From: Liolophura sinensis
Taxonomy: Eukaryota; Mollusca; Polyplacophora; Chitonida; Chitonidae
DNA: 64,000 nucleotides
Direction: 5' to 3'
NCBI RefSeq assembly: GCF_032854445.1
Contig: NW_027017953.1
Location: forward strand, 436,501-500,500
The notes beneath the pieces are model-generated. The model worked only from the letters and a program-made list of their open reading frames with translations, made no database searches and was not told the DNA's origin. The position numbers and the translations under genes were made by a program. Of the stretch, positions 1 to 64,000 are shown one piece after another (position 1 is the stretch's first letter; each line of letters opens with the position of its first letter).

Positions 1-265
1 TTGACAAATCATCACCTGTAGAGTAATACCACAGAGACTTTCTTTTGACAAATCATCACCTGTAGAGTAATACCACAGAGACTTTCTTTTGACAAATCAT
101 CACCTGTAGAGTAATACCACAGAGACTTTCTGTTTACAGCTCATCGCTTGTAGAATCATTCCACAGAGACTTTCTGTTTACAGCTCATCACCTGTAGAAT
201 CATTCCACAGAGACTTTCTGTTTACAGCTCATCACCTGTAGAATCATACAGCAGAGACTTCCTGT
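1..265. repeat. 44-bp minisatellite, about 6 copies
   Basis: Six head-to-tail units carry the core CACAGAGACTTTCT. The first three are almost identical; the last three have drifted (GTTTACAGCTCATC variants). The array is cut by the window edge, so its full length is unknown. Confidence 0.9.
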
Positions 266-1194
266 TTATACCACAACCTTTTCACCTTCATCTAATAACC
301 AACAGACCCCATGTAACACTCATTTTATTGAAAACCAGATATTAAAGCTCCCATAGCCGACCCCATTGGAGACAGTCTTACGCTGGTTCAAAAAGTCGCT
401 TTATGCCAGTCTGACATTGAAGAGGGGAAATTTAATTTACTTTATTTGCTCCCGGTAACGACGTGGCTTTCAACCAGCTTTAGGCCCCGGGATCACAAAG
501 AAATTGTTATTTCTTATGTACCAATGTCAATTTTTTTCTTGACAACGTAAATTCTAGGTAAGGTATTGCAAAATAATACTCAGATAAAATGTAATAAATA
601 AAGGTATTGCGTTCAGATAAAATAAAGGAAGGGAAAACACCAAATTTAAGAATTGCATATTTGGTTTAAGTCCAAGATCGTTGCGTGATCCCGAGACCAA
701 CAGAGTCGATTTATACTTGTTGTGGGAATGGTAAGTGGATCGAATGTCGCAAATGCACATTTTTCACGTCAATTTGCTATAAATGAACTGGTTTAAATCT
801 GACCGCATGAAGAAACAAATTCCGGCTTAAAACTAGTTTGAGCTCATGGTCGTGTGAACCGACGCATTATTACAACTGGATTCAGTTTAAACTTGTTTAT
901 GATTTGATTTGGGGTACATTCTTAGCAAAGTTGTCACACCAAGCAGCGCTAACAGGTCTAGCGGAGTTGTACTATTATAACAAGACGTCACTATATCTAG
1001 CAGTGCTAACGGGTCTTTTGAATTATATACTGCTCAAGACTCCTAGTTGTACGTAGGTTCAGTAATAATAATAAAGTCAAGCCATCACCATCATCTTAAT
1101 AATCATCTTAATTCGATCCGGCAAGTGGATCGAAAGCTTGTGAAACCTTTTACATTTACGTGGTGATGCCTTGACTTTTTTATTATTAGATCTG
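266..1194. other. Stretch without recognisable gene
   Basis: A/T-rich unique-looking sequence. Only short open frames of fewer than 80 codons occur, with no splice-bounded coding pattern and no family resemblance that I can see. Confidence 0.5.
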
Positions 1195-1560
1195 TCGAAG
1201 TTGTATTATAAGGTGACATCACAATGGTTGAAGAGCTCATGAGCCAAAGCGCAGCCCGTATACTTTGCGTCTGTGCAACGTTACGGAGACGTCCGAATAA
1301 TTCTGAAATCGCCACTTGATGACGTGACGTCACAGTAGCCTTAGGTGTTCACATAGCAGCGACAATTCGGCCAAATATTTGAAAACAATCATCTCAATCA
1401 GTGTACAGCCTTAATAAGGTAGGCCTTAATGCTCGCTATTAGTTTATGCTGTTGTTTTTGAACCACAGCTCTTTCTTTGTTCCTTTGTTTGTTGACATAT
1501 GTTACGGGAATGATTGGATAAACGTCCCTCACTTGATCCTAGCCAGATTCCAGATCTCTT
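1195..1560. repeat. Diverged 1.4-kb duplication module, copy 1
   Basis: This segment is a degraded duplicate of 2620-2960. Both contain, in the same order, a GACGTCCGA/ATTA block, the palindrome TGACGTCA inside TGATGACGTGACGTCACA, GTTCACATAGCAGCGACA, and a CTCTTTCTTTGTTCCT-type block. Each copy is followed by an array of related 60-70 bp units, so the duplication covers unique sequence plus array. Confidence 0.7.
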
Positions 1561-2545
1561 CAGATGAGGATAGTGTGGCGACAGTCCATGGCATCAGAAC
1601 GTGTAACTGTAAACGTGTTCTGTGTAAGTTAGATCCAGGATGGTTTGGTGACCATTTATGGCATCAGAACATGTAACTGTAAACGTGCTCGGTGTAAGTT
1701 AGATCGGGGATGGTGTGGTGACAGTCCATGGCATCAGAACGTGTAACTGTAAACGTGTTCGGTGTAAGTTAGATCCGGGATGGTGTGGTGACAGTTCATG
1801 GCATCGAAACGTGTAACTGTAAACGTGTTCGGTGTAAGTTAGATCCAGGATGATTTGGTGACCGTTTATGGCATCAGAACATGTAACGGTAAACGTGCTC
1901 GGTGTAAGTTAGATCGGTGATGGTGTGGTGGCAGTTCATGGCATTTGAATGTGCTGCTGTAAACGTGGTCGGTGTAAGTTAGATCGGTGATGGTGTGGTG
2001 ACAGTCCATGGCATCAGAACGTGTAACTGTAAACGTGTTCGGTGTAAGTTAGATCCGGGATGGTGTGGTGACAGTTCATGGCATTTGAAAGTGTAACTGT
2101 AAACGTGTTCGGTGTAAGTTAGATCCAGGATGATTTGGTGACCGTTTATGGCATCAGAACATGTAACGGTAAACGTGCTCGGTGTAAGTTAGATCGGTGA
2201 TGGTGTGGTGGCAGTTCATGGCATTTGAATGTGCTGCTGTAAACGTGGTCGGTGTAAGTTAGATCTGTGATGGTGTGGTGACAGTTCATGGCATTTGAAC
2301 GTGTTACTGTAAACGTGTTCGGTGTAAGCTTGATTGGGGATGTTGTGTTGACAGTTTCCGAGCATCAGAACGTGTTACTGTGAACGTGTTCGGTGTAAGT
2401 TAGATCCACGATGGTGTGGTGACAGTTCATGACATTTGAACGTGCTGCTGTAAACGTGGTCGGTGTAAGTTAGATCGGCGATAGTATGGTTTCATGGCAT
2501 TAAAACCTGTTTCTGTAAACGTGCACCGTGTAAGTTAGATTGGTG
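1560..2545. repeat. 70-bp minisatellite, about 14 copies
   Basis: The unit contains GTAAACGTGTTCGGTGTAAG followed by TTAGATC and GGTGTGGTGACAG. Successive GATC landmarks fall exactly 70 bp apart (about 1632, 1702, 1772). Units from about 1800 to 2270 look like a two-to-three-unit block repeated as a whole. Confidence 0.9.
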
Positions 2546-2619
2546 GGTCGGGAATAGCGTGGTCACAGCCAGTGACAACAATATCCAACAGTTTCAAAGG
2601 GTTGTGGAAAAGTTCTGTT

Positions 2620-2960
2620 ACAATGTGACGTCGTAATAGTTGAAAAACCCATGCGCCCATGAGTACAGTCTGTATGCGCCAGGTCAATCGGAGGTTACCA
2701 AGACGTCCGATTACCCTCAAACTTGTCACGTGATGACGTGACGTCACAATCACTTCATTTGTTCACATAGCAGCGACATGGTAAGCACAAACAGAAGGAA
2801 ACAACCATCTTTAATAAGTGTACATAAGGTAAGCCTTAATACTCTTTAAACGCTGGTTTGTCCTGGTGTTTTTCACCAAGTTCTTTCTTTGTTCCTGTGT
2901 TTATTTGGCGTATAGCATCGCTATCCACAGTTGAACTTTCCTTACTTGATCCAGTCTAGA
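2620..2960. repeat. Diverged 1.4-kb duplication module, copy 2
   Basis: Partner of 1195-1560 with the same landmark order, including the conserved TGACGTCA palindrome at 2739-2746 (1325-1332 in copy 1). The TGACGTCA octamer is the consensus CRE/CREB site; its function here is untested. Confidence 0.7.
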
Positions 2961-2964
2961 TCTG

Positions 2965-3870
2965 TGTACATAAGGATGGTGTGGTCAAAGCTCATGACAT
3001 TAGAACGTGTTACTGTAAACGTACTCGGTGTAAGATAGATCGAGGAGAGTTTGGTTACATCTCATGACATTAAAACGTGATACTGTAAATGTGCTCGGTG
3101 TAATTTAGATCAGGGATAGTGTTATCAAATCTCATGACATTAAAACATATCACTGTAAATATGTTAGTGTAAACGTGCTTGGTGTTATATTAGATCGGAG
3201 ATACTGTGCTCACAACTCATGACATTAAAACGTGTTACTGGTGGGGAGGGGATAGCACGCCAGTTTGGCGCAATGACCCAGGAGCCTCTCACCACTGCGG
3301 TCGTATTAAGTTCAAGTCCAACTCATGCTGGCTTCGTCTCCAGCCGTTCGTGGGAAGATCTGACAGCACATGCGGATGGTCGTGGATTTCTCCCGGGCTC
3401 TGCTCTCCCGGTTCCCTCCCACCATAATGCTGGCCGCCGTCGTAGAAGTGAAATATTGTTGAGTACGGCGTAAAACACCAATCAAATAAATACATAAATA
3501 AATGTTCACGGTGTACGTAAGATCGACGACAGCGTGGTTACAGCGCCTGCCATTAGAACGTGTTACTGTAAATGTGTGCGGTGCATATTAGATCCGCGAA
3601 AGTATGATCGCAACTCATGACATTACAACGTGTTACTGTAAACGTGCACGATGTGCGTCAGATCGGCGATAGTGTGGTTACAGCGCCTGACATTAGAACG
3701 CGTTAGTGTAAAGTTGTACGGTGTATGTCAGATCGGGTAAAGTGCACTCACAACTCATGGCTCACAACTCATGACATTACAACGTGTTACTGTAAACGTG
3801 CACGATGTGCGTCAGATCGCCGATAGTGTGGTTATAGCTCATGACATTAGAATGTGTTACTGAAGATCTC
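2965..3870. repeat. Degenerate 60-74 bp array related to 1560-2545
   Basis: Units share CTCATGACATTA, AACGTGTTACTGTAAACGTG and GATCG with the upstream 70-bp array but are more diverged. The array is split by a SINE at about 3255-3505, so it is older than that insertion. Confidence 0.8.
3255..3505 (+). mobile_element. tRNA-derived SINE, 5'-truncated
   Basis: Shares CAATGACCCAGGAGCCTCTC, a B-box-like AGTTCAAGTCC, ATAATGCTGGCCGCCGTCGT and the tail GTACGGCGTAAAACACCAAT plus CAAATAAATA with the other copies in the window. The A-box head is missing or scrambled. The element is nested in the 60-74 bp array. The family resembles molluscan V-type SINEs such as RUDI, but I cannot confirm the name. Confidence 0.85.
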
Positions 3871-4118
3871 GGCTGTGGTTGTTGCATGTTTTTAGTCTTG
3901 TCTGTCCATCAGTTCGTCTCTTTGTGTTCGTGGGTCTGGGCGAGTCCGGTGCAGTTTGCAAGACTACTTAGATGACATTCATGATATTCACCAGGCACAT
4001 TGAGTATGTGAGACACTCGTCCATGGTTGGTGCATATTTCTGGTATATCAAATAGATGTATGTCCATTTGTGCTCCTGTTTGACTCTTGATTCTAACAAC
4101 TTGGACCTTACTGGTTAG

Positions 4119-5440
4119 TCGTCCAAAAGATAAACTCATTGGGTCGACAGGTAGGCGAGGGCCAGACTATGCCTGTCCATTATGCGCAGTGTATTTTCAT
4201 ACAGTTATTAGGAACTTTGGGTTCTTGCTCAATCACTGCATCGAGCGATCTATCAATGGAATTTGTAATCTTTGCGCATTTGATCCAGATTGGTACAAAC
4301 CCATGAGTGAAAACCTCAGTGCAGAAGGTGGATTCCCACCAGCGAGTCGTTCTAATCCGGTAAACAACTTAACAATTGATGTCCCGTCTTCACCGCGTCA
4401 GGAAGACGAACCCCAGCAGATTGTGACAAACCATGGACAAGATGCCAGTTACAGTGAAGCCGAGGACCTAGCTAAGGTTCATCAAATGAGAGATGTGATG
4501 TTGATCTCCCCAGAGCCTCTGCTAAGCTGGACCAATCGTCCATTATCGGATGACCTAGCCGTCATCACAGACGCCCGACCACAAGGAAAAACTACTCAGC
4601 CTGCGCCAAGAGACATTGTACAGCATAATCTGTCTCCAAGGGAACAAACAGCATACACTTCCCCCACGGACTCTAGAGCCAGTGATCTGCTGGGATCATC
4701 ACCGGACGAGTCTTCATCTGGCATGTCATCACTGGATCTGTCGTCATCAGATCTGCCATTGTCGGATTCACAATCATCAGATTTGGATTCACTGGACTTC
4801 CAAGCACTGTCCTCCCCCAGGGTGAATGATATAAAGGTGATAACTGTTCAGCCTCATTCACAGCCTTCAGCAGATTCCTCTAATTCATCATCAGATTTGT
4901 CGTCTGACGATTTGGAGACAAACAATGATTCATCATTATGCCCCTCCACAACCAGCTTGCATGCGACACATACTACAACAGCCAAAGACACCCAACCTCC
5001 TTCAATCTTATGCGCAAGATCTGATGCGCGATGTCGTCCCCCCAAATCATCACTCAAGAGCACAATAAGGGCAAACATCCGCGGCTCCGCAACCGAGAGC
5101 TCAGCTAGGGTCTGCATCCGCGGGTCCACAACCGAGAGCTCAACCATTGTCTCCATCCACGGGTCCGCGCCCGAGAACTTAGTCAGGGCCACAACCCGTG
5201 GGGCTACACGCTCTTCACATGGGCATCGCAGTAATAAGGTTTCCCCCGTCCGCGAAGCCGACATTAGCTGTACGTTAAAGGAAACCCTGAGTGAACCGTC
5301 CTCTAACTCAAGCAAAACCGACCCTGTGGACGTCTGTTTAACTCGACAAGGCTCTATACATGGAGATTTACCCCAAACCCGAGAGTCACATCCAAGCGAA
5401 CCTTCTTTACAGGTGCATGATGCCCAGCCAATCAGCAAAG
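4119..5440 (+). CDS. Unrecognised gene, exon with Cys/His cluster and Ser-rich region
   Basis: The frame is open from 4084. A plausible acceptor is TTAG at 4115-4118, with a CTAAC branch-like motif about 24 bases upstream. A second candidate is GACAG ending at 4151. The donor is AAAG|GTAAGA after 5440, phase 1. Reading through the donor would add a short hydrophobic tail to a stop at 5536-5538, which would be the product if the intron were retained. Confidence 0.65.
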
Positions 5441-6868
5441 GTAAGACAGACCAAGGCAAATTACTCATGTTTTTTTCCCAAGCGTTTATGTGTATTTGTT
5501 TATATCTGATTTGGAATAAACTTATTCCAAGAATTTAAGATGAATACACGTTGTGTTGTACGTGTATATCGTACTCATTGCATGTGCTATGTGAGGTTTG
5601 ATGTTTTGCTACTTGTTGCTGTCAGCGTATTTTGTGTAGTCAACGAATTGGAAATAATCTGACAAAGATCAAGACACACCAGTACAATTTTCCTTTATAA
5701 ACAACATCAAGCATGAAAACCAAGTGTGCTTGATCTGCCACGGTATAGACAGTGACCTTGACAAAATTTGGATTCTGGCATAATTAAATGTTACCCCTGC
5801 GCCCTTCTCTATCTCTGATGTAAGGTTTGCTATATTTCAGAGACAAGTCATCCGACTGCAGAAGCTTGTGTCTGGAAATTGGAGAAAGGGGGATCATCGG
5901 AACGCCGTGGCTGTCTGAGGAGCACAGCCAGTGAGCGGACGGCCCCTCGCTTCGGGGTCCGCTTTGCACAGTATGACCGCCTGAGGATCTACAGCACGTC
6001 TATATGGCTGACCGTCTCTAACAGTTACACGGGCCGCAGTAGTGTCAGGATGAAGCAGCGGCAGCTGACCAAGTCAGAGATGAAAGCCAGACAACAGGAT
6101 ATCCAGAGCAATATGCTCGACGATTGGGACGGGTATGAAATGGTGGAGAGAGACACGTGGGCTGACGGTACCCCTGTCTCTGCTCAGTCCGTTGATCAGC
6201 GCTACGGCTGGTTGATGCTAAACCGCCCAGATAACCGCGGTGGGTTTAAGAAAGGACATCAGAGATGCGAACAAGATGAGGAGGAACAGAGGCCAGAAAC
6301 AGGTATATCTACAGGGGTTTATGAACTTATTGTGGCATTCTTTTCCCGGCACACTATGACACGAGTGGCCACATCGGGATATGACAAGTGGCCATATATC
6401 TGTAATGTAAAATCATTCTGGAAAATTGTTCTTTGGGAACATATTTTGCTTTCTTCTTCATGGATTGCCATCTGGAGGACTTTGTTCTTGATTTCAAAAT
6501 AATTTCTATTGTTTTGCTATCCAAATCTTTTTTGGGAAATTTCCCTTCGATTACATATATTGTCCCGTTCTTAACTGACATGTAAATCCTTCGGTTGGAG
6601 ATTTCCTAATACTTCTGGAACTTTTATCCATTAAAACGCGATTTAGGTTGTTTTGTTTTCAATTCACATTACTTGCAAAGGGTGTAGTATTTTTCACATT
6701 TTAAACGGTATGCGGATTTCAAACCCTGAATTATTGAGGAGAGACGTAATCTTTTCCCTTCATACTCAACAGTGACAAAATCGGAGGCAGTCGTCCAGAC
6801 AGAGATATTGGCCAGGGAAGGTCCGGTGGCTGTAGTTTCATCAGAAGGTGCCACAACTCGGCAACCTG
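4119..6868 (+). CDS. Unrecognised multi-exon protein with Cys/His cluster (partial gene model)
   Basis: Three exons join in frame: 4119-5440, 5841-6302 and 6773-6868, with phase-1 junctions at both internal introns. The join gives about 626 codons without a stop. Residues near the start hold CPLC...H...HC...CNLC (codons from about 4165), a spacing that could bind zinc but matches no finger class I can name. A Ser/Asp-rich linker follows, then four imperfect copies of a roughly 16-residue RGS-T-ESS repeat. The second exon encodes a compact, charged segment (MLDDWDGYEMVERDTWADG) that looks folded. There is no signal peptide. The true first exon is probably upstream or missing from view, because the frame has no ATG before the Cys cluster and is closed by a stop at 4081. 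Function unknown; it could be a nuclear or scaffold protein, but that is a guess. Confidence 0.6.
5841..6302 (+). CDS. Unrecognised gene, middle exon
   Basis: Acceptor TATATTTCAG is followed by 462 bases, with phase 1 at both ends, and donor ACAG|GTATAT. The encoded segment is rich in Arg/Lys and acidic residues and contains APRFGVRFAQYDRLRIYS. There is no recognised domain. The frame stays open into the intron to 6502, which is probably fortuitous. Confidence 0.7.
6773..6868 (+). CDS. Unrecognised gene, third exon (or terminal exon to 6966)
   Basis: Acceptor TACTCAACAG; phase 1 joins the previous exon to give PETVTKSEAVVQTEIL. A donor CCTG|GTAAAG follows 6868. If that donor is not used, the frame continues to a TGA at 6964-6966 and this is the last exon. 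I found no convincing following exon; an AG at 9581 joined in this phase gives a stop after four codons. Confidence 0.5.
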
Positions 6869-6966
6869 GTAAAGTGAGGCGGGTGTTTAGAGCAGTGGCT
6901 GGAAGACTTGACGTGTCCTGGAGAAATATCCGCAGGTGTTTGTCTTGTACTCAGGGCATGGAGTGA

Positions 6967-7400
6967 CGAGGAAGAAGTTGAGTGAGAAGATAGGAGAATA
7001 CCGGTGGAATAAAGATAGGGAGAGTGTAGGATGTATTTAGGAGGTCTGAGTGAATAACATATAATGAAAGCAGTGTGTTTGGGGGCAAAGATTGAGTGGG
7101 GGGAGGGTGTATGAACCAGGAAGTGAGACGGAATGATTTATGGGGAGAGAAAGGCTGAAAGGCTGACGATGGGATTGAGGAGTTACTGTGCGTAAGGAGT
7201 ACAGAGTATTTACCCGAGGGCTGTTGTAATGTTATAAGCACATAGAGTATGTCCTACACTGAGTGAGTCAGAGTGACTTACATGTGCAGGAATGATCGAA
7301 GCGTGTCACATTGTACTGAGGGACATGAGAGGATACCAACAAACCCTCAGCTGAAAGGATGTAGATGGGAGCGGCATAAATGGGATCGGGGCTTCAGGGT
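6967..7400. other. Stretch without recognisable gene
   Basis: Purine-rich on the + strand (many GGAGTGAG, GGAGAGA runs). No exon or repeat family was recognised. Confidence 0.4.
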
Positions 7401-7409
7401 TGTAGCGTG

Positions 7410-8615
7410 ATGTGATTTGCAGAACCGGATGTGACTCATCTGGCAGTCTGCAGAACAGCATGTCACTCATGTGGCACTCTGTAGGACAGCATGTCACTCA
7501 TGTGGCACTCTGTAGGACAGCATGTCACTCATGTGACATTATGCAGAACAGGATGTGACTCCATCTGGCAGTCTGTAGAACAGGATGTGACTCATCTGGC
7601 AGTCTGCAAAACAGCATGTCACTCATGTGACATTATGCAGAACAGGATGTGACTCATCTGGCAGTCTGTAGAACAGGATGTGACTCATCTGGCAGTCTGC
7701 AAAACAGCATGTCACTCATGTGGCACTCTGTAGGACAGCATGTCACTCATGTGGCACTCTGCAGAGCAGCATGTCACTCACGTGGCACTCTGCAGAGCAG
7801 CATGTCACTCACGTGGCATTATGCAGAACAGGATGTGACTCATCTGGCAGCCTGCAGAACAGCATGTCACTCATGTGGCACACTGTAGGACAGCATGTCA
7901 CTCATGTGGCACTCTGCAGAGCAGCATGTCACTCACGTGGCATTATGCAGAACAGGATGTGACTCATCTGGCAGCCTGCAGAACAGCATGTCACTCATGT
8001 GGCACACTGTAGGACAGCATGTTACTCATGCGGCACTCTGTAGTATAGCATGTCACTCACGTGACATTATGCAGAACAGGATGTGACTCATTCTGGCAGT
8101 CTGCAGAACAGCATGTCACTCATTTGGCACTCTGTAGGACAGCATGTCACTCATGTGGCACTCTGTAGGACAGCATGTCACTCATGTGGCACTCTGCAGA
8201 GCAGCATGTCACCCACGTGGCATTATGCAGAACAGGATGTGACTCATCTGGCAGCCTGCAGAACAGCATGTCACTCATGTGGGCACACTGTAGGACAGCA
8301 TGTTACTCATGCGGCACTCTGCAGAGCAGCATGTCACTCACGTGACATTATGCAGAACAGGATGTGACTCATCTGGCAGTCTGCAGAACAGCATGTCACT
8401 CATGTGGCACTCTGTAGGACAGCATGTCACTCATGTGGCACTCTGCAGAGCAGCATGTCACTCACGTGGCATTATGCAGAACAGGATGTGACTCATCTGG
8501 CAGTCTGTAGAACAGCATGTCACACATGTAGCACTCTGCAGAGCAGCATGTCACTCACGTGGCATTATGCAGAACAGCATGTCACTCACGTGGTACTCTG
8601 TAGAATGTTGGGTGG
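7410..8615. repeat. 31-bp minisatellite, about 38 copies
   Basis: The unit is CAGCATGTCACTCATGTGGC plus ACTCTGTAGGA; a variant carries GGATGTGACTCATCTGGCAG. The two variants alternate in short blocks, giving higher-order periodicity. The 63-94 codon frames inside are by-products. Confidence 0.9.
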
Positions 8616-8767
8616 TCATAAGTCACTGGCGCGGATGAAATATGCCCCGTAAACTTGACCTGTTGCACGTCAGACGCTGGTACTCTGTGTATATAGTGAT
8701 GAGATATACACCGGTGGGGTGAGGTGGGTATCACGGTGAGTGAGTTGGCGTGGGTTTCTGGGGTGGA

Positions 8768-9070
8768 GGTATGGTGGGTGTTGCAAAGGGGGGGGGTGAT
8801 GGTGGGTGGGCCGGGGAGTGGGGGGTGATGGTGGGTGGTCCGGGGGGGTGATGGTGGGTGGGCCGGGGGGGTGATGGTAGGTGGGCCGGGAGTGGGGGGG
8901 GGGTGATGGTGGGTGGTCCGGGGGGGGTGATGGTGGGTGGGCCGGGGTGATGGTGGGTGGGCCGGGGAGTGGGGGTGGGGGGTTTTGATGGTGGGTGGTC
9001 CGGGGGGGGTGATGGTGGGTGGTCCGGGGGGTGATGGTGGGTGGGCCGGGGAGTGGGGGGGTGATGGTAG
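8768..9070. repeat. G-rich array, about 23-bp unit
   Basis: The + strand repeats GGGTGATGGTGGGTGG with CCGGGG and G runs of four to nine. The strand asymmetry is extreme: almost no C on + except in CCGG. The many G tracts with 1-7 base loops fit the general pattern for G-quadruplex formation. The Pro/His-rich frame on the minus strand is a by-product. Confidence 0.9.
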
Positions 9071-9074
9071 GCAC

Positions 9075-9800
9075 AGCTAGGACTCTTCCTTGCTCCGCTC
9101 AGTCCTTGTAAACGGGAGCTTATAGCATTCCTATGTTAACATGTACCAAATTAGTGTACCTATAAGGCTTACCCAGCACTCTATTTTCATGGTTAAGTTG
9201 TGTGACATCTCTACGTAGATAAAGTTGTTTGCGCATGCACGCGCTAAATTTTGGTGCATATTTATTAGGTGAATGTTTTATGTAGATAAAGTTGTTTGCG
9301 CACGCGCTAAATTTTGGTGCATATTTATTGGGTGAATTTTATTGAGTATTATTGTTGTATTCTTCATTGTTGCATGCCTTGTTTTGATTTTTTGGTACCC
9401 AGTTAAGTGCTAAACAATTTGCGTTACATGATTAGTAATTGAATGATTGACAGCGATGTTTTTAATTCAATAAATGAATATATAAATCTAAAGGGTTTGG
9501 CTTGCTCCTTTTTTAAATATATATTTTTTTTTCATCATTCTTATCTGAATCTGTTTTTCAAGTAACGGTTATTGCCTTCGCAGGGAGCCGTTTGTGAGGT
9601 TATAGCCCTATATCCATTTAAACTGGATTTAACGGTCACGCAATCAATGCACGCCACAAATGGCGCCTTGAACAATCTATGTGAAGCCAGGCTAAACAAC
9701 ATGACGTCCTCTCAGTTCTTGTTTGGTTTTCTCAGTCTTCTTTCTGTTGTTTTGGAATATTAGGGGATGAAACAGAAATATTTCTAACATCCGGATTCTA
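9075..9800. other. Intergenic sequence with a two-copy 70-90 bp duplication
   Basis: TAGATAAAGTTGTTTGCGCA and CGCGCTAAATTTTGGTGCAT occur twice, at about 9217 and 9282. The rest is unique-looking. A 63-codon frame at 9572-9763 has no supporting features. Confidence 0.5.
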
Positions 9801-9802
9801 GT

Positions 9803-10010
9803 TTATTTATTTATTTATTTATTTATTTATTTGACTGGTACACAAGAATTGAATTCAGCTACAAGACAGAGGTCAGCGTTGTGGAGGAAACCGGACTGCC
9901 CTGATTTTACCACAGCCTTTCGCCAGGCAATTGACAAAACCCCTTGACCTAAGGTACTGCTCAGATCTGCGACAGTTGGGTTCGAACACGCATCCATCCA
10001 GTTCGTAGTA
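9803..10010 (-). mobile_element. SINE-like element, 3' part, minus strand
   Basis: Read on the minus strand it contains a B-box-like TGTTCGAACCC and the phrase CCGGTTTCCTCCACAACG, and ends in a (AAAT)n tail seen on + as seven TTTA tandem units at about 9803-9832. It differs from the main SINE family of the window. Confidence 0.5.
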
Positions 10011-11297
10011 TAGCTATAAAGATGTGATGATAAGGCGTAATGTCATCTCTACGTGTTATAAAGCGATTGTCCTGCTAAATTCGCCACGAGAAATCACTGA
10101 TTTCGGTCATTACCAGCAGGCCTCCATTATTACAGTGGTCAGTTACTGTCAAAGCGACCTGGTCATTTTTCTCATTACACAACTCTACTCCGAATATGCA
10201 GTCCACGTGATGTTTCTTTACTCACCCCAGACTTTCACGGCTCACCTTTATCCGCACGGATATTACCGCTAGCTGATTTAGAACTGCCGCCTTCATCAGC
10301 TTATTACAACATGTTGACGGCAGATATTAAAAGGACATAACTAGGCATTGTCCTCAGTGCTAGCCACACATGCCCCCGGCAAGGACTTTGCGTCTGGGAT
10401 AGTCCGGTCACCGCTGGGTGGTTGTGACAGCTCTATGCGTAGACACGACGACCCTGTCCTTTCCCGGGCCTGTCCCTCAGCCCTCTGATCTTGTCTTACA
10501 TCCGACAGGAGCCCAATTTTGTGGATTCACACGGGACGTGGCTTGGACGAGATAGCCGGGAACTACGTCAGCCAACGGCTTCAGCTTACAGTCACCGAGA
10601 TGTAAAAGCACTTCCGTTTTGAGTGGTTTCTACAAAGCAGCTGGCGACCTGGGTCTGTGCTCCAAGCACCCTGACATTCAATACAAATCAGCCGCTGCTG
10701 ACCGACCGCGTGCCCTTTGGTTGGTAACTGGATGGTTGTTCGTCATCAGTCAAAGCACAAAGCTCTACATGGAGGAGAAATAGCTGACCAATCAAGCTGA
10801 TTTTTGCGCACTCACCGCATTGTCATATATTATTTTGCTACAGACTGTCCACCACAAACCATTCGCCTTTCCAGTCATACCAAGTGGTCTTCAAATCCTT
10901 TCTAAGACAACCTGACAAGCCAACATTTGCAGTTAGGTGTGTACACTAATGAAAACATTTGCTTCCCCCTCAACACCGCCATCACCACCACCCCACCCCC
11001 CCACCCCCATTATATGAGATCACCTCACACAATATCTATTCACTCAAATCAACATCACTGCATTTTTTCTACCGAAGTCTGCCTCAGTCATGGTGCTAGG
11101 AGATGTGTGAGCTCTTTCAGTTTAAGCTTTTACCTGAACAGTTGGAATAAAACCTTAACTGAAGTGAACTGACATGATCGTACTTCGCCAAGGTTTAGTT
11201 CGCATGCCCATGTCTACAATATCGGCTGTCTTCATAAATGTCATCATGTATTTCCTATCAATATACTTAACCAATCGCTTCAAATATACATGTATTC
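10011..11297. other. Stretch without recognisable gene
   Basis: Frames at 10024-10272 and 10927-11172 are short and have no family resemblance or splice context. Includes a C-rich run near 10985. Confidence 0.4.
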
Positions 11298-11299
11298 AG

Positions 11300-11527
11300 A
11301 GGGCCCAAGAGTCTTTCACCAATGCGGTCGCTGTGAGTTCAAGCCCAGCTCATGCTGGCTTCTTCTCCGGCCGTACATGGGAAGATCTGTCAGCTATCTG
11401 CGGAAGGTCGTGGGTTTCCCCTGGGCACTGCCGAGTTTTCTCTCACCATACTGCTGGCCGCCGTCGTATAAGTGAATTATTCTTCAGTACGGCGTAAAAC
11501 ATCAATCAAAAAAAATAAATAAATAAA
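11300..11527 (+). mobile_element. tRNA-derived SINE, 5'-truncated
   Basis: Begins within the tRNA-like head at GAGTCTTTCACCAATGCGGT, with B-box GAGTTCAAGCCC and tail CAGTACGGCGTAAAACATCA plus A/T-rich run. It lies immediately before another full copy in the same orientation. Confidence 0.85.
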
Positions 11528-11536
11528 ATATATTTA

Positions 11537-11806
11537 GGGGGCCTCCGTGGCTCAGTTGGTTAGCGCACTAGTGCAGCGTAATGACCCAATGATCTCTCAC
11601 CAATGCGGTCGCTGTTCAAGTCCAGCCCATGCTGATTTCCTCTCCGGCCGTACATGGGAAGGTCTTCCAGCTACCTGCGGATTGCAGTGGATTTCACCCG
11701 GTCTCTGCCCGGTTTCCTCCCACCATAATGTTGGTCGCCGTCGTATTAGTGAAATATTCTTGAGCACAGCGTAAAACACCAATGAAATAAATAAATAAAT
11801 AAAATC
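11537..11806 (+). mobile_element. tRNA-derived SINE, near full length
   Basis: The head GCCTCCGTGGCTCAGTTGGT contains an A-box match (TGGCTCAGTTGG). The B-box region is shortened (GGTCGCTGTTCAAGTCC, a deletion of GTGA). It ends at GCGTAAAACACCAATGAAAT plus (AAAT)n. It sits head-to-tail with the previous SINE, so one may have landed in the other's tail. Confidence 0.85.
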
Positions 11807-12469
11807 AAATATATTTAAGCTGAGAAACATAAATACCGGTGCAAAAATTTCCTTCCGACGCTTGAAAACTTTGTGAAAAAAAATGGTCTGAACGGGAGAA
11901 GGTAAAGATTAAATTCAGTCCATGACAGTTGGCTTGAGCTAGTAAAGGAACGGTTGTATATGCACTTCATCACAACAACACTAACAAACAAGTTCTGAAG
12001 GACCCTACTGCGGGAAAGATACTTGATGACTTCCAGTGAAAATACCTGACTTTTCCTGCAGACAAAGCTCCTAATAATATTATATATGTCTGCAAGAATT
12101 ATTACTATCAGGTTCTTGTAGAGGAGCTTAATGTGACCACTCCCGCAACATCAACGTATTCCATAACGACATATACTCTGGAGGAACTATCTAAAAAACA
12201 CCAGTCCTTTCTCAAACAGAGGAGTATATCCGTACCTTCCCTTCACACCGACATGCCATAACTTTACTGGTTTCCAAAAATGCATAAATCCCCATACAAA
12301 GCTGGCTTTATTGCGGGGTCAAGATGCTGTACCGCCAATCTTATAGTCACTCTTAACAAAGGCACTACAAGAACTACGGTGATTTTGGAAAAACGTACTG
12401 CTCAATTGCAAAACAGTCAGGCGTCAACTGTGTGTGGATTATTAAAAACGCCAAACGTCTGCGGAACCA

Positions 12470-13540
12470 GACGCTGAAATACAGGTAGAGTATAAGGACA
12501 TCTCTCCCTGGCATTTCTCTACTCTCCATACAGACGCTGAAATACAGGTACAGTATAAGGACATCTCCCCCTGGCATTTCTCTACTCTCCATACAGACGC
12601 TGAAATACAGGTACAGTATAAGGACATCTCCCGCTGGCACTTCTCTACTCTCCATACAGACGCTGAAATACAGGTACAGTATAAGGACATCTCCCGCTGG
12701 CATTTCTCTACTCTCCATACAGACGCTGAAATACAGGTACAGTATAAGGACATCTCCCCCTGGCATTTCTCTACTCTCCATACAGAAGCTGAAATACAGG
12801 TAGAGTATAAGGACATCTCCCGCTGGCATTTCTCTACTCTCCATACAGACGCTGAAATACAGGTACAGTATAAGGGCATCTCCCCCTGGCAATTCTCTAC
12901 TCTCCATACAGACGCTGAAATACAGATACAGTATAAGGACATCTCCCCCTGGCATTTCTGTACTCTCCATACAGACGCTGAAATACAGGTACAGTATAAG
13001 GGCATCTCCCCCTGGCACTTCTCTACTCTCCATACAGACGCTGAAATACAGGTACAGTATAAGGGCATCTCCCCCTGGCACTTCTCTACTCTCCATACAG
13101 ACGCTGAAATACAGGTACAGTATAAGGACATCTCCCCCTGGCATTTCTCTGCTCTCCATACAGACGCTGAAATACAGGTACAGTATAAGGACATCTCTCC
13201 CTGGCATTTCTCTACTCTCCATACCGACGCTGAAATACAGGTACAGTATAAGGGCATCTTCCCCTGGCATTTCTCTACTCTCCATACAGACGCTGAAATA
13301 CAGGTACAGTATAAGGACATCTCCCCCTGGCATTTCTCTACTCTCCATACAGACGCTGAAATACAGGTACAGTATAAGGACATCTCCCGCTGGCATTTCT
13401 CTGCTCTCCATACAGACGCTGAAATACAGGTACAGTATAAGGACATCTCCCGCTGGCATTTCTCTACTCTCCCTACAGACGCTGAAATACAGGTACAGCA
13501 TAAGGACATCTCTCCCTGGCAGTTCTCTGCTCTCCATGCT
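12470..13540. repeat. 63-bp minisatellite inside the reverse transcriptase relic, about 17 copies
   Basis: The unit contains GACGCTGAAATACAGGTACA, GTATAAGGACATCTCC and TGGCATTTCTCTACTCTCCA. Unit length is 21 codons. It produces 355- and 392-codon frames on the minus strand and is also open on the + strand in the reverse transcriptase frame, where it reads DISPWHFSTLHT. The last unit runs directly into the surviving motif-A flank. Confidence 0.95.
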
Positions 13541-13964
13541 ACTATTCCTCACAAATATTTAATTGATCGAGTTTCACCATTAATTGAATGTATCGGTGTT
13601 TAATATAACGTCAAAAGTAACAAACATTTCTTCTGTTCCACGATATTCAAAGGTTTCCATTCATGGGATGTTTCATTGTTCAACGAGTTTCTTGAATTTC
13701 TCATTAATAAAATTTATGTGAAATTCGCGGAAACCACATATCAACAGTGTAGATGTATTCCAATGGGTACAAAATGCACACCCTTTTTTGACTGACCTAT
13801 ACCTGCTCTCGTACAAACAATACTGTATACAGAAACGACATGTATCACAGAGTAATTCTCACCAGGTACGATCTTCATCATTCACTGAACGGTGTACTTA
13901 TGATCTGCTAGCTTTAAACAATCCATATACAGCAAATACAATTAAAGAGAGAATTACAGCACAG

Positions 13965-14513
13965 AGAGTAAGGCCAGAGTAGTGACGCCAGTGTGATAAT
14001 TGGCCAATGGTCACAGGTAACCGGTGAAATACGGCCTCTTGTCAATTTACCTCAGAAACGGTTTTATTCTAACTATTCATGTAAATGCGTAACTAGTAGA
14101 AATGTACACGTCGTCTAACACCATGGCTTAAGCGGAATTAGGTCAAAAATTAATCACAAAAGGCTGTCAAAGATATACATCCACCTGCTCTGGATTTAAA
14201 CGAAGCCATAGGCTATCCAGGTGTGCATCTTATCTGGGCCTGCTTAAGTGGCATTAAATAATATGATTGGGCCTGGGCCTGATCCCTTTGTATTGTGTTA
14301 ATGCTATTATATGTTAAGTGGCAACAACACAGCATTTTTCGTTTTAGTCAATCTAGACCAGAGACGACTAACAAATACATGTTGTAATTAACATCACTGA
14401 ACTTTTTTTTACCTAATTCTGCTTAAAGCCAAGGAGCTAGTGGCCGTATTTCACCGGTTACGTGTGACCTTTTTCCAATTATCACACTGTCGTCGCTGCT
14501 TTGGCTTTACTCT
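13965..14513. mobile_element. MITE-like element with ~70-85 bp terminal inverted repeats
   Basis: The left end (about 13965-14034) and the reverse complement of the right end (about 14438-14513) share AGAGTAA-GCCA-AG, CAGTGTGATAATTGG and GTAACCGGTGAAATACGGCC. The inner roughly 400 bp has no coding frame. It sits between two parts of the reverse transcriptase relic, so it inserted after that element. I could not define the target-site duplication, and superfamily is therefore open. Confidence 0.75.
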
Positions 14514-14760
14514 ATATGCTATACGTCTTTAATTATTTTGTACAAGGACCATATCCGTTTCGTCTCTTGCATGGCGTGTGCATACCTCGCCTTGTAGCAT
14601 TTGCTAAATCCTCTGTGTTATGTGACTATTTCAATCAGTCTCACAAGTTGATACTGTAAAATCTAGTGTGTCAAGGTTATTCCATCAAGCGCCTTAACCC
14701 CGAGTTTCTGAAGTTTTACAATGAGTATAATTTTCTTGTAAGTAAATACAGCCAGAGTGT

Positions 14761-15070
14761 CCAAACTCTCCGACATTCGGCTTTATGGTTGTATCTACGT
14801 GTAATTCCGCTTACCCCGGGGCCGTGTGTTTATCGTGTTCAACAAGATCGCCATGTTGGATATATGAATAGTTGCAATCAAAGCTCAACTAAGATATCTA
14901 TTATAGACAGCTTATATACTAGCACGGTACACAATTTGAATACCGTTTTCACTCATTCCCCTCGAACACTGCTTGCCTCTTTCAAACATCACTGAAAACA
15001 GTTGACTGCTTCTCTTTGCATGATTCAGAACTGATTACGAAAAATTAATTGAAAACTGATGACTGCTAAT
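14761..15070. other. Stretch without recognisable gene
   Basis: Could include the remaining 3' end of the reverse transcriptase relic (the frame from 14666 stays open to 14995) but I see no further diagnostic motifs. Confidence 0.35.
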
Positions 15071-15074
15071 CAAG

Positions 15075-18000
15075 TCATCACCACTGCCGCAGTGGTTTGT
15101 TCGTGCCTCCTCACATCACTCCAGTCACATCCTCACCAACCGCTGCCACAGAGGTTTGTTCTTAGCTCCTCACATCACTCCATTCACGTCCTCACCAACC
15201 GCTGCCACAGAGGTTTGTTCATAGTTCCTCACATCACTCCATTCACGTCCTCACCAACCGCTGCCGCAGTGGTTTGTTCTTAGCTCCTCACATCACTCCA
15301 TTCACGCCCTCGCCAACCGCTGCCACAGAGGTTTGTTCATAGTTCCTCACATCACTCCAGTCACGTCCTCAACAACCGCTGCCACAGAGGTTTGTTCATA
15401 GTTCCTCACATCACTCCATTCACGTCCTCACCAACCGCTGCCGCAGTGGTTTGTTCATAGTTCCTCACATCACTCCATTCACGTCCTCACCAACCGCTGC
15501 CACAGAGGTTTGTTCATAGTTCCTCACATCACTCCATTCACGTCCTCACCAACCGCTGCCACAGTGGTTTGTTCTTAGCTCCTCACATCACTCCATTCAC
15601 GTCCTCGCCAACCGCTGCCACAGTGGTTTGTTCTTAGCTCCTCACATCACTCCATTCACGCCCTCGCCAACCGCTGCCACAGAGGTTTGTTCATAGTTCC
15701 TCACATCGCTCCATTCACGTCCTCACCAACCGCTGCCGCAGTGGTTTGTTTATAGCTCCATACATCACTCCATTCACGTCCTCACCAACCGCTGCCGCAG
15801 TGGTTTGTTCGTACCTCCTCACATCACTCCATTCACGTCCTCACCAACCGCTGCCGCAGTGGTTTGTTCATAGCTCCATACATCACTCCATTCACGTCCT
15901 CACCAACCGCTGCCACAGTGGTTTGTTCTTAGCTCCTCACATCACTCCATTCACGTCCTCACCAACCGCTGCCACAGTGGTTTGTTCATAGTTCCTCACA
16001 TCACTCCATTCACGCCCTCGCCAACCGCTCCCGCAGTGGTTTGTTCGTACCTCCTCACATCACTCCAGTCACATCCTTACCAACCACTGCCACAGTGGTT
16101 TGTTCTTAGCTCCTCACATCACTCCATTCACGTCCTCACCAACCGCTGCCACAGTGGTTTGTTCATAGTTCCGCACATCGCTCCATTCACGTCCTCACCA
16201 ACCGCTGCCACAGTGGTTTGTTCTTATCTCCTCACATCACTCCATTCACGCCCTCGCCAACCGCTGCCACAGAGGTTTGTTCATAGTTCCTCACATCCCT
16301 CCATTCACGTCCTCACCAACCGCTGCCACAGTGGTTTGTTCTTAGCTCCTCACATCGCTCCATTCACGTCCTCACCAACCGCTGCCGCAGTGGTTTGTTC
16401 ATACCTCCTCACATCGCTCCATTCACGTCCTCACCAACCACTGCCGCAGTGGTTTGTTCATAGCTCCTCACATCACTCCATTCACGTCCTCACCAACCGC
16501 TGCCGCAGTGGTTTGTTCATAGCTCCATACATCACTCCATTCACGTCCTCACCAACCGCTGCCACAGAGGTTTGTTCTTAGCTCCTCACATCACTCCAGT
16601 CACATCCTCACCAACCGCTGCCGCAGTGGTTTGTTCATAGCTCCATACATCACTCCATTCACGCCCTCACCAACCGCTGCCACAGTGGTTTGTTCATAGT
16701 TCCTCACATCGCTCCATTCACGTCCTCACCAACCGCTGCCGCAGTGGTTTGTTCATACCTCCTCACATCACTCCATTCACGCCCTCGCCAACCACTGCCG
16801 CAGTGGTTTGTTCATAGCTCCTCACATCACTCCAGTCACGCCCTCGCCAACCACTACCACAGTGGTTTGTTCATACCTCCTCACATCACTCCATTCACGT
16901 CCTCACCAACCGCTGCCACAGTGGTTTGTTCTTAGCTCCTCACATCACTCCATTCATGTCCTCACCAACCGCTGCCACAGTGGTTTGTTCTTAGCTCCTC
17001 ACATCACTCCATTCACGCCCTCGCCAACCGCTGCCACAGAGGTTTGTTCATAGCTCCTCACATCACTCCATTCACGCCCTCGCCAACCGCTGCCACAGAG
17101 GTTTGTTCATAGCTCCTCACATCACTCCATTCACGCCCTCGCCAACCGCTGCCACAGAGGTTTGTTCTTAGCTCCTCACATCACTCCATTCACGTCCTCA
17201 CCAACCGCTGCCGCAGTGGTTTGTTCATACCTCCTCACATCGCTCCATTCACGTCCTCACCAACCACTGCCGCAGTGGTTTGTTCATAGCTCCTCACATC
17301 ACTCCATTCACGTCCTCACCAACTGCTGCCGCAGTGGTTTGTTCATAGCTCCATACATCACTCCATTCACGTCCTCACCAACCGCTGCCGCAGTGGTTTG
17401 TTCTTAGCTCCTCACATCACTCCATTCACGCCCTCGCCAACCGCTGCCACAGAGGTTTGTTCATAGTTCCTCATATCGCTCCATTCACATCCTCACCAAC
17501 CACTACCGCAGTGGTTTGTTCATAGCTCCATACATCGCTCCATTCACGTCCTCACCAACCGCTGCCGCAGTGGTTTGTTCGTACCTCCTCACATCACTCC
17601 AGTCACATCCTCACCAACCGCTGCCACAGTGGTTTGTTCATAGCTCCATACATCACTCCATTCACATCCTCATCAACCGCTGCCACAGTGGTTTGTTCTT
17701 AGCTCCTCACATCACTCCATTCACGTCCTCACCAACCGCTGCCACAGTGGTTTGTTCATACCTCCTCACATCGCTCCATTCACGTCCTCACCAACCGCTG
17801 CCACAGTGGTTTGTTCATACCTCCTCACATCGCTCCATTCACGTCCTCACCAACCGCTGCCGCAGTGGTTTGTTCATAGCTCCATACATCGCTCCATTCA
17901 CGTCCTCACCAACCGCTGCCGCAGTGGTTTGTTCTTAGCTCCATACATCACTCCATTCACGTCCTCACCAACCGCTGCCGCAGTGGTTTGTTCTTAGCTC

Positions 18001-18330
18001 CTCACATCACTCCATTCACGCCCTCAACAGCCACTTCTGCAGTGGTTTGTTCATACCTCCTCACATTGCTCCATTCACGTCCTCACCAACCGCTGCCGCA
18101 GTGGTTTGTTCATAGCTCCATACATCACTCCATTCACGCCCTCGCCAACCGCTGCCACAGTGTCACATCGCTCCATTCACGCCCTCGCCAACCACTACCA
18201 TAGTGGTTTGTTCTTAGCTCCTCACATCACTCCATTCACGCCCTCACCAACCACTGCTGCAGTGGTTTGGTCTTAGCTCCTCACATGGCTCCATTCACGT
18301 CCTCACCAACCACTACCACATTCGTCAGTA
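15075..18330. repeat. 59-bp minisatellite, about 55 copies
   Basis: The unit carries CAGTGGTTTGTTCATAGCTC, CTCACATCACTCCATTCACG and TCCTCACCAACCGCTGC. Because 59 is not a multiple of three, frames close and reopen every few units, giving a ladder of 60-200 codon frames starting at multiples of 59 bp. The main variants (TGGTTTG/AGGTTTG, CTCCTCAC/CTCCATAC, ACGTCC/ACGCCC) occur in recurring runs, indicating amplification of multi-unit blocks. One unit near 18160 is internally deleted. Confidence 0.95.
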
Positions 18331-20905
18331 GCCCCATTGTCCATGCCCACCTTAAGTGATGGCATTCGTCAGAAGCCCCATTGACATTGTCCATGTCAAC
18401 CTTAAGTGATGAGACTCTTCAGAAGCCCCATTGTCCATGTCAACCTTAAATGATGACATTCGTCAGAAGCCCATTGTCCATGTCAACCTTACGTGATGAC
18501 ATTCGTCAATAGCCCATTGTCCATGACAACCTTAAGTTATGACATTCGTCAGAAGCCCCATTGACATTGTCCATGTCAACCTTAAGTGATGAGACTCTTC
18601 AGAAGCCCCATTGTCCATGTCAACCTTAAATGATGACATTCGTCAGAAGCCCATTGTCCATGTCAACCTTACATGATGACATTCGTCAATAGCCCATTGT
18701 CCATGTCAACCTTAAGTGATGACATTCGTCAGAAGCCCCATTGACATTGTCCATGTCAGCCTTAAATGATGAGATTCGTCAGAAGCCCCATTGATATTGT
18801 CCATGTCAACCTTACGTGATGAGATTCGTCAGAAGCCCCACTGACATTGCCCATGTCAACCTTAAGTGATGAGATTCGTCAGAAGCCCCATTGACATTGT
18901 CCATGTCAACCTTAAGTAATGAGGCTCATCAGAAGCCCCATTGTCCATGTCAATCTTAGTGATGACATTCGTCTGAAGCCCCATTGTCCATGTCAACCTT
19001 ACGTGATGACATTCGTCAGAAGCCCCACTGACATTGTCCATGTCAACCTTAAGTAATGAGACTCATCAGAAGCCCCATTGTCCATGTCAACCTTAAATGA
19101 TGACATTCGTCAATAGCCCATTGTCCATGTCAACCTTACGTGATGACATTCGTCAGAAGCCCCATTGACATTGTCCATGTCAGCCTTAAGTGACATTCGT
19201 CAGAAGCCCCACTGACATTGTCCATGTCAACCTTAAGTGATGACATTCGTCAGAAGCCCCATTGTCCATGTCAACCTTAAGTGATGAGATTCGTCAGAAG
19301 CCCCACTGACATTGTCCATGTCAGTCTTAGTGATGACATTCGTCTGAAGCCCCATTGTCCATGTCAACCTTAAGTGACATTCGTCAGAAGCCCCACTGAC
19401 ATTGTCCATGTCAACCTTAAGTGATGACATTCGTTTGAAGCCCCATTGTCCATGTCAACCTTAAGTGACATTCGTCAGAAGCCCCACTGACATTGTCCAT
19501 GTCAACCTTAAGTGATGACATTCGTCTGAAGCCCCAATGACATTGTCCATGTCAACCTTAAGTGATGAGACTCTTCAGAAGCCCCATTGTCCATGTCAAC
19601 CTTACGTGATGACATTCGTCAATAGCCCATTGTCCATGTCAACCTTAAGTTATGACATTCGTCAGAAGCCCCATTGACATTGTCCATGTCAGCCTTAAAT
19701 GATGAGATCCGTCAGAAGCCCCACTGACATTGTCCATGTCAACCTTACGTGATGAGATTCGTCAGAAGCCCCACTGACATTGCCCATGTCAACCTTAAGT
19801 GATGAGATTCGTCAGAAGCCCCATTGTCCATGTCAACCTTAAGTTATGAAATTCGTCAGAAGCCCCATTGACATTGTCCATGTCAACCTTAAGTAATGAG
19901 ACTCATCAGAAGCCCCATTGTCCATGTCAACCTTAAATGATGACATTTGTCAGAAGCCCCACTGACATTGTCCATGTCAATCTTACGTGATGACATTCGT
20001 CAGAAGCCCCATTGTCCATGTCAACCTTAAGTGATGAGATTCGTCAGAAGCCCCATTGTCCATGTCAACCTTAAGTGATGACATTCGTCAGAAGCCCCAT
20101 TGTCCATGTCAACCTTAAGTGATGACATTTGTCAGAAGCCCCACTGACATTGTCCATGTCAATCTTACGTGATGACATTCGTCAGAAGCCCCATTGTCCA
20201 TGTCAACCTTAAGTGATGACATTCGTCAGAAGCCCCATTGTCCATGTCAACCTTAAGTGATGAGATTCGTCAGAAGCCCCATTGTCCATGTCAACCTTAA
20301 GTGATGACATTCGTCAGAAGCCCCATTGTCCATGTCAACCTTAAGTGATGAGATTCGTCAGAAGCCCCATTGTCCATGTCAACCTTAAGTTATGACATTC
20401 GTCAGAAGCCCCATTGTCCATGTCAACCTTAAGTGATGACATTCGTCAGAAGCCCCATTGTCCATGTCAACCTTAAGTTATGACATTCGTCAGAAGCCCC
20501 ATTGTCCATGTCAACCTTAAGTGATGAGATTCGTCAGAAGCCCCTTTGTCCATGTCAACCTTAAGTGATGACATTCGTCAGAAGCCCCACTGACATTGCC
20601 CATGTCAACCTTAAGTGATGAGACTCGTCAGAAGCCCCACTGACATTGTCCATGTCAACCTTAAGTGATGACATTCATCAGAAGCCCCATTGTCCATGTC
20701 AACCTTAAGTGAAGAGATTCGTCAGAAGCCCCATTGTCCATGTCAATCTTAAGTGATGAGACTCGTCAGAAGCCCCACTGACATTGTCCATGTCAACCTA
20801 AGTGATGAGACTCGCCAGAAGCCCAATTGTCCATGTCAACCTTAGTGATGGCATTCGTCAGAAGCTCCACTGACATTGTCCATGTCAGCCTTAAGAGATG
20901 AAATT
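18330..20905. repeat. 44/50-bp two-length minisatellite, about 55 copies
   Basis: The unit is TCAGAAGCCCCATTGTCCAT plus GTCAACCTTAAGTGATGACATTCG. The longer version has an extra GACATT before GTCCATG, making 50 bp. Both lengths are interspersed. It begins directly at the end of the 59-bp array with no unique spacer. Confidence 0.95.
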
Positions 20906-22080
20906 TGTCACAACAACTGCACTGTGCAAAATACCTGTAAAGAGTACATATGGTAAATGACCGAATAAGTTAATTTTTAGAGGCTAGACCGATGTCACAA
21001 AATTTCCCTTTTGGTGCTGAAACTGACATTTTTCAAGCTGAATATCATTCAAACTACCAAACAATCCTCCAAAGACTTTGAATAAAACTCTTATAATCTG
21101 GCAAAATGAGCAACTTAGTCAAGCGCGAAATTGTAAGTAATTTACTGTAGACATATTTGTTTTATATATCTGGAAACATTTGAAAACACGAAAAAAAACA
21201 CAAAAAATTTGTGAATATTTCAACATGTATATTTGATCTTTTTTTAAATTTAATATTAACATCATACAAAACAAACAGCTTAAATACTATACATAGCAAA
21301 AAAGTATACACCTTGATCCCAAGTTTTGAAGCTGGGAAAATATTGTGAGATTCTTTGACTTGACTACAACACCAGACGTATACTTCTACCCCACAGGTCA
21401 AACAGCTCTGATAAAACAAAACATACAATTACAGGAAATATTCAACACAAAGCCACAGTATATACCTATACATGTATACACATGTACATATATTAGCTTA
21501 AAGGCAAGAACAATAATGATCAATAAATAGAAAACCTCCAATTCTGTTCACTGTTCGGGAAACATGAAAAGGGAAATTCACTATTGGAATACATGCATTT
21601 TTACTAAGATAATGTCCAAAAGTGAATTCATGGTACGCTGATAGACACTTAACGTTTGTGTCCACATCACATATCCACATGGTACAGAATAAAGCTGAAG
21701 GATGCAAAGGAAGAAATACAGTTAACAGCAGAAGTAGTATTGCTTGTCAGGGAAGCAGTTTGGCAATGATAATAATTCTAATTACAGAAAACCATGACGT
21801 AGGTAACAAGGTATTTCAACTTCCACAAGATAGTGTGATGAAAAGGCAGAGAGAATATTTGTGTGGGGTTGAGAGGAGGGGAATGGTGGTTGGGTGAGGG
21901 TCAAGGTGGAAGAACAAGGTGGTCGTGGTGGTGGTGTGTGTGTGGTGGGAGGGTGGGGACATGTGGGAAGAGAGATCTGTCTATTTTTTGCCCGTCAACT
22001 TGCTCCCTGCAGGCTATGTCATTAATGGAGGCTTGTAAAGAAAAAACAAAATATTCCTTGCCTCACTTTTATTTTTCATA
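20906..22080. other. A/T-rich stretch without recognisable gene
   Basis: Short frames only. This may be distal 3' flank of the KLHL gene on the minus strand, but no transcript end could be assigned. Confidence 0.4.
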
Positions 22081-22340
22081 GTTCCAGATTTGCACCCTTC
22101 CTTAGTTTTCACAGTTCCTGATTCGCACTTTGCCTTATTTTTAACAATCCCAGATTTCCTCCTTTCCACACTTTTCACTGTTCCAGATTTGCACCTTGCC
22201 AAACTTTTCACGGTCTTATATTTGCAACATACCTTATTTTGCACAGTTCCAGATTTGCACCTTGCCATATTTTTCACAATCCAGATTTGCACCAATCGTT
22301 ATTTTTCAGTTCCACATTTACACCTTGCCTTACCCTACAT
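22080..22340. repeat. Degenerate ~30-bp array, about 8 copies
   Basis: The unit is built on CAGTTCCAGATTTGCACCTT plus GCC and a T-rich part, with many substitutions and small indels. It is older looking than most arrays in the window. Confidence 0.8.
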
Positions 22341-23029
22341 GAAGTCTTGTGGCCTGCCTCTTGTCTCTATCCTGATGGATGACATGGGATTCAACCCACA
22401 AAATCATTCAGGTGACAAACAAATATACAAAGTTTGGGCAAATTCTCACGCTTAATATGACATCAGGATGGAGAGATGTGGCAGTGTGAAGATTGCCACA
22501 CAATGTAAATGAAGGCTGAATTCTCCTGTAGGTGACCCCTGTACACAAGCACTACTACCACACATATCCTACACGTCTTAAAACTCTCAAGAACTCTGTC
22601 TGAACCTAATCGGTAGTAAATAAATATTCGGTGGCTTTCACACACCATGCAAGGATTTCCTTCTTTTCACACATCTCATGGGTCAAGTTGACAGGCTATA
22701 TGAAGGCATTATCATGACAAGTTGACAGGAATTTCTCTGACCAGCTGATAGCACAGATGTAATACAACATATATGAACTGAAGCCACCTTGATCAATTAG
22801 TTCAGGCTAGAAACACAGTACATCTGTCCACACAATACAGAGGTATCTTTGCTTGTATTACTCCAGTTCTCTTAAAACTGAAGGGCACAATTGCATGTTT
22901 ACCACTACAATCTTTTTCACAATCTGGACAGTTAAGGATGGGTGCGACATGAGGTAATTTATCTTTATTGCCATCAAACCATCAGGATTATGAATTTTGT
23001 ACAGACTATGATTGACTGTACCTGATAAT
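22341..23029. other. Stretch without recognisable gene
   Basis: Unique-looking sequence between two small arrays. No coding evidence. Confidence 0.4.
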
Positions 23030-23345
23030 TCATTTAGGTACCTTCATACACCCAGTCAAAAGGCACCTTCATGCATGTACTGTCATAAGGTACCTTCATG
23101 CATGTACTATCATAATGTACCTTCATACATGTACTGTCATAACCTATCTTTATACATGTACTGCCATAATGTATCTTCATGCATGTACTGTCATGATGTA
23201 CCTTCATACAGGTACTGTCATAATGTACCTTCATACAGGTACTGTCATAATGTACCTTACACGTACTATCATAATGTACCTTCATACAGGTACTGTCATA
23301 ATGTATCTTCACACATGTACTATCATAATTTACCTTCATACACTA
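23030..23345. repeat. 27-bp minisatellite, about 11 copies
   Basis: The unit is TGTACCTTCATACATGTACT plus GTCATAA. It is divisible by three, hence small frames on both strands that are by-products. Confidence 0.9.
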
Positions 23346-24296
23346 AATTTAGCATAAACACAAGCACTGGTGTTGGAGTCCATTTCACCATCATTGGAAC
23401 TGCAGAACACTGGAGGAGAACTAGGAAAAGGCCCCAGCAATCTTCATGTAATCTTACCTGGAGTTTGCAAGAAAATAACACTGGGTTATGAGAAATTTAT
23501 CCTTGCTATTTTACATAGGATTGTTGAACAACTTTACAATGTATCCATCTTCGTACATATATGCATGTGCAGACTTTTTCGACATTTTGGATAAGTTGAC
23601 CAACTTAAGAGCTTCAAAAAAGTGAGTTTTAATTACTGTAAATATAACAATGCTGTTAAAGTATGCAAAAAAAAAGAATACTTGAACTGGTGGGGGCAGG
23701 TGGTGGGCGGAAAATATGTAACTATTGCAGCAAGATAAAATTTCTTTCTTCAAAGTTTAGGGTTTCAATTTTATTAACAGCAAAAATTTAATCTGATGAG
23801 AAAAGTGGAGAACTTAAAAACTACATTATTTACAGAGCAATGACTAGACTAAACTGTCATCATGTTAATAGGTGTGTCTGACCTAGATGTACTTATAATA
23901 CCTCAAGGCGATGAACAAGACATGAGAAGACATACATCATGGAAAATCAAATATCGCAGTTATTGGGCAATGACAATGTCAATGACACTTTACAGATTAC
24001 AAGTATTGAGGAATTAAAATACATCCTTAATAGGCTAATAAGAAATGCTGGAGATAAAGAGGACAGGCCCCAAATGATAGTGGGTAATACAGTACACATA
24101 TATTCGGCATAGCTGTTTGTCGACAGTCGTCATGTGCTAACATTGCTCTTGTTAGAGAAAAGCTTGACAGATAACTTGTCTTTTTTATGGAAGAGTTTGT
24201 GGCAATGTTGTACAATCAGCATGGGGGGTGCTTCAGGGACAGCTGAATCATCCTAACACGTGGCATTATCCACACAGATATCATACATGTAACTTG
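23346..24296. other. Stretch without recognisable gene
   Basis: A/T-rich, no coding pattern. A short G-rich run lies near 23692. Confidence 0.4.
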
Positions 24297-24309
24297 TCAA
24301 GTAGGCTAG

Positions 24310-24580
24310 AGCCTCCGTGGCTCAGTCGGTTAGCGCGCTAGCGCAGCGTAATGACCCAGGAGCCTCTCACCAATGCGGTCGCTTGGAGTTCAAGTCCAGC
24401 TCATGCTGGCTTCCTCTCCGGCCGTAAGTGGGAAGGTCTGACAGCAACCTGCGGATGGTCGTGGGTTTCCCCCAGGCTCTGCCCGGTTTCCACCCACCAT
24501 AATGCTGGCCGCCGTCGTATAAGTGAAATATTCTTGAGTACGGCGTAAAACACCAATCTAAAAAAAAAAAAAAAAAAAAA
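24310..24580 (+). mobile_element. tRNA-derived SINE, full length with target-site duplication
   Basis: The best-preserved copy. Head GCCTCCGTGGCTCAGTCGGT with A-box TGGCTCAGTCGG, B-box GAGTTCAAGTCC, body ATAATGCTGGCCGCCGTCGT, tail GTACGGCGTAAAACACCAAT, then an uninterrupted A run. It is flanked by the 13-bp direct repeat TCAAGTAGGCTAG at 24297-24309 and 24581-24593. The intact duplication and pure A tail indicate a recent insertion by target-primed reverse transcription. Confidence 0.95.
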
Positions 24581-24775
24581 TCAAGTAGGCTAGCCTTGAA
24601 AAAAATAGGCTAGGCACATGAGGGATATTCTTTATTCTAGCTAACGAAAAAGATATGAATTTTAAAGAAATTATAACTGAGACAGAAATATATTACAACA
24701 CTTTCACAAATCCCAATAAATCTGCAGAGTTGACTGAGTTGGGTTTACATACAATAACCTTATAATGAATGACGG

Positions 24776-25235
24776 CGTTACCAGTGAATACATTGCCTTA
24801 CCAGTCAATGCATGGCCTTACCAGTCAATACATGGCCTTACCAGTGTATACATGGCCTTACCAGTCCATACATGGCCTTACCAGTGTATACATGGCCTTA
24901 CCAGTCAATACATGGCCTTACCAGTGTATACATGGCCTTACCAGTCAATACATGGCCTTACCAGTGTATACATGGCCTTACCAGTCCATACATGGCCTTA
25001 CCAGTGTATACATGGCCTTATCAGTCCATACATGGCCTTACCAGTGTATACATGGCCTTACCAGTCAATACATGGCCTTACCAGTGTATACATGGCCTTA
25101 CCAGTCAATACATGGCCTTACCAGTGTATACATGGCCTTACCAGTCCATACATGGCCTTACCAGTGTATACATGGCCTTATCAGTTCATACATGGCCTTA
25201 CCAGTGTATACATGGGCTTACCAGTTCATACATGT
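24776..25235. repeat. 20-bp minisatellite, about 23 copies
   Basis: The unit is CATGGCCTTACCAGTGTATA, alternating with CAATA and CCATA endings. Alternation of GTGTATA with CA/CC forms gives a 40-bp dimer periodicity, so all three + frames stay open for over 150 codons. The encoded peptides are by-products. Confidence 0.95.
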
Positions 25236-25499
25236 ATTTGAGTTCACACCAAAAAAAGAACACATCGTAGTTCGTTTTAAATTTGAATGCCTTCAGACAC
25301 ATTGATCCCTTAGCCTATTTTCTGCCAGTCTGATTGCCATATAGAATGACTTTATCCTAATTTACACAAAAAGCAGTGAAAAGTAAATGGGTTGAAGAGA
25401 TTGTCTACCAGTACATGTACTCATGTCTCATTGGGGTAAGATTTTGGCAAATAGGTCACTGATTTCTGCTGCACTTCATCTCCATCATGTCAGCAACCT

Positions 25500-27245
25500 G
25501 TGCACTATACCAGATGATAATGTCCATATCCGACACTGGCACTATACCATATAATTATGTCTCTACATCTGACACGGGGGCTGTACCATATGATTATGTC
25601 CCTATATCTGACACAGGCGCTGTACCATATGATTAGATCCCTATATCTGACACGGGCACTATACCATATAAGTATGTCCCTACATCTGACAAAGGCGCTG
25701 TACCATATGATTATGTCCCTATATCTGACACGGGCACTATACCATATGATTATGTCCCTATATCTGACACAGGCACTATACCATATGATTATGTCCCTAC
25801 ATCTGACACGGGCCCTATACCTGACACAGGCACTATACCATATGATTATGTCCCTACATCTGACACGGCACAGGCACTATACCATATAATTATGTCCCTA
25901 TATCTGACAAGGGCACTATACCATATGATTATGTCCCTATATCTGACACGAGCACTATACCATACGATTATGTCCCTATATCTGACACGAGCACTATACC
26001 ATATGATTATGTCCCTACATCTGACACAAACACTTTACCGTATGTCCAGGTATCTAACACAAGCACTATACCATATGATTATGTCCCCATTTCTGATGCA
26101 GGCACTGTACCATATGATTATGTCCAGGTATCTGATATGGGCACTGTACCATATGATTTTGTCCCTGGATCTGACACAGGTGCTGTACCATATGATAATG
26201 TCCTTAATTCTGACACAGGCACTGTAAGACATGATAATGTCTCTATACCTGACACAGGCACTATACCATGTGAATATGTCCCTATATCTGACACTGGCAC
26301 TGTAACACATGATAATGTCTCTATACGTGACACAGGCACTATACCATGTGATTATGTCCCTATATCTGACACGGGCACTGTTCTACATGATAATGCCACT
26401 ATATCTAACACAGGCACTGTACCATATGACAACGTCCCTATATCTGACACAGGGACTGTACTACATGGCACTCTAAAACATGATAATGTCTCTATACCTG
26501 ACACAGGCACTATACCATGTGATTATGTCCCTATATCTGACGCTGGCACTGTAACACATGATAATGTCTCTATATCTGACTCAGGCACTGTACCATTTGA
26601 TAATGTCCCTATATCTGACACAGGCGCTGTACCATATGATAATGTCCCTATATCTGACACAGGCGCTGTACCATATAACAATGTCCCTATCACTGATACA
26701 GGCATTGTACCACATGATAATGTCCCTATACCAGACACTTGCACTGTACCATATGATTATGTCCCTATTTCTGACAAAGGCAGTCTACCATGATAATGTC
26801 ACTATATCTGACACAGGCAATGTACCATATGATAATGTCCCTATTTCTGACACTGGCACTGTACCATATGATAATGTCCCTATATCTGACACTAGTACTG
26901 TACCATATGATAATGTCCCTATTTCTGAGACAGGCACTGTGCCATATGATAATATCTCTATATTTGACATGGGCATTGTACCACATGATGATGTCCCTAT
27001 CAATGACATGGGCACTGTACCACATGATAATGTCCCTATATCTGACACAGGCACTGTACCATATGATTATGTCCCTATTTCTGACAAAGGCAGTCTGCCA
27101 TGATAATGTCACTATATCTGACACAGGCACTGTACCATATGATAATGTCCCTATTTCTGACACAGGCACTGTACCACATGATAATATCTCTATCACTGAC
27201 ATGGGCACTGTACCACATGATAATGTCCCTATTTCTGACAGAGGC
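25500..27245. repeat. 39-bp minisatellite, about 45 copies
   Basis: The unit is CTGACACAGGCACTGTACCA plus TATGATAATGTCCCTATAT, 13 codons long, so frames of 90-218 codons occur on both strands. Units at about 26700-26800 and 27000-27110 show the same unusual neighbours (TCTGACAAAGGCAGTCTRCC), indicating duplication of a block of about 310 bp. Confidence 0.95.
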
Positions 27246-27689
27246 CAGAAGTATGATGATGGTGATTACTGGCTGTAAGCTGTTTCACAATATCCATATA
27301 GCATTGTGAGACTACAGTCAAACACCGTAGATGCTGACAGAAAACAGAAAAAACATTTGTATTATACATGTACATATAGCTTGCTGTGCAGGACACATTA
27401 AGTGCTTGTCTGACCTGCTTTAAGAACATAATAGCATATACATGCAAGAGCTGCACCTCTCATTCACATTCTGTACAATTATATTTTGTGTAATACCTAT
27501 ATGTAGAGAAATTAATCACAAAACATTTTCTGTTCATCATAGGCAGGCTGATAAATGATGAAGAGAAGCGAGCAATGACATTCTAAGCAGATTTCAATGT
27601 TCACACAGGTACAAGTGCTGTAACCTATTCTCACAGCCATGTTGGAGACCGTCAACTTTGGTTGTTAGAGATCCAACATGGCAGCCAGT
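27246..27689. other. Stretch without recognisable gene
   Basis: Unique-looking sequence between arrays, in the downstream flank of the KLHL gene. Confidence 0.4.
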
Positions 27690-27845
27690 ACAAGTAACTG
27701 AGCAGCACTTATAGCAGCCAGTACAATTAATCGACCAGTATTTATGGCAGCCAGTACAATTAATCAACCAGTATTTATGGCAGCCAGTACAATTAATCAA
27801 CCAGTATTTATGGCAGCCAGTACAATTAATCAACCAGTATTTGTT
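27690..27845. repeat. 33-bp minisatellite, about 4-5 copies
   Basis: The unit is GGCAGCCAGTACAATTAATC plus AACCAGTATTTAT. The last three units are identical. Confidence 0.9.
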
Positions 27846-28586
27846 TGGATAAAGCTCACCTTGGAATTCAATGCCAATTTTACACAATCAACACAATGTA
27901 ATGACAAGCAGAACATTAGTGTTAATCATTATTTGTTCAATGTAAAATCACCACCACTCCCCACCACCCCACCTCAAAAAACTTAATATACCTTTTAACA
28001 ACGTAAGCACAGAGGTGGCAATATGCTTACCAAAGCATACACATTACACCAACTCACACTACAAGTCTACACGATACTGTTTACTCTCTGATATGTGGCA
28101 ACCATCAAGATTTGGAATATGGACAAAAAGAAAAAACATACTAGTGCATGAGTCAACTTTTAGTGAATCTGCTATGGCATGGAAAGTCTGTTGTTCTTCC
28201 CTGAAAATTGTGGAAATGTTCATGTGTAAATTGTGACCTATTCCTGACCTTTGACCTGAATTACCCACAAGTCTATGTAACACACCTGTCTACAATATCA
28301 GAGTAGCATCACCACCTTAGAAACAACCTGAACAAACAACATGGCAAAAACAACGAAATATCAAATTTACATCTCTTAGGTACATCTTCAAAAGTAAAGC
28401 TATCCGTTTGGTTCTTGTGACATGAAATATTTAAGAAAAACATGTAATGCCCTTGTGCTTTATGATAAGTTATCACAACCAAACCATTTAAATGATTTCA
28501 TACCACAATTCAGCAACAGAACACACAAAGTCTTCAGCAGTGCTCAGTAGCAGCATCAGCAAGGACGCCGTGACACAAACAGTGTG

Positions 28587-30314
28587 TCACATAGAAAGCG
28601 CCACACAACCATGACACGCTCGCGGATCAATCATTGACCGCTCTATGGTCCACTTGTTAGTGGCCGGATCATAGCACTCTACAATCTTACTGGGTTTAGA
28701 GTCGACCAATCCGCCCGTGATGTAGATCTTACCGTTGAGAACGGTAGCGCCACTGTGGATATGTGCATAGTGCATGTCAGGCAGACGCCGGAATGTCCGC
28801 TTGAGTGGATTGAGCGTGATCACCTTCTTACTGTCCTCCCAGATGATGTAGAATATTCGATTCAGAACAACGATCTGTGAGAACTGAATAGGCTCAGGAA
28901 GAATGTACTGTTCCCCCGAAGTCTTGACAGCTGAGCTGGTGCATAGATAACTGTCTAACGTGTTTACTTTGGCGTCTCCCTGAAGTCCTCCGATCTCAAT
29001 CAGCGTCGTGCTGTACGGAACGATGCGCGACTGCTTCCTGGGGAAGGGGCACTGACCGACCACTGCCCACGAGTCCGTCACTGGGTCGTACCGGTCAATA
29101 TCCTCACGGTCAACCACACGGTCATCGTAACTAATCCCACCTATAATATAAAGCTTCCCGTCCACTGCCGCAGACGTGTGACGAGCACGCGGCTTCAGGA
29201 GAGACGCTCCCGCCGACCACGTCCTTTTCATTGCATCAAAGCGCCACACATTCGTCACAATCCGTCCGTCTAAAATTCCACCTGTGACTACGATAGAGTT
29301 ATCTACGGTAGCCACACTGTACCAGGACACGGGCTGGGGGAGGTCGTCCACAGAGCTCCACTTGTCCTTCTGGGGATCAAACATCTCCACCCCCTGTGTA
29401 ATGAAGCCGTTGATGCCGCCCACCACAACCATCACCTCCTTAGCCACCGTGGAGGGTCGTGGGTGCACCTGTTGCGCCTGCATGCTGCGCCTCCGCTTTC
29501 CCTGCTGGTCATAGATAGACTCATGGTGTTTCTGGGCCTCTGTCACCAGCAGCAGACTCTTCTCACAGCTCTGTATCAGCGAGTCCTGCTCTATCACTTG
29601 AAGGTATTGTCTGTCTACAATCGGCAAACGCACCAGCTCCAGGATCTCATACAGGTACTGTTTACGACTGTTCAGGTCGTGATGCATCCACCGCATTACA
29701 GCATCATAAACTGTCTCCTCGCTGCGCACGTCAATCAAATCACTAGAAATGTACGCTAGAAGACGATCCTTGGGAAGAATGAGGAACTCATCGTACTCCA
29801 CCACTATACTGAAATTATCTAGAGTATATTTGTGACTTTCCTCGTGGAGTTTCTTACAGGAATGCAACTGGGCAAAATGCTCTATACCAATACAGTTGGA
29901 CGGATGCAGCTGTTTCTGAAGGAACTTGCAGCATATATCCACAATGGCAGGGTACTGAAACAGGCTTCCTGCAGCTAATAACTCCTGCGCGTTTTCCTGT
30001 GTCACCTCTAACTGACCACTGTATGCGTAATCCACCAAACGTCTTAAGGTCACAGGGGAGATCTCATTAAACAGGACTTTAGCCTCGCGACTTTCTCGTA
30101 AGTCACTGCTGAACATGGCTTTAAAGTAAGGACTGCTCACGGCTAAAACATTTCTGTGGACGGGGAACTCTTCACTCCCCACACACAAGATGGCGTCTGT
30201 GAAGGCGGCCTCACTGCGGAATAGATTAAGCTTGTTGAGGATGTCGTCACCATAGTCTGGATTCCTCAGCAGCATGGTCTGCTCAGGGAAAGGTTCGCTA
30301 CCTCGCCTTTCCAT
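28587..30314 (-). CDS. BTB-BACK-Kelch protein (kelch-like, KLHL24/KLHL6-type)
   Basis: A single uninterrupted 575-codon exon. The chosen ATG at 30314 has a strong context (ACCATGG); an in-frame TTG two codons upstream is not needed. An N-terminal BTB domain lies at about residues 32-130 (FTDAILCVGSEEFPVHR, then LAVSSPYFKAMFSSDLRES, and FNEI matching the Cullin-3-contacting phi-x-E motif). A BACK domain follows at about 135-245. Six kelch blades occupy about 293-575, with GG doublets in VVVGG, VVTGG, YIIGG, IEIGG and YITGG; the fifth blade lacks the GG (FYIIWED). By family knowledge such proteins are substrate adaptors of Cullin-3 ubiquitin ligases; the substrate here is unknown. Length and order are those of vertebrate KLHL proteins; the HGCV ending and BACK sequence recall KLHL24/KLHL6, but orthology needs a tree. 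It is divergent from the TMEM14C-like gene, about 5 kb apart. Confidence 0.93.
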   Translation of the reverse strand: MERRGSEPFPEQTMLLRNPDYGDDILNKLNLFRSEAAFTDAILCVGSEEFPVHRNVLAVSSPYFKAMFSSDLRESREAKVLFNEISPVTLRRLVDYAYSGQLEVTQENAQELLAAGSLFQYPAIVDICCKFLQKQLHPSNCIGIEHFAQLHSCKKLHEESHKYTLDNFSIVVEYDEFLILPKDRLLAYISSDLIDVRSEETVYDAVMRWMHHDLNSRKQYLYEILELVRLPIVDRQYLQVIEQDSLIQSCEKSLLLVTEAQKHHESIYDQQGKRRRSMQAQQVHPRPSTVAKEVMVVVGGINGFITQGVEMFDPQKDKWSSVDDLPQPVSWYSVATVDNSIVVTGGILDGRIVTNVWRFDAMKRTWSAGASLLKPRARHTSAAVDGKLYIIGGISYDDRVVDREDIDRYDPVTDSWAVVGQCPFPRKQSRIVPYSTTLIEIGGLQGDAKVNTLDSYLCTSSAVKTSGEQYILPEPIQFSQIVVLNRIFYIIWEDSKKVITLNPLKRTFRRLPDMHYAHIHSGATVLNGKIYITGGLVDSKPSKIVECYDPATNKWTIERSMIDPRACHGCVALSM

Positions 30315-32121
30315 GGTCAAAGGGCTGGTCAGAAGTGAATAGTGAGAGCGTTGGCTTGTTGGCTGGTCTGCTGGTCAGTCTACACCCTGACAGAGCTGGG
30401 AGTAGCCGTGTCAAGGACAGCTTAGGGACATTCCCTCGCACACACAGCTGATCTCCATACTGCATTGGAGGAGGGCGCTGCCAAAAGAACAATGTTGCTC
30501 CTGAGCCTTTGTTGTTGTTGTTGTCAAGGCAGGCACCTGGATAACAGATCAAGATAATCTCAGATTATGAAAGTTCGATGGTAATCTCTCAGAGTTAAAC
30601 CCTTCCCTTATTGAAAGCTTAGCACCTGGGCTTAGTATACCCTGGGGCGTGTGGGTACTGGCACTGTATGTAACAGACAGTTTAACAAAACACCTGTGTT
30701 TAGAGATCCATGTACAGGATGTTGGCAATTAGTAGCTGCAGCAGGAGAATCAGTACCGATTCATCTCTAACAGCTGATACACTTATTTCATCCAGTCACC
30801 TCACCTGCACACAGTAACTTACATCTTCTAAATCTCCTTCCATTAATGCAAATATCTCATGTTAAGGTGACAAATATGCGGTAAAACATTTATACATTTC
30901 AACTTTTATGCGGCTGCCCTCTGTGCACTTGTTAGTGGAGTAGACAGATTTTAAGTTGAAAACAGAGGGTGTTAATGACTACCAGGTGTATATTAACAAT
31001 GCCCTGACTACAGCCTGGGTCTGAACATGCAAACAGCTTGGTCAACGGTGACAGCCCTCTACAAAATGACTCCGCCTAATCCTGACGCCCCTGTGGTTTG
31101 GGTGGTACACATGCTGATACCAGCAGGACCACTCGCACGCTCCCACTAAACCAGCTAGGGTTATCGGGTATTATTCACCGGCGACAATGGGTGAGATAAA
31201 CAAGCTTTAGTCTCAGGCAATGTCCATGGACAATGAATAGAAACCAGTCAACTATGAAAGGCAACCAATAAATGACCACTTGTCATGCCAGAACGGCTGC
31301 CTATAAAGAAGTCTGCCTTACATATAACCATTATTTAAGTTGTGGCAGATGTACATGTAGGTTCAGAGATCATGCCAGTTGTCTTTTTAGAATGTATAAA
31401 GACCTACAAGGACAGAAGCTACCATGTTATGATCAACCCATGGATATGGCTTTGATATATGTGAAGGTCAAATCTGGCACTGCAAGTTAGTCCGTAAGAT
31501 AAAACATTTAAAAATACTAAAGGTAACAAATTTTACTTGCATCTGAAAGGAAAAAAAAGTGACTAAGTAAACATAAATACCAATTGGGAAGATATCAAGT
31601 CATTTAAAATTTACCCCCAAAAACATACCCTAGCAAGAGAGGTCTCAGCCAGGTAATAACACTGATAACAAATCAAAATTAGAAAAAACTTCATTTTTGA
31701 GGATTTTCTTTCTTTCATATAACCCCTCTGTTTTAGGCATATTTTCTGTCAGTGGTCGAAAATATCTGAAAATGATGTTATCGATGAACATACTGGGAAT
31801 GGGGACAGGTCTAGCGCCCCTAATTTGGGCTCTCCTTCAAACAAGGTGGTTTTGTCAGCTATCATTGTTGACGTCACCCAAGCAGGCTATTTAATTTCCA
31901 GACTGACAGCTGGGACCTTAGAACTAGTGTAGTCAAAAGGCATCTTTACACCCCAGCAAAAGATGTTTTTTTATACTTTTGCATCTTCATCAACATCATA
32001 TACTCCCTGTTAAGAAATAAAAACCTAATATTTCATGTCTTCTTCAGCTTAGCCCTGGAACAGCTTCAGAGTATGAGAACGGAAAAGATTAGGCTGACTT
32101 TCTTCTTTTAATCTGAGTGTT
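30315..32121. other. KLHL 5' flank and intergenic sequence
   Basis: Should contain the minus-strand promoter and 5' leader of the KLHL gene. No TATA element or transcription start could be assigned by eye. No other coding region was seen. Confidence 0.4.
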
Positions 32122-32341
32122 ACTATAACATAGCCAAGCTGTGCCAAATGGGATCAGATGTGAACTTGGAAAGGAAGGACTGATATTGTTCATCACTATA
32201 ACATAGCCAAGCTGTGCCAAATGGGATCAGATGTGAACTTGGAAAGGAAGGACTGATATTGTTCATCACTATAACATAGCCAAGCTGTGCCAAATGGGAT
32301 CAGATGTGAACTTGGAAAGGAAGGACTGATATTGTTCATCC
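32122..32341. repeat. 73-bp tandem repeat, 3 copies
   Basis: Three virtually identical copies start at 32122, 32195 and 32268 (ACTATAACATAGCCAAGCTG). The near identity suggests a young expansion. Confidence 0.95.
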
Positions 32342-32479
32342 ACTATGGCACTCAACATACTGAATGAAACAACCATATGACCAATAAATGATGCGTGAAA
32401 ATTACAATCAAATCTAAATCAAGTCAACAGTTTTCACGGTTCAACCAAGAGCAGAAATGACAGAAATGATCCAGAGATG

Positions 32480-32870
32480 AGTCATGAATGCATGTCGTCG
32501 GGGGCAGAAGAGGGAGAAATCTGTGCCATGCACTTGTCGTCACGGACAGAAGAGGGAGAAATCTGTACCATGCATTTGTCGTCAGGGACAGAAGACGGAG
32601 AAATCTGTGCCATGCACTTGTCGTCACAGACAGAAGAGGGAGAAATCTGTGCCACGCACTTGTTGTCATGGGAATAAGAGGGAGAAATCTGTGCCATGCA
32701 CTTGTCATCACAGACAGAAGACGGAGAAATCTGTGCCATGCACTTGTCGTCACAGACAGAAGAGGAAGAAAACTGTGCCATAAACTTGTCACAGACAGAG
32801 GAGGGAGAAATCTGTGCCATGCGCTTGTCGTCACGAAAAGAAGAGGGAGACATCTGTGCCATGCACTTCA
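32480..32870. repeat. 42-bp minisatellite, about 9-10 copies
   Basis: The unit is GCCATGCACTTGTCGTCACA plus GACAGAAGAGGGAGAAATCTGT, 14 codons. It is open in five frames over 66-138 codons; these frames are by-products. It lies upstream of both divergent genes. Confidence 0.95.
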
Positions 32871-32879
32871 AAAGGAGCT

Positions 32880-35278
32880 CAGACAAAGCGTCATGTCAAC
32901 TTAGATTTGCTGGCAAAGTTGCTCCATTTGAAAACTTGATGCACTGAACTACCCAGGCTTGCACTTAAAATATGTTGAGGCTGGTCTTCTCTTAGCATTG
33001 CCAGAGGAAAGGAATCTTATTTTAGAAATATCTCATTTAGAGTGAAATGGACAGAACACCCTGTCTGCCCTCACAAAATATTTATTGTTCCCCTCATCTA
33101 GTTTATTTATGCATCTTTTTTGACATCTTTTCTTCCAAGCAGTTCTGCAATGTCTGGACTCAAAATTTTACCTAATAATTTATTTCATGATGGTGTTTAG
33201 TACATACAGAGAGTTCATGACCCTTCCAGAACACAACTTACAAATAGCAATCAACAAGACAAAATGAAGACAACTTATGCACAGAAGTTGTACATATTGA
33301 CATAGGGTTCATGTTTGTTTTGCAGCATCCATTCACATGTCATTTAGTCTGAGTACACTGACTGTTGGATGAAGAATATTTGGATATGTCATATTCAGGG
33401 CAGCTCAATCTAGTCCGATACCAGCACAAATGGTTAAGAACAGATGACGACCGAAATAAGCATTCCACTTATCTCTAGCTGGTCAAATCCACGTCATAAC
33501 ACTTCTTCTTCCCATCACTGCACATAATTCTGTAATGGACAATGGAGCTGGTCTGAAGGTGGAGCAGCTTTGAAAATGGCATATATAAATATTCCTCAAC
33601 CAACACTCAGTGTACTCGGATTTTGTTAATTGGAACAAGTTTTAAACGGGTTAGAACATAAGAAAATCGCAAAAACCTGTTTGACAGCCAATCATCACAA
33701 ATGTTTTGAATCTATGGTTAAATGTAGCTGATCAGTGTAGATCAACTGCCTCAGCAACTGTGTCAGAATTCAAAACAAAGAATGTTCTGATATTCACTCT
33801 GGGGCCATTCTTGGGCGATCAAAATGTTGCAAAATCTTTAGCGCACTTTGGTACTACAGTAAGTAATCATTCAGTAGCTGAGTAAATTGCAATGAACCGG
33901 TAGTGTAACTCTAAAATGTAAATTAAAATCAAAGAGAATGCAATTAAACTTAAAATGTATCCACTTTTTCATTTCAATGTAAGTTATGTAAATGATCCAG
34001 AATTAAATTGTGAACAAATATCATAATTAACAAAAACTTAATCACAATGGTGACAATCCTCTGGACATCACGTTGAAAGTTGTGATTAGCACATTTACCC
34101 TGGAAATAACATAAACGCTTCTATGTCGTACATGTAATCCGTTCGCTGCACTAAATTTAATCTTATATTGCTAAAAAGACTAAAGTTTGCCGGCCAATCC
34201 ATCATTAAATCTATTCGACGTATTTATCTGTATGAATGCCCCAAAAAATGTTCAAAAACTGACCAAGAAGTCTCCATGACTCATTTCACGTCTTTCTAGA
34301 CGGCCATCTTTCAGTGTTCTCGAGGAACCCCCATTTCTGACGTCACGAACAAGTACTGTCGGAATCCCCCAACAAGGGAAGACTTCCTAGGTGAAATATA
34401 CCCTACAGTTTATAGCAGATAACAGACGTTCACATTTTATATGACATAACTTTTCGCACTGCGCCCCTTCTGTAAACTTCAGACCTTCGTGTACGTGGTA
34501 ATACTGTATTATATTGAATTTGACGATTCGGATTTCACACCTTCCGGTATCACTGAAAACTGCTGACTTCAGTTTACCGGGTAGTTTAGTTTTTCTTTCA
34601 AGCAGTAATATCTTCCATTAAAACCATATATTCAGGAGTTTATTTGACTGCCGCTTGACGCCCTGGACCCTGATTTGAACACTTCGTTGACGTGGCGGCT
34701 GATATAACTGTTGTGTTAACCCCAGTGATTACATTTGTGGCATTTGTATTACAAACAAAAGCAAGAAGTAAAAGATTTTTTGTGACATCATACTGTACTG
34801 TATTCATACTGTAAAGCCTCGTAATAAAACATATTTGGGAGTTTGAAATTCATTGAAATGCTCTTCCCAAAGTTAACAACGTTTTAAAATGTAAATATCG
34901 GTTTTAGAACCTATAAATAGGCCTACAACTCGAGCAAGGGTTTCCATGAACTATTGATAAGTTTAAAGCTTTCAATACATTTTTTTAGTCATTTTAAAAT
35001 GCTTCCCACCATTGAAGAAAGAAAACCTTTCCGACTGATATAAACAATACACTTGCAATTCCTGTCAAAATCAGCCTTTTAGTTGCTGTTAAATATGCAA
35101 CCAATTTGCAAGCTACAAAGCCGTCTCCGAGTGTCCTTAGACCTGTACCGGTAACTGGAATATGACGTCATGGTTTTGTGGGGGGTTATTTGTCACCAGG
35201 CCTTTTTCATTCGGTCCCATTTGAACATCGCGAGTGCTGGCTCGGAGACATAACTTCTATTTGTCAACCAACTCAGAG
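32880..35278. other. Intergenic sequence and TMEM14C-like 5' flank
   Basis: A/T-rich, unique-looking. The promoter and 5' leader of the downstream gene must lie in its last part, but I could not fix a start site. No repeats or other coding exons were found. Confidence 0.4.
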
Positions 35279-35351
35279 ATGGCAGATATAATCAGTATTG
35301 TTTATGCGTCTGTCGTGGCAATTGGTGGAATTATCGGATATGTCAAAGCCG
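35279..35351 (+). CDS. TMEM14C: TMEM14C-like exon 1
   Basis: The ATG lies in GAGATGG context and opens 24 codons plus one base. Donor CCG|GTGAGT. Encodes the first membrane segment ending in the family signature [10 protein letters not shown], whose final Gly is split across the intron. Confidence 0.92.
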
Positions 35352-38300
35352 GTGAGTAGTCCATGTGTACAACACAATCTGTAAAATATTTCCTTCTGCG
35401 GTAAATATGTGCAGTTTTTCACGAGTTCAGCCTCGGCCTGGGTGAGTTACGGTTGCACTTCCTCAGAAAGACCTCATCATAGAAGTGTTAATGTCCGTCC
35501 AGTTTTCGTGAATCTTGTATTGACATTGTGCTTCTCTCACTTTTTAGCTCGGGTTTCGAAGTAAGGGGAGCAATTGTGAAAGGGGGATCAGATGTTGTCG
35601 GTGACGGTGTAGGTAGGCGATGTCGAGTTTGGTTAAAGTTTTTGGCAAATAGGTTTTCAGTGTCCACCTTATAGTACACAGATATAGCCAATCGTCAGCA
35701 GCGATTTGCACATGAAATACCCAGTTCACATGGCCAAAATTTAAATCGGATCAAATCACAAGTGGTTTCAGCCAGTTGTGAAAATGCATGCGTTCACACG
35801 ACCATGTGGTCAAGCCAGGTTTAAGCCTGTTCAGGCATTTGTCAATTCACACTGTCACATTTAAGCCAATTCAGGCATTTTCAGGCATTGGCTCAGTCGG
35901 TTAAAGCGCTAGCGCAGCGTAATGACCCAGGAGTCTCTCACCAATGCGGTCACTGTGAGTTCAAGTCCAGCTCATGCTGGCGGCTGTACGTGAGAAGGTC
36001 TTCCAGCAACCTGCGGATGGTCGTGGGTTTCCCCCGGGCTCTGCCCGGTTTCCACCCACCATAATGCTGGTCGCCGTCGTATAAGTGAAATATTCTTGAG
36101 TACGGCGTAAAACACCAATCAAAAAAAAAAAATAAATAAACTCAACTAGCGTGTAAGCTCAACATAACACAAACAGTGGGCAATAGTTGAAATGTGCCAA
36201 AAGAAATTGATTTTGTCTTGCACTCAGACCTTAACTGTTAAGAGAATGTCCCTTGTGAAATGATTGAATGTCATAATTATATTGATATTAGATTGGTGTT
36301 TTGACGTTGGTTTGGAGGGATGATCATGTGTAAATGTTACTTTCAGCACCAAAAGTAATATTTTGTATTTATTAACCCCTTAAAATGCACCTTTTTAGAG
36401 TGAACTTTTAGAGCAAATACAATATATAACTCTTAATTTCATGCACAAAAAAACAATCACGTGAAAAATGGATGAATTTCTTGTGTTTAGTTGGTTTTAA
36501 AACATATCAAGTGATCACTGCATGTTTATGTTTTGAGTTTTTCTTTTGCCATGAATTTCACGTGCTGACCTGGTTGTTAGACAGACCCAGTCTGGACTAT
36601 ATTCCAGTTTGTGGCCGTTATCTGCACACTGGTTAAGTGTAATGATGGAACTGTGTGTAGGACACGAGACCCTGTACTGTATAAGTTTATTGCCTGTTAC
36701 ATACCTGTGACGTGCTACACAACAGTGGGCAACAGCAACTGTCACATATCTGTGACGTGTGCTACACAACAGTGGGTAACAGCAAGTGTTATATACATGT
36801 GACGTGTTTTACGCAACAGTTGGCAACAGCAACAAAATGTGTTACACAACAGTGGGCAACAGCAACAAAATGTGTTACACAACAGTGGGCAACAGCAACC
36901 GTTACATACCTGTGACATGTACTACACAACAGTTGGCAACAGCAACTGTTACATACCTTTAACGTATTTTAAGCAAAAGTGGGCAACAGCAACTGTTACA
37001 TACCTGTGACGTGTGCTACACAAGAGTGGGTAACAGCAACTGTTACATATCTGTGACGTGTTTTACGCAACAGTGGGCAACAGCACCTATTACATACCTG
37101 TGATGTGTGCTACACAAGAGTGGGCAACAGCAATTGTTACATACCTGTGACTTGTGCTACACAATAGTGGGCAACAGCAACTGTTACATACCTGTGATGT
37201 GTGCTACACAATAGTGGGCAACAGCAACTGTTACATACCTGTGATGTGTGCTACACAGTAGTGGGCAACAGCAACTGTTACATACCTGTGACTTGTGCTA
37301 CACAAGAGTGGGCAACAGCAACTGTTTCATATCTGTGACGCGTGTTACACAACAGTGGGCAACAGCAACTGTTACATACCTGTGATGTGTGCTACACAAT
37401 AGTGGGCAACAGCAACTGTTACATACCTGTGATGTGCTACACAGTAGTGGGAAACAGCAACTGTTACATACCTGTGATGTGCTACACAGTAGTGGGCAAC
37501 AGCAACTGTTACATACCTGTGATGTGTGTTACACAACAGTGGGAAACAGCAACTGTTACATACCTGTGATGTGCTACACAGTAGTGGGCAACAGCAACTG
37601 TTACATACGTGTGATGTGTGCTACACAAGAGTGGGCAACAGCAACTGTTACATACCTGTAATGTGTGTTACACAATAGTGGGCAACAGCAACTGTTACAT
37701 ACCTGTGACTTGTGCTACACAAGAGTGGGCAACAGCAACTGTTACATACCTGTGATGTGCTACACAGTAGTGGGCAACAGCAACTGTTACATACCTGTGA
37801 TGTGTGTTACACAACAGTGGGAAACAGCAACTGTTATATACCTGTGATGTGTGTTACACAACAGTGGGTAACAGCAACTGTTACATACCTGTGATGTGGG
37901 TAACAGCAACTGTTACATACGTGTGATGTGTGTTACACAACAGTGGGTAACAGCAACTGTTACATACCTGTGATGTGTGTTACACAACAGTGGGTAACAG
38001 CAACTGTTACATACCTGTGATGTGTGTTACACAACAGTGGGTAACAGCAACTGTTACATACCTGTGATGTGTGTTACACAACAGTGGGTAACAGCAACTG
38101 TTACATACCTGTGATGTGTGTTACACAACAGTGGGCAACAGCAACTGTTACATACCTGTGATGTGTGTTACACAACAGTGGGTAACAGCAACTGTTACAT
38201 ACCTGTGACTTGTGCTACACAAGAGTGGGCAACAGCAACTGTTACATACCTGTGATGTGCTACACAGTAGTGGGCAACAGCAACTGTTACATACCTGTGA

Positions 38301-41300
38301 TGTGTGTTACACAACAGTGGGAAACAGCAACTGTTATATACCTGTGATGTGTGTTACACAACAGTGGGTAACAGCAACTGTTACATACCTGTGATGTGGG
38401 TAACAGCAACTGTTACATACCTGTGATGTGTGTTACACAACAGTGGGTAACAGCAACTGTTACATACCTGTGATGTGTGTTACACAACAGTGGGTAACAG
38501 CAACTGTTACATACCTGTGACGCGTGCTACACAACAGTGGGCAACAGCAACTGTTATATACTTGTGACGTGTTGTATGCAACAGTGGGCAACAGCAACAG
38601 AATGTGTTTTACAACAGTGGGCAACAGCAACAAAATGTGTTACACAACAGTGGGCAACAGCAACAAAATGTGTTACACAACAGTGGGCAACAGCAACAAA
38701 AAGTGCTACACAACTTTGGGCAACAGCAACAAAATATGCTACACAACAGTGGGCAACAGCAACAAAAATAGAAATCTTTTTGAAGATCTTTCTGGCAATT
38801 TCCTTTTGTGAAAAGAAAAGGATCATCATCAATTTTCATGCAACATTAAAGACAAACACAAACTAAACTTTATCACTGAAAACATTGTCAATAGTGTAAA
38901 TCACATGAAAGGCAGAGTGACTATAACTGATATATAAATGCCACCTTTTGATTATTTTTATTCCTACACTGGAAGCCACTGAGTGTGTGGCTTCAGAACT
39001 AGCCTTGGATTATAAATTTACAGCTTCTACTGCTCTCTCAGTTTATAGTGAACTGTAAATTTAAAGCGTCTACTGCTTTCTTAGTTTATAGTGAACTGTA
39101 AATTTACAGCGTCTACTGCTCTCTTAGTTTGTAGTGGACTGTAAATTTACAGCTTCTACTGTAAATTTCTGGCTTTTACTGCTCTCTCTCAGTTTGTAGT
39201 GAACTGTAAATTTATGGCTTTTATGTTTGTCTTAGTTTATAGTTTACTGCGTCTACTGCTCTCTTAGTTTATAGTGGACTGTAAATTTATGGCTTCTACA
39301 GCTCTCTTAGTTTATAGTGGACTGTAAATTTATGGCTTCTACAGCTCTCTCTCAGTTTATAGTGAACTGTAAATTTATAGCTTCTACTTTTCTCAGTTTA
39401 TAGTGGACTGAAAATTGATAGCTTCTATCGCTCTCAATTTATAGTGGACTGTAAACACCTCACAATGTCACACAGCGTATTCGACAGCAATGACATTGCA
39501 GGATACCAGGTCAGACAGACTGGCAATCTCCAGGTTTATTATCTGTCACACGCCTGTGAAGTGTTACACACCTGTTAAGTGTTACACAACAGTAGGCTCA
39601 CATGCCCTAAATACCTCACAACATCACCACAACCTTACACAGTGTATTCCACAGAGATCAGATTATGGGACTCTGTGTTGGCAGTCCCTTGGTTTTTAGT
39701 GGACTGTAAATTCATAGCTTTTGCTGCTCTCTCAGTTTATATAAAGCGGACTGGAAGTTTATAACTTCTGCCGCTGTCAATTAATGGAAAACAAGTCTTT
39801 TTCAATCCATGAGACAGACTACCATCAGAATTTGTGAGCGTGGTTTTCAATAAACAGATGCAAAGTATTTTTCTTTTTACCAGATAATCCTGAATCTGTT
39901 CCATGATACTACAGCCTGTAGTACAGGTCTAAGTGGGATGTTTTTCCATGTTTTCCAGGGAGTTCTATGTCACTGGCCATGGGTTTGTTCCATGATACTA
40001 CAGGTCTAAGTGGGATGTTTTTCCATGTTTTCCAGGGAGTTCTATGTCACTGGCCATGGGTTTGTTCCATGATACTACAGGTCTAAGTGGGATGTTTTTC
40101 CATGTTTTCCAGGGAGTTCTATGTCACTGGCCATGGGTTTGTTCCATGATACTACAGGTCTAAGTGGGATGTTTTTCCATGTTTTCCAGGGAGTTCTATG
40201 TCACTGGCCATGGGTTTGTCATGTGGGGGTCTCATGGGAATTGGGGCCTATCAGACGTCAGTGGACCCCCGGAATATTTGGCTGTCTTTAGGTAAGTCTG
40301 TATGAAAGTCTGTATAGTCATGGTGCTGGTTCTAAATTAGCATGAAAGCATTTGGTTTGACAAGGAGGACAGGTAAGAGCAGATAGGTTATCATCAGGAC
40401 ACTCAGTGACAGTAATCTGTGAATGGTCTGGGTGTCATGTCTGCTGCTCAAGACAGATTGTTGCCACATAATCAACATATATCACATGCTGATTCAGCTG
40501 TAAACAGATTGTTGTCACATGGTGCAACATATGTAACATGCTGATTCGGCTGTAAGCAGATTGTTGTCACATGGTGCAACGTATGTAACATGCTGATTCA
40601 GCTGTAAACAGATTGTTGTCACATGGTGCAAGATATGTAACATGCTGATTCGGCTGTAAGCAGATTGTTGTCACATGGTGCAACATATGTAACATGCTGA
40701 TTCGGCTGTAAACAGATGGTTGCCACATGGTGCAACATATGTAACATGCTGACTCAGCTGTAAACAGATTGTTGTCACATGGTGCAACATATGTAACATG
40801 CTGATTCGGCTGTAAACAGATTGTTGCCACATGGTGCAACATATGTAACATGCTGATTCGGCTGTAAACAGATTGTTGCCACATAATCAACATATATCAC
40901 ATGCTGATTCAGCTGTAAACAGATGGTTGTCACATGGTGCAACATATATAACATGCTGATTCGGCTGTAAACAGTTTGTTGTCACATGGTGCAACGTATG
41001 TAACATGCTGATTCAGCTGTAAACAGATTGTTGTCAAATGGTGCAACATATGTAACATGCTGATTCGGCTGTAAACAGATTGTTGTCACATGCTGCAACA
41101 TATGTAACATGCTGATTCAGCTGTAAACAGATTGTTGTCACATGGTGCAACGCATGTAACATGCTGATTCAGCTGTAAACAGATTGTTGTCACATGGTGC
41201 AAGATATGTAACATGCTGATTCGGCTGTAAACAGATTGTTGTCACATGGTACAACATATATAACATGCTGATTCAGCTGTAAACAGATTGTTGTCACATG

Positions 41301-44300
41301 GTACAACATATATAACATGCTGATTCGGCTGTAAACAGATTGTTGTCACATGGTGCAACATATATAACATGCTGATTCGGCTGTAAACAGATTGTTGTCA
41401 CATGGTGCAACGTATGTAACATGCTGATTCAGCTGTAAACAGATTGTTGTCACATGGTGCAACATATGTAACATGCTGATTCGGCTGTAAACAGATTGTT
41501 GTCACATGGTGCAACATATATAACATGCTGATTCGGCTGTAAACAGATTGCTGTCACATGGTGCAACGTATGTAACATGCTGATTCGGCTGTAAACAGAT
41601 TGCTGTCACATGGTGCAACATATGTAACATGCTGATTCGGCTGTAAACAGATGGTTGTCACATGCTGCAACATATGTAACATGCTGATTCAGCTGTAAAC
41701 AGATTGTTGTCACATGGTGCAACGCATGTAACATGCTGATTCAGCTGTAAACAGATTGTTGTCACATGGTGCAAGATATGTAACATGCTGATTCGGCTGT
41801 AAACAGATTGTTGTCACATGGTACAACATATATAACATGCTGATTCAGCTGTAAACAGATTGTTGTCACATGGTACAACATATATAACATGCTGATTCGG
41901 CTGTAAACAGATTGTTGTCACATGGTGCAACATATGTAACATGCTGATTCGGCTGTAAACAGATTGTTGTCACATGGTGCAACGTATGTAACATGCTGAT
42001 TCAGCTGTAAACAGATTGTTGTCACATGGTGCAACATATGTAACATGCTGATTCGGCTGTAAACAGATTGTTGTCACATGGTGCAACATATATAACATGC
42101 TGATTCGGCTGTAAACAGATTGCTGTCACATGGTACAACATATGTAACATGCTGATTCGGCTGTAAACAGATGGTTGTCACATGGTGCAACGTATGTAAC
42201 ATGCTGACTCGGCTGTAAACAGATTGTTGCCACATAATCAACATATATCACATGCTGATTCAGCTGTAAACAGATTGTTGCCACATGGTGCAACATATGT
42301 AACATGCTGATTCGGCTGTAAACAGATGGTTGTCACATGGTGCAACGTATGTAACATGCTGATTCGGCTGTAAACAGATTGTTGTCAAATGGTACAACAT
42401 ATGTAACATGCTGACTCGGCTGTAAACAGATTGTTGTCACATGGTGCAACATATGTAACATGCTGATTCAGCTGTAAACAGATTGTTGTCAAATGGTACA
42501 ACATATGTAACATGCTGATTCAGCTGTAAACAGATTGTTGTCACATGGTGTAACGTATGTAACATGCTGATTCAGCTGTAAACAGATTGTTGTCAAATGG
42601 TACAACATATGTAACATGCTGATTCGGCTGTAAACAGATTGTTGTCAAATGGTACAACATATATAACATGCTGATTCAGCTGTAAACAGATTGTTGTCAA
42701 ATGGTACAACATATGTAACATGCTGATTCAGCTGTAAACAGATTGTTGTCACATGGTGCAACGTATGTAACATGCTGATTCGGCTATAAACAGATTGTTG
42801 TCACATGGTGCAACATATATAACATGCTGATTCAGCTGTAAACAGATTGTTGTCACATGGTGCAACATATATAACATGCTGATTCAGCTGTAAACAGATT
42901 GTTGTCAAATGGTGCAACATTTATGATTTTGGGGAAGAAGATGACCATGTAAAATGTTAATGTCATCTTAGCGAAAGCCATATAATGGCACCTGTTTTAG
43001 GATGATTTGGTACAATTAACCTGCGTGTGAACTGTTTCAGCTGTGAGTGCATTGCTGACTTGTGTGATGGGCTACAGGTTCTCTAACTCTGGGAAGTTCA
43101 TGCCAGCCGGACTTGTTGCCAGCCTCAGGTACACCTCTTACCTTTGTCTTGTGGATACTGTGTAGTGTATATAGTGAGTACTGTGTAGTGTATATCGTGA
43201 GTAGTGTGTAGTGTATATCTTGGGTACTGTGTAATGTATATCATGGGTATTGTATAGTGTATATCATGGGTACTGTGTAGTGTATATCATGGGTACTGTG
43301 TAGTGTATATTGTGGATACTATGTAGTGTATATCTTGGGTACTGTGTGGTGTATATCATGGATACTGTGTAGTGTATATCATGAATACTGTGTAGTGTAT
43401 AATTGTATCATGGAAACTGTGTAGAGTATATCATGGGTACTGTGTTTTGTATATTGTGGATACCGTGTAATGTATACATGTATCAGCTGTGTAGTACAGC
43501 TGTGGATACTGTGTAGTGTATATCGTGGGTACGGTGTAGTATGGATATCATGGATACTGTGTAGTGTATATCATGGGTACTGTGTAGTGTGTATCGTGGA
43601 TACTGTGTAGTATGGATATCATGGATACTGTGTAGTGTATATCGTGGATACTGTGTGGTGTGTACCATGGATACAGTGTAGTGTATATCATGGATACTGT
43701 GTAGTGTATATCATGGATACTGTGTAGTGTATATCGTGGATACTGTGTGGTGTATATCGTGGATACTGTGTAGTGTTTATCATGGGTACTATGTAGTGTA
43801 TATTGTGGATACTGTGTAGTGTATATTGTGGATACTGTGTGGTGTATATTGTGGATACTGTGTGGTGTGTACCATGGATACAGTGTAGTGTATATCATGA
43901 ATACTGTGTATGTATATGTGTATCGTGGAAACTGTGTAGAGTATATCATGGGTACTGTGTTGTGTATGTATATCATGGACACCGCGTAGTGTGTAAATAT
44001 ACATGTGTCAGCTGTGTAGCACAAAGGCCACAATGTAACACCCACCATCCCACCCGCCATCCTAACTTTAGTTTTACATGGGCCTGAACTGCTTTGCTGG
44101 CCTAGGCCTACTTCTACGAAGCCCACCTAAGGGTATGAGGGTACATAACGGCAGTGTCGACATAATTTCTACATCGCTGGTTGCCATGGTATTTACACGC
44201 TCATAATGTTAAGAAGGCTTCGTACACTTTGTACAATGGTTAGAGTGGCTGCCTCGTAGTTAACATACAGGGAATCAAACCCAGGTCTGGTCATACCAAA

Positions 44301-47300
44301 CATTTTAAAAATGGTACTTGTTGCTGTCTCGCTGTGCGCTCAGCACTAAGTTTAGAGCCAGCTAACAGGACTGGGTTGCCTGGTGTTCAGATATCGTGAC
44401 TGGGTGGGATGTCATGTCTGGTGTCTTCGGCATAATACTTCAGTGGTACCAGCACTTTCGTGACATGAGCTCGCCCAGCCACAAGATGTATTTACACATG
44501 CACACAGGCCCAATGACTCATTGTTGTGATGAGACTGATAAATTGTTAAGCTCGACGTAAAAAGTATGCACACATACATGCACACTTACATACATGGGCC
44601 AGGGTCTCCATGGCTCAGTTGGTTAGATCGCTAGGGCCGCATAATCACCCAGGAGCCTCTCACCAATGCTGTCGCTGTGAATTCAAGCCCAGCTCATGCT
44701 GGCTTCCTTGCCGGCTGAACGTGGAAAGGTCTGCTAGCAACGTGCAGATGGTCATGGGTTTTCCCTGGGCTCTGCCCAGTTTCCTCCCACCATAATGCTG
44801 GCCATCGTCATATAGGTGAAATATTCTTGAGTGCGGCGTAAAACACCTATCAAATAAAAATAAATATAAACATCAAATAAATAAATAAATACTTACTTAG
44901 GCCCTGAAATAAATTAAAAAATCGATACGCTTTCTGAAAATTTTGTCTTCAGAAAAAACAAATTTTAACATTTGAAGTACATTATGTGATTAAATGTACT
45001 TATCCGTATTGGTTGGCAATTTTGAAACTGCGCATATCTAAAGCTGTGTAAGGCAGAAGATGGGGGACAACTGTGGATTGTTTTGATCATATCAGACATT
45101 GCAAAGTGAGAATAATGTTACACATTAGTCACTTCAACTGTGTTGAGAGCTATGCGATTGGCTTATCAAGAGAGTTGGGGGCCTCTGTGGCACAGTGGGT
45201 TAGCATACTTATGCAGTGTAATGACCCAGGAGCCTCTCACCAATACGGTCACTGTGAGTTCAAGTCCAGCTCATGCTGGCTTCCTCTCCGGCCGTAAGTG
45301 GGAAGGTCTGCCAGCAATGTGCAGATGGTGGTTGGTTTCCCCTGTGTACTGCTCGGTTTCCTCCCACCATAATGCTGGCCACTGTTGTATAAGTGAAATA
45401 TTCTTGAGTGCGGCGTAAAACACCAATCAAATAAATAAATATTAACAGAGTTAAGAGCTATGCAATTGGCTTATCAAAGCAGTTAAGATCTATGCGATTG
45501 GCTGATCAACCGATTTCAGAGCTATACGATTGGCTTAGAGCAGTTCATTGATAAAAATCAGCCAGTGAAAAGCTACACATGCGTCAAACTGTTTTACGAC
45601 GTGATTTTGTTGTCTGCATTGAGTGCAAAAATATAGAGACTCTATGCTATGGAGGGTCCTTCATCAGTTTCACCTCTTGTAACATAAGAATGATGTTTCC
45701 ATTTTTTAATTTTCTTGTCTGGTAGAGTGTAGCTGCTTTTCAGCTGGGTTATTGTACATGCTGACATGCACACTAAGCACTCATGTTGTCAGGACTCCTC
45801 GACATCTTCCTTTGTATGACAGGCATGTTTGTGAACTGTTGGAAACAAGTATCTGTTGCTCTGTTATATATAGATGATAATGTCAAATATCCAGCCAAAC
45901 TTGTCAGTAAAGGTAGTCCTGAAGTGTATATTTTTCCTGTGTATAAATGTTACACTTTGGAGTCACACCTTCTACATGTCTATAAGAGAAACATGGTATA
46001 AATGTTACACTTTGGAGTCACATCTTCTACATGATAACATAATCTTGCTGATTGGAAGCTTAAATACTTTTCAGTACTTAGTACTTTTTCAACAATGCAT
46101 TTATGGCATAAACAGAATCTCCAACTTTTAACCCTGCAGTATCAGATTTATTAAACTTGTCCAAAAAAAGAGAAGTTTTAAATTTGATATTACACCATCA
46201 CTCATTGGAGATTCTCCATGTATTTATACTTTATTGTTTCATTGTGTTTGAGGAGTCTTGTCTTGGGACTAGACTACATGTACATCTGTCTGTCATTGTG
46301 TTTGAGGAGTCTTGTCTTGGGACTTGACTACATGTACATCTGTCTTTCATTGTGTTTGAGGAATCTTGTCTTGGGACTAGACTACATGTACATCTGTCTG
46401 TCATTGTGTTTGAGGAGTCTTGTCTTGGGACTAGACTACATGTACATCTGTCTGTCGTGTTTGAGGAGTCTTGTCTTGGGACTAGACTACATGTACATCT
46501 GTCTGTCGTTGTGTTTGAGGAATCTTGTCTTGGGACTTGACTACATGTACATATGTCTTTCAATGTGTTTGAGGAATCTTGTCTTGGGACTAGACTACAT
46601 GTACATCTGTCTGTCATTGTGTTTGAGGAGACTTGTCTTGGGACTAGACTTCATGTACATCTGTCTGTCGTTGTGTTTGAGGAATCTTGTCTTGGGACTA
46701 GACTACATGTACATCTGTCTGTCATTGTGTTTGAGGAATCTTGTCTTGGGACTAGACTACATGTACATCTGTCTGTCGTTGTGTTTGAGGAGTCTTGTCT
46801 TGGGACTTGACTACATGTACATCTGTCTTTCATTGTGTTTGAGGAGACTTGTCTTGGGACTAGACTTCATGTACATCTGTCTGTCATTGTGTTTGAGGAG
46901 TCTTGTCTTGGGACTAGACTACATGTACATCTGTCTGTCATTGTGTTTGAGGAGTCTTGTCTTGGGACTTGACTACATGTACATCTGTCTTTCATTGTGT
47001 TTGAGGAGACTTGTCTTGGGAATAGACTTCATGTACATCTGTCTGTCATTGTGTTTGAGGAGACTTGTCTTGGGACTAGACTTCATGTACATCTGTCTGT
47101 CGTTGTGTTTGAGGAATCTTGTCTTGGGAATAGACTTCATGTACATCTGTCTGTCGTTGTGTTTGAGGAATCTTGTCTTGATATTAGACTGCATGTACAT
47201 CTGTCTTTCATTGTGTTTGAGGAATCTTGTCTTGGGAATAGACTACATGTACATCTGTCTGTCGTGTTTGAGGAATCTTGTCTTGATATTAGACTGCATG

Positions 47301-47630
47301 TACATCTGTCTTTCATTGTGTTTGAGGAATCTTGTCTTGGGAATAGACTATATGTACATCTGTCTGTTGTTGTGTTTGAGGAATCTTGTCTTGATATTAG
47401 ACTGCATGTACATCTGTCTTTCATTGTGTTTGAGGAATCTTGTCTTGGGAATAGACTACATGTACATCTGTCTGTCGTTGTGTTTGAGGAATCTTGTCTT
47501 GATATTGGACTGCATGTACATCTGTCTTTCATTGTGTTTGAGGAGTCTTGTCTTGGGACTTGACTACATGTACATCTGTCTTTCCAGCATCCTGATGCTC
47601 ATCAGATTTGGCTCCAGACTGTTGCAGTGA
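35279..47630 (+). CDS. TMEM14C: TMEM14C-like mitochondrial membrane protein, complete four-exon gene
   Basis: Exons 35279-35351, 40190-40291, 43041-43128 and 47588-47630 join in phases 1, 1 and 2 into a 101-codon protein; the human family members have about 112. All junctions are GT-AG. The product matches the TMEM14 (UPF0136) family throughout: [10 protein letters not shown] in the first membrane segment, [16 protein letters not shown] in the second to third, and [17 protein letters not shown] before the last. Four short hydrophobic segments span the whole protein. Vertebrate TMEM14C lies in the mitochondrial inner membrane and supports porphyrin handling in haem synthesis; invertebrates may have a single TMEM14, so A versus C assignment is inferred. 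Introns of 4.8, 2.7 and 4.5 kb are largely minisatellites, and the exon-2 acceptor is itself tandemly repeated. The gene is convergent with PAK1IP1, 1.9 kb between stop codons. Confidence 0.93.
35880..36140 (+). mobile_element. tRNA-derived SINE in TMEM14C-like intron 1
   Basis: A-box TGGCTCAGTCGG is present but the first head bases are lost; B-box GAGTTCAAGTCC; a roughly 10-bp internal deletion removes TTCCTCTCCG after CATGCTGG; tail GTACGGCGTAAAACACCAAT plus A run and AATAAATAA. Same strand as the host gene. Confidence 0.88.
36700..38770. repeat. 47-bp minisatellite, about 44 copies (TMEM14C-like intron 1)
   Basis: The unit is GGGCAACAGCAACTGTTACA plus TACCTGTGATGTGTGCTACACAACAGT; 44-bp and truncated 28-bp forms occur. 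A block at about 37707-37920, including the short GATGTGGGTAACAGC unit, recurs at about 38207-38420, exactly 500 bp later. Confidence 0.95.
39000..39460. repeat. Degenerate ~45-bp array (TMEM14C-like intron 1)
   Basis: Units contain AGTTTATAGTGGACTGTAAA plus TTTATGGCTTCTACTGCTCTCTT, with frequent indels. One further isolated unit lies at about 39690-39760. Confidence 0.85.
39897..40216 (+). repeat. 77-bp tandem repeat containing the exon-2 splice acceptor, 4 copies
   Basis: Four copies of a unit that includes TTTTTCCATGTTTTCCAG followed by the first exon bases GGAGTTCTATGTCACTGGCC. The AG dinucleotides end at 39958, 40035, 40112 and 40189, exactly 77 bp apart. Only the last continues into the full exon. 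Unit length is not divisible by three. Confidence 0.97.
40190..40291 (+). CDS. TMEM14C: TMEM14C-like exon 2
   Basis: Acceptor TGTTTTCCAG ends at 40189; donor TTAG|GTAAGT follows 40291. The 102 bases run from phase 1 to phase 1. Encodes [16 protein letters not shown], matching the conserved GAYQ-S-DPRN-W block. The acceptor and the first roughly 30 exon bases also occur three times just upstream at 77-bp spacing. Confidence 0.93.
40449..42920. repeat. 52-bp minisatellite, about 47 copies (TMEM14C-like intron 2)
   Basis: The unit is ACAGATTGTTGTCACATGGT plus GCAACATATGTAACATGCTGATTCGGCTGTAA. Variant pattern at about 41090-41340 (CATGCTGCAAC, then AACGCATG, then CAAGATATG, then two GTACAACATATAT units) recurs at about 41660-41910, 572 bp or 11 units later. 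It fills about 90% of intron 2. Confidence 0.96.
43041..43128 (+). CDS. TMEM14C: TMEM14C-like exon 3
   Basis: Acceptor AACTGTTTCAG; donor CTCAG|GTACAC. The 88 bases end in phase 2. Encodes [20 protein letters not shown], corresponding to the conserved FMPAG motif of the family. A 23-bp array starts within about 20 bases of the donor. Confidence 0.93.
43145..43990. repeat. 23-bp minisatellite, about 36 copies (TMEM14C-like intron 3)
   Basis: The unit is GATACTGTGTAGTGTATATC plus GTG or ATG. It starts almost directly after the exon-3 donor. A larger segment around 43390-43500 (AATTGTATCATGGAAACTGT, then ACATGTATCAGCTGTGTAG) recurs near 43900-44020. Confidence 0.92.
44215..44575. mobile_element. 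Putative second SINE-type element
   Basis: Contains a tRNA-like opening (AATGGTTAGAGTGGCTGCCT ... AATCAAACCCAGG) and phrases such as GACTGGGTGGGATGTCATGT, TGTCTTCGGCATAATACTTC and AAGCTCGACGTAAA that I associate with dispersed molluscan repeats. Boundaries are approximate and no target duplication was found. Confidence 0.4.
44598..44890 (+). mobile_element. tRNA-derived SINE in TMEM14C-like intron 3, diverged
   Basis: Head GGTCTCCATGGCTCAGTTGG with A-box intact; B-box changed to GAATTCAAGCCC; tail GTGCGGCGTAAAACACCTAT with a long A/T-rich run. Many substitutions suggest an older insertion than the copy at 24310. Confidence 0.88.
45178..45445 (+). mobile_element. tRNA-derived SINE inserted in a short tandem repeat (intron 3)
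   Basis: Head GCCTCTGTGGCACAGTGGGT, B-box GAGTTCAAGTCC, tail GTGCGGCGTAAAACACCAAT. It splits a small array: GAGAGCTATGCGATTGGCTT lies before it (about 45145) and related units (AGAGCTATGCAATTGGCTTA and two more) follow it to about 45540. Confidence 0.88.
46240..47585. repeat. 54-bp minisatellite, about 25 copies, abutting TMEM14C-like exon 4
   Basis: The unit contains GTGTTTGAGGAGTCTTGTCT, TGGGACTAGACTACATGTAC and ATCTGTCTTTCATT. It is 18 codons long and open for 470 codons on + (46218-47630) in the exon-4 frame, with a hydrophobic Leu/Cys-rich peptide, and also open on minus. Distal units alternate with a GATATTAGACTGCATG variant as a 108-bp dimer. Confidence 0.96.
47588..47630 (+). CDS. 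TMEM14C: TMEM14C-like exon 4 (terminal)
   Basis: Acceptor CTGTCTTTCCAG; the exon supplies [14 protein letters not shown] and TGA. It aligns with the end of the last membrane segment of the family. The polypyrimidine tract is the end of the last unit of the adjoining 54-bp array. Confidence 0.9.
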
Positions 47631-49503
47631 GATGATTGGATGACGGACAGCAAAATGGGAACAACGTCGCAAATGTACATGGTTGCAGTTTAATATTCCA
47701 TCACTGGTTGTGATAAAAACAGACATTTGGGTTGTCGGGAGAAATGATGGTGATTGACCTACAGAAGATATTCAAGGGACACTGAACCGAGAAAAGTGGA
47801 TAATGACGTAATCTGTTGTGGCTAGTAATCACATTAGACTTGCCATCGATACAGCCATTGTTTTAATTGGTACGCTCCAGGGTGATTGTCCCTGTACTAA
47901 GCGGTTGTAGCATAAGGCACATTCACATTTCAAGTTGGGCAATACTACACTTGCCATAACAGATTAGAAGACAATGGCCTTTGAAGTTTTATTCTTCATC
48001 TGCTTTCGAAGGCTAATTTAACAACAGCACTTTAAGGTCACACATTCTACTTGGTATTTTCAGTGTCTCCATAATATTTGCTTTGAGTTACTTCAAATGG
48101 AATTATGATTTAGGATGTAGAGTTTTAATGACACAGATATTTACTGTGAACACTCACATTAATAGTGTGTTTGTGTACACAGAAATACTCCACTTGTACA
48201 TATCCAATACCATGTAGGGGTACTTAAACTTGATTTGATCAAGTTTGTCACATTTCACATACAGCAACTTTTACAGCCTTGATCCAACAGGCAGAGAAGA
48301 CTCGATCCACTCGACTTGATAGCTGATGAATATTAATAAATATGGTATTTATGAACAGAAAATGAACAGAAAAAAAACAACCACATGCATAGGTTCCTCT
48401 CCCTCTTTAGTATGACTGAGGACAAAACCAGCCAGAACAGCTAGCTGCTTCTTTCACAAACATTTAAAAAATAAATGAAACTGTAATTCTGCATAGTTTT
48501 AAACGGTCTTTTTAGTGATACCTACTTTGAATTTTTCAGGTCTTTTCCTTTAATGAAGGTGAGTTAATCACACTATTTGGTTTACTGTCTGCTTCTGGTA
48601 TAGAATAGATCAGGGAAATGGATTTCCTTGGTCAATGTACATAATTTCATATGAAGAAGATAACTCAGTGGCACCAGTGATAGCTTGTCATTTAGAATGT
48701 TTTCACAATGTTCAATGTATGTACCGTCTTGTGTGTGTGTGTGTACATATACTTGTGGATTAATGTATGACTGCGACTTTTCATCGAGGACCTTGCAATT
48801 TTGTTTCTGCTAAATTTCAGAGAAACTGGCGGTGTTACTTTTGTCATGTTGAATTTTAGAATGCTTTGGTTAACTTGTGTAATACTTTTTTAAAATATTT
48901 TGTTCATTTATATCATCTGATTGCTACTCCCGGACTGGTTAATGCATCAGACAGCTCAAAATGCAGTACGTCCCTGTGTACAAAATGAAAAACTTGCTTG
49001 GTGCTAGGTTGTATGTCTTAGTTTTTAGTTACACATGAAATAAAGAAATTCCTCATATATTTACAACATACTCTGTTCATATGAAGTTTTTCATTGAAGA
49101 TGAAGTGCAGAGATGAATGAAGGTTTATGCCTGATAATTTCTAGAGCGGATTGGGCTGCTCATATGGTGGTGTGGTCACACATGGTCTTTAATGTTCATC
49201 TGATGACCCAGAGTGCTAGAGGACAGGACGCTGCTGGAGAAAACCAGGGTGGTGGAGGAAACCAAAGAACTGTGTAAATTAAATGTTCTGCATTTTTTTT
49301 CGTAAAATCAAAATTTCATGCACGCAGCGCCACTTAGAATAAAAGTTACACAAAATAATTTCAGAAATATGTCTTAAAAATTGGGTGAAGACAGGGTGTG
49401 AACAAATGAAAAAGCCCTAAATATGATAATAAAAAAACTGAAAATGCAGGTCAATGAGCTAAAATTTCAACATTTAATGATGATTACAATGCAAATTGCA
49501 AGC
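47631..49503. other. Convergent intergenic region and 3' UTRs
   Basis: Lies between the stop codons of TMEM14C-like (+) and PAK1IP1 (-). AATAAA hexamers on + near 48471 and 49038 are candidate poly(A) signals for the former. For the latter only an ATTAAA on minus near 49475 was noticed. No coding exon or array was seen. Confidence 0.45.
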
Positions 49504-49571
49504 TTATGAAACTTTCTTTGGATTTCTCCTTTTCTTCTTCATGGACCTATGCTCCGAAGGTGGAAATTCAT
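49504..49571 (-). CDS. PAK1IP1: PAK1IP1 terminal exon
   Basis: Acceptor (minus) CCTTTGAACAG; completes a split GAT codon, then encodes EFPPSEHRSMKKKRRNPKKVS and TAA at 49506-49504. The Lys/Arg-rich end matches the nucleolar-type tail of the family. Confidence 0.88.
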
Positions 49572-52500
49572 CTGTTCAAAGGAAATGAAAACTAATAAAA
49601 GTACAACTTCTTCATGAACTGTGCTATGTGCACACTGTTATCAGAACTGTGCTATGTGCACATTGTTATCAGAACTGTGCTGTGTGCACACTGTTATCGG
49701 AACTACATGTATGCTATGTGCACATTGCTATCAGATCTGTGCTACATGCACACTGTTATCAGAACTGTGCTATGTACACACTGTTATCAGAACTGTGCTG
49801 TGTGCACACTGTTATCAGAACTACATGTATGCTATGAGCACATTGCTATCAGATATGTGCTACATGCACACTGTTATCAGAACTGTGCTATGTGCACACT
49901 TATCAGAACTGTGCTATGTGCGCACTGTTATCAGAACTGTGCTGTGTGCACACCGCTATCAGATCTGTGCTATGTGCACATTGCTGCACACAAGCAACCA
50001 TATTTTCTGTTCTAGTCTACCAAGTCAATCCCATGAAGTCATCGATGATCCAGTAAAGGTCATGTCATTTGCTGACTGAATGAATAATCGATTGGGGTTT
50101 AAGTACGAATTTTGTAGACTTCTCTATGAAACTAAATATGAAAAGCACATTCTGCCTTGGATGACATGTCTGCTCAAAACAGCATTAACAATAAGTTAAG
50201 GAAGGCAAACAGACTTCCTACTTCCGATTTTGACCAGATTGCCAAACATCAACATCTCTGTAAATGTGAGATTACAAATACAACACTGTATATAAGCTGA
50301 CTAACATTGAGTAAGTACCTGTGGCAGGTCTTTGCTTTCTCTTCCGTTTAGCTCTGTTAACATATTTCCTGTCTGGTTGCTGATTGGTTACCTTTGATGA
50401 AGGAACCCTGTGTGCTGTCAAATCAGCATCAGACTCACTCTCAGACTGACCTTCCACCAGATCATTTGATCCTGTCCCCACAGAGTTGTCTTTCTTGGAT
50501 TTCTCTTCACTGGCACTCTTAACTGTGGCAGAGTTATCTAGTTTTGATGGAGTTATGGCAACACATGTCAGCCTGAATTTTGTATTGTGTTCACATAAAA
50601 GGCTGCACTGTACATCTGCCTTCTGAAAAACAAACAAAACATCCTGCATCATACACAATATATAATGTTTACAGTCCATGAGTTCAAACTGACTGACACT
50701 GTGACGGTCATTGTATTATATGATGTTTACAGTCCATGAGCTGACACTGTGACAGTCATTGTATTATATGATGTTTACAGTCCATGAGCTCAAACTGACT
50801 GACACTGTGACAGTCATTGTACTATATGATGTTTACAGTCCATGAGCTCACACTGTGACGGTCATTGTATTATATGATGTTTACAGTTCATGAGCTCAAA
50901 CTGATTTAGACTGTGACAGTCATTGTACTATATGATGTTTACAGTCCATGGGCTCAAACTGATTTAGACTGTGACAGTCACCGTACTATATGATGTTTAC
51001 AGTCCATGGTCTCAAACTGATTTAGACTGTGACAGTCATTGTACTATATGATGTTTACAGTCCATGAGCTCAAACTGATTTAGACTGTGACAGTCATTGT
51101 ACTATATGATGTTTACAGTCCATGAGCTCAAACTGATTGTGACTGTGACAGTCATTGTACTATATGATGTTTACAGTCCATGGGCTTAAACTGATTTAGA
51201 CTGTGACAGTCACTGTACTATATGATGTTTACAGTCCATGGGCTCAAACTGATTTAGACTGTGACAGTCATTGTACTATATGATGTTTACAGTCCATGGG
51301 CTCAAACTGATTTAGACTGTGACAGTCATTGTACTATATGATGTTTACAGTCCATGGGATCAAACAGATTTAGACTGTGACAGTCATTGTACTATATGAT
51401 GTTTACAGTCCATGGGCTCAAACTGATTTAGACTGTGACAGTCATTGTACTATATGATGTTTACAGTCCATGGGCTCAAACTGATTTAGACTGTGACAGT
51501 CATTGTACTATATGATGTTTACAGTCCATGGGATCAAACAGATTTAGACTGTGACAGTCATTGTACTATATGATGTTTACAGTCCATGGGGTCAAACAGA
51601 TTTAGACTGTGACAGTCATTGTACTATATGATGTTTACAGTCCATGGTCTCAAACTGATTTAGACTGTGACAGTCATTGTACTATATGATTTTTACAGTC
51701 CATGGGCTCAAACTGATTTAGACTGTGACAGTCATTGTACTATATGATGCACACATACACAAACAACGAGTTCCCATCTGATTAAGACTTTGTCACCTTC
51801 CATTAAAGGCAAAAAACCAATATAGTCATCATCATAACACACACCTTTTTAGATAACATTTTCTGTATGTCATATCAGTTTTTTGCTTGAAAAGAAATTT
51901 AACTGCTATGGATGCCATCAATGACAGAGAAATATGATCCTGTAAACCAATTAATACAAAACCTATCAGGACAGTTGCAAATGACAGAGTCTGGTACTCA
52001 GATGTCATCTTAATCGCAACATTAGACAGGCAAAAGGGCCTTAACACGCCATAACAGATGTAATGACTCTTACCTCATCTGTGTCAATTTCCCACACCTT
52101 TATAAGACCGTCACTGGAGACTGACACCATTAGCTGCTTGTTGTTGTTGTAAGGACTATGCCTGCACCCCAAGCCACGGATTCTGTGAAATAATGGCACA
52201 CAGGTGATAACAGAGTTTCTAGAGGACGGAATGATGATTGGCACGCAGGTGATAACAGAGTTTCTAGAGGACGAAATGATGATTGGCACACAGGTGATAA
52301 CAGAGTTTCTAGAGGACGGAATGATGATTGGCACGCAGGTGATAACACAGTTACTAGAGGACGAAATGATGATTGGCACGCAGGTGATAACAGAGTTTCT
52401 AGAGGACGGAATGATGATTGGCACGCAGGTGATAACAGAGTTTCTAGAGGACGGAATGATGATTGGCACACAGGTGATAACAGAGTTTCTAGAGGACGAA

Positions 52501-55500
52501 ATGATGATTGGCACGCAGGTGATAACAGTGTTTCTAGAGGACGGAATGATGATTGGCACACAGGTGATAACAGAGTTTCTAGAGGACGGAATGATGATTG
52601 GCACGCAGGTGATAACAGAGTTACTAGAGGACGGAATGATGATTGGCACGCGGGTGATAACAGAGTTACTAGAGGACGGAATGATGATTGGCATGCAGGT
52701 GATAACAGTTACTAGAGGATGAAATGATGATTGGCACACAGGTGATAACAGAGTTTCTAGAGGACGAAATGATGATTGGCACGCAGGTGATAGAGTTTCT
52801 AGAGGACGGAATGATGATTGGCACGCAGGTGATAACACAGTTACTAGAGGACGAGATGAGGATTGGCACACAGGTGATAACAGAGTTTCTAGAGGACGGA
52901 ATGATGATTGGCACGCAGGTGATAACAGAGTTTCTAGAGGACGGAATGATGATTGGCACACAGGTGATAACAGAGTTACTAGAGGATGAAATGGTGATTA
53001 GCATGCAGGTGATAACAGAGTTACTAGAGGACAAAATGATGATTGGCACACAGGTGATAACAGAGCCTGTACAGGTGTACTACAGTATAGTTGTCTGCTT
53101 ATTGTCACCAAGGCTCTATGAACAGTGAGAATGGTGGAGTGAGTGAGTGAGTGCTTGGGGTTTAACGTCGTACTCAACAATTTTTGAGAATGGTGGAAGT
53201 CAAGTGACCTTCAATAAACGTTACACTACAAACAGCAACACCAGTATAGTTGTCTGCTTATTGTCACCAAGGCTAAACCCTACACTACAAACAGCAACAC
53301 CAGTATAGTTGTCTGCTTATTGTCCCCAAGGCTCCGTGTACAGTGAGAGTGGTGGAAATCAAGTGACCTTCAATAAACTTTACACTACAAACAGCAAAAC
53401 CAGCAAAGTTGTCTGCTTATTGTCACCAAGGCTCCGTGTACAGTGAGAGTGGTGGAAATCAAGTGACCTTCAATAAACTTTACACTACAAACAGCAACAC
53501 CAGTATAGTTGTCTGCTTATTGTCACCAAGGCTCTATGAACAGTGAGAATGGTGGAAGTCAAGTGACCTTCAATAAACGTTACACTACAAACAGCAACAC
53601 CAGGGTAGTTGTCTGCTTATTGTCACCAAGGCTAAACCCTACACTACAAACAGCAACACCAGTATAGTTGTCTGCTTATTGTCACCAAGGCTCCGTGTAC
53701 AGTGAGAGTGGTGGAAATCAAGTGACCTTCAATAAACTTTACACTACAAACAGCAACACCAGTATAGTTGTCTGCTTATTGTCACCAAGGCTCCGTGTAC
53801 AGTGAGAATGGTGGAAGTCAAGTGACCTTCAATAAACGTTACACTACAAACAGCAACACCAGTATAGTTGTCTGCTTATTGTCACCAAGGCTAAACCCTA
53901 CACTACAAACAGCAACACCAGTATAGTTGTCTGCTTATTGTCACCAAGGCTCCGTGTACAGTGAGAGTGGTGGAAATCAAGTGACCTTCAATAAACTTTA
54001 CACTACAAACAGCAAACCAGCAAAGTTGTCTGCTTATTGTCACCAAGGCTCCGTGTACAGTGAGAGTGGTGGAAATCAAGTGACCTTCAATAAACTTTAC
54101 ACTACAAACAGCAACACCAGTATAGTTGTCTGCTTATTGTCACCAAGGCTCTATGAACAGTGAGAATGGTGGAAGTCAAGTCACCTTCAATAAACGTTAC
54201 ACTACAAACAGCAAAATCAGCAAAGTTGTCTGCTGACTGTCACCAAGGCTCCATGTACAGTGAGAATGGTGGAAATCATGTGGCCTTCAATAAACATTAC
54301 ACTACAAACAGCAACACCAGGGTAGTTGTCTGCTTATTGTCACCAAGGCTCTATGAACAGTGAGAATGGTGGAAGTCAAGTGACCTTCAATAAATGCTAC
54401 ACTACAAACAGCAAAACCAGCAAAGTTGTCTGCTGACTGTCACCAAGGCTCTATGAACAGTGAGAATGGTGGAAGTCAAGTGACCTTCAATAAACATTAC
54501 ACTACAAACAGCAAAACCAGCAAAGTTGTCTGCTTATTGTCCCCAAGGCTCCATGTACAGTGAGAGTGGTGGAAATCAAGTGACCTTCAATAAACACTAC
54601 ACTACAAACAGCAACACCAGGGTAGTTGTCTGCTTATTGTCACCAAGGCTCCATGTACAGTGAGAGTGGTGGAAATCAAGTGGCCTTCAATAAACGTTAC
54701 ACTGCAAACAGCAAAACCAGCATAGTTGTCTGCTTATTGTCCCCAAGGCTCCATGTACAGTGAGAGTGGTGGAAATCAAGTGACCTTCAATAAACATTAC
54801 ACTACAAACAGCAACACCAGGGTAGTTGTCTGCTTATTGTCACCAAGGCTCCATGTACAGTGAGAGTGGTGGAAATCAAGTGACCTTCAATAAATGCTAC
54901 ACTACAAACAGCAAAACCAGCAAAGTTGTCTGCTGACTGTCACCAAGGCTCTATGAACAGTGAGAATGGTGGAAGTCAAGTGACCTTCAATAAACATTAC
55001 ACTACAAACAGCAAAACCAGCAAAGTTGTCTGCTTATTGTCCCCAAGGCTCCATGTACAGTGAGAGTGGTGGAAATCAAGTGACCTTCAATAAACACTAC
55101 ACTACAAACAGCAACACCAGGGTAGTTGTCTGCTTATTGTCACCAAGGCTCCGTGTACAGTGAGAGTGGTGGAAATCAAGTGGCCTTCAATAAACGTTAC
55201 ACTGCAAACAGCAAAACCAGCATAGTTGTCTGCTTATTGTCACCAAGGCTCCATGTACAGTGAGAGTGGTGGAAATCAAGTGACCTTCAATAAACATTAC
55301 ACTACAAACAGCAACACCAGGGTAGTTGTCTGCTTATTGTCACCAAGGCTCCATGTACAGTGAGAGTGGTGGAAATCAAGTGACCTTCAATAAACGTTAC
55401 ACTACAAACAGCAAAACCAGTATAGTTGTCTGCTTATTGTCACCAAGGCTCCGTGTACAGTGAGAGTGGTGGAAATCAAGTGGCCTTCAATAAACATTAC

Positions 55501-58500
55501 ACTACAAACAGCAAAACCAGCATAGTTGTCTGCTTATTGTCACCAAGGCTCCATGTACAGTGAGAGTGGTGGAAATCAAGTGGCCTTCAATAAACATTAC
55601 ACTACAAACAGCAACACCAGGGTAGTTGTCTGCTTATTGTCACCAAGGCTCCATGTACAGTGAGAGTGGTGGAAATCAAGTGACCTTCAATAAACGTTAC
55701 ACTACAAACAGCAAAACCAGTATAGTTGTCTGCTTATTGTCACCAAGGCTCCGTGTACAGTGAGAGTGGTAGAAATCAAGTGGCCTTCAATAAACATTAC
55801 ACTACAAACAGCAAAACCAGCAAAGTTGTCTGCTTGTTGTCACCAAGGCTCCGTGTACAGTGAGAGTGGTGGAAATCAACTGGCCTTCAATAAACATTAC
55901 ACTACAAACAGCAAAACCAGCAAAGTTGTCTGCTTATTGTCACCAAGGCTCCGTGTACAGTGAGAGTGGTGGAAATCAAGTGGCCTTCAATAAACATTAC
56001 ACTACAAACAGCAACACCAGTATAGTTGTCTGCTTATTGTCCCCAAGGCTCCATGTACAGTGAGAGTGGTGGAAATCAAGTGACCTTCAATAAACGTTAC
56101 ACTACAAACAGCAAAACCAGCAAAGTTGTCTGCTTATTGTCACCAAGGCTCTATGAACAGTGAGAATGGTGGAAATCAAGTGACCTTCAATAAACGCTAC
56201 ACTACAAACAGCAAAACCAGCAAAGTTGTCTGCTTATTGTCCCCAAGGCTCCATGTACAGTGAGAGTGGTGGAAATCAAGTGGCCTTCAATAAACGTTTA
56301 CACTACAAACAGCAAAACCAGGGTAGTTGTCTGCTTTTGTCACCAAGGCTCTGTGTACAGTGAGAGTGGTGGAAATCAAGTGGCCTTCAATAAACATTAC
56401 ACTACAAACAGCAACACCAGGGTAGTTGTCTGCTTATTGTCACCAAGGCTCCGTGTACAGTGAGAGTGGTGGAAATCAAGTGGCCTTCAATAAACATTAC
56501 ACTACAAACAGCAACACCAGGGTAGTTGTCTGCTTATTGTCACCAGGGCTCCGTGTACAGTGAGAGTGGTGGAAATCAAGTGACCTTCAATAAACATTAC
56601 ACTACAAACAGCAACACCAGGGTAATTGTCTGCTTATTGTCACCAAGGCTCCGTGTACAGTGAGAGTGGTGGAAATCAAGTGACCTTCAATAAACATTAC
56701 ACTACAAACAGCAACACCAGGGTAGTTGTCTGCTTATTGTCACCAGGGCTCCGTGTACCAGTGAGAGTGGTGGAAATCAAGTGACCTTCAATAAACATTA
56801 CACTACAAACAGCAACACCAGGGTAATTGTCTGCTTATTGTCACCAAGGCTCCGTGTACAGTGAGAGTGGTGGAAATCAAGTGACCTTCAATAAACATTA
56901 CACTACAAACAGCAACACCAGGGTAGTTGTCTGCTTATTGTCACCAAGGCTCCGTGTACAGTGAGAGTGGTGGAAATCAAGTGACCTTCAATAAACATTA
57001 CACTACAAACAGCAACACCAGGGTAGTTGTCTGCTTATTGTCACCAAGGCTCCATGTACAGTGAGAGTGGTGGAAATCAAGTGACCTTCAATAAACGCTA
57101 CACTACAAACAGCAACACCAGGGTAGTTGTCTGCTTATTGTCCCCAAGGCTCCATGTACAGTGAGAGTGGTGGAAATCAAGTGGCCTTCAATAAACATTA
57201 CACTACAAACAGCAACACCAGGGTAGTTGTCTGCTTATTGTCCCCAAGGCTCCATGTACAGTGAGAGTGGTGGAAATCAAGTGACCTTCAATAAACGCTA
57301 CACTACAAACAGCAACACCAGGGTAGTTGTCTGCTTATTGTCACCAAGGCTCCGTGTACAGTGAGAGTGGTGGAAATCAAGTGACCTTCAATAAACGTTA
57401 CACTACAAACAGCAAAACCAGCATAGTTGTCTGCTTATTGTCCCCAAGGCTCCATGTACAGTGAGAGTGGTGGAAATCATGTGACCTTCAATAAACGTTA
57501 CACTACAAACAGCAAAACCAGTATAGTTGTCTGCTTATTGTCACCAAAGCTCCGTGTACAGTGAGAATGGTGGAAATCAAGTGACCTTCAATAAACGCTA
57601 CACTACAAACAGCAACACCAGGGTAGTTGTCTGCTTATTGTCACCAAGGCTCCGTGTACAGTGAGAGTGGTGGAAATCAAGTGACCTTCAATAAACGTTA
57701 CACTACAAACAGCAAAACCAGCATAGTTGTCTGCTTATTGTCACCAAGGCTCCATGTACAGTGAGAGTGGTGGAAATCATGTGACCTTCAATAAACGTTA
57801 CACTACAAACAGCAAAACCAGTATAGTTGTCTGCTTATTGTCACCAAAGCTCCGTGTACAGTGAGAATGGTGGAAATCAAGTGACCTTAAATAAACGCTA
57901 CACTACAAACAGCAACACCAGTATAGTTGTCTGCTTATTGTCACCAAGGCTTCGTGTACAGTGAAGATGGTGGAAGTCAAGTGACCTTCAATAAATATTA
58001 GAATGAGGGGAGCAGGATTTCATCCTTAGACACTGATTGGTTTTGGGCTAACCAACGCTTTACCCAAATGAGACATCCGCCCTCATTTTCATCATCGTGG
58101 TCTGGGTTGCCACAACGCATGTGCTGTCTCAGTGAATCACCATGAAAACACCAGCAATGGACACCCACCAACACACATGTCGCCTCAGTGAATCATCATG
58201 ACAACACCAGCAATGACACCCACCAACACAACTCGGCAATAACATGCACCGACACAACTGCTGTCTCAGTGAATCATGATGACAACACCAGCAATGATGC
58301 CCATCAACACAACTCAGCAATGACACCCACCAACACAACTGCTGTCTCAGTGAATCAAGATGACAACACCAGCAATGACAACCACCAACACATGTGCTGT
58401 CTCAGTGAATCATGATGACAACACCAGCAATGAAACCAACCAACACAACTGCTGTCTCAGTGAATCATTATGACAACACCAGCAATGACACCCACCAACA

Positions 58501-61500
58501 CAACTGCTGTCTCAGTGAATCATCATGACAACACCAGCAATGACACCCACTACCACAACTGCTGTCTCAGTGAATCATCATGACAACACCAGCAATGACA
58601 CCCACCAACACATGTGCTGTCTCAGTGAATCATCATGACAACACCAGCAATGACACCCACTACCACAACTGCTGTCTCAGTGAATCATCATGACAACACC
58701 AGCAATGACACCCACTACCACAACTGCTGTCTCAGTGAATCATCATGACACCAGCAATGACACCCACCAACATAACTGCTGTCTCAGTGAATCATGATGA
58801 CAACACCAGCAATGACACCCACCAACACAACTGCTGTCTCAGTGAATCATCATGACAACACCAGCACACGTGCTATCTCAGTGAATCATGATGACAACGC
58901 CAGCAATGACACCCACCAACACATGTGCTGTCTCAGTGAATCATGATGACAACACCAGCAATGACACCCACCAACACAATTGCTGTCTCAGTGAATCATC
59001 ATGACAACACCAGCACACGTGCTATCTCAGTGAATCATGATGACAACGCCAGCAATGACACCCACCAACACATGTGCTGTCTCAGTGAATCATGATGACA
59101 ACACCAGCAATGACACCCACCAACACAATTGCTGTCTCAGTGAACCATGATGAGAACACCAGCAATGGCACCCACCAACAGATGTGCTGCCTCAGTGAAT
59201 CATGATGACAACACCAGCAATAACACCCACCAACAGAACTGCTGTCTCAGTGAATCATGATGACAACACCAGCAATGACACCCACCACCACACGTGCCGT
59301 CTCCGTGAATCATGATGACAAGACAAGGAATAACACCGACTAACACAAATGCTCCCTCAGTGAATTATCACAATGACGACACCAACCAACACATATGCTC
59401 ACATTAGCCTTAGTTATCCCAAGAAAGATAACAAGGTCAAGGAAATCAATTTAGATCTAAATCTGTTCTCCACCAAAGAAAACTATCACATGCAACATGA
59501 AATCAGATACAATGAAGAAAACTGTTCAAGGCAACATGAAATCAGGTAAGTGGGAAAGTACTGTCAAAGGCAACATGAAATCAGGTAAGTGGAAAAATAC
59601 TGTCAAAGGCAACATGAAATCAAGTAAGCAGGAACATACTGTCAAAGGCAACATGAAATCAGGTAAGCGGAAAATACTGTCAAAGGCAATATGAAATCTG
59701 GTAAGAAAGAAAATACTGTCAAAGGCAACATGAAATCAGGTAAGCGGGAAAATAAAGTCAAAGGCAACATGAAATCAGGTAAGCGAGAAAATACTGTCAA
59801 AGGCTACATGAAATCTGGTAACAGGGAAAATACTGTCAAAGGTAACATGAAATCAGGTAAGTGGGGAAGTACTGTCAAAGGCTACATGAAATCAGGTAAG
59901 CGGGAACATACTGTCAAAGGCAACATGAAATCAGGTAAGCGGGAAAATAAAGTCAAAGGCAACATGAAATCAGGTAAGCGAGAAAATACTGTCAAAGGCT
60001 ACATGAAATCTGGTAACAGGGAAAATACTGTCAAAGGTAACATGAAATCAGGTAAGTGGGGAAGTACTGTCAAAGGCTACATGAAATCAGGTAAGCGGGA
60101 ACATACTGTCAAAGGCAACATGAAATCAGGTAAGCGGGAAAATACTGTCAAAGGCAACATGAAATCAGGTAAGCAGGAACATACTCTCAAAGGCAATATG
60201 GGATCAGGTAAGCAGGAAAATACTGTCAAAGGCAACATGAAATCTGGTGAGAGGGAAAATACTGTCAAAGGCAACATGAAATCAGGTAAGCGGGAACATA
60301 CTGTCAAAGGCAACATGAAATCAGGTAAGCGAAAAAAATCCTGTCAAACGCTACATGAAATCTGGTAACAGGGAAAATACTGTCAAAGGTAACATGAAAT
60401 CAGGTAAGTGGGGAAGTACTGTCAAAGGCAACATGAAATCAGGTAAGCAGGAAAATACTGTCAAAGGCAACATGAAATCTGGTAAGCAGGAAGATACTAT
60501 CAAAGGCAACATGAAATCAGGTAAGTGGGAAAGTACTGTCAAAGGCAACATGAAATCAGGTAAGTGGAAAAATACTGTCAAAGGCAACATGAAATCAGGT
60601 AAGCGGGAACATACTGTCAAAGGCAACATGAAATCAGGTAAGCAGGAAAATACTGTCAAAGGCAACATGAAATCTGGTAAGCAGGAAAATACTGTCAAAG
60701 GTAACATGAAATCTGGTAAGCAGGAACATACTATCAAAGGCAACATGAAATCAGGTAAGTGGGAAAGTACTATCAAAGGCAATATGAAATCAGGTAAGTG
60801 GAAAAATACTGTCAAAGGCAACATGAAATCAGGTAAGCGGGAACATACTGTCAAAGGCAACATGAAATCAGGTAAGCGGGAACATACTGTCAAAGGCAAC
60901 ATGAAATCAGGTAAGCGAAAAAAATCCTGTCAAACGCTACATGAAATCTGGTAACAGGGAAAATACTGTCAAAGGCAACATGAAATCAGGTAAGTGGGGA
61001 AGTACTGTCAAAGGCAACATGAAATCAGGTAAGCAGGAAAATACTGTCAAAGGCAACATGAAATCTGGTAAGCAGGAACATACTATCAAAGGCAACATGA
61101 AATCAGGTAAGTGGGAAAGTACTGTCAAAGGCAACATGAAATCAGGTAAGTGGAAAAATACTGTCAAAGGCAACATGAAATCAGGTAAGCGGGAACATAC
61201 TGTCAAAGGCAACATGAAATCAGGTAAGCAGGAAAATACTGTCAAAGGCAACATGAAATCTGGTAAGCAGGAAAATACTGTCAAAGGTAACATGAAATCT
61301 GGTAAGCAGGAACATACTATCAAAGGCAACATGAAATCAGGTAAGTGGGAAAGTACTGTCAAAGGCAACATGAAATCAGGTAAGCGGAAAAATACTGTCA
61401 AAGGCAACATGAAATCAGGTAAGCGGGAACATACTGTCAAAGGCAACATGAAATCAGGTAAGCAGGAAAATACTGTCAAAGGCAACATGAAATCAGGTTA

Positions 61501-62748
61501 GCGGGAACATACTGTCAAAGGCAACATGAAATCAGGTAAGCGGGAACATACTGTCAAAGGCAACATGAAATCAGGTAAGCAGGAAAATACTGTCAAAGGC
61601 AACATGAAATCTGGTAAGAGGGAAAGTACTGTCAAAGGCAACATGAAATCAGGTAAGCGGGAACATACTGTCAAAGGCAACATGAAATTAGGTAAGAAAG
61701 AAAATACTGTCAAAGGCAACATGATTTATTTATTTATTTGATTGGTGTTTTATGCCGTACTCAAGAATACTTCACTTATACAACGGCGGCCAGCATTAAT
61801 GTGGGTGGAAACCGGGCAGAGCCCGGGGGAAATCCATGACCATCCGCAGGTTGCTGGCAGACCTTCCCACGTATGGCCGGAGAGGAAGCCAGCATGAGCT
61901 GGACTTGAACTCACAGCGGCCGCCTTGGTGAGAGACTCCTGGGTCATTGTGCTGCGCTAGCGCGCTAACCAACTGAGCCAAGGAGGCCCCAAGGCAACAT
62001 GAAAACAGGTAAGCAGGAAAATACTGTCAAAGGCAACATGAAATCAGGTAAGCGGGAAAATACTGTCAAAGGTAACATGAAATCAGGTAAGCGGGAACAT
62101 AAAGTCAAAGGCAACATGAAATCAGGTAAGCGGGAAAATACTGTCAAAGGTAACATGAAATCAGGTAAGCAGGAAAATACTGTCAAAGGCAACATGAAAT
62201 CAGTTAAGCGGGAACATACTGTCAAAGGCAACATGAAATCAGGTAAGCGGGAACATAAAGTCAAAGGCAACATGAAATCAGGTAAGCGAGAACATACTGT
62301 CAAAGGCAACATGAAATCAGGTAAGCGGGAACATACTGTCAAAGGCAACATGAAACCAGGTAAGCGGGAAAATACTGTCAAAGGTAACATGAAATCAGAT
62401 AAGTGGGAAAATACTGTCAAAGGCAACATGAAATCAGGTAAGCGAGAACATACTGTCAAAGGCAACATGAAATCAGGTATGTGGGAGATTCAAGTTTAAC
62501 CCTGACTTCTGTCTCACATACTGGCAACCTTAATCCTCAAATAATCAGTTATTTACCAGCAAAATAATAAACCCATTTTACTGCCGAATTCATAACATAA
62601 AACTGTGAAGCCATCAACACTTGACCAGAGCAGAATGCCTACAAGCTTACCTTACAGTGTTGGACTTCACACAAGACAGGTGTTTGTTGTCCTTGATGTT
62701 GTGAATAAAGATTTCGCCACCTTCTCCACCATACGCTATCACCTCATT
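49504..62748 (-). CDS. PAK1IP1: PAK1IP1 / MAK11 WD40 protein, last four exons (5' part outside window)
   Basis: Minus-strand exons 62651-62748, 52074-52182, 50319-50622 and 49504-49571 join in frame (junction phases 2, 0, 1). The product carries the end of a WD40 propeller followed by a basic tail: NEVIAYGGEGGEIFIHN, then SSDGLIKVWEID in the last blade, then SLLCEHNTKFRLTCVAI, an acidic/Ser linker, KRKRKQRP and a final KKKRRNPKKVS. This order follows human PAK1IP1, including V-SASSDGFIKMW and SLLCEINTNARLTCL. By family knowledge the protein (yeast Mak11) acts in nucleolar 60S ribosome assembly and binds PAK1 in vertebrates. The N-terminal exons must lie beyond 64000. The 10.5-kb intron between the first two exons is about 95% tandem repeat. 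Confidence 0.93.
49608..49990. repeat. 28-bp minisatellite, about 14 copies (PAK1IP1 last intron)
   Basis: The unit is TGTGCTATGTGCACACTGTT plus ATCAGAAC. Three-unit blocks ending in ACTACATGTATGCTATG recur. It lies about 40 bases upstream of the terminal-exon acceptor in transcription order. Confidence 0.93.
50319..50622 (-). CDS. PAK1IP1: PAK1IP1 penultimate exon
   Basis: Acceptor (minus) GTTTTTCAG, donor CACAG|GTACTT. The 101 codons plus one base start with KADVQCSLLCEHNTKFRLTC (end of the propeller) and pass into an acidic/Ser-rich linker and a basic cluster NRAKRKRKQRP. Confidence 0.92.
50660..51750. repeat. 58-bp minisatellite, about 19 copies (PAK1IP1 intron)
   Basis: The unit contains ATGATGTTTACAGTCCATGG, GCTCAAACTGATTTAGACTG and TGACAGTCATTGTACTAT. 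It starts about 40 bases upstream of the penultimate-exon acceptor (in transcription order). Units nearest the exon are the most variable in length. Confidence 0.95.
52074..52182 (-). CDS. PAK1IP1: PAK1IP1 last-WD40-blade exon
   Basis: Acceptor (minus) ATTATTTCACAG, donor GATGAG|GTAAGA. One base plus 36 codons encode MVSVSSDGLIKVWEIDTDE, a clear WD40 strand set. A 45-bp array starts about 15 bases upstream of the acceptor and is open in the exon's frame. Confidence 0.93.
52195..53060. repeat. 45-bp minisatellite, about 19 copies, abutting a PAK1IP1 acceptor
   Basis: The unit is GGCACACAGGTGATAACAGA plus GTTTCTAGAGGACGGAATGATGATT, 15 codons. On minus the frame (52041-52961) reads SSRNSVITCVPIII repeats directly into the PAK1IP1 exon frame. 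Confidence 0.96.
53062..57990. repeat. 100-bp minisatellite, about 49 copies (PAK1IP1 intron)
   Basis: The unit includes TTGTCTGCTTATTGTCACCA, GGCTCCGTGTACAGTGAGAG, AAATCAAGTGACCTTCAATA and CACTACAAACAGCAACACCA. From about 53930 to 57990 the period is almost strictly 100 bp; the first kilobase has shorter derivatives. Each unit carries CAATAAAC, thus an AATAAA hexamer on +. A five-unit block at 54361-54860 recurs 500 bp later. Confidence 0.97.
53139..53184 (+). mobile_element. 46-bp insertion with 13-bp target duplication (SINE 3' tail fragment)
   Basis: GTGAGTGAGTGAGTGCTTGG followed by GGTTTAACGTCGTACTCAAC and a T run interrupts one unit of the 100-bp array. TGAGAATGGTGGA occurs on both sides (53126-53138 and 53185-53197), while it occurs once per unit elsewhere. 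The inserted text resembles the 3' end of a common molluscan dispersed repeat; only the tail is present. Confidence 0.7.
58100..59400. repeat. 55-bp minisatellite, about 22 copies (PAK1IP1 intron)
   Basis: The unit contains CAACACAACTGCTGTCTCAG, TGAATCATGATGACAACACC and AGCAATGACACCCAC. Shortened units with ACACGTGCTATCTCAGTG recur in a block at about 58860 and 59010. Confidence 0.95.
59497..62480. repeat. 39-bp minisatellite, about 69 copies (PAK1IP1 intron)
   Basis: The unit is GTCAAAGGCAACATGAAATC plus AGGTAAGCGGGAAAATACT. It is 13 codons long, so Lys-rich frames run on + and Leu/Pro-rich frames on minus for 60-225 codons. Nearly every unit carries CAGGTAAG on +, a consensus 5' splice site, antisense to PAK1IP1. 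Blocks of 5 units (offset 195 bp near 59735/59930) and about 15 units (offset 586 bp, marked by GCGAAAAAAATCC at 60328 and 60914) recur. A SINE splits it at 61725-61990. Confidence 0.97.
61725..61990 (-). mobile_element. tRNA-derived SINE inserted in the 39-bp array, minus strand
   Basis: Read on minus: GGGGCCTCCTTGGCTCAGTT head with A-box, B-box GAGTTCAAGTCC, body ATTAATGCTGGCCGCCG, tail GTACGGCATAAAACACCAAT plus (AAAT)n. The flanking 12-bp AAGGCAACATGA at 61713-61724 and 61991-62002 is the target duplication, taken from the repeat unit itself. Same strand as PAK1IP1. Confidence 0.95.
62651..62748 (-). CDS. PAK1IP1: PAK1IP1 WD40 exon (most 5' exon in window)
   Basis: Acceptor (minus) CTGTTTACAG|AATGAGG; donor TGTAAG|GTAAGC. 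The 98 bases encode NEVIAYGGEGGEIFIHN and on to SNTV, ending in phase 2. The acceptor and first 11 exon bases are repeated about 30 times immediately upstream in transcription. Confidence 0.9.
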
Positions 62749-63695
62749 CTGTAAACATACAAAAAGATAAATCACCTCATTCTGTAAACAGACAAAACAT
62801 AAATCACCTCATTCTGTAAACAGACAAAACGCAAGTCACCTCATTCTGTAAACAGACAAAACATAAATCACCTCATTCTGCAAACAGACCAAACATAGAT
62901 CACCTCATTCTGTAAGCAGACAAAACACAAATTACTTCAATCAGTACACAGACAAAATATAAATCACCTCATTCTGTAAACAGACAAAACACAAATCACC
63001 TCATTCTGTAAACATACAAAACATAAATCACCTCATTCTGTAAACAGACAAAACATAAATCACCTCCTTCTGTACACAGAGAAAACATAAATCACCTCAT
63101 TCTGTAAACAGACAAAACACAAATCACCTCATTCTGCAAACAGACAAAACATAAATCACGTCATTCTGTAAACATACAAAAAGATAAATCACCTCATTCT
63201 GTAAACAGACAAAACATAAATCACCTCATTCTGTAAACAGACAAAACACAAGTCACCTCATTCTGTAAACAGACAAAACATAAATCACCTCATTCTGCAA
63301 ACAGACAAAACATAGATCACCTCATTCTGTAAGCAGACAAAACACAAATTACTTCAATTAGTACACAGACAAAATATAAATCACCTCATTCTGTAAACAT
63401 ACAAAACATAAATCACCTCATTCTGTAAACAGACAAAACATGAATCACCTTCTGTACACAGAGAAAACATAAATCACCTCATTCTGTAAACAGACAAAAC
63501 ACAAATCACCTCACTCTGCAAACAGACAAAACATAAATCACCTCATTCTGTAAACAGACAAATCACAAGTCACCTCATTCTGTAAACAGACAAAACACAA
63601 ATCACCTCATTCTGCAAACAGTCAAAACATAAATCACCTCTTCTGTAAACATACCAAACATAAATCACCTCATTCCGTAAACAGAAAAAACACAC
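62740..63695 (-). repeat. 32-bp array of PAK1IP1 splice-acceptor copies, about 30 units
   Basis: On + the unit is CATTCTGTAAACAGACAAAA plus CATAAATCACCT. On minus each unit reads as a pyrimidine-rich stretch, TGTCTGTTTACAG, then AATGAGGTGAT, which is exactly the acceptor and first 11 bases of the PAK1IP1 exon at 62748. A block at about 62770-63110 recurs at about 63190-63500. Confidence 0.96.
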
Positions 63696-64000
63696 ACGTG
63701 GGGAAAGAAAGTACAGCGAGAACAGTTAGGACATCATGCTACAATAACTGTGGCTCTGTCAACTATAATCTGATGAATTTGATTTGAAAGGTGTACCTAA
63801 CTAAGGTAAATTGACCAGAGACAACCAATTTGCAATGAATTTGCAAATATAAACAAAAAACTGAACATATAAATGTACATGTTAGGAGACAACTTTACAT
63901 GTCCAGCATTCATAAAGGTCCTTGATCGATCATTCAGTTTGCGCAGAGGGTATGCAGATTTAAAAAAAAGTGTGATCGATCACTCAGTTTGTGCAGATAT
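63696..64000. other. PAK1IP1 intron, unique-looking end of window
   Basis: No exon was found on minus. A short duplication, GATCGATCAYTCAGTTTG, occurs at about 63924 and 63972. Confidence 0.5.

Follow-up and report, generated by a model that had tools for sequence, protein, structure and literature searches.

The acceptor of exon 7 in the PAK1IP1 gene of the chiton Liolophura sinensis is the last of about 30 tandem copies of itself, and four other splice junctions of the same gene are likewise repeated in tandem arrays. The unit of the 32-bp minisatellite at exon 7 (in gene sense TTATGTTTTGTCTGTTTACAG/AATGAGGTGAT, the slash marking the junction) consists of 21 intron bases containing the intron 6 acceptor and the first 11 bases of the exon. 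The array is 955 bp long and reaches 11 bp into exon 7, and its units are not identical to one another. An earlier note on this DNA had proposed some 30 tandem acceptors ahead of exon 7, a complete acceptor plus the first 11 exon bases within the unit, and a true exon that is the final unit, with the real acceptor the most distal. All of this is borne out by the array found by TRF, by its position relative to the edges of exon 7 and by the in-phase joins of that exon (Table 1). In the window, by which we mean the whole 64-kb stretch analysed, a 20-base junction motif (≤3 mismatches) occurs 26 times, every time inside the 32-bp array, against an expectation of 0.01 from 100 dinucleotide shuffles. 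A DNA search of the genome finds the locus once in the assembly.

Table 1. Features of the PAK1IP1 locus. Positions refer to the window unless marked otherwise.
Feature	Position	Strand	Details
PAK1IP1 exon 9, to stop	50272..50622	-	nine-exon model
58-bp array, intron 8, not a junction array	50659..51749	-	ends 36 bp before exon 9
PAK1IP1 exon 8	52074..52218	-	nine-exon model
45-bp junction array, exon 8 acceptor	52194..53065	-	19.5 copies; TRF
100-bp (and higher-order) array, intron 7	53274..58000	-	no PAK1IP1 junction spanned
39-bp array, intron 7	59492..62486	-	38.3 copies of 78-bp form; no PAK1IP1 junction spanned
PAK1IP1 exon 7	62651..62748	-	98 bp; phase 0 in, phase 2 out
32-bp minisatellite, intron 6 acceptor/exon 7	62738..63692	-	TRF: 29.9 copies, 87% matches, score 1472
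Last unit, between real acceptor and nearest decoy	62749..62781	-	33 bp; nearest decoy, if used, would extend the protein in frame by 11 residues
Decoy at -417, preceding 100 nt (gene sense)	63166..63265	-	99 of 100 bases match those preceding the real site
48-bp array of intron 6, start	63923..64000	-	runs past the window to position 65078 on the window's scale
PAK1IP1 exons 6 to 1	C14:503606-510988, outside window	-	nine-exon model and genome DNA match
Junction array, exon 5 donor	outside window		50 bp x 44
Junction array, exon 4 donor	outside window		138 bp x 11
Junction array, exon 3 acceptor	outside window		59 bp x 12

The gene model has nine exons and 414 codons including the stop, all joined in phase. 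It aligns with the presumed human PAK1IP1 sequence at 37% identity over residues 8–320 (E 2e-76), with WD40 similarity that is co-linear over the propeller and a Pfam WD40 match of 4.3e-20. The co-linear alignment upholds the identification as PAK1IP1 made in the earlier note; PDB sequence searches returned generic WD40 proteins and did not single out PAK1IP1 among them. Exon 7, with acceptor TGTTTACAG/AATGAG and donor TAAG/GTAAGC, joins exons 6 and 8 in phase, and its join to exon 6 aligns without a gap to the presumed human protein. It is also matched at the DNA level in the genome when exons 1–8 are joined as the query (891 bases). All 64 matches listed for that query, best candidates only, fall in PAK1IP1 itself, and no processed copy of the gene, in which the junctions used would be preserved, is among these candidates. 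Rfam gave no match in the window at the gathering score.

The decoy acceptors upstream of exon 7 are locally as good as the real one. The AG is kept in 26 of the 28 scored upstream units; the 29th, at the far end of the array and too near that end for scoring, reads CGG. Half of the decoys (14/28) equal or exceed the real acceptor in score on a crude splice matrix built from general consensus values, which may not fit Liolophura. It had also been claimed that splicing at a wrong copy would disrupt the protein. This is correct for 25 of the 26 canonical decoys, which lead to a stop 2–24 codons beyond the exon 6 junction. It fails for the nearest, which lies 33 bp upstream, in frame and without a stop, so that its use would lengthen the protein.

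One decoy constrains where the deciding information can lie. At -417, the 82 bases adjoining the decoy are identical to those at the real site, and the decoy differs from the real exon at exon base 6. Besides multiples of 32, self-matches within the array peak at shifts of 417 and 670; the region at -417 is a trace of the duplication of a block of ∼13 units, which points to turnover of the array. Because a decoy carries the same 82-base upstream stretch, this stretch cannot be the deciding feature, and given the equal local strength of the decoys the choice most likely depends on information downstream or on position. The nearest decoys would yield exons of 131–227 nt, within the usual size range for exon definition, and exon length alone therefore cannot exclude them.

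Four junction arrays besides that of exon 7 were overlooked by the earlier note. Altogether 5 of the 16 PAK1IP1 junctions are embedded in tandem copies of themselves; of the 102 canonical decoys that these arrays contain, 91 would truncate the protein. At exon 8 the 45-bp unit comprises 20 bp of intron 7 with its acceptor and the first 25 bp of the exon; the AG is kept in all 18 scored decoys, the nearest 10 of which are in frame without a stop, and each unit included would add 15 residues. The matches listed for joined exons 1–8 include 10 further copies of the end of exon 4 and 43 of the end of exon 5, each set in the gene's own intron. An array at the exon 6 donor (45 bp x 16) was left out of the count, its edge lying 8 bp within the intron. 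Arrays make up 83% of PAK1IP1 intron sequence.

Junction arrays also occur in unrelated genes of the Liolophura genome. We took 88 exon matches from chaperonin (39) and kinesin (49) loci, with sequence extracted for 30 of 50 chaperonin and 28 of 132 kinesin matches listed and with further listed matches inside these pieces added manually. Three exon matches in two pieces taken as intronless were dropped, as were 10 of the remaining 170 exon edges with a score below -1, leaving 160 inferred junctions. Arrays span eight of these, and seven hold on reading. The exception is a chaperonin acceptor with a 41-bp array, counted as spanned by the script, where the acceptor placed by eye leaves the array only 1 bp into the exon; it was retained among the 12 arrays used for decoy counts. 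A second chaperonin donor, with a 60-bp array, was counted as spanned because another TRF row covers the junction; its decoys were left uncounted, since the row of the array itself stops short of the junction. The acceptor is least secure, among the seven, in the kinesin 27-bp array. Array coverage of the survey loci drops steadily toward exons, from 20.6% at 401–800 bp to 5% at junctions. Arrays therefore do not seek junctions, and the profile reads as array growth everywhere, thinned near exons.

The explanation that we consider probable is that minisatellites grew across these junctions and survive because exon context selects the site, the products of decoy use being mostly stopped early and degraded. 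Local tandem duplication, in a genome with minisatellite-rich introns, would have expanded a minisatellite over an exon–intron junction, and later exchange would also have copied blocks of units, leaving an intron with a row of junction copies, or 'mirage'. Exon definition would be the selector: only at the real acceptor does the complete body of exon 7 follow, with a strong donor after its 98 bases, and a decoy is followed by 11 exon bases and then by further array. The occasional decoy product would mostly meet an early stop and enter nonsense-mediated decay.

How the decoys have fared bears on whether they are used. Over 12 arrays, 179 of 209 decoy AG or GT dinucleotides are canonical, compared with 182.7 expected at array-average decay, a comparison that makes a weak neutral test because the units share ancestry. 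There is no sign of conservation in excess, and decoy dinucleotides overall are neither purged nor retained. In the exon-derived parts of decoy units from six donor arrays, changes at codon positions 1, 2 and 3 number 73, 63 and 37; there is no excess at the third position, which is the lowest, and we put the unevenness (chi-square p 0.003) down to inherited variants and not to selection. Decoys are mostly broken in the exon 3 array (6 of 11 read TG) and in one kinesin donor array (all three read GG), and 14 of 43 are broken in the kinesin 27-bp array, which could mean that decoys are harmful in some places.

Mis-splicing might instead be tolerated: decoys would see appreciable use, the majority of the products would be destroyed and less mRNA made, along with minor isoforms extended by 11 residues at exon 7 and by 15 per unit at exon 8. 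The local strength of the decoys, the open reading frame from the nearest exon 7 decoy and from the nearest 10 of 18 at exon 8, and the 2 of 12 arrays with mostly broken decoys speak for such a state. However, harmful use should purge decoys, and their AG and GT are lost at about the array average; moreover, regular splicing is reported for comparable lancelet cases in the excerpted text of PMC3087553 and PMC3902484. We regard tolerated mis-splicing, isoforms included, as unlikely. Because one decoy carries 82 identical upstream bases and AG/GT decay at about the array-average rate, we lean towards accurate acceptor choice over heavy mis-splicing, as judged from the genomic sequence.

It is improbable that the array has been retained for a regulatory role, its many decoy acceptors slowing or poisoning the splicing of PAK1IP1 in certain conditions. 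The number of decoys in this one gene, most of them truncating, would suit such a role, as would the over-representation of a C. elegans minisatellite near alternative splicing regions (PMC4039745, abstract). Against it, similar arrays are found in unrelated chaperonin and kinesin genes, arrays in the survey sample are depleted near junctions rather than enriched, and the decoys lack any sign of conservation. Arrays are difficult to assemble, but it is very unlikely that the assembler expanded or miscopied a short array, because HiFi reads (mean 8,347 bp at 14X for the published L. japonica assembly, from an excerpt of PMC11068029) are far longer than the exon 7 array; in addition, its units differ from one another and junction arrays lie at several separate loci. 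It is just as improbable that splice junctions actively attract array growth, through, for example, breakage linked to junctions or duplication seeded by splice-site motifs, since the five spanned PAK1IP1 junctions are not above chance where arrays fill so much of the introns, and the declining coverage of the survey loci rejects it.

Minisatellite growth across junctions has a precedent in the lancelet 'mirages' of Adh3, the globins BflGb6/BflGb9, troponin C and PGBD5, described without disturbance of regular splicing in the parts of PMC3087553 and PMC3902484 retrieved. Like the lancelet arrays as those parts present them, the chiton arrays are tandem repeats across an exon–intron boundary, whether at the 5′ or at the 3′ splice site, with AG or GT in many units. 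The exon 7 unit likewise holds the intron end and exon end of its host gene, in 29.9 copies, and decoys with AG or GT are many (26/28 at exon 7, 179/209 over 12 arrays). Lancelet units run from 10–72 bp (Adh3) to 150–160 bp (BflGb6), and copies number 3 and 6 in two BflGb6 haplotypes compared with up to 44 per array in the chiton. The excerpts report RNA and polymorphism evidence for the lancelet, whereas the chiton arrays are known from the genome assembly. The chiton, a mollusc, adds five junctions in one gene and a rate over 160 junctions in two other families. The host is not a cephalochordate, unlike the hosts of the published cases found under this name; we treat taxon as part of the history of the term and not of its definition. 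Searches with a lancelet-derived fluorescent protein and with the GFP family gave no match, negatives of little weight since no control gave a signal in either, and the mitochondrial gene order is the ancestral one of molluscs and chitons.

Literature searches found no junction-spanning arrays in molluscs. The text retrieved from a Conus paper (PMC3862624) has ordinary GT/AG junctions, intronic microsatellites and no repeated junctions, and its sole 'minisatellite' is in a reference title. In human segmental duplications, according to excerpts of PMC2812944, minisatellites alter gene structure, and where they lie at exon–intron boundaries cryptic splice sites may give rise to novel introns; the internal tandem repeats there occur in recent paralogs and have a mean of 4 units of 30 bp. 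There the outcome is new introns in recent paralogs, whereas the chiton has long arrays in seemingly old housekeeping genes with apparently unchanged exon structure. The C. elegans minisatellite CeRep25B is also linked with splicing and carries motifs, although the abstract of PMC4039745 mentions no host splice junction in its unit.

The splicing machinery of the chiton would have to choose among ∼100 look-alike sites in PAK1IP1, a natural experiment in how the spliceosome tells a real site from near-identical copies. One acceptor is repeated nearly 30 times, once with 82 identical upstream bases, and mainly exon context and position differ. The survey gives a first rate for junction arrays, 7 or 8 of 160 junctions in two gene families. 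In print we found 'mirage' only for lancelets, and the chiton arrays extend the phenomenon to a second, distant animal phylum. It is tempting, if somewhat short of an even bet, to suppose that in chitons, and perhaps in molluscs widely, about one splice junction in 20 lies within a minisatellite of its own copies, that single housekeeping genes carry ∼100 decoys locally equal to the real sites, and that exon context sets splicing almost wholly. If so, the arrays would offer a lasting source of new introns and of exon extensions that keep the frame, such as the 15 residues per unit at exon 8.

The PAK1IP1 exon 7 acceptor lies inside an array of its own copies (see table). In gene sense the unit reads TTATGTTTTGTCTGTTTACAG/AATGAGGTGAT, with the slash at the junction; the units agree at 87% of positions and 11 exon bases fall within the array. 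The junction motif, allowing at most three mismatches, occurs 26 times in the window, compared with 0.01 expected by chance. These results bear out an earlier note that placed a roughly 30-fold amplified PAK1IP1 acceptor at 62651-63695. AG is kept in 26 of 28 scored upstream units. One more unit, the 29th, lies at the far end and has CGG. The array shows peaks of self-matching when shifted by 417 and 670, suggesting that units were copied together in blocks (∼13 units for the shift of 417). In the first search of the genome, just one other place matched the array region: C5:7196779-7197008, with 68% identity over ∼220 bases (E 2.3e-7).

Features of the PAK1IP1 locus and nearby repeats (window coordinates unless a contig is named)
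Feature	Position	Strand	Unit (bp)	Copies	Canonical decoys	Source
Exon 3 acceptor array			59	12	5	
Exon 4 donor array			138	11	10	
Exon 5 donor array			50	44	43	
Exon 7 acceptor array	62738-63692	minus (gene sense)	32	30 (29.9 by TRF)	26	TRF
Exon 7	62748-62651	minus				nine-exon model
Exon 8 acceptor array	52194-53065		45	19	18	
SINE-like stretch	61801-61990					
Array upstream of PAK1IP1	77566-82996 on the window scale (C14:514066-519496)		74	74		fetched stretch L002
Minisatellite	at 7418		31	38		
Minisatellite	at 15080		59	52		
Minisatellite	at 40453		52	47		

The gene model, which draws on an additional 20 kb past the window (starting at C14:500001), has nine exons and 414 codons including the stop; every donor is GT, every acceptor is AG and every phase joins. 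The predicted protein contains WD40 (Pfam), and its residues 8-320 align to human PAK1IP1 with 37% identity (E 2e-76), ungapped where exons 6 and 7 meet. The name rests on this alignment because PDB sequence searches did not single out PAK1IP1.

Arrays account for 53% of the window and 83% of PAK1IP1 intron sequence, and 5 of the gene's 16 junctions lie inside arrays of their own copies, a proportion that is high because the introns are nearly all array. We scored 110 decoys (array copies of a splice site) in these five arrays, and 102 are canonical, retaining AG or GT. Use of 91 of these would truncate the protein. Of the 11 others, one belongs to exon 7 and ten are the exon 8 decoys closest to that exon; over these ten the array is open in the exon 8 frame, so that acceptor choice there could make the protein longer, by 15 residues for each unit. 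When joined exons 1-8 (891 bases) were searched against the genome DNA, the end of exon 4 was found ten more times and that of exon 5 43 more times in introns; all 64 of the matches listed, which are best candidates, fall in PAK1IP1, and the copies at exons 3 and 7 are too short for such a search to report. As for other repeats, the SINE-like stretch, which is tRNA-derived and lies inside a 39-bp array, has no Rfam match and presumably resembles molluscan MESO SINEs, and the three further minisatellites in the table are among many at 1568-58000.

The earlier note also held that use of a wrong exon 7 copy would break the protein. This stands for 25 of the 26 canonical copies, which would reach a stop 2-24 codons past the exon 6 junction, but not for the nearest, which lies in frame 33 bp upstream and would lengthen the protein by 11 residues. 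On a crude consensus matrix, 14 of 28 exon 7 decoys equal or exceed the score of the real acceptor. The decoy at -417 shares 82 identical bases directly upstream with the real site (99/100 overall); its exon portion departs from the real one at exon base 6. Judged by sequence, these 82 bases cannot separate the two sites; the downstream context does distinguish them, namely exon 7 itself and its donor, TAAG/GTAAGC, 98 bases downstream of the acceptor. The acceptor would then be recognized across the exon. Exon definition is an established mode of splice site recognition, and the lengths of the flanking introns (4.4 kb before and 10.4 kb after) make it the natural explanation. Far decoys, if used, would yield exons of up to ∼1 kilobase, and nonsense-mediated decay would probably remove most of the products. 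With near decoys, exons would measure 131-227 nt. Exon length alone would leave these near decoys possible, and either exon sequence must matter or they would be used at a low rate.

The canonical dinucleotide is kept in 179 of 209 decoys from 12 arrays, compared with 182.7 expected were both bases to change at the mean rate for their array. This test, like the codon-position comparison below, is weak because units share ancestry and the counts are not independent events. In a 27-bp kinesin array, 29 of 43 decoys are intact against 32.0 expected. Two arrays run against the trend. In the exon 3 array, 6 of 11 decoys read TG, and at a kinesin donor with a 125-bp array (C6:81505176, in fetched stretches L037 and L046) all three decoys read GG where the real site is GT; here, unlike in most arrays, the decoys have possibly been silenced. 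Changes in the exon-derived parts of decoys in six donor arrays number 73, 63 and 37 at codon positions 1, 2 and 3, with no third-position excess (the unevenness is the other way, chi-square p 0.003), and therefore do not suggest coding-sequence evolution in these parts.

For a survey of other genes we took 30 of the 50 chaperonin (PF00118) matches and 28 of the 132 kinesin (PF00225) matches, each with 1.5 kb of flank on either side, giving 37 merged pieces of 159,818 bases, 14.6% of it array. The 88 exon matches listed (39 chaperonin, 49 kinesin) yielded 160 junctions, placed by a simple matrix, once two pieces regarded as lacking introns (3 matches) and 10 of 170 edges, which scored low, had been removed. 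Arrays span 8 of the 160, or 5 of 119 when matches holding internal stops are omitted; on reading, seven hold up (the acceptor of one of these is less sure) and the eighth only touches its junction. Arrays cover 5.0% of sequence at the junction; farther into the intron the figure is 10.3% at 101-200 bp, 14.6% at 201-400 bp, 20.6% at 401-800 bp and 19.7% at 801-1200 bp. No peak occurs at junctions in these chaperonin and kinesin loci; arrays are thinned near exons, the pattern that selection against damage would give.

The genome examined comprises 609,464,459 bases in 632 contigs, with the window at C14:436501-500500. The report on the Liolophura japonica assembly gives 632 scaffolds, 609,495,693 bases and HiFi reads with a mean of 8,347 bp at 14X (PMC11068029), a read length from which the 955-bp exon 7 array should be read-spanned. 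Elsewhere, contig C99 has seven COX1 matches in ∼15.5-kb steps, corresponding to head-to-tail mitochondrial genome copies that are either an assembly concatemer or a nuclear copy; the step exceeds the separate 15,209-bp contig C632. Six reading frames of the mitochondrial contig were checked with Pfam, and its gene order is what we take to be the ancestral molluscan order, retained in chitons.

Mirages, the name given in lancelet Adh3 to tandem repeats that cross an exon-intron boundary, are also reported from lancelet globin, troponin C and PGBD5 genes; they are said to differ in length between haplotypes, to leave regular splicing undisturbed and to provide a route to new introns (PMC3087553, PMC3902484). 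In human segmental duplications, minisatellites at exon-intron boundaries may likewise form introns (PMC2812944). No junction-spanning arrays in molluscs were found in the accessible portions of the open-licence literature searched, which included molluscs and chitons, or in those of a Conus paper (PMC3862624). By their sequence, the chiton arrays are of the same kind as lancelet mirages, in another phylum and on a larger scale.
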